From contig NZ_CP065972.1 of the NCBI RefSeq assembly GCF_016127015.1, forward strand, positions 2,344,592 through 2,408,591: a stretch of 64,000 nucleotides of DNA, in the 5' to 3' direction. The notes beneath the pieces are model-generated. The model had not been told where the DNA came from and did not search any database. It saw only the letters and a list, made by a program, of their open reading frames with translations. This document shows, piece after piece, positions 1-64,000 of the stretch (position 1 is its first letter; every line of letters starts with the position of its first letter). The translations under genes were made by a program, and so were the position numbers. The DNA comes from Corynebacterium tuberculostearicum. GTDB taxonomy: Bacteria > Actinomycetota > Actinomycetes > Mycobacteriales > Mycobacteriaceae.

Positions 1-49
1 CGGTGGTGGTGCGCAACTTCTTCAGCGCACCCGGGACTCTAAAACTCAT
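1..49 (-). CDS. N-terminus of a gene running off the left edge
   Basis: An ATG at 49 on the minus strand opens a frame that stays open to the window edge and reads MSFRVPGALKKLRTTT. An AGGGGAC ribosome-binding site lies directly upstream. It is 27 nt downstream of the stop of the DnaQ-like gene on the same strand, so the two may share a transcript. In C. glutamicum the gene here belongs to the murT/gatD (lipid II amidation) neighbourhood and MurT has a similar short basic start, but 16 residues cannot identify it. Confidence 0.5.
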   Translation of the reverse strand, partial: MSFRVPGALKKLRTTT

Positions 50-76
50 GTCCCCTAGGGTAGTCGGGCGGGCGGC

Positions 77-1525
77 CTAGTCGTTCTTTTTCCCCGCCGA
101 GCCGCCAGAATTTCGACGGCCTCTGCCGCGACCACCGCGGCCGCCGCGGCGACGACGGCGCTTCTGGTTCTTGCCGCCGCCCTTTTTGTTGTTCTGAGAC
201 GAGCGGTGGGCCCGCGGCGCTGGTTTAGCGGATTCGGGTTCGGGCTCGGCGTCTTCGATGCGCGTGAGGGCGTCAAGAAACGCGGCGTCCGACATCAGCG
301 GGATGCCTTTGCGGTGGGCGTGCATGGGTTTGCCCACCAAGTCCGTGGTGACATTGCAGACCACCAGCGAGGACTCGCGGGTGAGCTTCTCGGAATAGTT
401 GAGCTCTTCGCGCATGAGCGCGGCGATGATGGTGTCTGGGTCCTCGAGGATTTCCGGTGCGACCACGATTTCCATGCCGCGGCGCAGCTCCTTGCCCGGT
501 TCGTATTTGCCGGGGTTGTGGTGCTGGACGGGGGCCTCGGCGGCGTCGACGCGCACGTGGGAGCGTTGCAGGCCGAAGCGATCGGCTCGCACGTCCTCCG
601 GCGCATAGCTGCGCACCGTGCCGCCTTCTTGCTTGCGGTAGAGCGCGATGAGCAGCTCGGTGTCCTCGCGCGAGGTTTCCGTCTCGGGGCGGGCGGCTCG
701 CTCCACCGAGGCCTGCGGCATGGCGTCTAGGCCGCTCTGCTTGGCGACGCCCCTCAGCCGCACATCATTTGCCCGCACTTGCTGCGCGTAGGAGGTGGCC
801 AGGGTATCGATGATGCGGACAGGCGTGGGGACGTGTCCGACCTTTTGGCGACGTCGGCGGCCCTTGTTGCGGCCACGGTTGCGCGCACGGTTTTGGCGCG
901 CGGCGGCCATCATGGCGCGGCGGGCCTCGGCGACGAGAAAGCCCCAGGTATAGGGGAGATCGTGGACGATGAGCGTGCGGCCGTCGATAAGCTTGTCCAG
1001 CGATTTAAGGATCTTGCCAAAAGCTGGCGCCTGCTCAATATCGGTGGTGCTCAGCCCGTGGAGGTGGCGCGGGCCGGCGTCGATATCGGGCTTGAGGACG
1101 GCGTGGAAGAGCTGGCCTTGTTCGCCGGCGTCGTTGAATGCGATGGCGTCGATAGTCACGATGCGCCCGGTGGAGGGATGGATGCCGGTGGTCTGCAGGG
1201 TGAGCGCTACGTAGGGGTAGTCGGCTGCATCGGCGGATGAGTCGGCCTGCTGCGGCTGCTGTGACTTCTTGTTAGCCGCTTCGGGTGCGGCCGGTCGCTC
1301 GTGATGGGCTGGTGGGTGCGGCTTCGGCTTCGGTTTTGGCTTGGGCTTTGCGGCGTCCGGTTCGCCGGACGGCCGCACCGCGCGGCGCGGCCGAGTGCGT
1401 CGCTGTTCTGCGCCCGGTTTGGGTGCTGTGGACCTGGCCGCGTGGCGCGAAGCCACCGTCGCGGGCGACGGCGCTGGGGTCGACGCCGGCGTGTGCTGCG
1501 GGGAGGGGCCAGGTGTGTTGTTCAT
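77..1525 (-). CDS. DnaQ-like exonuclease-fold protein with BRCT domain, catalytic residues lost
   Basis: A 482-residue protein. Residues 1-100 are a Pro/Ala/Lys-rich linker with a KPKPKPKPK run. A DEDDh 3'-5' exonuclease fold follows (from about YPYVALTLQTTG), then a BRCT-like domain (from about ELRRGMEIVVAPEILEDPD), then an Arg/Gly-rich basic tail. The family motif D-x-E-T-T-G reads T-L-Q-T-T-G here, and the second motif (H-N-x-x-F-D) reads H-D-L-P-Y-T, so the metal-binding acidic residues are missing. Corynebacteria annotate this locus as DNA polymerase III epsilon next to leuA. I infer a non-catalytic DNA- or protein-binding role. The start at 1525 was preferred over 1549 because a TACACT -10 box lies 7 nt upstream with no Shine-Dalgarno, as expected for a leaderless mRNA. 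Confidence 0.8.
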   Translation of the reverse strand: MNNTPGPSPQHTPASTPAPSPATVASRHAARSTAPKPGAEQRRTRPRRAVRPSGEPDAAKPKPKPKPKPHPPAHHERPAAPEAANKKSQQPQQADSSADAADYPYVALTLQTTGIHPSTGRIVTIDAIAFNDAGEQGQLFHAVLKPDIDAGPRHLHGLSTTDIEQAPAFGKILKSLDKLIDGRTLIVHDLPYTWGFLVAEARRAMMAAARQNRARNRGRNKGRRRRQKVGHVPTPVRIIDTLATSYAQQVRANDVRLRGVAKQSGLDAMPQASVERAARPETETSREDTELLIALYRKQEGGTVRSYAPEDVRADRFGLQRSHVRVDAAEAPVQHHNPGKYEPGKELRRGMEIVVAPEILEDPDTIIAALMREELNYSEKLTRESSLVVCNVTTDLVGKPMHAHRKGIPLMSDAAFLDALTRIEDAEPEPESAKPAPRAHRSSQNNKKGGGKNQKRRRRRGGRGGRGRGRRNSGGSAGKKND

Positions 1526-1576
1526 TAAACTCAGTGTAGTATCCCGCATTTCGTGCAGGGGGACAGGGCGCGCCGC

Positions 1577-3829
1577 TTAATTTTCGACGACGATGACAAT
1601 GGCCTTCGGCGGGGTCGTTGGTTCCTCGGGCTCCTCAGGTCGCCCGGGTTCCTCCGGCTCTGCGGGCTCTGCTGGCTCTGCCGGTTTCTCCGGTTCTTCC
1701 GGCTCGGACGGTACCAGCGGCACCTCCGGTCCATCCGGTGCGCTGCGGGACGTCGTAGGCAGTGCCGGTTCGAGCTCTACGGTGATCTCTGGTTCGGGGG
1801 TGGGGTCGATTTCTGAGCCAGGGATCGTCGTCGTAGGAGCAGTAGTCTCCGGTTCTGACGTTGGCTCGAGCTCGGAACCTGGGATCGTGGTTTCCGGTGC
1901 CGGCTCAGGCTCGGACTCCGAGGTCAGCAACGGAGACGTCGTCGTAGGTGCGGTCGACTCCGAGGGCTTTGGTTCCGAGGACGCAGGCTCTGAAGATTCG
2001 GGCTCGGGCTGTGCTGAAGTGGACGTAGAGGACGCAGAGGTAGGCGTAGACGGGTCTGCAGCCTGGGTCGGCTCAGACGTTGGTTCGCTCGTGGCAGAAC
2101 TGGTGGTAGAGCTGGAAGGTTCTGCGGTCTGCTTTTCCGTCGAGGCTGCGGTGGTGGTGTCAGTCGTCGTTTCCTCGGAAGTTGTCTTTTGCGAGGTAGA
2201 CGTGCTTGAGGTCGGCAGATCGGACGGCTCGGCAGGCGAGGATGCCGCAGAGGACGGCTCCGCAGATGTCGTGCTCTTCGTGGACTCCGTGGTCTGGGAA
2301 GGCTCTGCAGACTGGGAGGACGAGGAGGTTGCGGTCGGCTTCTTGGCCGCCGCTACCTGGGGTGCGGGTTCCGAGCTGGAGGATGGCGTCGAGGCAGGCG
2401 TGGTCTGAGACGGTGCCGGGGCCGGGGCTGGGGCCGAGGCGACGTCATTGGCTGCGGCCATGGCGGCAGCAGCCGCGGCGGAGGCGGCGCGGGAAATTGC
2501 CTGGGAATCCTCGCCGTGGTGGCCGCCGCGGGGTTCGCTGTGGTGGCCACGTCGGTTGTCGGAGGCAGGGGCGTGAGTCTGGGCATGGTCAGCGTGAGGA
2601 GAGTGCGTCGCGCTGGGCTTTTTCGTGGTTTGCGAAGGATAGGTGTGGTGGTGCGGTGTTGGAGAGGAGGGGGCGTCGGCAAGCGGGGGCTGAGCCGAGG
2701 TACCGCCGGTGGGGGCGGCATCGTGGATGCGTGGCGTGGCGGGGTGCTCGGGGCCATTGCCGTCGAAGTGGGAAGAATCGAGGGAGGAATAGTTGCCTTC
2801 CGGAGCAGGAGCGGTGGAAGGTGCGTTGGTGTCCGAAAGGGCTTCGTCGTCGCTCAGCAGGTTGGTGGCCACGGTGGCACCGCCACCAACGAGCACGGCG
2901 ACGCCGGCTGCGGCCAGCAGGTTCGAGGTCACAGCACCGGAAGCACCAGCAGCACCGGCAGCAGAGGTGACGCTGAAACCGCTGGTTGCGGAAGCGCCGG
3001 CGGTAGTGGCGCCGGCAGTAGTGCCGCCGGGAACAGCGGGTGCGGCCTGTGCGCGGGCCGCGGTGGCCGCGGACATGATGGCGGCGCCACCGGCGACAAC
3101 GCCCAAGACTAGGCCGGCGTGGTGCTTATTGGCGGCGTTGTGCGCGTAGATGGTCAGCGCGGGGCGGTCATCGGCGTTGTAGTGGAAGTAGCCGTGGGCA
3201 ATGGCCAGGCGGCCAGATTTGGTGCAGTCGAGCACGGCGGGGGCAATCTCGCGGGCGGCGTCTCGCGGGAGGGAGCCTAAGAAGGTGCTATTGACATAGA
3301 CATCAACGGTATTTCGACGCAGGAAACCGCGGGTGTGCAAAGAGACGAGGTAGTGCTCGTCGGTGTGCGGAAAGCCGGTGACGTCCTTGGAAAATTCCGT
3401 TAATGTGGCGGTGGTCTCGCCGGGCAGCATGGTCCAGCGCTGCGCCGGCGGGTTATTGGCGGGGATGCAGAGGTGCGGTGCCGGCAGGAGCAGGTGGAGC
3501 GTGGGCCATTCTTCGCCGGAGGCATCTGTCATGCTCACGTGGGCGGTGGCGCGTGGGCGTAGGCCGGCGCTGAGAATCCAGTCAAAGAGGGCGTAGGCCT
3601 GGGAGTCGGCGGCGCTGAGGTGGCCCACAAGCGAGTCATCGATCCGAACCGCGAAGCCTTCCTGGGCGCTGCGGGGACCGAGCTCCGCGGAGAAGTAACC
3701 GCCTTCCGCGGCGGTGGACTCGAGCAATTCGCTGAAAACTTCTGGCGAAACATCCCCGACGGGTAGATTATGGATCACGCCAAAACCGTGGTCGGGGACC
3801 ACGTAGGTGGCGGAATCCAGCGAAGTCAT
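1577..3829 (-). CDS. Membrane-anchored protein with long Pro/Ser/Thr/Glu tail, paralogue of the upstream gene
   Basis: A 750-residue protein of unknown function. Residues 1 to about 245 form a globular domain shared with the next gene upstream (3940-4716); both carry LC(I/L)PANNPPA followed by WTML. Two hydrophobic stretches follow (around HHAGLVLGVVAGGAAIM and LLAAAGVAVLVGGG). The last ~380 residues are low-complexity Pro/Ser/Thr/Glu sequence with repeats of the form TTIPGSE-x-x-PTxEPE. The sequence fits a cytoplasmic domain, a membrane anchor and a long wall-spanning tail, but topology is inferred. The start at 3829 was chosen because GAAAGG precedes it and the longer frame, to 4009, would run into the upstream gene. 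Function is not recognised. Confidence 0.75.
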   Translation of the reverse strand: MTSLDSATYVVPDHGFGVIHNLPVGDVSPEVFSELLESTAAEGGYFSAELGPRSAQEGFAVRIDDSLVGHLSAADSQAYALFDWILSAGLRPRATAHVSMTDASGEEWPTLHLLLPAPHLCIPANNPPAQRWTMLPGETTATLTEFSKDVTGFPHTDEHYLVSLHTRGFLRRNTVDVYVNSTFLGSLPRDAAREIAPAVLDCTKSGRLAIAHGYFHYNADDRPALTIYAHNAANKHHAGLVLGVVAGGAAIMSAATAARAQAAPAVPGGTTAGATTAGASATSGFSVTSAAGAAGASGAVTSNLLAAAGVAVLVGGGATVATNLLSDDEALSDTNAPSTAPAPEGNYSSLDSSHFDGNGPEHPATPRIHDAAPTGGTSAQPPLADAPSSPTPHHHTYPSQTTKKPSATHSPHADHAQTHAPASDNRRGHHSEPRGGHHGEDSQAISRAASAAAAAAMAAANDVASAPAPAPAPSQTTPASTPSSSSEPAPQVAAAKKPTATSSSSQSAEPSQTTESTKSTTSAEPSSAASSPAEPSDLPTSSTSTSQKTTSEETTTDTTTAASTEKQTAEPSSSTTSSATSEPTSEPTQAADPSTPTSASSTSTSAQPEPESSEPASSEPKPSESTAPTTTSPLLTSESEPEPAPETTIPGSELEPTSEPETTAPTTTIPGSEIDPTPEPEITVELEPALPTTSRSAPDGPEVPLVPSEPEEPEKPAEPAEPAEPEEPGRPEEPEEPTTPPKAIVIVVEN

Positions 3830-3939
3830 TGGGGCCTTTCTATACAGGACAATAGTAACACTGTATTTTAGGCACTGATTTGGGCCATTTCCAATTTCCC
3901 CTGCCGGTGAATAAGGGGCGTTGTCCTGAGCAAAAGTTT

Positions 3940-4716
3940 CTACAGAATAAAAATAAGTACGGCGATAAGCGCTGCAATTACCAGTAGGGCAATGAGGGCA
4001 GGCCACCACTGGCGGTGTGGTGCGGAGTCATCGATGCTTATGGCGCGGAAGCTCGTGGTTTCGAAGGTTTCGGTGGCGGCGGGGGAGGTAGGGGTGGCGT
4101 CGGCAAGCGAGGCTTCCTTTGAATTCGGCAGCGGCGCACCCGCATAGATACTGAGTACCCGGCCGGTGCTGCGCGGCGCATGGTAGGCGTGGGCTAGGGT
4201 TATGCCCTGCTTGGCGACGTCCACCCCTTCCAACCGCCCCAGCCACCGCGGGCCCAGGTAGGCATCGGTGCCGGAACCGGTGGTGCTGGGGGAGAGCGTC
4301 ACCAACACGTGCATGCGGGCCTGGGCGGGAATATCCAGATCTGCGGGGAGATCGGTGATATTGATGGGCGGGGCATAGCCCAGCATTGTCCACGGGCCCG
4401 CTGGCGGATTATTCGCCGGCAGGCAAAGGCCCGGCCGAGGCAGCAGCAGTGACAGTGAGCCATCGGGCTGCGGCGCGGCGGTGGCTGCAGGGGTGAGCCC
4501 GGCGCGAAATAGTAGATCTATTTCGGGATACTCGGCGCGGTCGGCACTGGTGATGTGCCCGATGGGGGAGTCGGTGCGCACCTCCAAGCCACCGTCCTGA
4601 CGGGGCGCCAGGGTGACGGTGAACTCTTGGTTTTCCTTCGTCTGCGCACCATAGATGGGCAGGGCCTGCACGGCGCCCAAGCCGCGGTGCGGAATGAGGT
4701 AGGTAGAAGAAGGCAT
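3940..4716 (-). CDS. Tail-anchored membrane protein, short paralogue of 1577-3829
   Basis: A 258-residue protein. Residues 1 to about 200 are the same domain as the N-terminus of the downstream gene (Y-x-x-P-H/D-x-G-x-G near the start, LCLPANNPPAGPWTML in the middle, a conserved YAH/Y-x-x-x-R end). A linker follows, and a single C-terminal transmembrane helix ends the protein within four residues of its last hydrophobic stretch, a tail-anchor layout. Start 4716 has an AAGGGTGGG ribosome-binding site; upstream ATG 4761 would add 15 residues without one. The two paralogues are in tandem, 110 nt apart. Function is unknown; a shared ligand or partner of the common domain is an inference. Confidence 0.75.
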   Translation of the reverse strand: MPSSTYLIPHRGLGAVQALPIYGAQTKENQEFTVTLAPRQDGGLEVRTDSPIGHITSADRAEYPEIDLLFRAGLTPAATAAPQPDGSLSLLLPRPGLCLPANNPPAGPWTMLGYAPPINITDLPADLDIPAQARMHVLVTLSPSTTGSGTDAYLGPRWLGRLEGVDVAKQGITLAHAYHAPRSTGRVLSIYAGAPLPNSKEASLADATPTSPAATETFETTSFRAISIDDSAPHRQWWPALIALLVIAALIAVLIFIL

Positions 4717-4773
4717 ACCCACCCTTCTACCACGCCGAGGCGCGGCACTGGTGTGTAGCACCGGCGACTGGGC

Positions 4774-6681
<1,908 letters not shown>

Positions 6682-6703
<22 letters not shown>

Positions 6704-6735
6704 CAGATAAGGAGTAGGTCAATCCGCTGTGTCAT
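6682..6735 (-). CDS. leuA leader peptide
   Basis: A 17-codon frame upstream of leuA reads MTQRIDLLLICRGGISA and stops with TAA. Three consecutive Leu codons (CTA, CTC, CTT) and an Ile codon sit in the middle; two of the Leu codons are rare types for such GC-rich DNA. This is the classical layout of a transcription-attenuation leader, where a ribosome stalls when charged Leu-tRNA is scarce. Leader peptides upstream of leuA have been predicted in actinobacteria. It is too short for ordinary gene finders. Confidence 0.72.
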
Positions 6736-6819
6736 ATCGGTCACACTACAGGCTCTCTCACTATGTGGCAAGAAATTTCATTCAATGAGACGCGGTGGCG
6801 GTGCGGTACTATGCTTTTC

Positions 6820-7938
6820 GTGTCTACAACCCGCCATGCCGTACCTAACTCGCCATCCTTACTGCGCTCCTTGTGGGCGCCTGCCGCGCTCGTTGCGCTC
6901 ATTGGAGCCGCGGTGCGCGTAGGCATGCTCGCGACGGTGGCCGCCGTGCAGGACGATAAGCTCTGGGGACTGCTTAATAAGTGGGACGCCAAGCACTACG
7001 TAGAAATTGCCCGCGGCGGGTACTTCGGTGCGGATATCTCTACGGATGGGCCGGTCCACGAGACGACCATGGCCTTCTTTCCGGGCTTTCCTTTCCTCGT
7101 GCGTGCGATAAGCGGCATCCTAGGAACCGGCGAGGCCGGCACCGCTATTGCGCTTAACGTGCTCTTTAGCATCGCGCTGGCCGCCGGGGTGACGGCCTTG
7201 GCGGCGCAGATGGGCATGGGCAAGTGGGCCCAAGTGCTCAGCGCTGTAGTGGTAACCAGCGCACCGATGTCCATCGTGTTTTCCATGCCGTATACCGAGG
7301 CGCTCTTTGGGGCGCTGGCCATCTGGGCGGTAGTGGCGCTGGTGGGCGAGCGCTGGTGGGCCGCCGCGGCGTATATCTTTGTGGCCGGGCTCGTGCGCCT
7401 TACCGCGGTGGACCTCGTTGCGGTCTTTGGACTTATGGTGCTGCTGCGGGCCCGAAAGAACTGGCGAGCCTGGGCCGCGGTGGCGTTTTCCATCGTGCCG
7501 CTGGTGGGCTATTTGTGGTGGTCGAGCAGCCACTTAAAAGAGGTTGGCGGTTACTTTGGCATTCAGAAGGAACATTGGAATTCCGGCTTTGATGGCGGCA
7601 AAGCTACGGTTATCTGGCTATGGGAGACGCTCACTGGAGCCACCAATGGCGGCTACTTGCTCAGCGCCGGCGTAATGATCGCTGCTCCGGTATGCCTGGT
7701 GCTAGCGTGGCGCCGCCTGCCGCTGGCGGCCTGGTTATTTTCCGCCGTCCTCATGGCCAATGTGCTGCTTTCTGATGGCATCATGCACTCGCGGCCCCGG
7801 CTGCTCCTGCCGGCAGTGATCGTGTTGTTGCCGTGGGTGAAAAAGGGGGCTTCGGCAAGCGTGGCAGTTATTGCCTGGGCCCTGTTCGGCGCGTGGTTTT
7901 CGGCCTATATGCTCGGCGTTTTTGAGTGGGCCATCTAG
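6820..7938 (+). CDS. PIG-V-like mannosyltransferase family membrane protein
   Basis: A 372-residue polytopic membrane protein. The segment WDAKHYVEIARGGYFG after the first helix matches the WD-x-x-x-Y-x-x-I-A-x-x-GY signature of PIG-V/GT-C type mannosyltransferases, with many further helices. The likely role is transfer of a lipid-linked sugar on the outer membrane face; the acceptor is unknown. The GTG at 6820 was chosen because a TACTAT -10 box ends 7 nt before it and no ribosome-binding site is present, suggesting a leaderless mRNA. The gene is divergent from leuA and its stop overlaps that of the next, convergent gene. Confidence 0.75.
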   Translation: MSTTRHAVPNSPSLLRSLWAPAALVALIGAAVRVGMLATVAAVQDDKLWGLLNKWDAKHYVEIARGGYFGADISTDGPVHETTMAFFPGFPFLVRAISGILGTGEAGTAIALNVLFSIALAAGVTALAAQMGMGKWAQVLSAVVVTSAPMSIVFSMPYTEALFGALAIWAVVALVGERWWAAAAYIFVAGLVRLTAVDLVAVFGLMVLLRARKNWRAWAAVAFSIVPLVGYLWWSSSHLKEVGGYFGIQKEHWNSGFDGGKATVIWLWETLTGATNGGYLLSAGVMIAAPVCLVLAWRRLPLAAWLFSAVLMANVLLSDGIMHSRPRLLLPAVIVLLPWVKKGASASVAVIAWALFGAWFSAYMLGVFEWAI

Positions 7939-8813
7939 CCGCGCTGGCTCACCGGGCTGCGGGAGAGCACGATGGTGGATAGCACCATGACGGTCAGGGC
8001 GATGAGCATAATTGCCCAACCGACGGCCGTATCGATGAGGAATTTCTCTCCCAGAACCATGTAACCCAAACCAAAGGCCACGATGGGCTCAAAGATGGTC
8101 ATGGCCGGCAGGGAATGGGCCAGGGGGCCGGCGTTAAAGGAATATTGCTGTACCACCGTGCCGGTGAGCGCGAGGCCGATGAGGCCGTAAAACTGCCAGC
8201 TCGCCAATAGGGTGGTGAGGCCTTCGTGGGTGAAAATATCCACCACGGCCTTCGACAGCAGGGCCACGAAGCCATAGATAACGCCGCAGGCCGTGCCCAA
8301 TGCCAAGGGGCGCTGATCCGGTAGCTTTGTGGCTGCCGCGCCGAGGATTGCGAGGGTGGCCAATCCCACGAGGAGCGCCGGCCACCAATCGCTCCACTCT
8401 GGGCGGGGATTGCCGGCAACCGGCCGACCGTAGATGACCATGATGCCCACCGCGATGGTCAGCGCAATGGACCAGAAAACTTCGTGGAAGGGCATCTTGC
8501 GGCCGGAGTACCACGCCGATAGCGGCAGGGTAAACATTAAGGACAGCACCAAGATGGGCTGGACGACCAGCAAGGTGCCGAAGCCGAGCGCGATAACCTG
8601 CAGGCCATAGGCGCCAATCGCGGCCGCGGTGCCCACCCACCACAAGGGATTAGACATGGCGGCGCGCATGACCGAATCATCGGCGTCGAGAGCAATGCGG
8701 TGGCGGATGACCGTGCCCCAAGCAACCGTCAGCGCGGATGCGAGCGCGAAAAAGATGGCGAGAAGGTTGCTTAACACCCGCTCAACGGTAGTAAAGATTC
8801 CTGTTATATGCAT
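7935..8813 (-). CDS. DMT-superfamily (EamA-like) transporter
   Basis: A 292-residue protein with about ten hydrophobic segments in the two-fold pattern of drug/metabolite transporters. The first half includes AIGAYGLQVIALGFG and VVQPILVLSLMFTLPL, and the second half repeats it with GPLAHSLPAMTIFEPIVAFGLGYMVLGE. The substrate cannot be told. A GGAG ribosome-binding site lies 3 nt from the ATG. The position before lysC-asd is the same as in C. glutamicum. The stop codon overlaps that of the convergent PIG-V-like gene. Confidence 0.8.
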   Translation of the reverse strand: MHITGIFTTVERVLSNLLAIFFALASALTVAWGTVIRHRIALDADDSVMRAAMSNPLWWVGTAAAIGAYGLQVIALGFGTLLVVQPILVLSLMFTLPLSAWYSGRKMPFHEVFWSIALTIAVGIMVIYGRPVAGNPRPEWSDWWPALLVGLATLAILGAAATKLPDQRPLALGTACGVIYGFVALLSKAVVDIFTHEGLTTLLASWQFYGLIGLALTGTVVQQYSFNAGPLAHSLPAMTIFEPIVAFGLGYMVLGEKFLIDTAVGWAIMLIALTVMVLSTIVLSRSPVSQRG

Positions 8814-8916
8814 ATTCTCCGCTGCAGGGCGCGCGTTTTCACTATGGGGGTTGGCTGGCGCATGGCGCGCTTTACACTCGGGGCGTGTGAATAAAAAGCA
8901 AGCATTGTCTAGGAAT

Positions 8917-8944
8917 TATGATGAGGACTAGACCCCTGCGGGGT
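8917..8944 (+). promoter_or_regulatory. Putative lysC promoter -10 box and 5'-UTR hairpin
   Basis: TATGAT at 8917-8922 is a good -10 hexamer 120 nt before lysC; no convincing -35 is seen. The predicted transcript then forms a short GC hairpin (ACCCC at 8932-8936, GGGGT at 8940-8944, 3-nt loop). No U-run follows, so this is not a clear terminator. The gap between the divergent transporter gene and lysC holds no gene. Confidence 0.4.
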
Positions 8945-9041
8945 AGCATGGGTCTTTGACTAATGACTGACAGGTATTTCTGGCGGTGTGCGGACGCGCA
9001 CCCCAGGGATGCCTTAAAAGACGAAAGGCGGCATCCTTACC

Positions 9042-10307
9042 GTGGCCCTGATCGTGCAAAAATATGGCGGCTCATCCCTCGAATCCGCAGACCGCATTCG
9101 CGCCGTTGCGGAGCGCATCGTGGCCACCAAGAAGCAGGGCAACGACGTCGTCGTGGTGTGCTCCGCCATGGGCGATACCACCGATGAGCTGCTCGACCTT
9201 GCCGCCCAGGTCAACCCCGTGCCACCACGGCGCGAAATGGATATGCTCCTGACCGCGGGCGAGCGCATCTCCAATGCGTTGGTGGCTATGGCCGTGGAAT
9301 CCTTGGGTGCCCATGCCCAGTCCTTTACCGGCTCCCAGGCCGGCGTGCTCACCACCGAGCGCCACGGCAATGCCCGCATCGTGGACGTTACTCCAGGCCG
9401 CCTGACCGAAGCACTGGATGAAGGCAAGATCTGCATCGTCGCCGGATTCCAGGGAGTTAATAAGGAATCGCGCGATGTCACCACGCTGGGCCGCGGCGGT
9501 TCCGATACCACCGCGGTGGCGCTAGCAGCCGCGCTGAATGCGGACGTGTGCGAGATTTATTCCGATGTCGATGGCGTGTATACCGCAGACCCGCGCATAG
9601 TCCCAGACGCGCAGAAGCTAGAGAAGCTCTCCTTCGAGGAGATGCTGGAGATGGCCGCGGTAGGTTCCAAGATTTTGGTTCTGCGCAGCGTGGAATATGC
9701 CCGCGCGTTCAATGTACCCTTGCGAGTTCGCTCGTCTTATTCAAATGACCCCGGCACTCTAGTGACCGGATCGATGGAGGATATTCCTGTGGAAGAAGCA
9801 GTGCTAACTGGTGTAGCAACCGATAAGTCCGAGGCAAAGGTCACCGTCCTTGGAATCCCGGACCGCCCCGGGGAGGCAGCGAAGGTTTTCCGTGTCATTG
9901 CCGATGCAGAGATCAATATTGACATGGTCTTGCAAAATGTCTCCTCCCTGGAGGATGGCACCACCGATATCACCTTCACCTGCCCGCGTGCCGACGGCCC
10001 ACGCGCCATGGAGCTGTTGACCAAGCTGAAGTCCGAGGGCGGCTGGGCCAATGTGCTTTACGACGACCAGGTGGGCAAGGTCTCCCTCGTCGGCGCCGGC
10101 ATGAAGTCCCACCCGGGCGTGACCGCCGAGTTTACCGAGGCCCTGCGCGATGTCGATGTCAATATGGAGCTTATCTCCACCTCCGAAATCCGCATCTCCG
10201 TGCTCACCCGCGAGGCCGACCTGGATAAGGCAGCTCGTGCGCTGCACGATAAGTTCCAGCTTGGCGGTGAAGAAGAAGCCACGGTTTATGCTGGAACCGG
10301 ACGTTAA
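9042..10307 (+). CDS. lysC: Aspartate kinase
   Basis: A 421-residue enzyme that phosphorylates L-aspartate, the entry step to lysine, threonine and methionine. The kinase motif KYGGSSLE is at residues 7-14 and two C-terminal ACT domains (from about residue 265) bind the feedback inhibitors Lys and Thr. The length equals that of C. glutamicum LysC and the sequence is near-collinear with it. The start is GTG at 9042, as in C. glutamicum, with AAAGG about 13 nt upstream. asd follows after 34 nt as an operon. Confidence 0.98.
9789..10307 (+). CDS. lysC: Aspartate kinase beta subunit (internal in-frame start)
   Basis: In C. glutamicum lysC also encodes a 172-residue beta subunit from an in-frame start inside the gene. 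The same arrangement is visible here: GTG at 9789 (codon 250) is preceded by a perfect GGAGG at 9776-9780, 8 nt upstream, and would give 172 residues containing both ACT domains. The product would assemble with alpha subunits into the feedback-sensitive enzyme. Confidence 0.8.
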
Positions 10308-10338
10308 ATACTCAAAATCAACTACAGAGGATTTTTAA

Positions 10339-11373
<1,035 letters not shown>

Positions 11374-11406
11374 GCAAGCGCCGCTTCGCCGCCAGACGTA
11401 CTAGAA

Positions 11407-11459
11407 AGCTCGGCGCCCTCCTCTCCCCATAGCAAGGGAAGGAGGGCGCCGAGCTTTTG
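11407..11459 (+). terminator. Terminator after asd, possibly bidirectional
   Basis: A 16-bp perfect stem (AGCTCGGCGCCCTCCT and its complement) with a short loop is followed by TTTT on the plus strand. The convergent gene at 11484 ends just beyond it, and the minus strand also has a short T-rich stretch, so it probably serves both. Confidence 0.9.
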
Positions 11460-11483
11460 GCTTATCAGCAGTGGGCGAGGGAG

Positions 11484-12866
11484 CTAGTCCTCAGAAACCG
11501 GCTTGGCGCTGCCAGTGCCCTTCTTGCCAAAGTCGAGGTCGCTAGTGGACGACGGAACCTCCGGCTTGGTGTGCTGCACGTAGGTCACGGACGGCTCCGG
11601 ATCTTCGCGGTCATACTCAATAGCATCATCATTTTCGAGCTCCTCGTGGATCTCTTCTGCGATATTGGTGACAAACTCGGTGGTTTCCATATTGGATGCT
11701 GCAGCCAGCTTGCGCAGCTCGCGCTCGTTCTTCTTGGTAAATCGCTTGCGCGGGTCCAGGCGGCGGGACACCAGCTCGTGTGCGCGCATGCGGCGGTCGG
11801 ACTCATCTGAGAGCTTGCTGCCGTTCTTGATGCGGTTGAAGACCATCACCACGATCATCAGCAGTCCGAGGTAGCCCAGGATCGGGTAGACGTTGCTGAC
11901 CAAGGCCTGGAAGCCCACGAAAGACAAGATGAAGCCGATGATGCAGGCGCCGGCATAAACCGGGTAGAAGCGCTTGGGGTTATTGCGGGTCAAGCGCTTG
12001 CCCAGCGCGTAGAACATGCCGATGGCGGTATTAAAGACCATGCCGTAAATGACAAAGGTCATCAGCACGCCAAGTACCGGGTGGATGCCGGAAATCAGGC
12101 TCAGGACCGGCAGATCCTGGCCGTTGACGTCCTTAGCCTCGAAGAACAGGGCGAAGACCAAAAGTGCCAACAGGATTAGGTAGAGCAGGCCGCCAATGAG
12201 GCCACCGATGCCGACTGCACGGTTATCTAGGAAGTTACCGCCAATAACGATGGACATGGATACTGCCGTCATCACGTTCAGACCGGTGTAGTTCAGTGCG
12301 GCTAGCCACCAGTTAGGCAGCGAGGTATCAACATTGTTGACAGCCCAGTCATTCATGGCAGAGAAATCAACGTCTGCATTCAAGATGGTATAGCCGGTGG
12401 CAATCACCACGAAAATGATGATGAATGGGGTGATGGTGCCGATGACTGCGGTTACGCGGTCGACATCCATCAGGCCGACGATCAGCACCAAAATCAGCAT
12501 GGCGGTGGCGCCCACCCACACGGGGATGGACGGGAACTGCTGATTGATATTCGAACCGCCACCGGCAAACATGACGAATCCGATGGCGAACAAGGTCACC
12601 AGGGTAGACCAGTCCAAGATCTTGGCGGTAAATGGCGATGCGACCTTGTCGTAGACAGCGGTGTGCTCCTCGGCTTGGAAGTACGAGCCGAGCTGCAGGA
12701 TAGAGATGCCGGTGATCATCATCAAACCAGCGGCTAGGGCGATGCCCCACAGGCCCCAGTTACCAAAGGCCACGAAGTACTGCATGGCCTCCTGGCCGGA
12801 GGCGAAGCCTGCGCCCACGACGACGCCGATAAACGCCATGGAAATTCCGATTGCGCGTTTTAACAT
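11484..12866 (-). CDS. YkvI-family membrane protein
   Basis: A 460-residue protein with about ten transmembrane helices up to residue 350 and a charged cytoplasmic tail of about 110 residues. The opening (IGISMAFIGVVVGAGFASGQE) and the helix pattern match the YkvI family, distant relatives of LeuT-fold amino-acid transporters whose substrate is unknown. It sits directly after lysC-asd. No clear ribosome-binding site precedes the ATG. The mRNA leader contains a 9-bp GC hairpin at 12897-12928. Confidence 0.75.
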   Translation of the reverse strand: MLKRAIGISMAFIGVVVGAGFASGQEAMQYFVAFGNWGLWGIALAAGLMMITGISILQLGSYFQAEEHTAVYDKVASPFTAKILDWSTLVTLFAIGFVMFAGGGSNINQQFPSIPVWVGATAMLILVLIVGLMDVDRVTAVIGTITPFIIIFVVIATGYTILNADVDFSAMNDWAVNNVDTSLPNWWLAALNYTGLNVMTAVSMSIVIGGNFLDNRAVGIGGLIGGLLYLILLALLVFALFFEAKDVNGQDLPVLSLISGIHPVLGVLMTFVIYGMVFNTAIGMFYALGKRLTRNNPKRFYPVYAGACIIGFILSFVGFQALVSNVYPILGYLGLLMIVVMVFNRIKNGSKLSDESDRRMRAHELVSRRLDPRKRFTKKNERELRKLAAASNMETTEFVTNIAEEIHEELENDDAIEYDREDPEPSVTYVQHTKPEVPSSTSDLDFGKKGTGSAKPVSED

Positions 12867-13134
12867 GAAAGGGAGAAACTCTCTTACTCACACGCGCCGG
12901 GCCCGGCATTGGTATCGCGCGGGCCCGGATCGACGGTCGATTTATCACGTGTGTACACATCTAATAAACCACACATCGGACAGATATTTCGGGCAAGAAT
13001 CGCCGCAACTGTGGTCTCGTTCACCCCGGCCGTAGCACGCAAAGTGCAGCTAAGTGCCAAATTTTGGGACCCGTGGGGCGAAAGGTAACCAGAGCGTAAC
13101 AATTTGGGAGTGAAATTAACTTCGCAATCACAGG
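12867..13134. other. Intergenic leader region of the YkvI gene, no gene seen
   Basis: This stretch holds no convincing coding frame. It contains a 9-bp inverted repeat, CCGGGCCCG at 12897-12905 and CGGGCCCGG at 12920-12928, which would form a stable hairpin about 30 nt upstream of the YkvI start codon. The upstream boundary is where IS110 sequence probably begins. Confidence 0.5.
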
Positions 13135-13295
13135 GGACTATTTGGGGGTGTTCCTATATAGGTTGTCAACTCCGCGGGTGGGCTTGTTGGGGGTGTGAAG
13201 GGTTTCTGCTTCACGTTGTGGATGTTGTTTTCGGGCATCTTGAGGAGCCGATTGGGCTTGCTGCTCAATCGGCTTGAGGTGCGGTTCTGTTGGTT

Positions 13296-14504
13296 CTAGG
13301 CTGCTGCGGCCTCCCGGACTGTAGAGATGTCTCGGTAGAGCTCGCCGCTTCGCATCATGGCGAAGAGAACGTTTAGGCGTCGGCGTGCGAGTGCGACGAC
13401 TGCGGCGTTGTGTCTTTTGCCTTCTTTGCGTTTTCGTTCATAGAATTGCCGGGAACGCTCGTGGAATCTGATCGATGCAAAAGACGATTGCCATAGGGCG
13501 TTCTTTAATTTTTTGTTGCCAGCCCGGTTGGGCGAACTCGACATAATGGACGTTCCCGACTGATTCGTCCGCGGTGATAGGCCTGCATAGGACGCTAGGT
13601 GCGCTGCATCGGGGAAGTCGGACATATCGCCAGCAGTCATGAGGATCTGCGCCGCACTACGCGGGCCGATGCCGGGCATGGATAAAAGAATCTCGGTTTG
13701 AGGAATATCCTGAATGAGCTTAAGTACCTGCGCTTCGATTTCCTTGCGATTCTCTAATTTGGCCAATGCATCTTTGGCGGACATTGCTACGCCTAGTTCG
13801 GCGTATTCTGCGCCAGCAATGGACACGGTCTGTGCGTGGATGGCAGTAAGCATGGCATCGATGACAGGTTCAGGATTGCGCGCTTTGTGGCTGCGTGCAA
13901 AGGCTGCCAGGCGTGTTCTGCCGATGCGTCGAATCTTGGTGGGGCCACCGTATTTCGCAAGTAGGTGGAGAATCCACTTTCGGTGAATCATCTGTCCGCG
14001 CAGGACATGTTCGAAGGCAGGATAGGTTCCTACGAGCGCGGATCGCATCTGGTTAATCAGGCGTGTGTAGGCCCGAGCGAGGTCTTCGTCGATACCGTTG
14101 AGAACTTTCAACTGGATAAAGACTTCCTCAACGCGGTCGACGCTGCGCAGGGCGTCCGGAAGGTTAAGACCGGCATGGGCGATGACGTAGGCGTCGCGCA
14201 CATCAGTCTTGGAGTTGCCGACGTGGATGCGAGAGAGCTGCCGCATCGCAAGCCCGGGTAGATAGCGAACGTCTGCCCCCATGTCTTGGGCGACTGTGAC
14301 GGTTAAACGGCCGATGTTGTTGGGCTGATCGACAATGACAAGGACCGAAGCGTTGTCGGCGATGAATTGGCCGAAGAGCTTGCGTAATGAGCTTTCATGC
14401 TGGTTGATGCGTTTGGACAGGACTTGCCTGCCTTGAGGGTCGAGGACGCAGGCGTGGTGGAAGTATTTGCCGACGTCCACGCCAATGACGAAGTCATAGG
14501 CCAT
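13296..14504 (-). CDS. IS110-family transposase (DEDD type)
   Basis: A 402-residue protein. The N-terminal RuvC-like DEDD domain starts with GVDVGK (first Asp) and includes SKTDVRDAYVIA with two more acidic residues. The C-terminal domain contains the helix-hairpin-helix-like SMPGIGPRSAAQIL and the region SPNRAGNKKLKNAL with the conserved serine. Length and both domains are intact, so it could be active. IS110 recombinases are guided by a structured bridge RNA from the element's non-coding end, which here would be 14505-14755. Confidence 0.93.
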   Translation of the reverse strand: MAYDFVIGVDVGKYFHHACVLDPQGRQVLSKRINQHESSLRKLFGQFIADNASVLVIVDQPNNIGRLTVTVAQDMGADVRYLPGLAMRQLSRIHVGNSKTDVRDAYVIAHAGLNLPDALRSVDRVEEVFIQLKVLNGIDEDLARAYTRLINQMRSALVGTYPAFEHVLRGQMIHRKWILHLLAKYGGPTKIRRIGRTRLAAFARSHKARNPEPVIDAMLTAIHAQTVSIAGAEYAELGVAMSAKDALAKLENRKEIEAQVLKLIQDIPQTEILLSMPGIGPRSAAQILMTAGDMSDFPDAAHLASYAGLSPRTNQSGTSIMSSSPNRAGNKKLKNALWQSSFASIRFHERSRQFYERKRKEGKRHNAAVVALARRRLNVLFAMMRSGELYRDISTVREAAAA

Positions 14505-14519
14505 GGGTGTGTGCCTCCT

Positions 14520-14700
14520 AGCGATGAATTAGAAGTTGGACTATTTAAGCTTCATCGCTGGGGTTGTCGGACATACTTGCGCTGGCATCCACATTACTGT
14601 GAGACCTCATACCACCTGGGCTGGGTCAGGTTCCTATTAGCAGTTCGAGTATGTCACTGTCTTCGGCGGCATCACCCCCCGGATCATTTTCAGACAGGGG
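14520..14700 (-). ncRNA. Candidate IS110 bridge RNA
   Basis: The 5' flank of the transposase gene is rich in inverted repeats. AGCGATGAA at 14520-14528 pairs perfectly with TTCATCGCT at 14551-14559. GACATACT at 14570-14577 pairs with AGTATGTC at 14649-14656 and encloses an inner hairpin (ACCTG/CAGGT, about 14613-14632). A chain of stem-loops with large internal loops at this position is the layout of the bridge RNA that lets IS110 recombinases recognise target and donor DNA. The loop guide sequences were not assigned. Confidence 0.5.
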
Positions 14701-14846
14701 CGGGAATAAGCCATACCGAAGCCAGCGACTAGTTCCACTGTCTTTTCAGACGGAGGGAACGGAAATAAACATAACCCGCCCAATCGGGTGGACAGACCAT
14801 GAATCTTCGGCGCCCTGAGGTGGAACTGCTAACAACGTAATGGGTA

Positions 14847-15413
14847 TTAACCTGTCCCCGCGATGAGATCCTTGCGGGCACGAGCCACGCGGGAGCGGAT
14901 GGTGCCCACGCGCACGCCGGCAATCTTGGCCGCCTCCTCATAGGTATAGCCCAGTACCTGGGTAAGAATGAGGGCTTCGCGGCGGTCGGCTGGGAGGGCG
15001 TCGATAAGCGTACGGGCGTCGATCCACTCGCTCCACGCTGCGGATTCTACCGGCGCCGCGCCCATCGCGTCTTCGTACTCCGTGGCAGACTTTCGCGGTC
15101 GGGCCATATCGTGGCGAATATTATCCACCCACACGCGCCGGGCCAGAGAGAGCAGCCACGTGCGCGCGGAGGAACGGGCGGCGAAACGCGGCAGGGCGCT
15201 GATGACACGCAGATAGGTCTCCTGGGTGAGATCGTCAGCACCCTCGGGTCCGCCCAGGTGCGCCAGCAAGCGCCACACATCATCCTGGGTGGCTTTGATA
15301 AACTCCGTCAGCGCCGCGCGGTCGCCGCGACCGGCCCGAAGGGCGAGGTCGGTGACGCGGGCGTCGTCTGCTGCGGAGTGGTGAGTCACCTGAATGAATC
15401 TACCAGCCCCCAT
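14847..15413 (-). CDS. sigC: ECF-type RNA polymerase sigma factor SigC
   Basis: About 188 residues. Sigma region 2 spans DDVWRLLAHLGGPEGADDLTQETYLRVISALPRF and region 4 spans IDALPADRREALILTQVLGYTYEEAAKIAG, with the helix-turn-helix at VRVGTIRSRVARARKDL. No anti-sigma gene is adjacent. Divergence from katA matches C. glutamicum, where this factor is SigC. The start is uncertain: ATG at 15413 was used, while GTG at 15389 (180 residues, VTHHSAADDA) is equally possible because neither has a strong ribosome-binding site. Confidence 0.85.
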   Translation of the reverse strand: MGAGRFIQVTHHSAADDARVTDLALRAGRGDRAALTEFIKATQDDVWRLLAHLGGPEGADDLTQETYLRVISALPRFAARSSARTWLLSLARRVWVDNIRHDMARPRKSATEYEDAMGAAPVESAAWSEWIDARTLIDALPADRREALILTQVLGYTYEEAAKIAGVRVGTIRSRVARARKDLIAGTG

Positions 15414-15495
15414 TACGCTCTTTTGCGAGCCCTGACAACCGTGCAAAGTTTTGCCACACTGGAGTGAACTGATCCCGAATTGCCAGGAGGCATAA

Positions 15496-17046
15496 ATGAC
15501 CGATTTCACCGCTGATGACATCTTGAATAAGGGCCAGCGCCCCGCTGGCAAGGGAAATACCACCCGCCCCTCGGGCCAGCCGGTGCCGTCCGAGAACACC
15601 TCGGTAACCGCTGGCCAGCAGGGCCCAGTGGCGCTCAATGATGTCCACCTCATTGAAAAGCTCGCGCATTTTAACCGCGAGCGCGTGCCAGAGCGCACCC
15701 CGCACGCTAAGGGTCACGGTGCCTTTGGTGAGCTGCACATTACTGAAGACGTTTCTGCATATACCAAGGCTAAGGTCTTCCAAAAGGGCACCGTTACCCC
15801 GATGATGGGCCGCTTTTCCACTGTGGCCGGCGAGCAAGGCTCCCCGGATACCTGGCGCGATGTGCACGGCTTTGCTCTGCGCTTTTATACCGAAGATGGC
15901 AATCTCGACATCGTGGGCAATAACACCCCGGTCTTCTTTGTCCGCGATGGTCTGAAGTTCCCAGACTTCATTCACTCCCAGAAGCGCCTGGGCACCAATG
16001 GCCTGCGCGATGCCGATATGCAGTGGGATTTTTGGACCCGCAACCCAGAATCCGCCCACCAGGTCACCTACCTCATGGGCGATCGCGGTACCCCGAAGTC
16101 CACCCGCCACCAGAATGGCTATGGTTCCCACACCTTCCAGTGGGTTAATGAACAGGGCGAGGCCTTCTGGGTGAAGTACCACTTCAAGACCTGCCAGGGC
16201 GTAGAGAACTTCACCGATGAAGAGGCCACTACCACCGCCGGCCAGAACCCGGATTGCCACCGCGAGGATCTCTACAACGCTATCGAAGAGGGCAACTACC
16301 CCATCTGGGACGTCAAGGTGCAGATCATGCCGCTGGATGAGGCGGAGAATTACCGCTTTAACCCCTTCGACCTGACCAAGGTGTGGTCCAAGAAGGACTA
16401 TCCGCTGCACGATGTGGGCTACTTTGTGCTCAACCGCAACCCGCGCAACTTCTTCGCGCAGATTGAGCAGGTGGCGCTCGACCCGTCCAATATCGTGCCT
16501 GGCGTTGGCCTGTCTCCGGATAAGATGCTGCAGGCTCGCGTATTTGCTTACGCTGACCAGCAGCGTTACCGCATTGGCCCGAATTACCAGCAGCTGCCGG
16601 TCAACCAGCCGCAGAACGTGGACGAGGTCAATACCTACCAGCACGAGGGCAGCATGCAGTACCACTTCAATGCTCCGGAGGATCCGGTCTACTCGCCCAA
16701 CCGCTATGAGAAGGGTACGGGCGTGCTTGATGACGCCGCCGTAAACGACCGCTCCCAGCTCGAGACCACCACCGCGGCGGAGCTCTACATCAATCCGGAG
16801 TCCTACGGCAGCGACTTGGTGCGTGCGCCGTATGTTCGTCACGCTGAGGACGACGACTTTGTCCAGGCTCGCGACCTGTACGAGAATGTCTACGATGATG
16901 CCGCCAAGGAGCGCCTGGTCACCAATATCACCAACGCGATGGCCGGTGTATCCGAGGAGACCGAAGAACGCGTATACGAATACTGGACCAACGTGCACCC
17001 AGCACTGGGCCAGCGCGTGCGCGAGGTCTACGCCGAGAAGAAGTAG
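15496..17046 (+). CDS. katA: Monofunctional haem catalase
   Basis: A 516-residue clade-3-sized catalase that dismutates hydrogen peroxide. The catalytic histidine lies in RVPERTPHAKGHG, the catalytic asparagine in IVGNNTPVFFVRD, and the proximal tyrosine in RVFAYADQQRYRIGPNYQQLP. An ideal GGAGG precedes the ATG by 7 nt. The gene is divergent from sigC and is monocistronic with its own terminator. Confidence 0.97.
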   Translation: MTDFTADDILNKGQRPAGKGNTTRPSGQPVPSENTSVTAGQQGPVALNDVHLIEKLAHFNRERVPERTPHAKGHGAFGELHITEDVSAYTKAKVFQKGTVTPMMGRFSTVAGEQGSPDTWRDVHGFALRFYTEDGNLDIVGNNTPVFFVRDGLKFPDFIHSQKRLGTNGLRDADMQWDFWTRNPESAHQVTYLMGDRGTPKSTRHQNGYGSHTFQWVNEQGEAFWVKYHFKTCQGVENFTDEEATTTAGQNPDCHREDLYNAIEEGNYPIWDVKVQIMPLDEAENYRFNPFDLTKVWSKKDYPLHDVGYFVLNRNPRNFFAQIEQVALDPSNIVPGVGLSPDKMLQARVFAYADQQRYRIGPNYQQLPVNQPQNVDEVNTYQHEGSMQYHFNAPEDPVYSPNRYEKGTGVLDDAAVNDRSQLETTTAAELYINPESYGSDLVRAPYVRHAEDDDFVQARDLYENVYDDAAKERLVTNITNAMAGVSEETEERVYEYWTNVHPALGQRVREVYAEKK

Positions 17047-17079
17047 CCCTTCCCCGGCAGGGCCTGTGCGCTAACGACG

Positions 17080-17130
17080 CCGCCCCCGTACCGAGTTGCA
17101 TAACTACTGCGCGGTACGGGGGCGGTTTCT
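17080..17130 (+). terminator. katA terminator
   Basis: A perfect 14-bp stem (CCGCCCCCGTACCG at 17080-17093 and its complement at 17112-17125) is followed by TTTCTT, which is a strong intrinsic terminator 35 nt after katA. The convergent lipoprotein gene ends 11 nt further on and may share it. Confidence 0.92.
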
Positions 17131-17140
17131 TGCTGTGCGG

Positions 17141-17737
17141 CTAGTCGCAGCGGCGCATCTTTTCCGTAACAAAGGCAGGAGCGCCCTCGGCGGCCCACTT
17201 ATCCACGTCGTAGCACGGGGCGGCTAGGCCGGAGGTTGTCTCGCCGATGGATTCAATGGCTACCCACTGGCCGCCCTCGTAGCGCGCCCAGACAGTCCAG
17301 TCAGTGCTGTCTTTGCCAAAGTGGGCCCACTGGCCATCACAGTTATTGACTCGGATATTGGTCATGGTGGGAGCTGCGGACTGTAGCGCTTCTGGGGAGC
17401 AATCGCCGCGGCCGGTATCGGCGGGTGCGGCGGCTGGGGCTTCACTCTCTTCGTTGGCGGATTCCGCGGTGTTCTCGGTGGGAGCTGCGGCCGCGGAGGT
17501 CGGCTCGGCCTCCGCGGTCTCGGTGGTGGTGTCTGCGGCTTCCGAGGTCGCGGGATCGCTCGTGGTTTCCTCGGACGAGGTCTCCGTGGCCGAGGAGCTT
17601 ACGGCGGTGGCGTCGGAGAACTCTGGTTCTGCGGACGTATCGACGTCGTTGGAGCAGGAAACAAGGCTGAAACACAGTGGCGCGATGGCCGCAGCGGCGA
17701 GGTAGCGGGAGGGGGCCAGGGAATAATTGTGGGACAT
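17141..17737 (-). CDS. Secreted lipoprotein of unknown function
   Basis: A 198-residue protein. A signal peptide with lipobox LVSC (Cys at about residue 28) predicts a lipidated, membrane-attached protein. A Ser/Thr/Glu/Ala-rich linker follows to about residue 105, then a compact C-terminal domain with three cysteines (GDCSPEAL, NNCDGQWAHFG, APCYDVDKW) and a fourth near the end (RRCD). The pattern suggests disulfide bonds. A TACGAT -10 box lies 7 nt before the ATG with no ribosome-binding site, consistent with leaderless expression. Function is not recognised. Confidence 0.75.
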   Translation of the reverse strand: MSHNYSLAPSRYLAAAAIAPLCFSLVSCSNDVDTSAEPEFSDATAVSSSATETSSEETTSDPATSEAADTTTETAEAEPTSAAAAPTENTAESANEESEAPAAAPADTGRGDCSPEALQSAAPTMTNIRVNNCDGQWAHFGKDSTDWTVWARYEGGQWVAIESIGETTSGLAAPCYDVDKWAAEGAPAFVTEKMRRCD

Positions 17738-17824
17738 GCCATATATCGTAGAGAAACGGACATTGCGGGGGGTGCTCGGCGCGCCTGCAACAGGGGAGTG
17801 ACCTGCAAGGATAGGTTCAGTATC

Positions 17825-19273
17825 ATGACCTCACGCCTTGCTTCCCCAGACGCTGCGTCCCCCTCCCGGTGGCGCAGCGTCCTCTTGATCCTCCTGCTCG
17901 CCCTGCCGCTCATTATTGGCGCTGCGGTGGCGGGCCTTGCACAGTGGGAACCCGCCCATGCCTGGTCTAGCGCCGCGCAGCTGTTTGGTGCACCGCGGGA
18001 AAAATCCGCCTCCCCAGAAGTGAAGGAAGCCGCCGAGGCGGCCAGCCGCGCGCAAGCCCAGGCGAGCATGTTGAAGTCGGGTGCCACGCAGCTTGATGAC
18101 GGCACGGGGGAGCTGAACAAGGGGGCGGATGAGCTCGGAGGGGGCGTCGACAAGCTGGCGACGGGCTCCCAAGAACTGGTAGCCGGTCTCAATCAGCTGC
18201 AGTCTGGAACCAATACGCTCGGTGGCGGTGCAACGGAGCTGGCCAATGGTGTCGGCGGTGCCGTGGACCAGGTGGTGGGTCTCGGTGCTGTCCAGGGGCA
18301 GATTCTGCAGGCAATCGATGGCACGATGCGCGACCTGGAGGGAAATAAATCTAAGGAAGCGAAGGAAATTCGCTCGCAGCTGGGCGATCTCCGTGCGCAG
18401 GTGAATAATTTCCGCCTGGATAATTCGGTGACCGATCAGCTCAAGAAGCTCAAGGACGGCTCGCGCGATCTATCCAATCAGTTGGCGGTCAATGGCTATG
18501 CTTATCACGATGGCGTGAACCAGGCCGTATCTGGTGCGCAGGAGCTTAACGAGGGCATCGCGGAGCTGAACAAGCGCGTTGGTGAGGCGCAGGAGGGCGT
18601 GGACAAGCTTGACGAAGGCGCCGGCAAGCTCTCCACCATGGCAGCCCAAAACCAGACCAATGTGGGTGAAATTCAGCGTGCCCTGCCGCCGGCGCATACC
18701 GCGACCGACGGACCTGCACATCTGCTCAGCCCCATCGTGGCGATGTTAGTCTCCGCCTTGGTTCTGCTCGCAGGTGCGGCGGCCGGTGTGGCCTGGCAGG
18801 TGGGGCTCCGCCCATGGCTGACGGTCCTCGGCGGCACGCTGGCGGCGGTTGCCATCGGGGAAATCCTCCTTTTTGTGCTTGCCACCGGATTTACCCCTGT
18901 GGCGGCGGTTTGGGCCGGCGCGGCGCTCCTTCTGGGGGCGCTGTCCATGACGGCCATCACCCGCGCCCTACTCGGGCTATGCGGTATTACCGCCGGCAGC
19001 ATCCTCGCGGCGCTCTTTGTCATCGGCCAGACCGCGCTGGTGGGGTGGCTGTGGAAATCTGCGGCAATTGCCGGTGTTTCTAAGGTATGGCAGGTCGTTA
19101 CTAATCTTTTGCCACTGAACTGGACTACCGCGGCCGTCACGGTGGCAGGTAACGAAGGTGAACAAGCCGTCCTGTGGGCCGGAATTGCGGTATTGCTGGC
19201 TGTCACTCTCGTTGGGTTAAGTGCAAAATGGTGGGCCTTGTCCACAGCAAAAACTAAAACTCTGCTTAATTAG
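17825..19273 (+). CDS. YhgE/Pip-like membrane protein
   Basis: A 482-residue protein. It has one N-terminal transmembrane helix (about 18-40), a long extracytoplasmic region with heptad-like repeats of the form L-x-x-G (for example GELNKGADELGGGVDKLATG) and a coiled-coil stretch, then five or six transmembrane helices at the C-terminus. This is the architecture of YhgE/Pip proteins, which include phage-infection proteins and type VII-associated envelope factors. The start at 17825 was chosen because the longer frame from 17729 overlaps the divergent lipoprotein gene and AAGGATAGG lies upstream. Confidence 0.75.
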   Translation: MTSRLASPDAASPSRWRSVLLILLLALPLIIGAAVAGLAQWEPAHAWSSAAQLFGAPREKSASPEVKEAAEAASRAQAQASMLKSGATQLDDGTGELNKGADELGGGVDKLATGSQELVAGLNQLQSGTNTLGGGATELANGVGGAVDQVVGLGAVQGQILQAIDGTMRDLEGNKSKEAKEIRSQLGDLRAQVNNFRLDNSVTDQLKKLKDGSRDLSNQLAVNGYAYHDGVNQAVSGAQELNEGIAELNKRVGEAQEGVDKLDEGAGKLSTMAAQNQTNVGEIQRALPPAHTATDGPAHLLSPIVAMLVSALVLLAGAAAGVAWQVGLRPWLTVLGGTLAAVAIGEILLFVLATGFTPVAAVWAGAALLLGALSMTAITRALLGLCGITAGSILAALFVIGQTALVGWLWKSAAIAGVSKVWQVVTNLLPLNWTTAAVTVAGNEGEQAVLWAGIAVLLAVTLVGLSAKWWALSTAKTKTLLN

Positions 19274-19370
19274 GTCTGAAAAAGCAGACCTAACAATAAA
19301 AAACATTGGTGGAAACTGGGAATTTTGGTGTCCGTTACCGTTTGTATTGAGCGAGTGCTACAGTTGGTCT

Positions 19371-19475
19371 TGCTCACAAAGCCTACTTAGGGGGTAGGCG
19401 AACGGTTTCTCCAATCCGTTGTGAGTGATAGGGAATAGGGACGACGCGGCGCTGTAGGGGCACCGCGTCGTTTCC
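19371..19475 (+). ncRNA. Candidate small RNA with three-way junction and intrinsic terminator
   Basis: A -10 box TACAGT (19359-19364), with TTACCG 18 nt upstream, predicts a start near 19371. The RNA would fold into an outer helix (CTCACAA 19373-19379 with TTGTGAG 19419-19425) that encloses two hairpins: GCCTAC 19381-19386 with GTAGGC 19394-19399, and ACGG 19402-19405 with CCGT 19416-19419. It ends in an intrinsic terminator with a 9-bp stem (ACGACGCGG 19441-19449, CCGCGTCGT 19463-19471) and TTT. There is no reading frame. Promoter, structure and terminator agree, but I cannot place it in a known RNA family. Confidence 0.6.
19441..19474 (+). terminator. Terminator of the candidate small RNA
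   Basis: ACGACGCGG and CCGCGTCGT form a 9-bp perfect stem around a 13-nt loop and are followed by TTTCCC. The nearest upstream gene ends 168 nt earlier, so the hairpin more likely ends a separate short transcript. Confidence 0.75.
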
Positions 19476-19944
19476 CATATGTGGGGTGCCTAGCTGCAAT
19501 TTTTGCGGAAAAATCCGTGTAATTCCTTGAATGCTTTTGCTGGGGCTTAAACGACAGAATGTGTTGTTTTGCGGTGTGTCGGGCTAAACGACATTTTGTG
19601 TTGGTGGGGGTTTAGCGTATGTAGCCTTTGCGTATTCCCATAGAGTGGTTGTAGGCAGTGTCGATGGCACTGTCGTAGGTTGCTGGTCGGCCGTCTTCGT
19701 GGCCGCTGGTGGCTTGTTTTTCCTGGTTGGCTAGGGTGTGTGCTTTGGCGAGTTGGTCCTGGCCCCAGTTTTGCTGCCTGGCGATCTCTATAGGGTCGTC
19801 AGGCAGTTGTGTGTGGAGGTATAGCCACCAGTCGCAGGCGATGCGCTGTTGTTCGTCGCGCAGTCCTCGGTGGGACCTGACCCCTGTTAGGTAGACACCT
19901 GATATCCAGCCCGGTTGGGTTGGGAAGAAAGGTAATCTACCACC

Positions 19945-20245
19945 ATGCCTAGGTACTCCGAACAGTTCAAACGTGATGCTGTGGCCCTCTACGAAAACAA
20001 TGAGGACCTTTCACTCCACGCGGCTTCAGCAGAGCTTGGAGTCAATCGTTCTTCACTTTATTCCTGGCTTAAGCAGTACGGCACCGGCAAACGTGCCCGC
20101 ACGAAGACCATGCGTGACAAGGCCCAAGCGACGACTGATTCTGAGCGAATCCGCCAGTGAGACAAGAGAAGTCTCGAAGCTGCGCGAAGAACGCGACATC
20201 CTGCGTAAGGCCGCGAAGTATTTTGCCGAAGAGACACGCTGGTAA
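19945..20245 (+). pseudogene. IS3 orfA (helix-turn-helix subunit), frameshifted
   Basis: The first frame, 19945-20160, encodes the helix-turn-helix part (SEQFKRDAVALYENNEDL, NRSSLYSWLKQYG) and stops after SERIRQ. The leucine-zipper-like continuation (EVSKLREERDILRKAAKYFAEE) is in the +1 frame and ends at 20245. Dropping one T near 20158 would fuse the two. This differs from the normal -1 frameshift between orfA and orfB, so orfA appears broken. Confidence 0.75.
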
Positions 20246-20295
20246 TCCGCTTCCAGTTTGTCTATGACCACCGAACCGAATACTCGGTTAAGCGG

Positions 20296-21138
20296 ATGTG
20301 CCACGTGTTAAAGCTCAATCGCTCCTCGTTCTACAAATGGGCCAACACTCGCGAAAAACGCAGGTTAAAGATGTGTTCTGATGCTCTTATTGGTGCACGA
20401 ATCAAGACCATCTTCGATGATGAGCACGGGCTTTATGGTGCTAAACGCATCGCTGCAAGTCTTAAAGCCGATACGGACTTTCCTCCGATCAATCACAAGA
20501 AGGTCGCACGCATTATGAAATCCATGGGGCTGAAAGGCTTTACCAAGCGCCGTCGATGTGTCACTACTAGGCGTAAGCCTGGCCACCGCGTCATGCCAGA
20601 TTTAGTAGGCCGCAGATTCACCGCTGATAAGCCGAACCAGGTCTATGTAGGCGACATCACCTACCTGCCGTGTAAGGGCGGCAAGAACATGTACCTGGCC
20701 ACGGTCATCGACGTCTACTCGCGCAAACTCGTCGGCCATGCACTAGCCGATCACATGCGGGTATCGCTGGTTATCGAAGCTTTGACTTATGCAAGGAAAG
20801 TCCGTGGAAGCCTTAAAGGGGTAATTTTCCATTCTGATCATGGCAGTGTGTATACCTCACAGGCTTTTAGGGACCACTGCGCCCAGCTTGGCGTGCGCCA
20901 ATCCATGGGCGCGGTGGGAACGAGTGCCGATAATGCCTTGGCAGAGTCATTTAACGCCACCTTAAAGCGTGAAGTCCTGCGAGATCGGAAAGTCTTTGAC
21001 AATCCCATTACCTGCCGCCAGGAAGTCTTTCGATGGTGCATGCGCTACAACACGCGCAGACGGCACTCTTGGTGCAACCTTCTAGCCCCCGATACCTTCG
21101 AAGCACTCACATCAGCTACACTGACCCAAGCAGCATAG
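20296..21138 (+). CDS. IS3-family transposase orfB (DDE integrase)
   Basis: 280 residues from the first ATG; the open frame extends about 60 nt further upstream (LVIRFQFVYDHRTEYSVKR), the usual orfB N-terminus reached by frameshifting. An HTH_21-type region is followed by the DDE core: YVGDITYLP (Asp), IFHSDHGSVYTS (Asp) and DNALAESFNATLKREV (Glu). The C-terminus MRYNTRRRHSWCNLLAPD is intact. orfB looks functional, but with orfA frameshifted the element may be immobile on its own. Confidence 0.9.
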   Translation: MCHVLKLNRSSFYKWANTREKRRLKMCSDALIGARIKTIFDDEHGLYGAKRIAASLKADTDFPPINHKKVARIMKSMGLKGFTKRRRCVTTRRKPGHRVMPDLVGRRFTADKPNQVYVGDITYLPCKGGKNMYLATVIDVYSRKLVGHALADHMRVSLVIEALTYARKVRGSLKGVIFHSDHGSVYTSQAFRDHCAQLGVRQSMGAVGTSADNALAESFNATLKREVLRDRKVFDNPITCRQEVFRWCMRYNTRRRHSWCNLLAPDTFEALTSATLTQAA

Positions 21139-22012
21139 CTAACCCCCGACGTGTCTACTTTCCGGGGGCCAGGCCCGTGGGTGTGCATGAGTTTCTTTAT
21201 TTGTGAGTTCACTCCGCCTTCTAGCTTGTTGGTCGTGCGTTCCAATCGTTGGTCTTGTTTAGCTTTGGTGAGGTAGGCAAAGAGGTGGCCTTGTTGGCTC
21301 ATTTTCTTTAGCTGCAGGTAGATTCCGCGGTGAGTGTAGTGGGTGTACCACCATTTTTTGTTCCGGCGTTTGGATTTTGGAATCTGGTCGAAGGGGACGT
21401 CTTTGACGTAGGTTCTGGCTTTGAGCTGGGTGCTAAATACGGTGCCGAACTGTTGTAGTTTTACGGTCCATTCGGCTGCTTTATCCAGGTTGTCAACGGC
21501 GAGTAGTTCAAAGGAAAGTCGTTGTAATGCTTTACCCATCGGCGAGGTGGGATGAAGACCGGTGGCGCGTTGGATATTGCGTTTGACGTGGACAATGCAG
21601 CGTTGAACCGGGGTATCAGGCCACAGGCAGTTTAGTGCTTTAAGCCCTCCGGCGTCGCCATCGCAGGTAACCAATTGTGGTGGGGCTAGCGGGTCGAGCA
21701 GGCGCATGTAGGACCAGGAGGATTCTTTCGTGCACCAGAACCAATTGATGACATGGCTGGAGTCGGCAGCCACAACAAGACATTTGGTGTTGAAGTAGGT
21801 GCCGTCGATGAAGATTTGGTCGTAGATTCGCTGCTTATCAACACTTCGGGGTGGTTGGATAAGCCAGAACGGTGTGAAGCGTCGTTGCAAAGTTCGCGTT
21901 GAAACACCGCAGGTTTTAGCGGTTTCTGCCAGGCTGTTGCTGGAGGTGAGCCAGGAAATGAAAAGGCGGAACCATTTGGCTTGCACGGCATCATTATTCA
22001 CGCGGGTGAAGG

Positions 22013-23453
22013 GAGAGTGTCCGATTCTTTGTGTGCGGGGGCTTGGTTTACAAGTAGTCCGCGAATCGGTTGGGGTAAGCCACGGCTAGTTGGTTGATGG
22101 CTTGTTTCCACCCGGTGGCTTTCGCTCCTTCAATATAGCCGTTGCACTCAACGTCGCGCTTTGCTTTCTTCGCTCGCTGCGCAGCGCGCTTGTCTTCGAT
22201 GTTGCAGATCATCAGCCAAAGCGTCTTCAGCGCTGCGGTATCGTTCGGGAACTGGCCCCGGTTACGGGTAGCTTTACGCAGTTCAGCATTCAGCGACTCG
22301 ATCGAATTGGTGGTGTAGAGCACCCGGCGTGCCGCCGGCGGAAACTGTAGAAACGGCACGAACCGCTCCCAGGCGTCGCGCCAGACTTTGACCGACTGCG
22401 GGTATTTCCGGCCCAGTTCACTGGCTTCGAACGCATCCAAGGCGGCACGTGCGGTGTCCTCGTTTGCGGCCGTGTAGACCTCACGCAGCGCCCGGGAGAC
22501 ACCTTTGCGGTCCTGATACGACACCCACCTGTTGGCCGCCCGAATCAGGTGCACGATACAGGTTTGCACCATGGAATTCGGCCAGGTTGCCTCCACGGCT
22601 TCCGGCAGGCCTTTGAGCCCGTCGCAGCACACGATGAACACGTCTTGGACACCGCGGTTGGCTAGATCCGCACACACCGATGCCCAGAATGCGGCGCCTT
22701 CATTGTCGGCGATCCACAATCCCAGGATGTGCTTGATGCCGTCCATATCGACACCAACCGCCATGTAGCAAGCCTTGTTGACCACGCGGTGGCCGTCACG
22801 GATCTTGACGCGCAGCGCGTCGAGGAAGATCACCGGGTAAAACTCGTCGAGCTGGCGGTTTTGCCAGATCATGACCTCGTCCAAGACCGCATCGGTAATG
22901 GTGCTGATCGTATCCGGACTCATATCCACCCCAAGCGTGGTTGCGAGATGGTGCTGAATATCGCGCACGGTCATCCCGCCGGCGTAGAGCGAGATAATCA
23001 TGTCGTCGAGCTCTGTGAGCCTGCGTGCACCCTTGGGCACCATGCGGGGAGTAAACGTGCCGGCACGATCCCTAGGCACGGTCACCTCAACTGCGCCGTA
23101 GCCAGAATTGACGGTCTTGGTGTACGACCCGTTACGGTGATTATTCTCCTGTGCGGTTTCGACCTGGGATTTCGCTTTGCGGTCGCAATGGCCGTAGCCC
23201 AAGTGCGCATCCATCTCCGCCTTAAGGCCAGCGTTGATCGATGCCTGTAGCAGGCCTTTGACCAGCTCGCTTGCATCATCAGCGGAGCTCGACAACTCGC
23301 TAATCAAGCTGGCGATTTCAGAATTTTCCATCAGCTTCTCGCTGATCTCGTTGACCCTCGCCGGGTCATGGTTCTTCTTCGGTGACACCGTAGTCATTAT
23401 CGGTGAAACTCCTTCTAGATCAGAGCCTCACACACAAACTTCCTGACACCCTC
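22013..23453 (-). mobile_element. IS256-family element inside the IS1249-like transposase
   Basis: A 1441-bp element with one transposase gene. The ends are inverted repeats beginning GAGAGTGTC and GAGGGTGTC, with further similarity (TTTGTGTG) inside both. The 8-bp direct repeat GGTGAAGG flanks it (22005-22012 and 23454-23461). Removing the element plus one repeat restores CKATFTRVNNDA in the host transposase. Confidence 0.93.
22048..23397 (-). CDS. IS256-family (Mutator type) transposase
   Basis: A 449-residue intact transposase. The DDE residues lie in PVIFLDALRVKIRD, VCCDGLKGLPEAV and TTNSIESLNAELRK. The N-terminal region contains the family's helix-rich DNA-binding part, and the CIVHLIR segment between the second Asp and the Glu is conserved. 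The frame is undamaged and both ends of the element are present, so it could still move. Confidence 0.95.
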   Translation of the reverse strand: MTTVSPKKNHDPARVNEISEKLMENSEIASLISELSSSADDASELVKGLLQASINAGLKAEMDAHLGYGHCDRKAKSQVETAQENNHRNGSYTKTVNSGYGAVEVTVPRDRAGTFTPRMVPKGARRLTELDDMIISLYAGGMTVRDIQHHLATTLGVDMSPDTISTITDAVLDEVMIWQNRQLDEFYPVIFLDALRVKIRDGHRVVNKACYMAVGVDMDGIKHILGLWIADNEGAAFWASVCADLANRGVQDVFIVCCDGLKGLPEAVEATWPNSMVQTCIVHLIRAANRWVSYQDRKGVSRALREVYTAANEDTARAALDAFEASELGRKYPQSVKVWRDAWERFVPFLQFPPAARRVLYTTNSIESLNAELRKATRNRGQFPNDTAALKTLWLMICNIEDKRAAQRAKKAKRDVECNGYIEGAKATGWKQAINQLAVAYPNRFADYL

Positions 23454-23736
23454 GGTGAAGGTGGCCTTGCAGGTGCGGCATCGCCATCGTTGGCGCCCAG
23501 CACTCGTTGTTCCGTGTTTGGTACATGCCCCGCCGCAGACGGCGCATCGAGGATGATTTTTACTCATCCCCTCATCGTGACCCTAGGTACCTAGCACACC
23601 GGCATGCCTTAGGCGGTATTTCATTATCGAAGCTGGAATATCCCTCCGAATAAGTGAAATAATCCTAATATCAACACGCCAAACCGACTAACCACACAAA
23701 CTCACCAACACATCCTGTCGTTTAGGCCTTTGCTGG

Positions 23737-24216
23737 GGTGGGGACTTTTTCAAGCCGTGCGAACTGCTTCGTGGTGACGATTATCAATAGGAAGTTCAAT
23801 TTAAACCGGTGTGGACTTTGGGGAGGGCCGTAGGCCGCGCTGATAGCCGGGATTTAACCTGGGGACACTCGCTTGTCCGCGTAGCGTAGGGCATGGCAGA
23901 TCGTCGACGTGTGAAGTGCCACTAAGGAGGCCCTAGTCGGGCTTGCGGCCATGGGGTCCCACCCTCACCTCTGCGGCGGCGGGACTTTTGATCCGCGGCC
24001 GAGTGAATCCCATTATTTCTACGGCGTTGGTACCCGTCGTTGGTGCCTTGATACGGGGATTTGGTCTAGGTGAAATAGCTGACTTTTCAGCGAGGGCTTA
24101 AAATCCTTCATCAACGTGTTGGTGGTGACCGTTGTGGGACAAGGCAGTTTTGGGCCCTGCTTTTTGTAAAGATAGGTGTCGCTGTTTCAAGCGCGGCCCA
24201 CCGGATTCTGTTCTAT
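23737..24216. other. 480-bp stretch without a recognisable gene
   Basis: No frame in this stretch has a start, a ribosome-binding site and protein-like composition together. The sequence is less GC-biased than the flanking housekeeping genes. It lies between the insertion-sequence cluster and the Xre regulator and may be decayed accessory DNA, but I see no recognisable remnant. Confidence 0.5.
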
Positions 24217-24567
24217 CTAACTTTCCTGGGGTGGGAAATTTCTGGGGTCGAGGTTGTACCTGACTTGGCCTTCAATTGGTACCGCGTATTCGTCGTCCTT
24301 AGCGTACCTCTCTCGCCAACGAATGTTATGGATTGCATGTGAGAGTACTGTGTCGGGATGTACACCTATAGCTTCGCAGATAAGTACATATTCGTGGAGG
24401 TTGGGGCTTGACTCTCCACGCAGGTAACGGCTGGTTTGGCTGGGGGATATTTCTGCTAGGCGGGATACTTGTCGTTGTGACATGCGTCGGCGTGCAAGGT
24501 GTTCTCGCAATAGGGAGGCTACCTCGCGGGAAACTTTGTCGGGTGTCTTTCTGGGTCCACTACTCAT
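24217..24567 (-). CDS. Xre-family helix-turn-helix regulator
   Basis: A 116-residue protein. An HTH_3 domain spans about residues 15-72: SLLREHLARRRMSQRQVSRLAEISPSQTSRYL with the recognition helix around SPSQTSRYL. A short charged C-terminal tail follows. The start at 24567 fits a leaderless mRNA: the -10 box TATGAT lies 6 nt upstream. A longer frame to 24624 is possible but would contain that promoter. The isolated position beside tRNA-Pro and the insertion sequences suggests a regulator left from a mobile element; no partner gene is seen. Confidence 0.7.
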   Translation of the reverse strand: MSSGPRKTPDKVSREVASLLREHLARRRMSQRQVSRLAEISPSQTSRYLRGESSPNLHEYVLICEAIGVHPDTVLSHAIHNIRWRERYAKDDEYAVPIEGQVRYNLDPRNFPPQES

Positions 24568-24910
24568 ATCGCAATCATAGCCTTGCAGTGATTTGATGTG
24601 CCAATTATGAAGTATTGTACCCATTTAGGAGTTCTGGACCTTATCATGGAAAATGACGTAACTGGTGAGAATTGGCAGCCGCAGGCTGCATGATTGTGGG
24701 AGTGGTCGTCGGAATAGATTTGATGGTAGATGAGCTGATCTAGCTTGCGTTGTACAGCGGGAGTACTACAGGTGTCGCCATTAAGGGGGTGGACTTATCG
24801 TAAACGCAATTTTGTTAAGGGGGGTAGGCGGAGTGCGTGCCCACACTGTGCCCACATCTTTGTGCATTAGCGCCACTATCTGCGCGTGTGACCAGGAAGT
24901 TCCCTATATG
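24568..24910. other. Promoter region of the Xre gene and non-coding spacer to the tRNA-Pro terminator
   Basis: This stretch holds the TATGAT -10 box of the Xre gene (24579-24574, minus strand), with TTGGCA about 19 nt further upstream as a possible -35. The rest, up to the tRNA terminator, has no frame with coding signals. Confidence 0.4.
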
Positions 24911-24960
24911 GAAAAGCCCCTGCTCGCCAGCTAAAGTTGCTGGTCACAGCAGGGGCTTAC
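24908..24960 (-). terminator. tRNA-Pro terminator
   Basis: On the minus strand, 10 nt after the tRNA, AAGCCCCTGCT (24958-24948) pairs with AGCAGGGGCTT (24924-24914), with a nested ACCAGC/GCTGGC helix, and TTTTCC follows. This is an intrinsic terminator oriented for the tRNA. Confidence 0.88.
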
Positions 24961-24969
24961 CCATATCTG

Positions 24970-25043
<74 letters not shown>

Positions 25044-25121
25044 GCGTTCCGCCTTGAAAAGCGGTACCTGGATACTTTAACGCAAGCTGAGCGCAATCAA
25101 CAAAACGCCAGGTGGCTGGGT

Positions 25122-26021
25122 TTAGTCCACCTCGGTGATTTTCAGCAGAGTGGCGGAAGGGCGGCAGAAAAGGCGCACCGGGGCGAATTTGGAGGTGCCC
25201 AGGCCATTGGAGACATGCATCTTCATCGGTCCGAAGTCGTGGAGGCCCTGCACGCGCTCGCGGTCGATGCCGCAATTGGTCACCAGCGCACGGGAGCCGG
25301 GCAGGCAGATCTGGCCGCCGTGGGTGTGGCCGGATAGGGAAAGCTGGTAGCCATCGGCTGCGAACTTTTCCAGCACGCGGGGCTCGGGGGCGTGGAGGAG
25401 TGCCAGGGACAAGTCGGCGTTCTCGTTGGGCGGGCCGGCGATTTCGGAATAGTCATCTAGATCGTGGTGTGGATCGTCCACGCCGGCGGCGGCAAGGCGG
25501 ACATTGCCCACCTTGAATTCATGCCGTGTCTGGTTGGCATCGCGCCAACCGTGCTCCATAAATGCGGCGCGCATACCTCGCCACGGCAAATCCACGTAGG
25601 AAGGTTCGCGCTTTTTGCCCAGCAGGTACTTGAAGGGATTGACTGGCTGCGGTGCCCAGTAATCATTCGTGCCGAAGACGAAGAGTCCGGGGCGGGCCAG
25701 CAAAGGACCGAGAGCGCGCAACGTATCGGGAACGGCCCGCTGATCGGAGAGATTATCGCCAGTGTTGACCACGAGGTCCGGCTCTAGGGCGTCGAGGGCA
25801 GAAACCCAGGCAATCTTGGTCTCCTGGCCGGGGATCATATGCAGATCGGACAGATGCAGCAGCCGAAATTCCGGCTTACCGCGCAGCGTGCCCTTGGGTA
25901 GGAGGGGGAGCGTATATTCCTTGAGCTCGAATTTGGTCAGTTCGCTATAGCCCCATGCCGCGGCGCCCAGGCCGGCAGCGGTGAGGCCGCCAAGAATACG
26001 TAAAAGTTTCACGGCTACCAC
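25122..26021 (-). CDS. Membrane-anchored metallophosphoesterase
   Basis: A 299-residue protein. An N-terminal hydrophobic segment (residues 1-25) is followed by a calcineurin-like phosphoesterase with all motifs: LSDLHM (D-x-H), NTGDNLSD (GD), FGTNDYW (the GN[HD]E position), LLHAPEP (His) and SGHTHGGQI (GHxH). The substrate is unknown; YaeI-type relatives act on phospholipid or nucleotide phosphates. The start is GTG at 26021. The gene is divergent from the YqeY-like gene with only 24 nt between them. Confidence 0.88.
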   Translation of the reverse strand: MVAVKLLRILGGLTAAGLGAAAWGYSELTKFELKEYTLPLLPKGTLRGKPEFRLLHLSDLHMIPGQETKIAWVSALDALEPDLVVNTGDNLSDQRAVPDTLRALGPLLARPGLFVFGTNDYWAPQPVNPFKYLLGKKREPSYVDLPWRGMRAAFMEHGWRDANQTRHEFKVGNVRLAAAGVDDPHHDLDDYSEIAGPPNENADLSLALLHAPEPRVLEKFAADGYQLSLSGHTHGGQICLPGSRALVTNCGIDRERVQGLHDFGPMKMHVSNGLGTSKFAPVRLFCRPSATLLKITEVD

Positions 26022-26045
26022 ACTACCTGGCGTACATTGATAGGC

Positions 26046-26510
26046 ATGAGCGAGCTAAAGCAAACCATCCGTGCAGATCTGAAAACCGCAATGAAGGCCA
26101 AGGAGAAGCAGCGCACCAGCGCCATCCGCGCCTTGCTGGCTGCCATCCAGGCCGAGGAGACTAATGGCTCCCGGCATGAGCTGGAGGACGCCGATATCCT
26201 CAAGGTGATTGCGCGTGAAATCAAAAAGCGCCGCGAGTCCGCCGAGGTCTATGAGGAAAACGGCCGTCCGGAGTTGGCGGAAGCCGAGCTTGCCGACGTC
26301 CCCTTCTTCGAGGCCTACCAACCCCGCCAGCTGGACGAGTCCGAGCTACAAGCTTTGGTGAAGGAATCTATCGCGGAGGTTGAGGCCGAAAACGGCGAAG
26401 CACCCACCATGAAGCAGATGGGTGCAGTAATGAAGGTGGCCAATGCCAAGGCCGCCGGCCAGGCAGATGGCAAGCGCCTGTCCGCTGAGGTCAAGTCCCA
26501 GCTGAGCTAA
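26046..26510 (+). CDS. GatB/YqeY domain protein
   Basis: A 154-residue all-helical protein of the YqeY family, related to the tRNA-binding tail of GatB. Hallmarks are the opening LKQTIRADLKTAMKAKE, ADILKVIAREIKKRRESAEVYEENGRPELAEAE and the C-terminal MKQMGAVMKVANAK. A role with aminoacyl-tRNA is assumed by homology only. The ATG at 26046 was preferred over the upstream TTG because TACATT lies 7 nt before it, as expected for a leaderless mRNA. Confidence 0.9.
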   Translation: MSELKQTIRADLKTAMKAKEKQRTSAIRALLAAIQAEETNGSRHELEDADILKVIAREIKKRRESAEVYEENGRPELAEAELADVPFFEAYQPRQLDESELQALVKESIAEVEAENGEAPTMKQMGAVMKVANAKAAGQADGKRLSAEVKSQLS

Positions 26511-26537
26511 AGCGGGCCAGACCGCAACGGGCGAGGC

Positions 26538-29045
26538 TTAGCGGCCAAGCAGGCTGCGGACGTCGTTGGCAAAGCTATCGATGTCCTCTTGGCGGATGCC
26601 AAAGTCTTCTGGCGAGAACCCGCCGCCGGTACCGCCACCGCCGTTGCCCGTTCCGCCGCCTGTGCCGCCAGTCGAGCGGCCCGGGCTCGTAGCACCGTCG
26701 GCAGTACCGCCGCCGGTGCTATTTTGTGCGCCGGTAGAGTCAGCGTCGGCCACGCCGGAGGATGGGGATTGGGAGGCCCCGGCGCCGTCGGAAAGCTGCA
26801 GCGTAATTTCCGCACCCTTCTTCTTGCCGTCCTTGCCGGTAATCGCGCGAACCACGCGGCCATAAGGAACATTGCCGCCGATGACCCGGGAGGTCTTGAC
26901 CACGTAGCCCTTGGACTCCAAGGTCTGGCGGGCCTCGGCCTCGGACTTGCCGCGCAGGCTATCAAGGGTCTTATCGGCCGTGGTGCCGTTGTCGTACTTC
27001 TTGTTGTAATTCGGCAGTCCGGCCTTGGTGGCTATCGGCAGCTGCGTAGCCATACTGAAGAAGGTCTGCGCCGGCTCCAAGCCGCCGTAGAGGTTGCCCC
27101 AACCCGCGCACTGGCGCACCGGCCCGGTACACAGCGGGACGGTGGAGGTGCCATCATTATAGATATACGGCGCGGCGGAAATGCCCTGGTTGAATCCTAA
27201 GAATGCGGAGGACTGGTTGGACTCGGTGGTACCGGTCTTGGCCGCGATCGGGCTGGAGTAACCGGCCGCCTGGGCGGCATTCTTGGCCGTGCCTTGCTTG
27301 GCGTCCTCGGACAAGGCATTGCTCATCGCGCGGGCTACGTCCTTATCAACGGCCTGCTCACACGGGGTTTCCTTGAGATAGACCTCGTTGCCTTCCTTAT
27401 CCGTGACCTGGGAGATGGGGTTAGGCTCGCACCACCTGCCATCCGCGGCCAGCGTGGCGCCGACATTGGAAAGCTCCAGCGGGTTGACCTGGTCCGGGCC
27501 CAAGGTGAAGGAGCCGGAGTTGGCGTCCTTGGTGTGCTGGGCAATCGAGGTGTCCTTATCAAAGCTGCCCTTGTCGTCGTAGGAGCGCAGGCCCAAACGC
27601 ACGGCCATATCGACGATGGGTGCCACGCCTACCTGCTCCGTGAGCTTGATAAACGGCGTATTGGGGGAGTGTGCCAGCGCTTCCTGCAGCGTCATCGTGG
27701 CCTTATAGGCACCAGCGTTTTCCACGCAGTAGCGGTCCGCCGGGCAGCCGGCGGCGCCACCATGGCCTAGGCCCTCCGCCTCGTAGCGGGTCGGCACATC
27801 CACGGTGTTTTTGATGCCATAGCCCGCTTCGAGCGCGGCCGCCGCGGTAAAGACCTTAAAGACGGAACCTGCACCGTTGCCCACCAAGGAGTAGGGCTGT
27901 GGCAGGATGGTCTCATTTTTATCTAGGTCCAGGCCGTAATCGCGCGAGGAGACCATGGCCAGCACCTTGCGGTCCGACCTGCCAGGCTTGATGACGTTCA
28001 TGACTTCAGCCACGCCCTGGGCATCCGGATTGGTGTGGCTTTGTACGGACTCGAGGGCCTTGTCCTGCACCGTTGGGTCCAGCGTGGTTTTGATGGTGTA
28101 GCCACCGCGCGCCAGCTGCTCCTCGCTAATGCCCTTCTTATCCAGGTATTTCAGCACATAATCACAGAAGAAACCGCGGTCACCGGCGCCGATGCAGCCA
28201 TTGGCTAGCGTTTTGGGCTTCTTTCCGACGCCCAGCTTCTCCCCCTTATACTTATCCGCTTCCTGCTGCTTGATATGGCCGTTATCCGCCATGGATTGCA
28301 GGACCAGGTTGCGCCGGTCGGTTACTTCCTCAGCGTTGGTATAGGGATTGAGGCGCTCAGAGGATTGGACCATGCCAGCCAGCATTGCTGCCTGCGGCAC
28401 CGTGAGTTCAGAAGCGTGCGTGCCGAAGTAAGTGCGGGCCGCCGCTTCGACGCCATAGGCATGGTTACCAAAAGAAACCAGGTTGAGATAGTTGGTGAGG
28501 ATGTCATCCTTATCCAATTCCGCATCCATCTTGGTGGCCATGCGCATCTCGCGCAGCTTGCGGGCCACGGATTGCTCGGTGGCCGCGGCGCGCTCTTCAT
28601 CGGTGGTGGCAGAGACCAGCAATAGGTAGTTCTTCACGTACTGCTGATCGATGGTGGAGGCGCCCTGGGAAACGCCGCCCGAGGTTAGGTTGGTCCACAG
28701 GGCGCGGAAATTGCCCTGGAAGTCCACGCCCTCGTGATCATAAAAGCGCTCGTCCTCAATGGAGACGATGGCGTTTTTCATGGCCTTAGAAATCTTCTTG
28801 CTCTCCACCGGGTGGCGGCGTTGGCTGAAGATGTAGGCCATGTCCTTGCCCTTGGCGTCTTTGATCGTGGTGACGCCTGGGATATTGCCGGCAGTCAGAT
28901 CTTGCAGGTCAGATTGCATGGTTTCGTTAGTACGGGCAATCGCCACGCCGGAAATGCCCGCAAAAGGGGCTAGAGCCAGGGCGATGAGCGCGCCTACCAA
29001 GACCGTAGACAGGGCTATCTTGGCCAAAGATTTGATGACAGTCAC
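26538..29045 (-). CDS. pbp1b: Class A penicillin-binding protein (transglycosylase/transpeptidase) with PASTA domain
   Basis: An 835-residue bifunctional peptidoglycan synthase. It has an N-terminal transmembrane anchor (about 8-35), a GT51 domain with the catalytic glutamate in SIEDERFYDHEG and the motif GASTIDQQYVKNYL, and a transpeptidase domain with GSVFKVFT (SxxK), SPNTP (SxN) and KTGTT (KTG). One PASTA domain (about LDSLRGKSEAEARQTLESKG onward) and a Gly/Thr-rich tail end the protein. Position next to whcA matches C. glutamicum Pbp1b. The start is GTG, with a -10 box TAGTGT 7 nt upstream. Confidence 0.95.
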   Translation of the reverse strand: MTVIKSLAKIALSTVLVGALIALALAPFAGISGVAIARTNETMQSDLQDLTAGNIPGVTTIKDAKGKDMAYIFSQRRHPVESKKISKAMKNAIVSIEDERFYDHEGVDFQGNFRALWTNLTSGGVSQGASTIDQQYVKNYLLLVSATTDEERAAATEQSVARKLREMRMATKMDAELDKDDILTNYLNLVSFGNHAYGVEAAARTYFGTHASELTVPQAAMLAGMVQSSERLNPYTNAEEVTDRRNLVLQSMADNGHIKQQEADKYKGEKLGVGKKPKTLANGCIGAGDRGFFCDYVLKYLDKKGISEEQLARGGYTIKTTLDPTVQDKALESVQSHTNPDAQGVAEVMNVIKPGRSDRKVLAMVSSRDYGLDLDKNETILPQPYSLVGNGAGSVFKVFTAAAALEAGYGIKNTVDVPTRYEAEGLGHGGAAGCPADRYCVENAGAYKATMTLQEALAHSPNTPFIKLTEQVGVAPIVDMAVRLGLRSYDDKGSFDKDTSIAQHTKDANSGSFTLGPDQVNPLELSNVGATLAADGRWCEPNPISQVTDKEGNEVYLKETPCEQAVDKDVARAMSNALSEDAKQGTAKNAAQAAGYSSPIAAKTGTTESNQSSAFLGFNQGISAAPYIYNDGTSTVPLCTGPVRQCAGWGNLYGGLEPAQTFFSMATQLPIATKAGLPNYNKKYDNGTTADKTLDSLRGKSEAEARQTLESKGYVVKTSRVIGGNVPYGRVVRAITGKDGKKKGAEITLQLSDGAGASQSPSSGVADADSTGAQNSTGGGTADGATSPGRSTGGTGGGTGNGGGGTGGGFSPEDFGIRQEDIDSFANDVRSLLGR

Positions 29046-29189
29046 GCCCCATACACTACGTGGTCGCCCTTGGTAGGTGGAAGATCACTCGCACCCCCTA
29101 AAGTGTGACGTGTTAGACAATCTTCTACCTGGATGAATAGACTCAGATGCGTTACATAGTATTCCGTCTGGGAAGGAGCACACTCACCC

Positions 29190-29513
29190 ATGACCGTTCG
29201 TGTGAAGACTGCTGGAATGTCTAATACAGCCCGAAATCCCGAGCGTGGTGAGTGGGTCACCCAGGCCAAATGCCGCAAGGGTGACCCGGATGCCCTCTTT
29301 GTGCGCGGTGCAGAACAGCGCAAGGCGGCCGTCATTTGCCGCCACTGCCCGGTGCTGACCGAATGCCGCGCTGACGCCCTGGATAATCGCGTCGAGTTCG
29401 GTGTTTGGGGCGGGCTGACCGAGCGCCAGCGTCGTGCCCTGCTGCGCAAGAACCCCCACATCACGGATTGGGCTCACTACTTGGCCCAAGGCGGCGAGCT
29501 CGTCGGAATTTAA
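29190..29513 (+). CDS. whcA: WhiB-family iron-sulfur regulator WhcA
   Basis: A 107-residue protein with the four cysteines of a WhiB [4Fe-4S] cluster (AKCRKGD, then CRHC and TEC) followed by the GVWGG turn and a basic C-terminal region (ERQRRALLRK). In C. glutamicum the gene next to pbp1b is whcA, a negative regulator of oxidative-stress genes. A GGAG ribosome-binding site lies upstream. The gene is divergent from the penicillin-binding protein gene. Confidence 0.95.
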   Translation: MTVRVKTAGMSNTARNPERGEWVTQAKCRKGDPDALFVRGAEQRKAAVICRHCPVLTECRADALDNRVEFGVWGGLTERQRRALLRKNPHITDWAHYLAQGGELVGI

Positions 29514-29557
29514 GAATTTAGACGGCGTGGGGCGTATTTAATAGTTAGAATGGACCC

Positions 29558-29716
29558 ATGACTAAATGGGAATACGCAACCGCACCTGTCCTCACCCACG
29601 CCACCAAACAGATCCTCGATTCTTGGGGCGAAGATGGCTGGGAACTGGTCACCGTCACCCCGGGTCCTAACCCGGAAAACGTCGTTGCCTACTTCAAGCG
29701 CGAGGTGGCAGAGTAA
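29558..29716 (+). CDS. Small DUF4177-like protein
   Basis: A 52-residue protein beginning MTKWEYATAPVLTHATKQIL and continuing with GEDGWELVTV, the W-E-Y...G-x-x-GWELV pattern of DUF4177 proteins. Its TAA stop directly abuts the ATG of the RidA-like gene, implying translational coupling. A -10 box TAGAAT lies 6 nt before the ATG, so the mRNA is probably leaderless. Function is unknown. Confidence 0.85.
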   Translation: MTKWEYATAPVLTHATKQILDSWGEDGWELVTVTPGPNPENVVAYFKREVAE

Positions 29717-30175
29717 ATGGGCTTTCATGCTCGCTTGCGGGAGCTGGGGTATGAGCTTCCGGGCGTCGCCAAGCCGCTAGCGTCCTATGTGCCGGCCGTG
29801 CGCGTGGGTGATCAGGTCTGGACCTCTGGCCAGCTTCCCCTCGTGGAAGGTGCCTTGCCGCTGACCGGCAAGGTTGGCGCCGAAGTCACCACGGAACAAG
29901 CCCAGGAACAGGCACGCATCGCGGCGCTGAATGCGCTCGCCGCTATCGATGCCGAAGTTGGCCTGGACAATGTCTCCCGTGTGGTAAAAATCGTGGGGTT
30001 TGTGGCCTCCGATCCGGCCTATGCAGACCAGCCGGTAGTTATCAATGGTGCCTCCGATTTCATCGGTGAGGTCTTCGGGGATGCTGGAAAGCATGCTCGC
30101 TCCGCCGTGGGCGTAGCTGCGTTGCCTAAAAACGCGCCGGTAGAGATCGAACTAATCGTAGAAATTGCTGCTTGA
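29717..30175 (+). CDS. RidA-family protein
   Basis: A 152-residue RidA/YjgF-type protein. Hallmarks are VGDQVWTSGQLPLVEG near residue 35, a central EQARIAALNALAAIDAEVG, and a C-terminal HARSAVGVAALPKNAPVEIEL. The last is the RSAVGV-x-x-LP-x-x-A-x-VEIE signature containing the arginine that binds enamine/imine substrates. The family hydrolyses reactive 2-aminoacrylate-type intermediates. It immediately follows the DUF4177-like gene. Confidence 0.92.
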   Translation: MGFHARLRELGYELPGVAKPLASYVPAVRVGDQVWTSGQLPLVEGALPLTGKVGAEVTTEQAQEQARIAALNALAAIDAEVGLDNVSRVVKIVGFVASDPAYADQPVVINGASDFIGEVFGDAGKHARSAVGVAALPKNAPVEIELIVEIAA

Positions 30176-30193
30176 TCGGATAGGCTAGTAACT

Positions 30194-31009
30194 ATGGAGC
30201 ACCCCGCATATAGTCAATTGCGTCCCGTCAGCCAGTCCGTTGGCGTAGTCCTTTGTGATAACCCCAGCTACACCGCCCTAGAGGGTACGAATACGTGGAT
30301 TATTCGCGCCACTGAAGACTCTCGGGCGATCGTCGTGGATCCGGGTCCTGAGGATGAAGGCCATCTCAACGTTGTGCATCGCAACGCAGGTGAGGTGGCT
30401 TTGATTTTGATTACCCACCGCCATGATGACCATGCTTCGGGCGCACAACGCTTGCGGCAGATGACCGGCGCCCCCATCCGCGCCTTCGATCCGAGCTACT
30501 GCAATGGTGCTGAGGCTCTCCAGGACGGTGAGCACATCTCCCTCGATGGCATCACCCCAAGTCTCGAGGTCGTGCACACCCCAGGCCATACCGCGGATTC
30601 CACCTGCTTCTTTGTGTGGAGCGGGGAGGTAGGAAATTCCCGCCTCGAGGGCATTATCTCTGGTGACACTATCGCCGGCCGCCACACCGTTCTCCTTTCG
30701 GAGACGGACGGTAACTTGGCCGATTACCTGCACACCCTCGACACCTTGGAAGAGCGCGGTAAGGATATTGCGCTGTTTCCAGGACACGGTCCGGACTTGG
30801 ATGACACCTCTCAGGTGGCCCGCAAGTACATTGACCGCCGCCACTACCGTCTTGACCAGATTAAAGAGATCCGCTCCCGCCTAGGCGAGGATGTGGATTT
30901 GAATACCCTGGTCAACGAGATGTATGACGATGTGGACCCGGTGCTGCGCCACGCTGCGGAGCAGTCCACGCGCACCGCGCTGAAGTACTTGGACGGTGAG
31001 GCTAAATAA
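30194..31009 (+). CDS. MBL-fold metallo-hydrolase
   Basis: A 271-residue metallo-beta-lactamase-fold enzyme. The metal-binding motif THRHDDH (H-x-H-x-D-H) is near residue 75, VHTPGHTADS and SGDTIAG follow, and a final FPGHGP supplies further ligands. It resembles LACTB2/GloB-type hydrolases with a C-terminal helical domain. The substrate is unknown. A TAGGCT -10 box lies 7 nt before the ATG, suggesting its own leaderless transcript despite the preceding co-directional genes. Confidence 0.9.
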   Translation: MEHPAYSQLRPVSQSVGVVLCDNPSYTALEGTNTWIIRATEDSRAIVVDPGPEDEGHLNVVHRNAGEVALILITHRHDDHASGAQRLRQMTGAPIRAFDPSYCNGAEALQDGEHISLDGITPSLEVVHTPGHTADSTCFFVWSGEVGNSRLEGIISGDTIAGRHTVLLSETDGNLADYLHTLDTLEERGKDIALFPGHGPDLDDTSQVARKYIDRRHYRLDQIKEIRSRLGEDVDLNTLVNEMYDDVDPVLRHAAEQSTRTALKYLDGEAK

Positions 31010-31023
31010 GCCTATCTCCATTC

Positions 31024-31060
31024 GCCCCTCTTCCTCATTTGGTGGGAAGAGGGGCTTAAT
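31024..31060 (+). terminator. Terminator of the MBL-hydrolase gene
   Basis: GCCCCTCTTCC (31024-31034) pairs with GGAAGAGGGGC (31045-31055) and is followed by TTAATT. Confidence 0.88.
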
Positions 31061-31189
31061 TGTGCTGTGGGCCTGAGGCAGGAGGCGCGCAGGGTCGACG
31101 TACGGCCGCGGTATGGTCTCCAAGCGATGCAGTGTGGAGTCTACCGTGGTCACAAGTGCGGTGCGTAACTGGTTAAAGGAGGCAAACCC

Positions 31190-31214
31190 AACGAGACCCC
31201 GCCGAAGCGGGGTA
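31190..31214 (-). terminator. glxR terminator with UUCG tetraloop
   Basis: On the minus strand, 18 nt after the glxR stop, CCCCGC-TTCG-GCGGGG forms a six-pair stem capped by a UUCG tetraloop, followed by TCTCGTT. The tail is only partly T-rich, so strength is moderate. The region between the two facing terminators contains no gene. Confidence 0.7.
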
Positions 31215-31230
31215 GCGGGCTGGCGCGGTC

Positions 31231-31914
31231 TTAGCGAGCGCGGCGGGCGAGGTGCTCGGTATCGACGATGAGCACGGATTTGCCTTCGAGGCGGATCCAA
31301 CCGCGGTGCGCGAAGGTGGCCAGCGCCTTGTTGACGGTCTCGCGGGAAGCGCCCACCAGCTGGGCAATCTCTTCCTGGGTGAGGTCATGGTTCACGCGCA
31401 GGGCACTGCCTTCCTGAACACCGAAGCGGTTAGCCAGCTGCAACAAGGTCTTTGCCACGCGGCCCGGAACGTCGGTAAAGATGAGGTCAGCCAGGTTGGC
31501 GTTGGTGCGGCGCAGGCGGCGAGCCAGCACGCGCAGCAGCTGCTGGGCGATTTCGGGGTGGTCATCAACCCACTTCTTGAGCAGCTCGGAGTTCATGGTG
31601 GCGGCCTGAACCTCGGTCACGCACACTGCGGAGGAGGTGCGCGGGCCCGGATCGAAGATGGACAGCTCGCCAAACATATCGGATGGGCCCATGACCGTCA
31701 GCAGGTTTTCGCGGCCATCCGGGGCGTGGCGGGCGAGCTTAATCTTGCCCGAGGTGATGATGTACAAGCGATCACCAGGCTCGCCTTCGTCGAAGATGGT
31801 GGTTCCGCGCGGGTAGCGCACGGTCTCCATCTGCTCGATTAGGTGCTGCACTGCAACGGGATCAACGCCTTGGAAGATTCCGGCGCGGGAGAGGATGTCC
31901 TGTACGCCTTCCAC
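31231..31914 (-). CDS. glxR: cAMP-responsive global regulator GlxR (CRP/FNR family)
   Basis: A 227-residue regulator. The cyclic-nucleotide domain includes [19 protein letters not shown] and [17 protein letters not shown], the phosphate-binding cassette that contacts cAMP. The helix-turn-helix is at about residues 178-207 ([21 protein letters not shown]). Length and sequence correspond to C. glutamicum GlxR, which controls a large share of the genome, including carbon metabolism. The cyclase cyaB lies 21 kb away in this window. Confidence 0.97.
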
Positions 31915-32136
31915 GTTTTACTCCTTGGATGTCGACTGCGAAAGTCCATAGATGAGCCTGTGCCACATCTGGGTGCGGTCTTTCATGCACTCGACAATGC
32001 GGAACAAGCGGGGTCACTGTATAACGCGTTTCATCTTACAGTGTAATTGGTCACTTTTGGTACTTCAGTGAATTTTTGTCACACTATAGAAACTCTACTC
32101 GTGCTAGTGCACGGTTCAGGCCAGCAGTTTTGCCGC
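31915..32136 (-). promoter_or_regulatory. glxR upstream region with -10 box and GTGA/TCAC inverted repeat
   Basis: A TATAGT -10 hexamer on the minus strand (32088-32083) would give an mRNA leader of about 160 nt. It overlaps the inverted repeat GTGA-N7-TCAC (32068-32082). GlxR sites are TGTGA-N6-TCACA, so the half-sites fit but the spacing is one base too long. Autoregulation is plausible but not shown by this match. No gene lies in this stretch. Confidence 0.4.
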
Positions 32137-32226
32137 CTAGTCAGCAAAAACGACTGCCTCGAGCTTTTCCATCAGGAGGGCGAAAAGGGCGATGGCAAGT
32201 GGTACCAGAATCACGAGTGAAATCAT
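32137..32226 (-). CDS. 29-residue small membrane protein
   Basis: An ATG at 32226 with an AGGAAAAC ribosome-binding site opens a 29-codon frame. It begins MISLVILVPLAIALFALLME and ends KLEAVVFAD, a single hydrophobic helix followed by a charged end. It lies between glxR and nth, transcribed like glxR and divergent from nth. A good ribosome-binding site and a clean transmembrane segment argue for translation. Function is unknown. Confidence 0.6.
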   Translation of the reverse strand: MISLVILVPLAIALFALLMEKLEAVVFAD

Positions 32227-32254
32227 GTTTTCCTAGTCTACTAAGCTAAACCCC

Positions 32255-32911
32255 ATGAATTCAGCACTGTCAGCGGCCAGCGCGCCGGAGCTGCGCGCAC
32301 CGGAGGTAAATCGGCGTTTGGCGCAGGAGTATCCGGATGCACGGTGTGCCTTGGATTATGAATCCCCGCTGCAGCTGCTCATTGCCACCGTTCTTTCCGC
32401 GCAATGCACGGATGAGCGGGTGAATTCGGTGACCCCTGAACTCTTTGCCCGCTACCCAGAGGCGGCGGATTATGCGGCTGCGCAGCGCTCGGACTTGGAG
32501 AGAATCCTGAGGCCGTTGGGCTTTCAGCGCGCTAAGGCGGGGCACCTTTTGGGCATTGGGGAGAAGTTGGTGGCAGATTTTCAAGGCGAGGTCCCGCGTA
32601 CGGTCAAGGAACTGACCAGTCTGCCCGGTGTTGGTCGCAAGACCGCGCTGGTGGTGCTCGGAAACGCCTTCGGGATCCCCGGACTGACCGTGGATACGCA
32701 CTTCGGGCGCCTCATGCAGCGGCTCGGGCTGACGGGGGAGTCGACGCCGGTCAAGATTGAGCGGGACATCGCTAAGATCGTGCCGGAAGAAGAGTGGACG
32801 ATGTTTTCACACCGTGTCATCTTCCACGGGCGCCAGGTATGTCATGCGCGCACGACGGAGTGCGATGCATGCGTTCTGTGGGATATGTGTCCAGCCGCTC
32901 GTGGGCGCTAG
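32255..32911 (+). CDS. nth: Endonuclease III
   Basis: A 218-residue DNA glycosylase/AP lyase removing oxidised pyrimidines. The helix-hairpin-helix LPGVGRKTA carries the catalytic lysine, the catalytic aspartate is in TVDTHFGR, and the [4Fe-4S] cluster cysteines follow the C-x6-C-x2-C-x5-C pattern at CHARTTECDACVLWDMC. A TAAGCT -10 box sits 7 nt before the ATG, so expression is probably leaderless. Confidence 0.96.
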   Translation: MNSALSAASAPELRAPEVNRRLAQEYPDARCALDYESPLQLLIATVLSAQCTDERVNSVTPELFARYPEAADYAAAQRSDLERILRPLGFQRAKAGHLLGIGEKLVADFQGEVPRTVKELTSLPGVGRKTALVVLGNAFGIPGLTVDTHFGRLMQRLGLTGESTPVKIERDIAKIVPEEEWTMFSHRVIFHGRQVCHARTTECDACVLWDMCPAARGR

Positions 32912-32920
32912 GCTAACGGT

Positions 32921-33484
32921 ATGAAGAACTACGTCCTTGGCACGGTGATCGCCGCGATCCTCATTGCCGTCATTGCGGTAGCTGGGGTCTCGCAGTTGCG
33001 GGGTGGGGACGGATCCGAGGAGGCGTCGCCAAGCGAGGCTTCCCAGCAAGAAGTCCCGCAGCGCCCGGACTGCCCGGCCGGCACCGTGGCAGGAGTAAGG
33101 CTGGAGTGCCTAGGCGGTGCGGCCACCGGAAAGCCCGCCGATGAGGGCGTAGCCGTGGTTAACGTGTGGGCGTGGTGGTGCGAGCCGTGCCGCGCGGAAC
33201 TTCCCTACCTGCAGGATGTGGCGGACGCGCATCCGGACTGGCAGGTCGTGGGTGTGCACGCGGATAAAAACGCAGGAAATGGCGCGGCCTTTTTGAATGA
33301 CTTGGGCGTGGAGTTGCCGAGCTTCCAGGATTCGGATAATAAGTTTGCCGGTGAGTTGGGCCTGCCGGGCGTGGTGCCGGTGACGGTGGTGCTCAAGGAC
33401 GGTGAGGTGCGCAAGCAATTTGCGCAGCCGTTTAGCTCCGCAGCGGAGATTGAGAAGGCCGTGGAGGAGGCGATTGCGGCATGA
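32921..33484 (+). CDS. Membrane-anchored TlpA/ResA-like thioredoxin
   Basis: A 187-residue protein. An N-terminal hydrophobic anchor (residues 5-25) and a Ser/Glu/Gln-rich linker are followed by a thioredoxin fold with the active site WAWWCEPCRAELP and the cis-proline region PGVVPVTVVL. It probably acts as an extracytoplasmic disulfide reductase; two further cysteines (PDCPAG, LECLGG) precede the domain. The TAG stop of nth is part of a TAGGCT -10 box 6 nt before the ATG. The stop overlaps the start of the next gene (ATGA). Confidence 0.92.
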   Translation: MKNYVLGTVIAAILIAVIAVAGVSQLRGGDGSEEASPSEASQQEVPQRPDCPAGTVAGVRLECLGGAATGKPADEGVAVVNVWAWWCEPCRAELPYLQDVADAHPDWQVVGVHADKNAGNGAAFLNDLGVELPSFQDSDNKFAGELGLPGVVPVTVVLKDGEVRKQFAQPFSSAAEIEKAVEEAIAA

Positions 33485-34182
33485 GTCAACTCCTTCCCGA
33501 GCACACACCAGAATGGCTCAAGCCGGCGCTAGGCGTAGACCCCAGCCAGGTGCAAGAGCTCATTGGCAACCGCCAGGCTTCGTCCCTTAACGGCACCAAT
33601 GCGCAGGTGCCGGTCAAGCGGGAAGCGGCCGTGCTCATGCTGCTGAGCGGTGAGAGTGCGGAAGAGGCCAGCATTTTGCTCACGCATCGCTCGCCGTCTA
33701 TGCGCTCGCACTCGGGCCAGATAGCCTTTCCTGGCGGCCGCCGGGATCCCGCCGATATCTCCCTGGTGGATACCGCGCTGCGGGAAGCCTGGGAGGAAAC
33801 GGATCTGCAGCGCAACTCCGTGACCCCGCTGGAGCAGTGGGAGCAGCTGCATATCCGCGCCACCGGCAATCCGGTGAGCCCCATTTTGGCGCATTGGGCC
33901 CAGCCGGGGGAGGTCTATCCCGCCAGCCCCGATGAAACCGATGACGTGTTTTTCGTGCCTATCCGGGAGTTGGTCGATCCGCGCAACCGCTTCATGGTGG
34001 GCTTTAGAAAGTGGCAAGGACCAGCATTTCACGCCAATGGCTACGTCATTTGGGGCTTTACCGCTGGCGTGCTCTCGGCACTATTGCAGCACGCCGGGTG
34101 GAGCGTTCCATGGGATAACAATTCAGTCATGGACCTGCGTGACTCCCTCACAAATTCCCGCAATAATGAGAAGATGTCCTAA
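33481..34182 (+). CDS. Nudix hydrolase (CoA pyrophosphatase type)
   Basis: A 233-residue protein. The Nudix box reads GGRRDPADISLVDTALREAWEET, and the preceding HSGQIAFPGG is the NuCoA (UPF0035) signature of coenzyme A diphosphatases such as NudL. Its start overlaps the thioredoxin-like gene by 4 nt, indicating translational coupling. Confidence 0.9.
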   Translation: MSQLLPEHTPEWLKPALGVDPSQVQELIGNRQASSLNGTNAQVPVKREAAVLMLLSGESAEEASILLTHRSPSMRSHSGQIAFPGGRRDPADISLVDTALREAWEETDLQRNSVTPLEQWEQLHIRATGNPVSPILAHWAQPGEVYPASPDETDDVFFVPIRELVDPRNRFMVGFRKWQGPAFHANGYVIWGFTAGVLSALLQHAGWSVPWDNNSVMDLRDSLTNSRNNEKMS

Positions 34183-34239
34183 CCGCTGGTACCGCGGTAC
34201 GTATACGTCTTAAACCCCAGATAGAAAGAACCCATAGCC

Positions 34240-35436
34240 ATGACTCCTGCGCTCATCGTTGACGGCCTGATTGTGGTCGCCGTCCTCATAGCGCTCCTGA
34301 GCGGGTGGCGCAATGGCGCCCTCGCGGCGGTATTGGCCTCCATTGGTGTGGGCGCTGGGGTAGTGCTAGGCATTGCCGTGGCCCCGGCCGCTTTGCGCCT
34401 GGTGGATCAGCCATCGTTGCGCTTGCTGCTATTGGTGGGAGTCCTGGTGCTTTTTGTGGGCATCGGGCAGCTCATCGGATCCTCGTTGGGCAGCAGCGTG
34501 CGCGATCGCATGAAGGCGCGCAAGACGCAGCGCCTCGATTCCGCCGTGGGCGCGATTTTCCAGGCCTTTGCCGCCTTGGTGGTTATGTGGCTCATTTCTA
34601 TCCCCGTGGCCACCAACCTAGGCGGTGCAGCTGGTGAGGGCCTGCGCGATTCCCGCATCTTGGGCAACCTTAATTCGGCCGCGCCAGCGCGGGTAGCGGC
34701 GCTGCCCAATGGCGTGGCGGCGATGCTCAATGAGTCCGGCCTGCCGCCGCTAGTCTCGCCGTGGCAAAACTCGATGAGCACCGAGGAAGTAGAAGAGCCG
34801 GACCCAGACGTGCAGGATCCGGAGCTGGTACGCCGCATGCGGCCCTCCATCATTCACGTGCTTGGCGACGCCGAAGAGTGCTCCCGCCGCCTCATGGGTT
34901 CCGGCTTCGTGGCGGCCGATGACTACGTGATCACCAATGCCCACGTAGTAGCCGGCACACAGACCGTGCGCCTTGATACAAAGCTGGGGCTTAAGGACGC
35001 GACCGTGGTCTACTACAACCCGGATGTGGATGTGGCGGTGCTGCACTCGCGCGACCTAGGCATCGATCCGCTGCCGTGGGCCCAGACCCCGGCCCAAACG
35101 GGCGATGATGCGATGGTCATGGGCTTCCCGCACTCCGGGCCTTTCGACGCCGAGATGGCCCGCGTGCGCGATCGCATCACCATTTCAGGCCCGGATATCT
35201 ATTCGCATGGGAATGTGGAGCGCGATTCCTACACCGTGCGCGGCAAGGTTCAACAAGGAAATTCCGGCGGGCCGCTAGTCAACACGGCCGGCGAGGTTCT
35301 CGGCGTGGTCTTCGGTGCCTCGGTGGATGATTCCGAGACGGGCTATGCCTTAACCGCTGATGAGGTCAATGCCCAGATCGGGGACATCACGCAGCTTACC
35401 CACCCGGTAGATACCGGCGAGTGCGTGGCGCACTAG
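34240..35436 (+). CDS. MarP-like membrane serine protease
   Basis: A 398-residue protein. Four N-terminal transmembrane helices (residues 1-130, CvpA-like) precede a chymotrypsin-fold protease on the outside, with the triad histidine in ITNAHVVAG, aspartate in NPDVDVAVL and serine in QQGNSGGPLV. Two cysteines (EECSRRL and GECVAH) could form the redox-sensitive disulfide known in M. tuberculosis MarP (Rv3671c). The family maintains intracellular pH and processes cell-wall hydrolases under acid stress. Order with nth, thioredoxin and Nudix genes is as in mycobacteria. Confidence 0.92.
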   Translation: MTPALIVDGLIVVAVLIALLSGWRNGALAAVLASIGVGAGVVLGIAVAPAALRLVDQPSLRLLLLVGVLVLFVGIGQLIGSSLGSSVRDRMKARKTQRLDSAVGAIFQAFAALVVMWLISIPVATNLGGAAGEGLRDSRILGNLNSAAPARVAALPNGVAAMLNESGLPPLVSPWQNSMSTEEVEEPDPDVQDPELVRRMRPSIIHVLGDAEECSRRLMGSGFVAADDYVITNAHVVAGTQTVRLDTKLGLKDATVVYYNPDVDVAVLHSRDLGIDPLPWAQTPAQTGDDAMVMGFPHSGPFDAEMARVRDRITISGPDIYSHGNVERDSYTVRGKVQQGNSGGPLVNTAGEVLGVVFGASVDDSETGYALTADEVNAQIGDITQLTHPVDTGECVAH

Positions 35437-36347
35437 CTGTGTTCTTGCAGCCACGCAGCCAGCGTGGCAACGAAATCCGCTGGTACTTCCAGGTGTGGAA
35501 GGTTCTTCGCGCCGGGGACGGTCGTGGCGGTAAATCCGCGGCGGGCGCGTAGGGCGGCGCGGCGGACCACGGGGTTCCACAGTCGCTGCTGGGCGTGGAT
35601 GAAAAGTACGGGACGCTCTACTGTCAGTTCTACCCAGTTCAAGGGGACCACGGCGGTGCGCATGCGGTGGTTCCACAAGATTCCGCGGCGGACGCTGCTG
35701 ATGCGGGAGGCGCGCAGGCGGAGATCGAGGATGCGGTCTAGGGTGGCGTCGGCAAGCGAAGGCCCCGTATCCAGCTCCAGCTCCTTGCGGTAGGCACGCG
35801 GGCTAAGCAGTAGGTTGTGGGCGCGGGTGACGCGGGGCAGGCGGCATAGCAGTGAGCGCAGGTTAATCCACCCGAAATCCCACGGCCGGGCGGCAATCGC
35901 GCGGCGCAGATCCACCGGGTGCGCGGCGGAAATGGAAACCAAGCCGCGCACCCGCTCGGGGCGCTCAGCAGCCAAGCACCAGGCCACCGCGCCGCCCGTA
36001 TCGGCACCCACCACAAAGGCGTCGTCATGGCCCAAGGACTGAATGAGACCGCTAATATCGCCCACCAAGGTGCGGATATCCTGCCCCGCATCAATGGGCG
36101 GCTTATCGGACATGCCAAACCCCCGCATGTCCACGGCCGCGACATGGAATCCGCGCTGCGCAAGCGGCGCAATGACGTCCTGATAATCGAACCACCCGCC
36201 AAAAGCGCCGTGGATAAGCACCACGAGTGGCTGCGTGCTATCGCCCGCCGTGGCGACGTGCAAGCGGATGCCGCGGGTATGGACGAACTCATGCGCATAA
36301 GGTCCATCCAGCTCCACCGTTGAGGGAGGCAGGGGTGCGAAGGCCAT
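35433..36347 (-). CDS. Alpha/beta hydrolase, epoxide hydrolase-like
   Basis: A 304-residue protein. The oxyanion motif HGAFGGWFDY, the aspartate nucleophile in VVGADTGGAVAW and the catalytic histidine in NLPHLEVP fit the epoxide hydrolase/haloalkane dehalogenase branch (aspartate rather than serine nucleophile). It corresponds in position to M. tuberculosis EphE next to MarP. The stop overlaps the convergent MarP-like gene. A GAAAGG ribosome-binding site precedes the start. The substrate is unknown. Confidence 0.88.
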   Translation of the reverse strand: MAFAPLPPSTVELDGPYAHEFVHTRGIRLHVATAGDSTQPLVVLIHGAFGGWFDYQDVIAPLAQRGFHVAAVDMRGFGMSDKPPIDAGQDIRTLVGDISGLIQSLGHDDAFVVGADTGGAVAWCLAAERPERVRGLVSISAAHPVDLRRAIAARPWDFGWINLRSLLCRLPRVTRAHNLLLSPRAYRKELELDTGPSLADATLDRILDLRLRASRISSVRRGILWNHRMRTAVVPLNWVELTVERPVLFIHAQQRLWNPVVRRAALRARRGFTATTVPGAKNLPHLEVPADFVATLAAWLQEHS

Positions 36348-36401
36348 GGTGCCGCCTTTCTATATTTGGGGCAGAAACGGTAGAGAAAAGGGGAGGAAGT
36401 A

Positions 36402-36434
36402 CACAAAATCCGCCCCAGGCTAGCTAGGGCGGAT
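36402..36434 (-). terminator. Terminator of the holin-like gene
   Basis: On the minus strand ATCCGCCC (36434-36427) pairs with GGGCGGAT (36415-36408) and is followed by TTTTGTG, 34 nt after the stop of the 36468-36971 gene. Confidence 0.85.
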
Positions 36435-36467
36435 AGAGGGGTGCACGTACGCGTGGCGCCTGCCGGT

Positions 36468-36971
36468 TTAGGTGTAGAGGCCGTGGGTGTTCTTACGGTC
36501 CAGGGACTTCTGCGCCTTGCCCGGAACCAGGTTCTTGAGCTCCTTGGTGGAGTCAATGGTCTTCTGCGGGGCCTTGACCTGCTTGACATTCTTCAGGCCA
36601 ACGAAGGCCAGGATGCCAGCGAGGACGATCATGATCAGGAAGACGATCAGGAAAGCTGCCCAGCGGTCCAGCCAGACGGCGAGAAGCTCGGCCAGGAAGA
36701 AGAAAAAGAAGAAGGAGCTATACAGTGCGATGGTGCCTGCGCCGCCGAAGAGGCCTGCACCGACGCCGCCCTTCTTAGCGGACTCTGCCAGCTCGGTTTT
36801 GGCTAGCTCCACCTCGGAGCGCACGAGCTGGGACATCTGCTCGGTAGCGTTGGAGACCAGCTGGCCTACCGAGGTCTCAGACGAGGACGTATCCACGTCA
36901 CTCAAAGGGATCGAGTTCACCTTCGGTGCAAATTGATCAGTACCGTCGGTAAAAAGTCCGTCGTTGCTCAC
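36468..36971 (-). CDS. Actinobacterial holin-like (phage holin superfamily III) membrane protein
   Basis: A 167-residue protein. A soluble N-terminal part (VGQLVSNATEQMSQLVRSEVELAKTELAE) precedes two transmembrane helices, the first with a run of six Phe (SSFFFFFFLAELL). This is the Phage_holin_3_6 architecture, common near MarP/EphE in actinobacteria. Despite the name it is a chromosomal envelope protein and no lysis genes are nearby. The GTG start has a GAGGAGA ribosome-binding site. Confidence 0.82.
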   Translation of the reverse strand: MSNDGLFTDGTDQFAPKVNSIPLSDVDTSSSETSVGQLVSNATEQMSQLVRSEVELAKTELAESAKKGGVGAGLFGGAGTIALYSSFFFFFFLAELLAVWLDRWAAFLIVFLIMIVLAGILAFVGLKNVKQVKAPQKTIDSTKELKNLVPGKAQKSLDRKNTHGLYT

Positions 36972-37085
36972 GATTAATTCTCCTCGCGTTTATCTAAACC
37001 TTGTAATGTCCCCAATAATAATGGAATCACTATTATCCCATGGTGCCACGCATACTTAGGGACTTCCACGGCTATCCTAATGGAT

Positions 37086-37796
37086 ATGTCAGAAAATGAC
37101 GCGTTATCCCCGCTGTTTCGCCTGCCGGGGGTGAAAGAAAGTGCAGAAAAGGCCGCCGCTGCCATCGCCCGCGCACACCGCCGACCTGCAGGATTGCGCA
37201 AGTTTGAGGTTATCTCTGCGGAGTCCCTCATGCGCGGCGCCCGAGCCAGCGTGGCGCTGGACGGCCACGCCATCCCCCCACATCCGGGACCGGAAGATAT
37301 GAAAGAAGGGCCGCTGGCCAGCGCTGTCAGCGCCTATTCCGTGGCCGCCCCGGAACTCTTAGATGCCACGGTGCGCTCCTTTGCCCGAGCACCGCTGCAG
37401 GTACTGGCGCGCATCGACGTCGCGGCCGGCGGTACCGGCATTCCGGCCGGCGAGAGTGCGCGCTTGCAAAGGCTGGGCCGGCTCATCGCGCAGGGTGGCG
37501 GTCCCGCCTTCGATCTCCTGCTGCCGAGTGTTGTCCATGCCGAGATTGCCGCCGGCGAGTTCTTTGGCCCGCGCAGCGGCCTCGTCGCCCGCGTTGCCTC
37601 CCGCCTCGCCGCGGTGCATACGGGCTTTGACCCGCGCGGTTTCGCCGTGCCCGAGGTCTACTACACCCGCCACCGCGCCGACTATGCCGCCGCGGTGGGC
37701 AATTATCGCACCGCGCTTGTCGACGCCCTCTTAACCCACCTCGCCGCCTGGACCGCCGGTGGCAAAGAAGCCGACGCGATTGCCCGCGCGGCCTAA
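37086..37796 (+). CDS. Conserved actinobacterial protein (Rv3662c-like)
   Basis: A 236-residue soluble protein rich in Ala and Arg. The position between the holin-like gene and the SerB-like phosphatase matches M. tuberculosis Rv3662c. Conserved-looking patches are ESLMRGARASVALDGH and PEVYYTRHRADYAAAVGNY. Function is not recognised. The ATG at 37086 was preferred over 37080 because TATCCT lies 7 nt upstream and no ribosome-binding site exists. The stop overlaps the convergent phosphatase gene. Confidence 0.75.
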   Translation: MSENDALSPLFRLPGVKESAEKAAAAIARAHRRPAGLRKFEVISAESLMRGARASVALDGHAIPPHPGPEDMKEGPLASAVSAYSVAAPELLDATVRSFARAPLQVLARIDVAAGGTGIPAGESARLQRLGRLIAQGGGPAFDLLLPSVVHAEIAAGEFFGPRSGLVARVASRLAAVHTGFDPRGFAVPEVYYTRHRADYAAAVGNYRTALVDALLTHLAAWTAGGKEADAIARAA

Positions 37797-38674
37797 GAGG
37801 TACGCCGTGAGCCCCGCTTGGGCGGGCTAGGGCGGCCCGGATGCTGCGTTAGCCACAGTCCGGCGCCAATAACTGCTGCTGTACCTGCTAGAACGGAGGC
37901 GCCGATGCCAATTTCCTTGGCAGTCGGAGCAGGAAGGAGTGGCACCGGGTCCTTAAAGGAGTGGATATTCCACTCGTGGTCGAGGGCGTGGCGCTTTAGT
38001 TGCTTGTCTGGGTTGACGGCGACGGGGTGGCCTACCTTTTCCAGCATCGGGATATCCGTAGCGGAATCCGAGTAGGCGTAGCTGGCATTAAGGTCGAGGT
38101 TTTCTGCCGCTGCGGTCTGCTCTAGGGCCGCCGCTTTATTGGGGCCCTTGCAATAGAAAAGCACCTCCCCGGTAAAATGGCCGTTTTCCTCTGCCAATTC
38201 GGTGGCGATGACGTGCTCGACGCCGAGTTCCTCTGCGATGATGTCCACCAGCACGGCCGCGGAGGCAGAGACGATGACCACGTGGTGGCCGGCGGCGCGG
38301 TGGGCGCGGATGAGTTCGCGGGCCTCGGCATAAATGGAGGGCGTGACCACGTGGTGCATGGTCTCGCGGGCGATGGCGCGCACCTCGTCCACGGACCAGC
38401 CCGTGACCAGTGCGGTGAGCTGGTCGCGGGTGGAATCCATGCCTTCGCTGGTCAGGCCGGAGAACATATAGCTGGCCTTAGCAAGTGATAGCTGTAGTGC
38501 TTCGACCGGCGAGATGAGCCCGTTGTGGAGGAATTCGCGGCCAAACGCATAGGCCGAGGAGGTGGCGATGATGGTCTTATCGAGATCGAAAAACGCCGCA
38601 GCGCGTGCGGGGTCGCCGCCGGCGCGGGTGGTGGCGGTGCGGCGGGGATGACGGGGCTCGCGGGAAGTAGTCAT
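37793..38674 (-). CDS. HAD-IB family phosphatase (SerB-like)
   Basis: A 293-residue protein. The HAD nucleophile motif FFDLDKTII is near residue 28, VIVSASAAVLVDI supplies motif II, and ASYAYSDSATDIPMLE supplies motif III/IV. A C-terminal hydrophobic helix (IGIGASVLAGTAAVIGAGLWL) anchors it to the membrane. Related genes beside the Tad locus (Rv3661) are annotated as phosphoserine phosphatase-like, but the substrate is not established. Confidence 0.88.
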   Translation of the reverse strand: MTTSREPRHPRRTATTRAGGDPARAAAFFDLDKTIIATSSAYAFGREFLHNGLISPVEALQLSLAKASYMFSGLTSEGMDSTRDQLTALVTGWSVDEVRAIARETMHHVVTPSIYAEARELIRAHRAAGHHVVIVSASAAVLVDIIAEELGVEHVIATELAEENGHFTGEVLFYCKGPNKAAALEQTAAAENLDLNASYAYSDSATDIPMLEKVGHPVAVNPDKQLKRHALDHEWNIHSFKDPVPLLPAPTAKEIGIGASVLAGTAAVIGAGLWLTQHPGRPSPPKRGSRRTS

Positions 38675-38847
38675 GATGTGCTGCCGAGTGTAGCTGCCCT
38701 AAGCGCTTGCTGGTGTAGAAGTGACTGACGTTAACGGTGATTTATATGCCACTAATGTGGGATTAGGAACCCGCGTGGGGGTGGCGCTGAGTGAACATGC
38801 ATTCGGTGCAGGTCAGCGCCGTGACCGTGGAAATCTGCTGTTAGCTG

Positions 38848-38876
38848 TTGTGATTGGGTGGCGAACATGTCATAAT
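38848..38876 (+). promoter_or_regulatory. Promoter of the 6C RNA
   Basis: TTGTGA (38848-38853) and CATAAT (38871-38876) are separated by exactly 17 nt, a good sigma-A-type promoter. It would start transcription near 38883, just before the 6C hairpins. Confidence 0.72.
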
Positions 38877-38882
38877 AATCCG

Positions 38883-38985
38883 TGCAAGGCCCCGATATAC
38901 CGTGCGGCCTGCCCCGGCTCACCCCCGAGGCCGGGTTACTGACGGCCCGCGCGCACACCCCCCCGATGCGCGGGCCGTCACCTAT
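38883..38985 (+). ncRNA. 6C RNA
   Basis: Two consecutive hairpins have C-rich loops, the defining feature of the actinobacterial 6C RNA. Hairpin 1 pairs CCCCGGC (38912-38918) with GCCGGG (38930-38935) around a loop with CCCCC. Hairpin 2 pairs GACGGCCCGCGC (38941-38952) with GCGCGGGCCGTC (38968-38979) around a loop with seven consecutive C. In C. glutamicum the 6C RNA lies at the same place, beside cg0360. The C-rich loops are proposed to bind G-rich mRNA sites; the exact ends are estimated. Confidence 0.9.
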
Positions 38986-39132
38986 ATCTACCGCCGTGCG
39001 GAGCGGATTATCCACAGATTTTTGGTTGAAACGACAACCAAACTAGGTCCACATGGTGACTTCTGGCGAGTTATCCACAGCGCTGCCGCCAAAGCCTCGC
39101 TGCGGTGGCGCGAATGCTTCAGGCTATGAGGC

Positions 39133-40200
39133 ATGAACGCACTACACCCTGATTCCGCCGTCATCGTCGTCGCCATTGGTGACGAAGCGCTGCGCGCCGA
39201 GGCCGTTCACGCCGCGGCTGCGACCAGCCACGATGTGCTGACCGTAACCGATCCCCGCGATATCCCACGCAGCCTGCCCGGCGCCTATGCGGTGCTGGTT
39301 GATTCCTTGATGGCCCGCGTGGTGGCAGCAGCGCGGCGCACCCACACCGCGCCTGTGCCGGTGCTTTTCCTGGCCGCGGACCCCGGGCCGATTGATTATG
39401 AGGCGGCGCTCGCCTGCCACGCGGAGAGCGCCTTTATCATCCCCGCCCAGGTTAAGGAGCTGCTGGCGAGCATTGCCGCGGCGGGCGCGCCGCAGGAAGC
39501 GCGGCCGGGCAGTGCGACCATCGCTGTGGTTGGCGCGAGCGGTGGGGTAGGCGCTTCTACCTTTGCGGCCGCGTTGGCCCGCACCCAGAGCGCAGTCGAC
39601 GGTCGCGCCCTGCTTGTTGACGCCCACCCATGCTCCGGCGGCCTCGACCTCCTGCTCGGCGTAGAAGCGGAACCGGGGGCGCGCTGGCCGGAGCTTACCG
39701 TGGGCGATGGCAGCATCGATGCCGCTGATCTCTACCGCGCGCTGCCATCCACGCCTGATGGGGTAGCGGTGCTCTCCGCCGCGCGCAGCACCGTCGCGGA
39801 TCCCTTCCGCCTAGAAAAGGATCTGCTCGCGCGGGTGGTAGGTGCGGCCCATGCGGGCGAGGGAGTATGCGTGGTGGATTGCACCCCGGAGACCATCCCA
39901 GATGCCTGTACCCACGTGGTCATCGTGGTGGCCGCGGAGGTGCGCTCGGCCGCGTCGGCCGCGCAGCTTCTGGTGCGTCTCGATGCCGCGCGGCGCAGGT
40001 GCGTGGTGGTGCTGCGGCAACGCCAGTGGGCGTCGTTAAGCGCGGCGGAAGTAGAACGCATCGTCCACAGCACGGTGCTGGCAGAATTGCCAACGCTCCG
40101 GGGCCTCACCCGCACGGTAGAAATCGGCGGCCTACCGCAGCGCCTCCCCGCACCCTTGCGTAAGGCCGCCCGCGTGGTCCTCGAGGAGGTCGGCGCATGA
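39133..40200 (+). CDS. ssd: Septum-site determining/CpaE-like ATPase-fold protein
   Basis: A 355-residue MinD/ParA-like protein. An N-terminal receiver-like region (residues 1-120) precedes the P-loop domain. The Walker A segment reads VVGASGGVGASTFAAAL, lacking the signature and catalytic lysines of KGGxGKT. Switch/Walker B segments are ALLVDAHPCSGGLDLLLG and VCVVDCTPE. It matches M. tuberculosis Ssd (Rv3660c), first gene of the Tad-like cluster. It may localise the pilus machinery without hydrolysing ATP, which is an inference. It overlaps tadA by 4 nt. Confidence 0.88.
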   Translation: MNALHPDSAVIVVAIGDEALRAEAVHAAAATSHDVLTVTDPRDIPRSLPGAYAVLVDSLMARVVAAARRTHTAPVPVLFLAADPGPIDYEAALACHAESAFIIPAQVKELLASIAAAGAPQEARPGSATIAVVGASGGVGASTFAAALARTQSAVDGRALLVDAHPCSGGLDLLLGVEAEPGARWPELTVGDGSIDAADLYRALPSTPDGVAVLSAARSTVADPFRLEKDLLARVVGAAHAGEGVCVVDCTPETIPDACTHVVIVVAAEVRSAASAAQLLVRLDAARRRCVVVLRQRQWASLSAAEVERIVHSTVLAELPTLRGLTRTVEIGGLPQRLPAPLRKAARVVLEEVGA

Positions 40201-41375
40201 GCGAGCATAAAGCAGCACAAGAAACGCTGGAAAAGATGCAGCGCATCATTGCCGCTGAGCCTAACTTGGTCCAGGATGCTGCAGCCCTGGCCCGGCGCAT
40301 TCGCGCAGAAGCCGGCGTGATTAGTGACGTTGCAGTGCTTGACTTGCTGCGCCGCCTGCGCCAAGACGCCACCGGAATGGGACCTCTCGATGCGGTGCTG
40401 GGGCGTGAGGGCGTCACAGACGTCGTAGTCAACGGGCCAGACGCGGTATTCATGGACCGCGGCGAAGGCCTCGAGCGCACCGATATCACCTTCCGCGATG
40501 ATGCCGAGGTCCGCCAGCTGGCCAGCAGGCTTGCAGCAGCTTCAGGCACGCGCCTCGATGATGCGCAGCCCTTTGCCGATGGCCGCGTCACTCGCCCCGA
40601 TGGCGTCGTGTTGCGCGTCCACGCACTGCTGAGCCCACCCGCAGTGGCCGGGACTTGCCTGAGCCTGCGCGTATTGCGCCAAGCGCAGACAACCCTGCCC
40701 CAGCTTGTAGACAATGGCACGCTGCCAGAAGACATTGCGGCACTGCTGCGCGCCGTTGTAGACAAGCGGATTTCCTTCCTAGTCATAGGCGGCACTGGTT
40801 CCGGCAAAACCACCCTGCTTTCCGCGCTTTTGGGAACCGTCTCCGAGCGTGAACGCATCCTCGTTATCGAGGACACCGCCGAGCTCTCTCCACACCATCC
40901 GCACTGCGTCAGTGTGGTCTCGCGCCGAGCCAACGCGGAGGGAAGCGGCGAGGTCACGATGTCACAACTGCTGCGCCAAGCACTGCGCATGCGGCCGGAC
41001 CGCATCGTGGTGGGCGAAATCCGCAGCCGCGAGGTGGTGGATCTCCTCGCCGCGCTCAACACCGGCCACGACGGCGGCGCCGGCACGCTGCACGCCAATT
41101 CTCTCTTTGAAGTACCAGCCCGCATGGAGGCTCTCGCCGCCCTCGGTGGCTTGGACCGCGCGGCGCTGCACTCGCAACTGGCGGCGGCTGTGCACATGGT
41201 GCTGACCATGGAGCGCACCCCACAGGGCCGCCGCCTCGCCCATATCGGCCTGCTCGAGGGAAACCCAGTGACTCCGCGCATCATCTGGAGCGCCGAAGAT
41301 GGCCCGGCAGAAGGCTTCGCGGAATTCTCCGCGCAGCTGCTGGGAGAGCATGCCGGGGAGGTCAGCCATGCTTAG
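40197..41375 (+). CDS. tadA: Tad pilus assembly ATPase (CpaF/TadA)
   Basis: A 392-residue VirB11/CpaF-type secretion ATPase. Walker A is GGTGSGKTTLLSALLG and the Asp box is ILVIEDTAEL. The Walker B-like MRPDRIVVGEIRSREVVDLL and the His box GHDGGAGTLHANS follow. It would power pilin assembly at the inner membrane face. It overlaps ssd by 4 nt and tadB by 8 nt. Confidence 0.95.
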   Translation: MSEHKAAQETLEKMQRIIAAEPNLVQDAAALARRIRAEAGVISDVAVLDLLRRLRQDATGMGPLDAVLGREGVTDVVVNGPDAVFMDRGEGLERTDITFRDDAEVRQLASRLAAASGTRLDDAQPFADGRVTRPDGVVLRVHALLSPPAVAGTCLSLRVLRQAQTTLPQLVDNGTLPEDIAALLRAVVDKRISFLVIGGTGSGKTTLLSALLGTVSERERILVIEDTAELSPHHPHCVSVVSRRANAEGSGEVTMSQLLRQALRMRPDRIVVGEIRSREVVDLLAALNTGHDGGAGTLHANSLFEVPARMEALAALGGLDRAALHSQLAAAVHMVLTMERTPQGRRLAHIGLLEGNPVTPRIIWSAEDGPAEGFAEFSAQLLGEHAGEVSHA

Positions 41376-42156
41376 CTACCTCATCCTTGCTGCTGCGCTG
41401 CTAATACCCGCGCCCTCGAGTGCCGGTCGCTTGGCCTCTGCCCCGCGCCGGGCACAGACCAGCTCCGTGGTGATCCTAGGCGCAGTCTTTTGCGGCAGCC
41501 TGGTCTTCTACTCGGTGGGACGCATTAGCATCGCCATCGCTGCCGCCATTATCGCGTGGTGCGTGTCCTGGTACGTCAAAGACTTAGTGGCTGCGCGGGC
41601 AGAGCGGCGCGGCCGCGAGGGGCTGGCTGCTTACCTGGGCGTGGTCACCGCGGACCTGCGTGCGGGGGCGACCCTGGCTGGCGCGCTCGCCCGCGGCGTC
41701 GAGTCCCTTCCAGCCACCACCCCGCGCGAGGTATCCGCAGCACTAGAATCCACGGCCACCCTCGCCGCGCGCGGTGCGCCGCCGCACATGGCGCTGATAG
41801 ATGCCCAAGGCGGCAAGGCCCTGCCAGAGCTTCACCGCTTAGGCCACCTATTAGAGCTTTCCACCTACCACGGCATTGCGGTGGCCAGCTTGCTCGACCA
41901 AGCGCAAAGCCGCCTCGACGCTTCCCGACGCCACCAGCAATCCACCTCCGCTAGCCTGCAAGGCCCCCAAGCCACCGCCACGGTGCTCGCGTGCCTGCCC
42001 ATAGCCGGCATCGCCATGGGAGGGGCCATGGGCGCCAACTCGCTCGGCCTCCTCTTAGGCGGCGGATTAGGCGGCATTCTCCTCGTAGTGGGCGTGACGC
42101 TGGCCTGCGGCGGGTTCGCCTGGTCGCGCGTCATTATCCGGAAGGCGGCCGCATGA
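41368..42156 (+). CDS. tadB: Tad pilus membrane platform protein TadB
   Basis: A 262-residue type II secretion F-domain protein. Helices at the N-terminus and around residue 60 are followed by a cytoplasmic F domain (ADLRAGATLAGALARGVESLP, HRLGHLLELSTYHGIAVASLL) and two C-terminal helices. It forms the membrane platform driven by TadA. Its TGA overlaps the next start (ATGA). Confidence 0.88.
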   Translation: MLSYLILAAALLIPAPSSAGRLASAPRRAQTSSVVILGAVFCGSLVFYSVGRISIAIAAAIIAWCVSWYVKDLVAARAERRGREGLAAYLGVVTADLRAGATLAGALARGVESLPATTPREVSAALESTATLAARGAPPHMALIDAQGGKALPELHRLGHLLELSTYHGIAVASLLDQAQSRLDASRRHQQSTSASLQGPQATATVLACLPIAGIAMGGAMGANSLGLLLGGGLGGILLVVGVTLACGGFAWSRVIIRKAAA

Positions 42157-42749
42157 CCCCGCTCATCTTTATCGCCCTCGCCACCCTCGTTGGCCTGCCG
42201 CCGCACACTGGCCGGCTGGCACCTGCCAGCGCAACCAAGACCACCGCCAAGACCCCGCGCGATGGCCCGACCGAGCGCGGGGGACTGATAAGCAAGCTCA
42301 AGCCCGCCGCACCGCTGGATCCACTGGCAGTAGCTGGCGACGTCGAACTTTTCGCAGCGTGCCTGGCCGCAGGGCTCTCCGCGCACGGCGCCACCACCGC
42401 GGTGGCCCGCACCGCGGATGCCCAGACTAAGGAGTTGTGGGAGACCGTCGCCGCGCTACTCGGGGTGGGTGTTCCCGCGCAGTCCGCGTGGGGCCACATG
42501 AAGGGCCAGGCGGGGCTGGAGGACTTAGCGCAGCTTGTCATCATGTCGGGCCAATCCGGCGCCACAATCGCGGCCGGATGCCACCGAATCTGTACTTCTT
42601 TGCGCGCGGAAGCATCCGCCCACGCCACAGCGCAGGCGGAGCGCGCAGGAGTATTTATCGCCCTCCCGCTGGCGGTGTGCTTCCTGCCAGCATTCATCGT
42701 TCTAGGCCTTGCGCCCGTAGTAATCAGCCTGGGCGCGCAACTTCTCTAA
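42153..42749 (+). CDS. tadC: Tad pilus membrane platform protein TadC-like
   Basis: A 198-residue second F-domain protein, shorter than TadB. The F-domain pattern AACLAAGLSAHGATTAVART and QLVIMSGQSGATIAAGCHRICTSLR is followed by one strong C-terminal helix (AGVFIALPLAVCFLPAFIVLGLAPVVI). It corresponds to M. tuberculosis Rv3657c and pairs with TadB. Confidence 0.82.
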   Translation: MTPLIFIALATLVGLPPHTGRLAPASATKTTAKTPRDGPTERGGLISKLKPAAPLDPLAVAGDVELFAACLAAGLSAHGATTAVARTADAQTKELWETVAALLGVGVPAQSAWGHMKGQAGLEDLAQLVIMSGQSGATIAAGCHRICTSLRAEASAHATAQAERAGVFIALPLAVCFLPAFIVLGLAPVVISLGAQLL

Positions 42750-42773
42750 ACATCATCAGAAAGGACAAGTAAC

Positions 42774-42962
42774 ATGCACGCACTTCAGAAGTATTCCCAG
42801 CTCATCCGCAATGACGAGGGGATGAGCACCATTGAATATGCCATGGGTTCTCTGGCGGCCGCCGCGCTTGCCGGGGTGCTCTACATGGTCATCAACGGCG
42901 GCGGGGTGGTCGATGCCATCGAGGGCATCATTACCGACGCCCTCTCGAATACCCCGAGCTAG
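42774..42962 (+). CDS. Flp pilin-like protein (DUF4244)
   Basis: A 62-residue protein. A charged leader (MHALQKYSQLIRNDEGMST) precedes IEYAMGSLAAAALAGVLYMVI, the prepilin pattern with Glu at +5 of the mature helix (TIEYA). It is the major Flp-type pilin candidate. AAAGGA lies upstream. A strong hairpin follows its stop before tadE, which may adjust pilin expression relative to the rest of the operon. Confidence 0.9.
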   Translation: MHALQKYSQLIRNDEGMSTIEYAMGSLAAAALAGVLYMVINGGGVVDAIEGIITDALSNTPS

Positions 42963-42980
42963 CGCCGCTCTCTAACCACG

Positions 42981-43003
42981 GCCGGCGGGCCCAACCCGCC
43001 GGC
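42981..43003 (+). other. Strong hairpin between pilin and tadE
   Basis: GCCGGCGGG pairs perfectly with CCCGCCGGC around a 5-nt loop, 18 nt after the pilin stop. There is no U-tract, and the AAAGGAGGA ribosome-binding site of tadE follows within 11 nt. It could stabilise an upstream pilin mRNA fragment or reduce read-through. Confidence 0.7.
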
Positions 43004-43014
43004 AGAAAGGAGGA

Positions 43015-43332
43015 ATGATGCACAGGGTATTTGATGACGATGGCTCCGTGACCATCGAGGCCGCCTTGGCTTTAAGCTCCCTGGTCTTGGTCGCGGCGGG
43101 AATCGTGGGTGCCATTGCCACGCTGGCATCCTATATCGCCGCGGTGGACATGGCGGGCGCAGCCGCGCGTTCGCACGCCATCGGCGTCGAATACCATCCC
43201 CCGCGCGAGGATGCCCAGGTCAGCGTGGAAGAAAGCGGTGGGTTGGTGAGGGCGTCGGTAAGCGTTGATGCCCCCATCGGCACCATGCGCTCCGAGGCGG
43301 TATTTCCAGCCGAGGTGGGCGGAAATGAGTAA
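43015..43332 (+). CDS. tadE: TadE-like minor pilin
   Basis: A 105-residue protein with a short leader then SVTIEAALALSSLVLVAAGIVGAIATL, a prepilin-type helix with Glu at +5. The family (TadE; Rv3655c) provides minor pseudopilins. AAAGGAGGA precedes the ATG. It overlaps the next gene by 8 nt. Confidence 0.85.
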   Translation: MMHRVFDDDGSVTIEAALALSSLVLVAAGIVGAIATLASYIAAVDMAGAAARSHAIGVEYHPPREDAQVSVEESGGLVRASVSVDAPIGTMRSEAVFPAEVGGNE

Positions 43333-43651
43333 GCCGAAGCGCTGCGGCGAGGAAGGCTATGCCACCATTGCCGCGGCCGGCATCATCGTCGCCATCGTGA
43401 GCCTGCTGCTTATCGTGGCGGCAGTGGGCTCGCGCGTGGCCGCGCGACACGAGGCCCAGGTGGCGGCCGACCTCGCGGCGGTTGCCGGTGCCTGGGCCCT
43501 CGCTACGGGTGAAGATGCTTGTGCCGCCGCGCGCGATACCGCCGCGCTCAATGACGCCGCCTTAGAAACCTGCACCGAGTCCGGCCGCGACGTCATCGTC
43601 ACCGCCACGGTCCGTGGCCGCTCCACTCAAGCGAAGGCCGGGCCGGTATGA
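43325..43651 (+). CDS. TadE-like/helicase-neighbourhood pilus protein (Rv3654c-like)
   Basis: A 108-residue protein. After EEGYATIAAAG comes one helix (IIVAIVSLLLIVAAVGSRVAA), then HEAQVAADLAAVAGAWALATGEDACAAARDTAALNDA with a conserved cysteine pair (EDAC and LETC). It is a Flp-locus protein found downstream of TadE across actinobacteria. It overlaps tadE by 8 nt and the next gene by 4 nt. Confidence 0.82.
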   Translation: MSKPKRCGEEGYATIAAAGIIVAIVSLLLIVAAVGSRVAARHEAQVAADLAAVAGAWALATGEDACAAARDTAALNDAALETCTESGRDVIVTATVRGRSTQAKAGPV

Positions 43652-44001
43652 GCTGGCAGGAAGCAGTAGTGCGCCTTATCCCCACCGCAGTGGCGGCTGT
43701 GGCGGGCTTCATTGCTTGGCGGGAATATCGCCGAAAGGTACGGGAAGAAATCAAATCGGATCGTAGGCGGGAACAAGATAGATGGTGGGGAATTGTTCAG
43801 TGGTGTATCGATAAGACTGACTCGGCGGAAAGAGCCGAAAGAATTACTGGATGGTATTTTCTCCCCACAATTCTGGGATTATTATCGGACGTTGAAGGAG
43901 ATTCCCCTTTTATCAACACACTGTGGGATTTTGCCCAAGAGTTTAAAGAGGGTGAGCTCGACAAATCTGCCCCGAAAGAAGAAAGAGGCGATGCTCCATG
44001 A
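43648..44001 (+). CDS. Unknown 117-residue membrane-anchored protein appended to the Tad operon
   Basis: One N-terminal helix (about residues 8-24, LIPTAVAAVAGFIAW) is followed by a basic stretch (REYRRKVREEIKSDRRREQDRW) and a soluble domain rich in Trp, Glu and Asp (WYFLPTILGLLSDVEGD). Its ATG overlaps the previous stop (ATGA) and its stop overlaps the next start, so it is translated with the Tad operon. From 43700 the DNA is clearly AT-richer than its neighbours. I recognise no family. Confidence 0.7.
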   Translation: MSWQEAVVRLIPTAVAAVAGFIAWREYRRKVREEIKSDRRREQDRWWGIVQWCIDKTDSAERAERITGWYFLPTILGLLSDVEGDSPFINTLWDFAQEFKEGELDKSAPKEERGDAP

Positions 44002-44195
44002 GACATCCGCAAGGCTCGCCTTTTTATGAGCCGGATCCGGAAGTGCGGCGCACTCGCGCACGTGCAGCGGCGGAAATTCAGCGCATAATTTTGGAGCGGT
44101 TCCCTCATCGGCGTGAGGAGCTGTTGCAGCGCAGCGCGGACTATGAACACGCGCGGGCGCAGCGAGTAAATGAAGAAAAAGGCAGAACCGCTTAA
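43998..44195 (+). CDS. Unknown 65-residue basic protein
   Basis: A small soluble protein rich in Arg and Glu (PDPEVRRTRARAAAEIQRII, then LERFPHRREELLQRSADYEH), probably helical. It overlaps the preceding unknown gene by 4 nt (ATGA) and ends 7 nt from the stop of the convergent helicase gene. Function is unknown. Coupling to the Tad operon is seen in the sequence; a role in pilus biology is inference. Confidence 0.6.
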   Translation: MRHPQGSPFYEPDPEVRRTRARAAAEIQRIILERFPHRREELLQRSADYEHARAQRVNEEKGRTA

Positions 44196-44202
44196 GCTGC
44201 GG

Positions 44203-46566
44203 CTAGCCCTGCGTCATGGTGACCAGCGCACCCAGTAGCTTGATGGCGCCTTCCTTGCTGAGCGGATTGTTTCCGTTTCCACACTTCGGTGATTGCACGC
44301 ACGACGGGCACCCGGATTCACAAGGGCAGGAGCGCACCGCCTCGAAGGTGGCTGCGATCCATTCGGGGAAGCGGCGAAAGCCCTCCTCGGCAAAACCGGC
44401 GCCGCCGGGGTGGCCGTCGTAGACAAAGACGGTAGGCAATTGCGTATCGGGGTGCAGCGCGGTGGACACGCCTCCAATGTCCCAGCGGTCGCAGGTGGCG
44501 ATAAGCGGTAGCAGGCCGATCGCGGCGTGCTCAGCCGCGTGCAAGGTGCCGGGCGTATCGGCGGCGGTAACCCCCATCGCGGCAAGCGCCATTGGATCGA
44601 TGGTATAGGCCACCGCCCGGGTGACCAGGCGCTGTTCGGGGAGATCGAGGGGGATATCGTCGCCAATGGTGCCGTCGGCAAGCCGCACCTGATAGCCGGT
44701 GACGCGGTCGGTGACCTCCACCTCCACGTCCGCCACCCACAGTCCTGGGGAGTAATTGACCAGGTTATCGGCCTCGCGCAGGATGCGGATATCCGTGGTG
44801 GAGCGCGGAGTCGTGGAATAGTCCGGGGCCTCGGGGCGGGCCAGCGCCAGGTAATCGCTGAGGATGAGCTCCTCGATGACAAAACTTTCGCCCTGGTGCA
44901 GGTACACCGCGCCGGGGTGGACTTGGCTGGTAGCGCGGACGGCATCGATGGTGCCGAGCAGGCGGCCGTCGGAGGAATCCACGATCATGACTTCCTCGCC
45001 CGCCCCGCCGCGCAGCGAAACCGCGGTATGGGCCGTTTCGGGCGAGAGTCCCTCCGGTGAATGGGCAGGGATGGGCACGGCGAACCAGCCGCGCTCGCGG
45101 CGGCGCAGCAGGCCAGATTCGGCCAGCTGGTGAACCACGTCCTGCGCGCCCCAAGCGGCAATCGTGGCATCATTCAGCGGCTTTTCCACCGCAGCGCAAT
45201 AGACGTGGCCGAAGAGGATATACGGATTGGCCGGGTTGAAAACGCTGGCCTCCACCGGCCGGCCCAGCAGGGCCTCAGGGTGGTGGACCAGGTAGGTATC
45301 CATCGGCTCATCGCGGGCGATGAGTACTACGAGCGAGCCTTGCCCGCGGCGGCCGGCGCGCCCGGCCTGCTGCCAAAAGCTCGCGACGGTCCCCGGGAAA
45401 CCTGCCGTGACCACGGCATCGAGCCCACCGACGTCGATACCCAACTCGAGGGCGGAGGTGGTGGCGACGCCGAGCAAGGAGGTGTCGTCAAGCGCGCGCT
45501 CCAACGTGCGGCGGTCCTCGGCCAGGTAACCCGCGCGGTAGGCGGCGATGCGCTGGGCAAAATCGGGCCGGCCGAGGCTACCGGAGAGCACCTCGGCCGT
45601 GCGCATGGCCACCACCTCGGCCGAGCGGCGCGACCGCACAAAGGTCATGGTGCGCGCGCCCTCGGCGATGAAGGAGGCCATCATCTCGGCCGCCTCGGTG
45701 GTGGCGGCGCGACGCACCGGCGCCCCATGCTCGCCCTCGGCCCCCTCGATAAAGCCTGGTTCCCACAGCGCCACGGTGCGCGCGCCGGTGGGGGCGGTGT
45801 CCTCCGTAATCGCGCGGGCGGGCCGGCCGGTAAGGCGCTGCGCATGCCGGCCCGGGTCCTTCATAGTGGCCGAGGCATAAATTACCGTCGGCCGCGAGCC
45901 ATAGTGCGCGCACAAGCGCAGCAGGCGCCGCAGCACCAGCGCCACGTTCGCGCCAAATACGCCCCGGTAGGAATGGCATTCATCGATGACGATGAACTCC
46001 AGGTGCCGCAGCAGCCGCGCCCACCGCGCATGCGCCGCCAGCAGCGACATATGCACCATATCCGGGTTGGAGAAAATGAACCGCGAATGATCGCGCACGC
46101 CCGCGCGGGATTCTTGCGGCGTATCGCCGTCATAGGGCGAGGGCACCACGCCCTTGAGCGCCGGAATGCCCCGGCACAGCTCGAGCACCGCCTGCAGCTG
46201 GTCCGATCCCAGCGCCTTGGTGGGGGTGAGATACAGCGCGCAGGCGGTCGGCTCCTGCGCCAGTCGGCTCAAAATGGGCAGCTGGTAGCCCAGGGACTTT
46301 CCCGAGGACGTACCGGTAGAAATCACCGCATCCTCGCCGGCCCAGGCCGCCTGCGCCAGCTCCGCTTGGTGGCTATACAGCTTGCCGACGCCCCCTTCGA
46401 CCAGCTTCTCCTTCAACTCCGGCAGCACCCATTCGGGCCACTCGGCATACTGCGCACGCTGCGGCGGCAGGGTGGTGTGAAATGTGAGAGTGGACTCATC
46501 GAGGCGGTGCTGGATGAACTCGAGCAGCTCTTCCCCCAGGGGATTATCCGTTTCCCGGTGAGCCAA
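44203..46566 (-). CDS. DEAD/DEAH-box helicase with DUF1998 zinc motif (MrfA/Hrq1-like)
   Basis: A 787-residue superfamily 2 helicase. Walker A is STGTSSGKS, Walker B is VIDECHSY, motif III is YASATM, motif V is TTSALELGIDVGG and motif VI is QQAGRAGRRG. The C-terminal DUF1998 region ends with four cysteines (CPCESGCPSC, then PKCGNGN) that bind zinc. Relatives include MrfA, which repairs mitomycin DNA damage. It corresponds to Rv3649, the usual neighbour of the Tad cluster. Confidence 0.92.
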   Translation of the reverse strand: MAHRETDNPLGEELLEFIQHRLDESTLTFHTTLPPQRAQYAEWPEWVLPELKEKLVEGGVGKLYSHQAELAQAAWAGEDAVISTGTSSGKSLGYQLPILSRLAQEPTACALYLTPTKALGSDQLQAVLELCRGIPALKGVVPSPYDGDTPQESRAGVRDHSRFIFSNPDMVHMSLLAAHARWARLLRHLEFIVIDECHSYRGVFGANVALVLRRLLRLCAHYGSRPTVIYASATMKDPGRHAQRLTGRPARAITEDTAPTGARTVALWEPGFIEGAEGEHGAPVRRAATTEAAEMMASFIAEGARTMTFVRSRRSAEVVAMRTAEVLSGSLGRPDFAQRIAAYRAGYLAEDRRTLERALDDTSLLGVATTSALELGIDVGGLDAVVTAGFPGTVASFWQQAGRAGRRGQGSLVVLIARDEPMDTYLVHHPEALLGRPVEASVFNPANPYILFGHVYCAAVEKPLNDATIAAWGAQDVVHQLAESGLLRRRERGWFAVPIPAHSPEGLSPETAHTAVSLRGGAGEEVMIVDSSDGRLLGTIDAVRATSQVHPGAVYLHQGESFVIEELILSDYLALARPEAPDYSTTPRSTTDIRILREADNLVNYSPGLWVADVEVEVTDRVTGYQVRLADGTIGDDIPLDLPEQRLVTRAVAYTIDPMALAAMGVTAADTPGTLHAAEHAAIGLLPLIATCDRWDIGGVSTALHPDTQLPTVFVYDGHPGGAGFAEEGFRRFPEWIAATFEAVRSCPCESGCPSCVQSPKCGNGNNPLSKEGAIKLLGALVTMTQG

Positions 46567-46745
46567 TTTCTACCCCCTCGTGGGTTAGGCCTATCGCTTT
46601 GGCGTGGAACGTGTCACACTGATATGAGGCCAATGATGTCTTGGTGCGGTGTTTACACTTTAAGGTACTGCTAAAGGACGCATTTACCGAAACCCCCCTT
46701 GGTGCGGAATCGCCGCACCGCTAATCAAGAAAAGGACTGCACACC
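46567..46745 (+). promoter_or_regulatory. Leader region of the cold-shock gene
   Basis: TACACT at 46654-46659 is a possible -10 box giving a leader of about 80 nt. The leader contains a perfect 7-bp hairpin, GGTGCGG (46701-46707) with CCGCACC (46713-46719), just before the AAAGGA ribosome-binding site. Structured leaders are typical of cold-shock genes and could act as a thermosensor. No gene is present. Confidence 0.45.
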
Positions 46746-46949
46746 ATGGCACAAGGAACCGTTAAGTGGTTTAACTCTGAAAAGGGCTACGGCTTCATCG
46801 AGCGCGAGGACGGCGAAGGCGATATCTTCGTCCACTACTCCGAGATCCAGGGCAGCGGCTTTCGCACCCTAGAAGAAAACCAGCAGGTCACCTTCGAGGT
46901 AGGCTCCGGACCGAAGGGCGAGCAGGCCCAGTCCGTGTCCGTAATCTAG
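46746..46949 (+). CDS. cspA: Cold-shock protein
   Basis: A 67-residue single-domain OB-fold RNA chaperone. RNP1 is KGYGFIER and RNP2 is DIFVHYS, with KWFN at the start. It unwinds mRNA structure. Expression is probably monocistronic, with a structured leader. Confidence 0.96.
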
Positions 46950-46969
46950 GCGGCCCGTTCCCTCGCTAA

Positions 46970-47011
46970 GGCCTTCCCGCTATGGCCTTTCTGTTATGGC
47001 CTTCCTGCTAC
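46970..47011. repeat. Three tandem 14-bp repeats at the dedA end
   Basis: Three imperfect copies of a 14-bp unit, GGCCTTCCCGCTAT, GGCCTTTCTGTTAT and GGCCTTCCTGCTAC, lie in a row between the cold-shock gene and dedA and include the dedA stop codon. No function is evident; slippage could lengthen the array. Confidence 0.75.
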
Positions 47012-47637
47012 GGCGTTTCGGCGTAGCCGCGGCGGGTATCCCACCACTCGGTCAACTTATTCTGCAGTTTCTGCAGGCCCACGCCGATGATGACCGCGGC
47101 GATGATGCTGACCACCACAGCCAGCACGGGCGAATTGGAAAAGGCCATGCCGCCCAAGTAGCCGATGGCGAGCGCTTGGGCTGCCCAGAGCGCGACGCCG
47201 ATGGTGTCGAAGAAGACAAAGACGATCCACGGGAAGCGCATCGATCCCAGCAGGATGGTCATAAACAAGCGCGCTGAAGGGATGAAGCGGGCAATAATAA
47301 TGGCCGCACCGCCGCCGCGACGCATATTGCGCTTGACCCAGTTGAGCCCCTCGTAGGCCTTTGAACCTTTAGGCACGCGCTGGAGTAGGGGCATAAACCG
47401 TGTGCCTAGTAGAAAACAGAGATTATCGCCCATCATGGCGGCAATCAGCGCCACGAAAAACATGGTGGGCAGGTGCGGAAAGCCTTGGGAGCCGGACCAA
47501 GCGCCGGCCATATTGAGCGGAATTTCAGAAGGCAGCACGGGAAAGAAGCAGTCACCAAAGATCAGCGCGCCGACCAGCGGGTAGATCCACTCTGTGGACA
47601 TGACGGTTTCGATCCACATAGTGATGGTGTCAACCAT
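47008..47637 (-). CDS. DedA-family membrane protein
   Basis: A 209-residue polytopic protein of the DedA/SNARE-associated family. Hallmarks are FFPVLPSEIPLNMAG near residue 35, GDNLCFLLG, and RFIPSARLFMTILLGSMRFPW with the conserved arginine. Family members are undecaprenyl-phosphate or phospholipid translocases. The length is typical. Confidence 0.9.
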   Translation of the reverse strand: MVDTITMWIETVMSTEWIYPLVGALIFGDCFFPVLPSEIPLNMAGAWSGSQGFPHLPTMFFVALIAAMMGDNLCFLLGTRFMPLLQRVPKGSKAYEGLNWVKRNMRRGGGAAIIIARFIPSARLFMTILLGSMRFPWIVFVFFDTIGVALWAAQALAIGYLGGMAFSNSPVLAVVVSIIAAVIIGVGLQKLQNKLTEWWDTRRGYAETP

Positions 47638-47885
47638 GAATCCTCCGCGGGCGTCGTCTTGGGTGTGCTATTGTGCCCCACAATGCTTTCGCAGCTACGG
47701 GGTGTTCTAAGTAGGCCAGTATAGACCCGTTCTGTGGGGGTACATAGTGCCCCTGAAAACGGCCTTTTGGCAGTACCGCGTATATGGTGCGAGACAGGAA
47801 ATGCAGATCAACTGTGTACGCTAGGGGCGATTGCTGAAAGCGTGCATACCTTATTGTTCGCATCATCGAAAGGGATGAAGTCGAA

Positions 47886-50861
47886 GTGGCAGAAGCAGCC
47901 GGGCCGGGAAAGACCTTGGTGATCGTCGAGTCGGCGACGAAGGCGAAGAAGATTCAGCCTTACCTCGGAGATAACTACATCGTGGAGGCCTCCGTGGGCC
48001 ATATCCGCGATCTTCCCCGCGGCGCTGCGGACGTGCCGGCTAAGTATAAGAAGGAATCCTGGGCGCGCCTCGGCGTGAACCCGGAAGATGACTTCGCACC
48101 GCTGTATGTGGTGAGCCCCGATAAAAAGAAGAAGGTCGCAGACCTCAAAGCCAAGCTGAAGCAGTGCGATCAGCTCTACCTCGCAACAGACCCCGACCGT
48201 GAGGGCGAGGCCATCGCCTGGCACCTGCTTGAAGTCCTCAAGCCCAAGGTTCCGGTGCGCCGCATGGTCTTTAACGAGATCACCAAGTCCGCGATCCTAG
48301 AGGCCGCGGACAATACCCGCGATCTGGATTACAACCTTATCGACGCCCAAGAAACCCGCCGCATCCTCGACCGCCTCTACGGCTATGAGGTCTCCCCGGT
48401 GCTGTGGAAGAAGGTTATGCCGCGGCTTTCTGCCGGCCGCGTGCAGTCGGTGGCCACCCGCGTCATCGTCGAGCGTGAGCGCGAGCGCATGGCGTTCATC
48501 CCCGCGGACTACTGGGATCTAGCCGCCACGTTAGATACCGGCGCTGCGGACGGGGACAACCCAGCCACTTTCGACGCCCGCCTCACCGCCGTCGATAGCA
48601 AACGCGTAGCCTTGGGCCGCGACTTTGATGACCGCGGAAACGTCAAGAGCAAAGACGTCATCGTCATCACCGAGCCACAGGCCAAGGCCTTGGAGTCTGC
48701 GCTCCAAGGCGCGGGCATGGAAGTCGCTGGGGTCGAACACAAGCCCTATACGCGCAAGCCCTATGCGCCGTTTATGACGTCGACGCTGCAGCAGGAGGCC
48801 GGTCGCCGCCTGCACTTTACTTCTGAGCGCACCATGCGCATTGCGCAGCGCCTGTACGAAAACGGCCACATTACTTATATGCGTACGGACTCCACCTCGC
48901 TCTCTAAGCAGGGCCTGTCGGCTGCGCGCAATTCCGCTACCAGCATCTATGGTGCAGAATACGTCTCTGATTCCCCGCGCGTATATGACCGCAAGGTGAA
49001 AAACTCCCAGGAGGCCCACGAGGCCATCCGCCCGGCCGGCGAGTCCTTCGCCACCCCGGGCCAGCTCTCTGGCCAGTTGGATGCGGAGGAGTTTAAGCTC
49101 TATGACCTGATTTGGAAGCGCACCGTCGCCTCCCAGATGGCCGATGCCAAGGGAACCTCCATGAAGGTCACCGTAGCCGGCACCGCCGCCACCGATAAGG
49201 GCAGCTACGACGTGGAATTTTCCGCCACCGGCCGCACCATTACCTTCCCCGGCTTCTTGAAGGCCTACGGCGCGGACGACGCCAAGGGTGATAAGAAGGG
49301 CGAGACCCGCCTGCCGCACTTGGAGGAGGGCCGCGCCCTGACCGCCAAGGAGGTTACCGCCGAGGGCCACTCCACCAACCCGCCGGCGCGCTATACCGAA
49401 GCCAGCCTGGTCAAGAAGATGGAGGACTTGGGCATCGGCCGCCCGTCTACCTACGCGTCCATCATCAAGACCATCCAGGACCGCGGTTATGTGGTCTCGC
49501 GCGGCAATGCGCTGGTGCCCTCCTGGGTTGCCTTCGCCGTCGTGGGCCTGTTGGAGGAGAACTTCACCGAGCTGGTGGACTATGACTTCACTTCTTCCAT
49601 GGAAGACGAGCTAGACCAGATTGCCACCGGTATCGAGGATGGCACCGCCTGGCTAAACGGCTTCTACTTCGGCAACGCCGAGGCCAACGAGCAGAAGGCG
49701 GCCTCCATTGCCCGTCACGGCGGCTTGAAGTCGCTTATCGACGTCAACCTGGAAGCCATCGACGCGCGCAAGGTTAACTCGCTACTGCTTTATACCGACG
49801 CCGAAGGTCGCGACGTCTTCGTGCGCGTGGGCCGCTACGGCCCGTATATCGAGCGCGCCGTTGGCACTAACGACGACGGCAGTATCGAGTATCAGCGCGC
49901 TAACCTGTCCGAAACCGTCACCCCGGATGGCCTCAACGAGGAGCTGGCGGAAAAGCTCTTCGCCACCCCGCAGGGCGGCCGCGAGCTGGGCGAGAACCCA
50001 GAAAACGGCCGCATGATCGTGGCCAAGGAGGGTCGCTTCGGCCCGTATGTCACCGAAGTCGTCCGCGAGGATGAGCGGGAGAAGGCCGAGGGTGAGGCCG
50101 AGGAGGTCGTCGCCAAGGAGCGCGCCGAGGAAGACAAGCAACGCGCCGAAGAAGGCAAGCGCGCCAAGAATTGGGAAACCAAGACGGCCGCAAAACAGAA
50201 GGAAAAGCGCGTCAAGGAGTACATCGAGAACAAGCTCAAGCCGGGTACGGCTTCGCTGTTTAGCTCCATGGAACCCTCCACCGTGACCTTGGAGGAGGCC
50301 CTCAAGCTGCTTTCCCTGCCGCGCGAGGTGGGCGAGGACGACGGCGTGATGATCACTGCGCAAAATGGCCGCTACGGCCCATACCTGAAAAAGGGTACGG
50401 ATTCGCGCTCCTTGGCCAAGGAAGAGCAGATTTTCACCATCACCTTGGATGAGGCCCGCCGCATCTATGCTGAGCCGAAGCGTCGCGGCCGCGCCGCCGC
50501 TCAGCCGCCGATCAAGCAGCTGGGCGATAATGACGTCTCCGGCAAGCCGATGACCGTGAAGGACGGCCGCTTCGGTCCGTACGTCACCGACGGCACCACC
50601 AATGCCTCCCTGCGCCGCGGCGATGACCCGGAGCAGCTTACCGACGCCCGCGCGAACGAGCTCCTTTCCGAGCGCCGCGCCAAGGAAGCTTCCGGGGAGA
50701 CCAAGAAGAAGTCCACCAAGAAGTCCTCTAAGAAGACGACGAAGAAGAAGGCAACCAAGAAGGCCACCAAAAAGTCCACGAAGAAGGCTGGCAAGAAGGC
50801 GACCAAGAAACCTTCGCCCGGCACGAAGAACGTGGTAAAGGCCGGCTCGCGCAAGAAGTAA
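47886..50861 (+). CDS. topA: DNA topoisomerase I
   Basis: A 991-residue type IA topoisomerase relaxing negative supercoils. The Toprim domain starts with LVIVESATKAKKI and contains DPDREGEA. The active-site tyrosine is in HITYMRTDST. The C-terminal part lacks zinc fingers and instead has several Topo-C repeats (GRFGPYV-type, RYGPYIE, RYGPYLK, RFGPYVT) and a Lys-rich tail of about 40 residues, as in mycobacterial TopA. The start is GTG at 47886. Confidence 0.96.
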   Translation: MAEAAGPGKTLVIVESATKAKKIQPYLGDNYIVEASVGHIRDLPRGAADVPAKYKKESWARLGVNPEDDFAPLYVVSPDKKKKVADLKAKLKQCDQLYLATDPDREGEAIAWHLLEVLKPKVPVRRMVFNEITKSAILEAADNTRDLDYNLIDAQETRRILDRLYGYEVSPVLWKKVMPRLSAGRVQSVATRVIVERERERMAFIPADYWDLAATLDTGAADGDNPATFDARLTAVDSKRVALGRDFDDRGNVKSKDVIVITEPQAKALESALQGAGMEVAGVEHKPYTRKPYAPFMTSTLQQEAGRRLHFTSERTMRIAQRLYENGHITYMRTDSTSLSKQGLSAARNSATSIYGAEYVSDSPRVYDRKVKNSQEAHEAIRPAGESFATPGQLSGQLDAEEFKLYDLIWKRTVASQMADAKGTSMKVTVAGTAATDKGSYDVEFSATGRTITFPGFLKAYGADDAKGDKKGETRLPHLEEGRALTAKEVTAEGHSTNPPARYTEASLVKKMEDLGIGRPSTYASIIKTIQDRGYVVSRGNALVPSWVAFAVVGLLEENFTELVDYDFTSSMEDELDQIATGIEDGTAWLNGFYFGNAEANEQKAASIARHGGLKSLIDVNLEAIDARKVNSLLLYTDAEGRDVFVRVGRYGPYIERAVGTNDDGSIEYQRANLSETVTPDGLNEELAEKLFATPQGGRELGENPENGRMIVAKEGRFGPYVTEVVREDEREKAEGEAEEVVAKERAEEDKQRAEEGKRAKNWETKTAAKQKEKRVKEYIENKLKPGTASLFSSMEPSTVTLEEALKLLSLPREVGEDDGVMITAQNGRYGPYLKKGTDSRSLAKEEQIFTITLDEARRIYAEPKRRGRAAAQPPIKQLGDNDVSGKPMTVKDGRFGPYVTDGTTNASLRRGDDPEQLTDARANELLSERRAKEASGETKKKSTKKSSKKTTKKKATKKATKKSTKKAGKKATKKPSPGTKNVVKAGSRKK

Positions 50862-50879
50862 CCGCGTAAGGTGGCGGGC

Positions 50880-51473
50880 ATGAACGATTTTCTTGCGCGC
50901 ACCCAAGAAGGCGCCGCGGCCCTGCGGCGCGCCGTCACCATCAAAACGCGGCCGCAGCTTTTGGCCTCGGTTCGTGAAGAGCCCGCCGTTGGCGCCGGAG
51001 TCCTAGCCGCAGCTATTGGCCAGGTGGAAAAGGCCCGCACCCTGACCCGGCCTTCGGCGCTCGGCGTGGCGGCCGTAACGGCGAGCCATGCCGCCTATGC
51101 GTGGAGCCTATATCGCCGCGGCGCGCGCAACGACGCCTTGGGCTGGGGTTTGCGCGCGGCCGTATGGGGCGCGGGCGTTGCCGCGACTCGCAAGGAGCCG
51201 ACTGCCGCAGCCGTGGCGGTGGGCGGCGCGGCGGTACTCACGACCTCGGCAGTGGCGGGAGATCCGGCGCTGCGCACTGACGCCGGCAAGGGCATCAGCC
51301 ACGGCGCCAACCTGCTCGTTGCGGCCGAGGGGCTGACGGCCCTGCGCGCGGCGCTCGCGCAGCACTATCGCGGTAAGCGGAAGCAGGGGGCGCGCCTAGT
51401 GGGCGCGGCCGAGGCGGGTGCCCTAGCGGTCGGCCATCTGCTGCTTCTCGATGGCCTGCGCCGCACCCGGTAA
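50880..51473 (+). CDS. Small-residue-rich membrane protein of unknown function
   Basis: A 197-residue protein of mostly Ala and Gly with about four hydrophobic segments (around LGVAAVTASHAAYAWSLY, LRAAVWGAGVAA, VAVGGAAVLTTSAVAG and AGALAVGHLLLLDGL). It follows topA by 18 nt, and a TAAGGT -10-like box lies 7 nt before the ATG, so it may also have its own leaderless transcript. Its last 51 nt overlap the convergent DUF418 gene. No family was recognised. Confidence 0.65.
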   Translation: MNDFLARTQEGAAALRRAVTIKTRPQLLASVREEPAVGAGVLAAAIGQVEKARTLTRPSALGVAAVTASHAAYAWSLYRRGARNDALGWGLRAAVWGAGVAATRKEPTAAAVAVGGAAVLTTSAVAGDPALRTDAGKGISHGANLLVAAEGLTALRAALAQHYRGKRKQGARLVGAAEAGALAVGHLLLLDGLRRTR

Positions 51474-52661
51474 CTGCGGCTGCATCGTCGGGCCGTAGGA
51501 TAGGCGGCGGTGCACGGCCTCAAAAGGTCCGCGGCGGTCGAAGGCCTCCAGAACGCAGGCGGAGATTAGCGTGACCAGCCACACCGCGAATGCCAGCGTG
51601 GCCTGGCCGAAGGCGCCCAGTTCGTGGCCGAAGTTCAGCGTGAATGGGTGCACGAGGCAGAAAAAGAGAATGGACTGGCCTACGTAGCCGCTCATAGAGC
51701 GCTTGCCCAGCGCCGCAAAGGGCCACAGCACTGCAGGCAGTGGCGCGCTGGCCGAGAGCCGCTCCTGTACCGGCTGCAGCAGCAGCGCGAGCCCGGCCAG
51801 GATGCCAGGCCCGGTAAAGACGCCGATGAAGGAGTTGGCATTATCGGCCGCATTGGCCCAGCGCTGCTCGATGACCCCGAGCGTGCTCAAAGACCACAAG
51901 GTGCCGATAACTACGGTGATAGCCGCTGCAATGGCGACCCAGCGCAGGAGGGTGGGACGGTGAGAGGGGACGTCGGCAAGCACGCCCTGGCGCGCCCACA
52001 CAAAGCCCACCAGCATCACGGGCAGGTACATCAGCAAAATGATCGGCGTGGCCAAGGCCTGGCTGCCTAAAGTAATAAGCTGGCTGAGCAGCAGATCGGG
52101 GTAGGACTCGATGGTGCCAATGCCCTCCGTGGCTACCACGCCGAGGGGATCCATAGCACCGGAAATGAAGGCCACAACCCCGCCCAGTGCGCACAGCGCA
52201 AAAAGAATATAGGCAATGAGCATCAGGGTAGAATCCCGCTTGCGCAGCAGGAATGCAATGACGATCCCGGCCACGCCGTAGAAAAACATAATGTCGCCCC
52301 AAAACAGCAGCACCATGTGCACCGCGCCCATGAGCGCCAAGAAGGCATAGCGCTTGGCGATGACCCAGCGCGCCGCCCGCACCGGAAACCCGCGCCGCCA
52401 CAGGCTCAGGGCAATGAGCCCCACGCCAAAGCCGAGCAGGGTAGAAAACATGGGAAGGCCGCGGTTGTGGACAAAGAAGGCGCTGAAGACGACGGCCGCC
52501 TTATCCCACGCGCTGCCATCAATGATGCCGCCGAAATAGCTGCCCGGCCGGTCGGTGGTGATGATCCATGCCGTGGTCATATTGGCCATGGCGATGCCTA
52601 GGAGGGCCATGCCGCGCGCCACATCGGGCACGATCATGCGGGGCCGGGAAGCTGAGCTCAC
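51423..52661 (-). CDS. DUF418-family membrane protein
   Basis: A 412-residue protein with about ten transmembrane helices. It opens with the family signature VPDVARGMALLGIAMANM and ends with the DUF418 region (FAALGKRSMSGYVGQSILF, FGHELGAFGQATLAFAVW, GPFEAVHRRLSYG). Family members are thought to transport or acylate envelope compounds; the role is not established. The GTG start has GAGG upstream. It overlaps the preceding convergent gene tail to tail by 51 nt. Confidence 0.82.
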   Translation of the reverse strand: MSSASRPRMIVPDVARGMALLGIAMANMTTAWIITTDRPGSYFGGIIDGSAWDKAAVVFSAFFVHNRGLPMFSTLLGFGVGLIALSLWRRGFPVRAARWVIAKRYAFLALMGAVHMVLLFWGDIMFFYGVAGIVIAFLLRKRDSTLMLIAYILFALCALGGVVAFISGAMDPLGVVATEGIGTIESYPDLLLSQLITLGSQALATPIILLMYLPVMLVGFVWARQGVLADVPSHRPTLLRWVAIAAAITVVIGTLWSLSTLGVIEQRWANAADNANSFIGVFTGPGILAGLALLLQPVQERLSASAPLPAVLWPFAALGKRSMSGYVGQSILFFCLVHPFTLNFGHELGAFGQATLAFAVWLVTLISACVLEAFDRRGPFEAVHRRLSYGPTMQPQLPGAAQAIEKQQMADR

Positions 52662-52673
52662 TTAAAAACCTCG

Positions 52674-54206
52674 TTATACCTCGGAACGTTCTGCCAGGGT
52701 AGCGCGGATAGGGCGAGCCAGCTGGGTCATGCGGTGACGCCCACGCAGCTCAATGGATTTCATCATAGTCCAGCGGGCCTGCTCGGCCTCATTGGCGGTC
52801 TTGAGCGTGGCGGCATTGGTGAGCACCTGGCCCGGGGTGTCCTTAGCGAGCTCGGTCAGGCGCGCAGCCTCGTTCACGGCGTCACCAATGACGGTGTATT
52901 CGAAGCGATCCGCGCCGCCGATGTGCCCGGCGACGACGTGCCCCGCCGCCACGCCGATGCCCGCTTGCAGCTCCAGCCCGCGCAACTCGCCGCGCAGCTC
53001 GCGGGCGGCCTGCAGCGCCACGGAGGCGGAATCATAAACATTGAGCGGCGCGCCAAAGACAGCCAGCGCGGCATCGCCCTGGAACTTGTTAATGATGCCT
53101 TTATTGCGGTGCACCACCTCGACGACGTGCTCGAAGAACTTATTGAGCTCCTCTACTACCTCCTCGGGGGAGTGGTTGACGGCGAAGGTAGTAGAACCGA
53201 TGACGTCAATGAAGAGCACAGCGACTTTGCGGTCCTCGCCTCCCAACTCAGGGCGCTCCTCTAGGGCGCGCTGCGCCACCTCGGCGCCGACGTAGCGGCC
53301 GAAGATATCGCGCACGCGATTGCGCTCGCGCAGGCCGCGCATCATCTCGTTGAAACCGGCCTGCAGTACGCCCAGCTCGGACCCGTCATAGATATCGACC
53401 TCTGCATTAGTATCGCCGCGGCGCACCCGGTTAATGGCGTCCTGCAGCTCCACGATCGGGTCCACTACGCTCATCACCGCGAAGCTAGTACCGATAAACC
53501 CGGTGGCCAGAGCGGTAAGAGCCAGGGCCGTGATGGCGGGAACCAGGTCTCCTGCGGTGCCGGAGAAGAGCCCGGTGCGCTGGGCGATGAGCACGAGCAA
53601 GATGCCCAGCAGCGGCACGCCGGAGGTCATCAGCCAGGTTGAAATGAGGCGGTACTTGATGGGCGGCTCTAGGGTGGAATCCTCAAAGCGCCGTGCCACC
53701 GCCTGGGCGGCCACCGGGCGTACGAGGCGCTCTGCCTGCAGGTAGGTCAAGATGATCACCACGAGGCCGGCCAGGGTGGCAGATACGCCAACGACCAGCC
53801 CCAGGCGGCCGGATTCCTGCCCGGAAATCACCACGGCCAGGATGATGCCGATGAGCCACACTGCGGCCGCCACCACGGATTGGTAGACGGGGATGCGCAG
53901 CACTAAGTTGCGCACCATATTCGGATCGTGCTCGTCCGGGTTGCGCTGCCAGTCCAGCACTGGGCGGAAAAGCAGCAGGGTGACGGCGATGCCGATGACC
54001 ACGGCAAAGATGAGGTACACCGCGGCGACGCCCATCAGGCTGGGCAGCTCGGCGGCAAAGTCCTTAATCTCCGGCATCGGCAGGAAATAAAGGACAAAGG
54101 TCATGATCGCGATGGCGCCGATGAGGTTTGCGCCAAGGACTAAGGCGGCGTAGACCGGCCATTGGGTACCCATGAGCCATCGTGCGCCGCGCAGTAGTCT
54201 GTTCAT
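52674..54206 (-). CDS. cyaB: Class III membrane adenylate cyclase
   Basis: A 510-residue protein. Six N-terminal transmembrane helices (residues 15-250) are followed by a HAMP linker (about 245-297) and a class III cyclase domain. Metal-binding aspartates are D334 in LFIDVIGSTTF and D378 in KFQGDAALAVFG, the adenine-selecting lysine is K374, and the transition-state Asn/Arg are in GDAVNEAARL. It would make cAMP for GlxR, as CyaB does in C. glutamicum. The ATG at 54206 is preceded by GAAGG; longer frames run through the divergent holB gene. Confidence 0.94.
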   Translation of the reverse strand: MNRLLRGARWLMGTQWPVYAALVLGANLIGAIAIMTFVLYFLPMPEIKDFAAELPSLMGVAAVYLIFAVVIGIAVTLLLFRPVLDWQRNPDEHDPNMVRNLVLRIPVYQSVVAAAVWLIGIILAVVISGQESGRLGLVVGVSATLAGLVVIILTYLQAERLVRPVAAQAVARRFEDSTLEPPIKYRLISTWLMTSGVPLLGILLVLIAQRTGLFSGTAGDLVPAITALALTALATGFIGTSFAVMSVVDPIVELQDAINRVRRGDTNAEVDIYDGSELGVLQAGFNEMMRGLRERNRVRDIFGRYVGAEVAQRALEERPELGGEDRKVAVLFIDVIGSTTFAVNHSPEEVVEELNKFFEHVVEVVHRNKGIINKFQGDAALAVFGAPLNVYDSASVALQAARELRGELRGLELQAGIGVAAGHVVAGHIGGADRFEYTVIGDAVNEAARLTELAKDTPGQVLTNAATLKTANEAEQARWTMMKSIELRGRHRMTQLARPIRATLAERSEV

Positions 54207-54243
54207 GCCTTCATACTTTAGTAAGACCAGTAGGCTAGGGCGA

Positions 54244-55443
54244 GTGAATACCGGAAGCGTTGCGCAAAGATTGGCAGATACCCCAGGTGTGGCCCGCACT
54301 ATCCTGGGTGCCGCCCGGGCAGCTCGAGGGATGCCGGGGGCAGACCCACGGGCGATGAGCCATTCCTGGCTATTTACTGGCCCGCCGGGCTCCGGCCGTT
54401 CCCTGGCCGCGATCGATTTTGCGGCCGCGCTCATGTGCACGGATCCGGAGGAACCAGGCTGCGGCCGCTGCGAGGCTTGCCGCGCGGTGCTGGAGACCAA
54501 ACAACACACCGATCTGGTCCTCGTGGATCCGCAGGAGGTCATCATCCCCGTGGATACGGTGCGCGAGGTCATCGGCCGTGCCGCGAGCCTGCCCACGGTG
54601 GCCCCTTGGCGCGTGGTGATCTTCAACAACGCCGACCGCCTCAACAATAACGGCGCGAATGCCCTGCTCAAGACGGTAGAGGAGCCGCCGGCGCGCACCG
54701 TGATCATCATGTGCGCGCCTTCCGACGCCCCCGAGGACTTCTCCCAGACCCTTCGCTCGCGTTGCCGCCACCTCTACATTCCCTCCCCGTCGGTGGAGAG
54801 CATTACCGCCCAGTTGGTCAGCGAGGGCGCCTCGGATCACGACGCCCACTTGGCCGCCCTCACCTCCCTCCGTCACGTCGGCAGAGCGCGGCGCCTGGTC
54901 AACGATACGGCGGTGCAAAAACGCCGCGCGGTGGCCATCAACCTCGCAGAGGAGGTCTTCCACGGCTCCCAGGGCTTCCAGGCGGTGACTTCGCTGCTGA
55001 AATTGGTGGACTCGGAGGCGAAGGAGTCGCATAAAGACCAGGAAGAGGCCGAGCTGGCGAAGCTGGAGCAGACCCTTGGCGTAGGCGCGAAGGGCAAAGG
55101 CGCGGCTAAGGCGCAGCGCGACGCCCGCTCCGCCATCAAGGAACTGCAGGACCAGCACAAAAAGCGGGCGAAGCGCCGAGTTATCGACAACCTGGACCTC
55201 GTGCTTGTTGATCTCTCCGGCGTCTACCGCGATGCGCTCATGCAGAAGGTGGGCGCGCAGGTGGATCTCACCCACCCGGACTTCGCCGGTCTTTCTGGTG
55301 AGCTCGCGCAGCGCGTGAGCGAGGAAGGTTTGCTGGACTGCCAGGCGGCCATCACGTTGTGCCGCGAGCAGCTGACCCAAAATGTCGGCACGCAGATTGC
55401 CTTCGATGGGTTGGTGGGTCGCTTGCGCCGCGCGTGCCTGTAG
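54244..55443 (+). CDS. holB: DNA polymerase III subunit delta-prime
   Basis: A 399-residue clamp-loader subunit. The P-loop reads GPPGSGRSLAA, with Arg in place of the Walker lysine as expected for the non-ATPase delta-prime. The zinc module cysteines (CTDPEEPGCGRCEAC), the DADR-like NNADRLNNNGANALLKTVEEPP and the SRC motif (RSRCRHL) follow. A charged insert (about residues 255-305) is unusual. The GTG start at 54244 fits a leaderless mRNA: TAGGCT ends 7 nt before it. It is divergent from cyaB over 37 nt. Confidence 0.93.
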   Translation: MNTGSVAQRLADTPGVARTILGAARAARGMPGADPRAMSHSWLFTGPPGSGRSLAAIDFAAALMCTDPEEPGCGRCEACRAVLETKQHTDLVLVDPQEVIIPVDTVREVIGRAASLPTVAPWRVVIFNNADRLNNNGANALLKTVEEPPARTVIIMCAPSDAPEDFSQTLRSRCRHLYIPSPSVESITAQLVSEGASDHDAHLAALTSLRHVGRARRLVNDTAVQKRRAVAINLAEEVFHGSQGFQAVTSLLKLVDSEAKESHKDQEEAELAKLEQTLGVGAKGKGAAKAQRDARSAIKELQDQHKKRAKRRVIDNLDLVLVDLSGVYRDALMQKVGAQVDLTHPDFAGLSGELAQRVSEEGLLDCQAAITLCREQLTQNVGTQIAFDGLVGRLRRACL

Positions 55444-55519
55444 GTGGGGTCCGATTTCTATTCCGCGGCGCCCCTAGGTTAGACTTTCTCTTGCTGCACT
55501 GGCGTATGCCGAGCAGCGC

Positions 55520-55595
55520 GCCGCCTTAGCTCAGTCGGTAGAGCATTTCACTCGTAATGAAAAGGTCGCGAGTTCGATTCTCGCAGGCGGCTCCA
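55520..55595 (+). tRNA. tRNA-Thr (anticodon CGT)
   Basis: The cloverleaf has acceptor GCCGCCT/AGGCGGC, a D-arm, an anticodon loop CTCGTAA giving CGT (codon ACG), T-arm GCGAG-TTCGATT-CTCGC and discriminator T. CCA is encoded (55593-55595). Confidence 0.97.
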
Positions 55596-55599
55596 CAGT

Positions 55600-55628
55600 G
55601 GCCGCAGGTGTAAAGCCTGCGGCCTTTC
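55600..55628 (+). terminator. tRNA-Thr terminator
   Basis: GGCCGCAGG (55600-55608) pairs with CCTGCGGCC (55616-55624) and is followed by TTTCGC, 4 nt after the tRNA. Confidence 0.85.
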
Positions 55629-55650
55629 GCGTATTCGGGGGAGGTGCGCG

Positions 55651-57273
55651 CTAAGCCTCGCCGTGGTTATTGAGCAGGCGCGGGACCACCTTGCCGGTGG
55701 CGTTGCGCGGGAGCTTGGCCAGGAAGTGCACGTCGCGCGGCACGGAGTGATCGGCGAGCTTGGTGCGGACCCAGTCGCGGATGGCGTCGGCGGTGAGGGC
55801 CTTTCCGGCGGCGTCGGCAGTAGGCACCGCCCACACGGCGATGCGTTGGAAGGTCTCGCTATCCTTTACGCCGCCAGCATGAACCTCGTGGATGCCGGGC
55901 ATGGCCTCGAGGACCTCGGTGACGGACTGCGGGTGGACGTTTTCGCCGCCGACGATGATCATGTCATCGGCGCGGCCGACCACGTGCAGGAAGTCGTGCT
56001 CGTCGATGTAGCCCAAATCGCCGATGGAAATGAGCCCGTCCACCTTGTTGAGCCGCAGGTTCGGGTTGGTATAGCCGGTCATCGCGGTGGAGTTGGTCAG
56101 GTAGATCTCTCCCACCTCGCCGCGCGGAACCGGGTGGCCCTCCTTATCGAGGATGCGCAGCTTCGTGCCCGAGGCCACGCGCCCGGCGATGGTGGGGTTG
56201 GCGGCCACCTGATCTATGGTGGCGGTCGTCGCGAGCGCAAGCTCGGTGGATCCGTACACGTTGCATAGGATGGCGCCGAAGCGCTCATTGGTCTCCTTGA
56301 CCACCTCCGGGGTCAGCGCATTGCCGGCCGAGGCGATGAATTTCAGGCTCGAGGTATCGAACTCACCGGCTGGGTCCCGCTCCACCAAGCGCTTAAAGAA
56401 GATGGGGGAGGAGATCATGCCATCGAGGCGGTAGCGCTGGACATCGTCAAGCACCTGCTCCGCGTCGAATACGCGGCGGGTGACGACGGTATTGCGCAGG
56501 CCGAGCGCGATATTGATGCAGGCCCAGCCCCAGGTGTGAAAAATGGAGGCGGTGAGCTGCAGGCGCTGGTCGGCGCACCACGGAATCGTATCCACGATGG
56601 AGGCCAGCACCACTGGCAGGGTCGGCTCCGGCCGCACAATGCCCTTCGGAATGCCGGTGGTGCCGGAGGACATGAGCACAATCGGGCCGTGCTTGGGGAA
56701 GCGCGGCAGCTCCACGGCCGGTGGATTCTTCACAATCTTGTCTAACTTCGGCAGCTCGCTTGCCCCGGTATCGTGCGCGATGATGACCGGGATATCGGTG
56801 TCCACGCGGTCAATGAATTCATCATCCACGACGAGCACATTGATGCCGTTTTCCTCAATGCAGCCGGCCAGCTGCTCCGGGGAGGAGCCCACGTTGAGCA
56901 GGTAAATAGAAGCGCCCACATAGCCCTTGGCGCCGAGCGGAATGATGATGCCGCGGCCGTTGCGCGCCATGACGCCGAGGCGAATCTCGGGCAGGTCCAG
57001 CGAGCGGAGGTAGCGGGCAAAGCCCTGGGTGTGGGTGCGCAGCTGGCGGTAGGTGAGGGTGCCGTCGTCGTCGATAAGCGCCAAACGCTCCGGGCAGGCG
57101 AGGTAGCCTTGTTCGATCTCGCGCGCGGTGGTGAAGCGGTAGCGGGCCAAGTTCGGCAGCAGGTTGAGCTGGGCCTTCGCGCCGCCTTGGTGGCTGATGA
57201 GTCCGGCGTTAAGAAGCGCCGGCACGAACCGGCCGAGGGCTGCAGCGTGGAATGTGAAATCAGAAAAATTCAC
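55651..57273 (-). CDS. Acyl-CoA synthetase/AMP-forming ligase
   Basis: A 540-residue ANL-superfamily enzyme. The P-loop-like SSGTTGIPKGI binds ATP, YGSTELA is motif A5, GDLGYIDEHDFLHVVGRADDMI contains the hinge and RNATGKVVP holds the catalytic lysine. The likely substrate is a medium or long fatty acid activated to its CoA thioester, but chain length cannot be read from sequence. Confidence 0.9.
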   Translation of the reverse strand: MNFSDFTFHAAALGRFVPALLNAGLISHQGGAKAQLNLLPNLARYRFTTAREIEQGYLACPERLALIDDDGTLTYRQLRTHTQGFARYLRSLDLPEIRLGVMARNGRGIIIPLGAKGYVGASIYLLNVGSSPEQLAGCIEENGINVLVVDDEFIDRVDTDIPVIIAHDTGASELPKLDKIVKNPPAVELPRFPKHGPIVLMSSGTTGIPKGIVRPEPTLPVVLASIVDTIPWCADQRLQLTASIFHTWGWACINIALGLRNTVVTRRVFDAEQVLDDVQRYRLDGMISSPIFFKRLVERDPAGEFDTSSLKFIASAGNALTPEVVKETNERFGAILCNVYGSTELALATTATIDQVAANPTIAGRVASGTKLRILDKEGHPVPRGEVGEIYLTNSTAMTGYTNPNLRLNKVDGLISIGDLGYIDEHDFLHVVGRADDMIIVGGENVHPQSVTEVLEAMPGIHEVHAGGVKDSETFQRIAVWAVPTADAAGKALTADAIRDWVRTKLADHSVPRDVHFLAKLPRNATGKVVPRLLNNHGEA

Positions 57274-57424
57274 GATCGGGAAAGCTCCAAATTAGCGAAG
57301 ATAACGAAAAGATAACCATGGACGATATCGTGAGAGAGGCGGGCGGTGTTGCCGCCAACTCGAATTATGTTACAGAAGTGACTACAGTTACCTGAAGTTA
57401 CTGGTGTTTCTAGAAAAGGATCTC

Positions 57425-58240
57425 ATGAAATCTCTGCAGCTCAAAGTCCTCTCCGTAGTGGCGTCCGCGCTGGCCGTCGTAGGCGTGGCTGTCGCGCCGC
57501 AAGCCACCGCCGCGGAGCGCAACCTAGTAGCCTTCGGCGATTCCGTCCTTGCGGATCCAGATGCCGGCTCCTACTTCGCCCACCGCTACGATCCCTCTAA
57601 AGGTGTGGGCGTAGATTGCCCTACCTCCAATAACTACGCCAAGCGCGCCGGCGCCAAGCTGCGCCTTCCGGTGCGGGATTTCTCCTGCTCCGGTGCCGTG
57701 TCCATGTCTCGCGGTCCGCAGGTTTCCCAGCAGGTGGATGCGGCCATCCGCAGCGGTGCGCTGACTCCGGCTACCAACCGCGTGGTCATCACCACCGGCT
57801 TTAATGACACCTATAACCACCGCGAGCTCAACCTGCCGCAGATTCGCAAGCAATTCGCGGACCGCACCGCCCCGCAGATTGAGCGCATCAAGCGCGCGGC
57901 CCCGAACGCCCGCGTCCAGATCGTTGGCTACCCCACCATCGGTTCTGGCCCGTACTACTGCCTCTTCCACTTCGGCCCGCGCCCGGCCGATTCCACCTTC
58001 CTGCCGCCAATCCAGGACTTTGAGAATAAGGCCCAGTGGATGCAGGTGGACTTGGCGGCGCGCACCGGCGTGCAGTTCCTGGATATGAAGCCCTCTACCC
58101 GCAATAACGGCATGTGCGCCGATGCAAACCAGCGCATGTGGGCTGGCCTGGTGGACTTTACTGGCGGCGACGGCAACCTGCCCATCCATATGAACCAGCG
58201 CGGCCACGAGCATGCGGCCAACGTTATTGCCCGCTCTTAA
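57425..58240 (+). CDS. Secreted SGNH/GDSL-type hydrolase
   Basis: A 271-residue protein. A signal peptide (cleavage near ATAAERN, residue ~30) precedes an SGNH fold with the nucleophile serine in AFGDSVLAD, block III Asn in TTGFNDTY and block V histidine near MNQRGHEH. Four cysteines (VDCPTS, FSCSG, YYCLF, GMCAD) probably form two disulfides. It would cleave an ester in the envelope or medium. AAGGATCTC precedes the ATG at 57425. Confidence 0.9.
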   Translation: MKSLQLKVLSVVASALAVVGVAVAPQATAAERNLVAFGDSVLADPDAGSYFAHRYDPSKGVGVDCPTSNNYAKRAGAKLRLPVRDFSCSGAVSMSRGPQVSQQVDAAIRSGALTPATNRVVITTGFNDTYNHRELNLPQIRKQFADRTAPQIERIKRAAPNARVQIVGYPTIGSGPYYCLFHFGPRPADSTFLPPIQDFENKAQWMQVDLAARTGVQFLDMKPSTRNNGMCADANQRMWAGLVDFTGGDGNLPIHMNQRGHEHAANVIARS

Positions 58241-58292
58241 AAAGAATTTTCAATAATGCGCCGATTTTGAAAATATCGGTACGCTTGGGCGC

Positions 58293-59378
58293 ATGACTGT
58301 AAAAGCTGTTATTGCCCGCTCCAAGGGCGCGGAAGTCGAAACCGTCAACATTGTCGTTCCTGATCCCGGCCCTAACGACGTCATCGTGCGCGTTCAGGCC
58401 TGCGGTGTGTGCCACACCGACCTTGCCTACCGCGATGGCGATATTGAAGACGCCTTCCCCTTCCTGCTCGGCCACGAGGCCGCAGGCGTAGTAGAGACCG
58501 TAGGTTCTGCGGTCACCCACGTGGAGGAAGGCGACTTCGTCATTTTGAACTGGCGCGCCGTGTGCGGCGAGTGCCGCGCCTGCAAGAAGGGCGAGCCAAA
58601 GTACTGCTTCAATACCCACAACGCCTCCAAGAAGATGACCCTCGAGGATGGCACCGAACTTACGCCCGCGCTGGGCATCGGTTCCTTCGCGGAGAAGACC
58701 CTGGTCCACGAGGGCCAGTGCACCAAGGTGGAAGACACCGACCCAGCCGCCGCTGGCCTGCTGGGCTGCGGCATCATGGCGGGCCTCGGCGCTGCCGTGA
58801 ATACCGGCGATATCCAGCTCGGCGAGTCCGTCGCTGTCTTTGGCTGCGGCGGCGTCGGCATGGCGGCCATTGCGGGCGCCAAGCTGGCGAGCGCGGCGAA
58901 GATCATCGCCGTGGATATCGACGAGTCCAAGCTGGAGACCGCCCGCGAATTCGGCGCGACCGATACCATCTGCTCCAAGGACCTTTCGGAGCAGGAGGTT
59001 ATTGACGCCGTCCGCGAGCTCACCGGCGGCTTCGGCACCGATGTTTCCATCGACGCCGTGGGCATCCAGCCCACCTGGCGCCAGGCCTTCTACTCTCGCG
59101 ACCACGCCGGCCGCATGGTCATGGTGGGCGTGCCGAACCTTACCGACCACGTGGACATTCCGGCCATCGATCTCTACGGCCGCGGCGGTTCCATCAAACC
59201 TGCGTGGTACGGCGATTGCCTCCCAGAGCGCGATTTCCCCGCTTACGTAGCGCTGTCCAAGGCCGGCAACTTCCCGCTGGACAAGTTCGTCACCGAGCGC
59301 ATTGCGCTTGACGACGTCGAGCAGGCCTTCGCCACCATGAAGTCCGGCAAGGTTCTGCGTTCTGTGGTGGAGTTCTAA
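58293..59378 (+). CDS. fadH: S-(hydroxymethyl)mycothiol dehydrogenase (formaldehyde dehydrogenase)
   Basis: A 361-residue zinc-dependent medium-chain dehydrogenase. Catalytic zinc ligands are in ACGVCHTD and GHEAAG, structural zinc cysteines are in [15 protein letters not shown] and the NAD motif is [10 protein letters not shown]. It corresponds to C. glutamicum cg0387, which oxidises the formaldehyde-mycothiol adduct to S-formylmycothiol. A TACGCT box lies 7 nt before the ATG. The next gene starts within its stop (TAATG). Confidence 0.93.
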
Positions 59379-59992
59379 TGCGTATCGATAGCACGGTTAC
59401 TTCTGGCAAGTTCCGCCTCGATGGCGGCGAATGGGATGTGGACAATAACGTCTACGTCGTGGGCGATGACTCCAGCGTCTACGTGGTGGACCCCTCCCAC
59501 GACCTCGATGCGGTAGCGGAGCTCGTGGGCGACCGTCGTGTGGAAGGCATCTTGCTCACCCACGCGCACAATGACCACTGCGAGCTCGCTCCTGAGGCCG
59601 CCAAGCGCTTCGATACCGAGGTCTACCTGCACCCAGACGATGATATGTTGTGGCAGGAATCCAATGGCGATGCTCCGTACACGCCCTTGGCGGACCGCGG
59701 TCAGTTCGATATTGGCGGCGAGAAGATTACGGTCTACCACACCCCGGGTCACTCGCCGGGCTGCGTGGTGCTGCACGTGGGCGAGACGCTGCTGTCGGGC
59801 GATACGCTCTTCAACGGCGGTCCAGGCGCCACTGGCCGCAAGTACTCCGACTTCGACGTCATCATCGAGTCGCTGAAGAACGTCGTCTTCACCCTGCCGG
59901 AGGACACCAAGGTCCTGCCAGGGCATGGCGACGCCACCACGGTGGGCGCGGAGGCCGCGCGCATCGACGAATACATCGAGCGCGGCTACTAG
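59378..59992 (+). CDS. MBL-fold hydrolase, probable S-formylmycothiol hydrolase
   Basis: A 204-residue glyoxalase II-like metallo-hydrolase. THAHNDH supplies the H-x-H-x-D-H metal site, and HTPGHSPGCV, SGDTLF and LPGHGD complete the ligands. Its start codon overlaps the fadH stop by one base. I infer that it hydrolyses S-formylmycothiol to formate and mycothiol. Confidence 0.88.
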   Translation: MRIDSTVTSGKFRLDGGEWDVDNNVYVVGDDSSVYVVDPSHDLDAVAELVGDRRVEGILLTHAHNDHCELAPEAAKRFDTEVYLHPDDDMLWQESNGDAPYTPLADRGQFDIGGEKITVYHTPGHSPGCVVLHVGETLLSGDTLFNGGPGATGRKYSDFDVIIESLKNVVFTLPEDTKVLPGHGDATTVGAEAARIDEYIERGY

Positions 59993-59995
59993 CCT

Positions 59996-60844
59996 CTAAA
60001 ACGCCCGCAGGTACTCGCCGTAGCCGGACTTGAGTAACGGCTCGGCGAGTTTTTCTAGCTGGGCGCGGTCGATAAAGCCCGCCTCATATGCGGCGACCTC
60101 GGGCGATCCGATAACGATCCCGGTGCGTTTTTGCATCACCTCGACGTAGGCGGAGGCCTCGCTCATCGAGTCCACCGTTCCTGTATCGAGCCACACGCTC
60201 CCGCGGTGCAGGCGCTGGACATTGAGCTCGCCGCGGCGCAGGTACTCTTCGTTCACGGCCGTGATTTCCAGTTCGCCGCGGCCGCTGGGCTTGATGCCCC
60301 TGGCTATCTCCACCACCGAGTTGTCGTAGAAGTACAAGCCCACCACCGCGTGGTTCGACCGCGGCACTTCTGGCTTTTCCTCGATGCTCAGCGCATGGCC
60401 CGCGGCGTCGAATTCCACAACACCATAGCGCTGCGGGTCCGAGACCTCGTAGGCGAAGATGATGCCGCCCTCCGGATCTTGGCAGTGGGCGAGCTCGCCG
60501 CCGAAGCCGTGGAAGATATTATCGCCGAGCACCAGCGCGACACTGTCGTCTCCAATAAACTCCTTGCCAATCAAAAAGGCCTGCGCGAGCCCCTCCGGCC
60601 GCGGTTGGACCGCATAATCGATCATGAGTCCGAGCTGCGATCCATCGCCAAAGAGCCGCTGGAAGGCCTCCGCATCCTCTGGGGTGGTAATGATGAGGAT
60701 TTCCCGAATACCCGCTTGAATGAGCGTGGTTAGCGGGTAGTAAATCATCGGCTTGTCATAAATGGGCATGAGCTGCTTCGAGATGCCCTTGGTAATCGGG
60801 TAGAGCCGCGTGCCGGAACCGCCGGCCAGGATGATGCCTTTCAT
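59996..60844 (-). CDS. rmlA: Glucose-1-phosphate thymidylyltransferase
   Basis: A 282-residue nucleotidyltransferase making dTDP-glucose. The signature is [32 protein letters not shown], and the active-site aspartates are in VLGDNIFHG and WLDTGTVDS. It begins directly at the stop of rmlCD, the last step of a tight rmlB-rmlCD-rmlA operon. Confidence 0.96.
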
Positions 60845-62200
60845 TTAATCCTCCGGGTACAGCGCCAAATACAGGGCAAGGGCCGCACGCCAATTCTGCG
60901 GCTTGAAGCCGGTAGCCTCGATTTTATCTAGCGCAAGCGTCGACTCCTTGGGGCGCGGCGCGTCGGGTCCCGCGATCTCCCGGTACTGCTCGGTGGTTAC
61001 CGGAGTGACCTCGGCCGGGTCGTGGCCGAGCCCGATGAACACGGCCATGGCAATCTCATCGCGGCCGACGGTATCGCCCGAGTTGGAGAGGTTATACACG
61101 CCGTAGTCCGCGTCGGAATTGAGCAGGTGGACGATGCCCTTGGCCAGATCCTCGGCAAACGTGGGCCGCCCGCGCTGGTCGTGGATGACTTTCGGCTCCA
61201 CGCCCTTAGTGGCCAGCCGGCGCATGGTGGACATGAAATTCTCACCATCACCAAAGACCCAGGAAGTGCGGATGACGTAGTGCTGCGGCGCGGTTTGCGC
61301 GGCGGTATCACCCGCGGCTTTCGACGCCCCGTATGCACTGAGCGGCGACGGTAGCTCCTCCTCGGAGTGGACCTCATTAGTGCCGTCGAAGATATAGTCG
61401 CTCGACACATGCACCAGCGTGAGTTGGTTCTCTGCGGCGATGCGCGCCAGCCGTGCGGGCGCTTCCGCATTGACGGCCCAGGCGGCGGCGCGGTCGTTCT
61501 CGGCGCCGTTGACGTCGTTATACGCCGCGCAATTAATGATGGCCGAGTACTGCTTCCAATTCCGTTCCGGCGGATTGGTGATGTCGAAGTCGGCGTGGGA
61601 GCAGAATTCGGCGTCGGCAAGCAGGCGTTTGAGTGCACGCCCCAATTGCCCGTTCGCGCCCGTGACGAGGATACGGCGGGCGGGCATCGGGCTCACCTCT
61701 GCAAGATCGGGGTGCTGCTTGTCCTTTTCTGAAATCTCGGTGGGTTCTTGCGGCCAGTCCACGATGTCGAGGTTCACCGCGGCATAGCGCGCCTCGGCCG
61801 ACCAGTGTTCATTGACCAGGTAGCAGTAGGAGGTTTCCTCCAGCGCCTGAAAGCCATTGGCGACGCCCCGCGGGACAAACACCGCTGTCTCAGACCCCAC
61901 CTCGTGGGTGACGACCTCGCCAAAGCTTTCCGATCCCTCGCGCAAGTCGCACCATGCGCCGAAAATCCTGCCCTGCGCCACCGAGACGAGTTTGTCCCAC
62001 GGCTCGGCGTGCAGGCCGCGCGTAGCACCGGCGTGGTTAAAAGAGATATTGTTCTGTACCGGCTGGAAGCTCGCGAGCTCGGGCGCGAGGCCGGTGAATT
62101 TTTCGCGTTGCCAATTCTCCTTGAACCAGCCGCGGTTATCGCCGTGCACGTCGAGGTCGATGATGAGCAGCCCCGGGATGGCGGTTTCGGTAATACGCAT
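60845..62200 (-). CDS. rmlCD: RmlC-RmlD fusion (dTDP-4-keto-rhamnose epimerase/reductase)
   Basis: 451 residues. The N-terminal half (about 1-165) is RmlC, with DVHGDNRGWFKENW and the active-site RGLHAEPWDKLV. The C-terminal half is RmlD, with RILVTGANGQLGRAL for the nucleotide and the YGASKAAGD catalytic Tyr-Lys. The start is the ATG at 62200. The fusion is known from C. glutamicum (rmlCD). Confidence 0.95.
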   Translation of the reverse strand: MRITETAIPGLLIIDLDVHGDNRGWFKENWQREKFTGLAPELASFQPVQNNISFNHAGATRGLHAEPWDKLVSVAQGRIFGAWCDLREGSESFGEVVTHEVGSETAVFVPRGVANGFQALEETSYCYLVNEHWSAEARYAAVNLDIVDWPQEPTEISEKDKQHPDLAEVSPMPARRILVTGANGQLGRALKRLLADAEFCSHADFDITNPPERNWKQYSAIINCAAYNDVNGAENDRAAAWAVNAEAPARLARIAAENQLTLVHVSSDYIFDGTNEVHSEEELPSPLSAYGASKAAGDTAAQTAPQHYVIRTSWVFGDGENFMSTMRRLATKGVEPKVIHDQRGRPTFAEDLAKGIVHLLNSDADYGVYNLSNSGDTVGRDEIAMAVFIGLGHDPAEVTPVTTEQYREIAGPDAPRPKESTLALDKIEATGFKPQNWRAALALYLALYPED

Positions 62201-62202
62201 AT

Positions 62203-64000
<1,798 letters not shown>

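Follow-up and report, generated by a model that had tools for sequence, protein, structure and literature searches.

A nest of three insertion sequences lies between a catalase-like gene and a tRNA-Pro gene in Corynebacterium tuberculostearicum, and its best explanation (to which we give a probability of about 96%) is that an element of the IS1249 group was inserted first, and that an IS3-family and an IS256-family element were then inserted separately into its transposase gene. Nothing found contradicts three insertions. The nest itself is an ordinary event, real and well documented; related genomes add to it a recurrence of such nests and a short mobile derivative of IS1249-like elements.

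The window, i.e. the whole 64-kb stretch of DNA analysed here, is the terminal stretch of a one-contig genome (2,408,591 bases; 61.6% G+C). The features of the nest and its surroundings are collected in Table 1.

Table 1. Positions, within the window, of the nested elements, their target duplications and the bordering features.
Feature	Position	Strand	Remarks
Conserved RNA-like block ending in a terminator-like hairpin	19354-19486	+	just upstream of the landing site
Outer-element target duplication TTTGCTGG, left copy	19536-19543		letter-perfect pair
Outer IS1249-group piece: 3' part of transposase gene and one terminal inverted repeat	19544-19872	-	96.4-96.7% to L015-L017
IS3 target duplication GTG, copy 1	19870-19872		letter-perfect pair
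Inner IS3-family element, 1304 bp	19873-21176	+	Pfam HTH_Tnp_1, rve; NF033516
IS3 orfA-like frame, then frame change; orfB-like frame	19945-20160; 20296-21138	+	
IS3 target duplication GTG, copy 2	21177-21179		letter-perfect pair
Outer IS1249-group middle piece of transposase gene	21180-22012	-	96.4% to L015-L017
IS256 target duplication GGTGAAGG, copy 1	22005-22012		letter-perfect pair
Inner IS256-family element, 1441 bp	22013-23453	-	NF033543
IS256 transposase frame, unbroken, 449 aa	22048-23397	-	
IS256 target duplication GGTGAAGG, copy 2	23454-23461		letter-perfect pair
Outer IS1249-group piece: 5' part of transposase gene and other terminal inverted repeat	23462-23728	-	92.8-95.6% to L015-L017
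Outer-element target duplication TTTGCTGG, right copy	23729-23736		letter-perfect pair
tRNA-Pro (CGG), right border of the variable interval	24969-25043	-	

End to end, the outer element occupies positions 19544-23728, and its terminal inverted repeats are 23 nt long and 91% complementary. An earlier note on this DNA had read an IS1249-like element with an 8-bp duplication, an IS3-family insert with the 3-bp duplication GTG and an IS256-family insert with an 8-bp duplication; on exact realignment all three pairs (TTTGCTGG, GTG and GGTGAAGG) match letter for letter, as that reading demands. The same note spoke of three layers, a description that has been dropped: the IS3 and IS256 elements both sit directly in the outer element, side by side, as siblings in one parent and, in consequence, the nest is two layers deep.

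The family assignments of the note were upheld by NCBIfam and Pfam. The NCBIfam scan covered 29 of the 55 listed frames plus the catalase-like frame at 15496-17046 and, among the matches listed for these 30 window proteins, no resistance family reached its cut-off. The three elements can be placed as follows: (i) the IS3 insert scores 278.6 bits against NF033516 (cut-off 160) and resembles its family in the orfA/orfB layout in two frames, the Pfam domains HTH_Tnp_1 and rve, and the 3-bp duplication, but differs from it in orfA, where there are an in-frame UGA and a frame change that copies in other genomes have as well; (ii) the IS256 insert, matched at 1e-150 in 79 of the 242 genomes of the genus, scores 396.8 bits against NF033543 (cut-off 150) and is like its family in profile, 8-bp duplication and terminal inverted repeats (ends read by eye), with no notable difference; and (iii) the outer transposase, as a cut gene, scores 270.6 bits against NF033544, under the cut-off of 300, and its uncut relative in Corynebacterium kefirresidentii SB (L015) scores 406.1 bits, over it. 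Membership of the outer element in the IS1249 group thus draws on NF033544 by way of L015, on a Mutator-type domain (Pfam), and on the 8-bp duplication and terminal inverted repeats of the window element itself. IS1249 and its group sit within the IS256-related elements, and are associated with the names Tn5432 and pTP10. The L015 transposase is 43.4% identical to that of IS1249 on the C. striatum plasmid record NC_004939.1, and the middle piece of the outer element has no DNA match among 72,556 plasmid records; hence, the outer element is another element of the IS1249 group.

That the two inner elements are insertions can be read from relatives in which the outer element is uninterrupted. With the inserts left in place, the three outer pieces were placed separately on L015, L016 and L017, all of which run straight through both insertion points; neighbouring pieces overlap there by exactly 3 and 8 bases, which is what target duplication predicts, so that the duplications are not due to chance. 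Since L016 and L017 have a common insertion site, they make, together with L015, two independent copies. Identity to L015 is 95.6-96.7% over the three pieces. When the pieces are compared with the L015 gene (399 aa), 403 codons are free of internal stops, the duplication codons being counted twice; the 400-codon stop-free frame announced in the earlier note for the gene with both inserts deleted therefore stands in a weaker, piecewise form. The unoccupied TTTGCTGG site, which the note had proposed to seek in other strains, is present in four related genomes (G051, G004, G092 and G108), where the flanks overlap by 8 bases. In a further genome (G235) the flanks are nearly adjacent, and the exact 8-mer TTTGCTGG was not found there. 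The closest named relative seen at the nest locus is C. kefirresidentii SB, at 87-92% over the flanks.

The note had also called the insertions recent. For the IS256 insert this is supported, as it differs at 6 of 1441 bases from two mutually identical sister copies in the same genome, in which a further copy is 98% identical to it. For the IS3 insert the question is undecided; the search of this genome gave a single further complete copy, 94% identical to the insert, and the distance of 6% speaks against recency. So do the codon changes of the outer gene with respect to L015, of which the two end pieces together carry 9 non-synonymous and 2 synonymous, and the middle piece 11 and 14 (20 and 16 over all 403 codons). 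The UGA and frame change in orfA were considered as private decay of the window copy, a reading that was dropped: counting the window copy, the allele occurs at 14 places spread over 9 of 242 genomes and, in consequence, does not mark decay of this copy alone. The orfB-like frame of this allele is about 300 aa long in the window, G232, four G084 copies and G240, short in G063 and G152, and shortened in G058.

The outer element lies in a gap of convergent orientation: the RNA-like block, whose terminator-like hairpin ends 72 bases before the element, points right, and tRNA-Pro points left. A covariance model of the block finds matches in 45 of the 242 genomes of the genus, and Rfam has no match to it at E<=1. 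The alignment behind this model holds 24 of the 28 sequences first aligned; over 21 distinct sequences, 99.7% of the cells of the 35-pair consensus are paired. In four pairs both bases are changed, in a single sequence each time (mean of the shuffles, 0.2), and further pair types show no excess, their number being reached by 481 of 500 shuffles. The main text of a paper on small RNAs of C. glutamicum (PMC4046766) does not mention katA, and among the small-RNA literature matches listed no title deals with this nest or with the MITE described below.

The course of events would then be the following. An IS1249-group element would have transposed into a presumably harmless gap, with the RNA-like block and its terminator on the left and the convergent tRNA-Pro on the right, duplicating TTTGCTGG; later, a separate IS3-family and a separate IS256-family element would have entered the outer transposase gene, in either order; the duplications that they left (3 and 8 bp, respectively) are as long as those of their relatives. 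That the outer element came before the inner ones follows from the nesting. Due to the inserts in its transposase gene, the outer element is no longer autonomous. The transposase frame of the IS256 copy is unbroken, and this copy may still be mobile.

Comparable nests occur elsewhere in the genus. An IS1249-like match at 1e-40 was found in 31 of 242 genomes (at most two candidates being scored per genome), and four genomes besides that of the window have IS3 or IS256 inserts in IS1249-like elements. Five IS1249-like copies, that of the window among them, have inner inserts inside the transposase gene. The four other genomes are as follows: (i) in G092, an IS256-family insert (73% to the window's) is accompanied by one of 1305 bp, IS3-like by eye, and positions and locus both differ from those of the window nest; (ii) in G108, a 7.7-kb insert is bounded by two direct IS3-family copies, 77.6% mutually identical, and its cargo comprises a MATE-like transporter gene and iron-uptake-like ABC genes (family matches below curated cut-offs); (iii) in G004, the element is cut by an IS3-like element; and (iv) in G104, the insert is of the window-type IS3 (82%) and includes a stretch of N. 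Judged by its coordinates, the IS1249-like element of G104 is itself enclosed in one of the short derivatives treated below, which would make three genuine layers. An additional layer within the G104 IS3 was considered and dropped, as the 2.6 kb that seem to be inserted there include a run of N. Uninterrupted IS1249-like copies are those of L015, L016/L017, G231, G011 (two) and G191; the copies in G235, G030 and G225 break at contig ends. Paired end matches give seven copies in G231, five of which were checked at full length. In the source genome, an older IS1249 relic abuts the left end of an IS3 element exactly at the first base of the latter. No title on this nest appears among the literature matches listed for IS1249 and nests, which does not by itself prove absence.

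The catalase-to-tRNA-Pro interval has likewise been entered more than once. Three other genomes have an IS1249-like element in it: G108, 38 bp away from the window site, with duplication CAATTTTT; C. kefirresidentii (L015), at a distance of about 2 kb, with duplication TCGCTCGT; and G011, approximately 118 bp from tRNA-Pro and on the opposite strand, with duplication ACGAAATG. In G231 the interval holds a different insert, of IS3 type by eye, and in G235 an island is suggested by a 48-base copy of the tRNA-Pro end and a frame that resembles an integrase by eye.

Two other origins of the window nest have to be weighed. It might have arrived at the site ready-made instead of being built there, as could be argued from IS256 copies that have common immediate flanks in different genomes, as if carried inside another element; this is, nevertheless, very improbable, for the two inner insertion points of the window nest recur in none of the interrupted IS1249-like copies that were examined, and the other double insert, that of G092, combines different points with an IS256 relative at 73% and an IS3 insert without a blastn match to the window's. 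Even less credible is an error of assembly in which repeats were collapsed. Assemblies typically go wrong at repeats of 1.3-1.4 kb, and the source genome is known here from one assembly, but this genome forms one contig, the duplications at all three elements are exact and of family-typical length, and the sister copies can be told apart (6 of 1441 bases for IS256; about 6% for IS3). Three separate insertions at the site, the outer one first, remain the preferred reading.

A related matter is whether the elements choose their targets, that is, whether the catalase-to-tRNA-Pro interval is a preferred site for IS1249-like elements, and IS1249 a preferred site for IS3 and IS256 elements. We regard such preferences as unlikely. 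They would agree with the three other genomes that have an IS1249-like element in the interval, with the inner inserts in the transposase gene of five copies and with the older relic that abuts an IS3 end; moreover, 3 of the 19 copies outside the window fall in the interval, which gives a binomial tail of 8e-6 if the interval is taken as 0.2% of the genome. However, the interval was chosen post hoc, and the tail rises to 0.006 if only a tenth of the genome tolerates insertions and, at that share, to 0.046 with 40 copies (19 is a lower bound, since at most two candidates were scored per genome). In addition, none of the seven IS1249-like copies of G231 lies in its interval, the interval is split between two contigs in G073, and its borders are far apart in G191. 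The twelve 8-bp duplications of IS1249-like copies have no common motif by eye. Regarding the inner elements, a flank control with one fragment per site (10 of 17 IS256 loci, 10 of 14 IS3 loci and 10 of 10 IS1249 loci, 9 MITE loci being set aside) found transposase-type domains near 4 of 10 IS256 sites (HTH_38 being the only such domain at two of them), near 1 of 10 window-type IS3 sites and near 0 of 10 IS1249 sites; the IS1249 fragments are mostly short, so that this last comparison has little power. Tolerance of the gap explains most of the recurrence at this locus. The claim of a repeat landing site gains support from the nests and same-interval elements of other genomes; as a statistical hot spot it is post hoc and weak.

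MITEs derived from insertion sequences are a general concept, and the genus has a candidate of its own. Derivatives of approximately 527 bp with both IS1249 ends are present in G000 (C1:1115688-1116210), G005, G218, G224 and G104; they are flanked by 8-bp duplications and lack most of the transposase gene. An 8-bp duplication can be read in eight of 11 copies examined; of the other three, one is bordered by a run of N at one side, L235 is without a duplication and L118 has lost one of its ends. In G104 there are six full copies with identical sequences, and the duplications of five of these differ from one another. Short length, absence of a full transposase gene, both parental ends and several copies with distinct duplications are the marks of a MITE; the derivative is like other IS-derived MITEs in its two element ends, its 8-bp duplications and the missing part of the transposase, and differs from them in that a stretch of about 32 nt matching the right end of an IS3 element is kept inside. 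When the interior of the G005 copy (the only one submitted to this test, with single-letter shuffles) was compared with the whole G104 IS3, the best match was the right end, with a score of 30 reached by 0 of 2000 shuffles; against the right end of the window IS3 the score was 23 (5 of 2000 shuffles), and the scores of three control ends (two left ends and another IS3) were reached by 140 to 1899 of 2000 shuffles. Such a scar suggests that a nest of IS3 in IS1249 probably gave rise to a mobile MITE. The simplest reading is that an old nest of this kind was deleted down and then mobilised in trans. Among the literature matches listed for IS1249 and MITEs, no title concerns this MITE, and its absence from the literature is not thereby proven.

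Taken more widely, we would put at even odds the proposal that IS1249-like elements are recurrent landing pads for IS3 and IS256 elements in the genus, and that at least one nest of IS3 in IS1249 has been deleted to the MITE of about 527 bp, which has since moved. Recurrence across species and the MITE are a moderate addition to an otherwise ordinary nest. As every footprint in it is readable and the unoccupied site is known, the window nest is useful for ordering and dating insertions. If the birth of the MITE from a nest is true, nest formation would be a route to new mobile elements, beyond the death of the element that is hit. And if the wider pattern holds, the genus would offer a natural series, with uninterrupted elements at one end, a small non-autonomous element at the other, and single and double inserts in between, which would make the route from nest to MITE directly testable.

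The 7.7-kb element of genome G108 has two IS3-family copies as borders and carries, as cargo, a gene for a MATE-like transporter together with ABC genes of an iron-uptake-like type. Its host is an IS1249-like element that adjoins the same RNA-like block as the one in the window. This block, a candidate small RNA, gave a covariance-model match in 45 of the 242 genus genomes; an Rfam search returned no match at E<=1.

Features of the window and of related genomes
Feature	Location	Strand	Remarks
Conserved RNA-like block	window 19354-19486	+	three-helix core plus terminator-like hairpin
IS3 orfA	window 19945-20245		in-frame UGA and frame change
IS110-family transposase gene	window 13296-14504	-	5 kb from nest
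IS3-bounded element, 7.7 kb	L084 2894-10571 (G108)		IS3-family borders in direct orientation
Probable island at tRNA-Pro	L127 6576-17160 (G235)
MITE copies	L213, L219, L225, L229, L231, L233 (G104)
MITE copy	L117 (G005)
MITE copy	C1:1115688-1116210 (G000)

In genome G235, a 48-base copy of the tRNA-Pro end lies ~10.5 kb away from the tRNA-Pro and the region contains an integrase-like frame (read by eye); it is probably an island at this tRNA.

IS1249 has also given rise to a family of MITEs (~527 bp) that carries an IS3 end scar; the six copies in G104 are all identical. An older IS1249 relic (68%) is present in G000 (C1:1478280-1478612; L010, L011); it runs right up to an IS3 left end (80%), meeting it at the first base. 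Judged by coordinates, there are further IS-in-IS nests: (i) an IS3 interrupted by an IS256-family element (G106:C1:1918632-1921372; L181); and (ii) an IS3 holding a 1.3-kb insert (G108:C1:373614-376226). IS256 copies of different genomes (L152-L158, L002-L004) have immediate flanks in common, as if they had been transported inside another element.

Regarding the orfA allele with the in-frame UGA and frame change, it occurs, counting the window, at 14 places in 9 of the 242 genomes (six of these places in G084), in IS3 copies with 80-96% identity to that of the window. The allele is old and mobile; its UGA and frame change may mark a site of recoding or reflect an orfA that is split.
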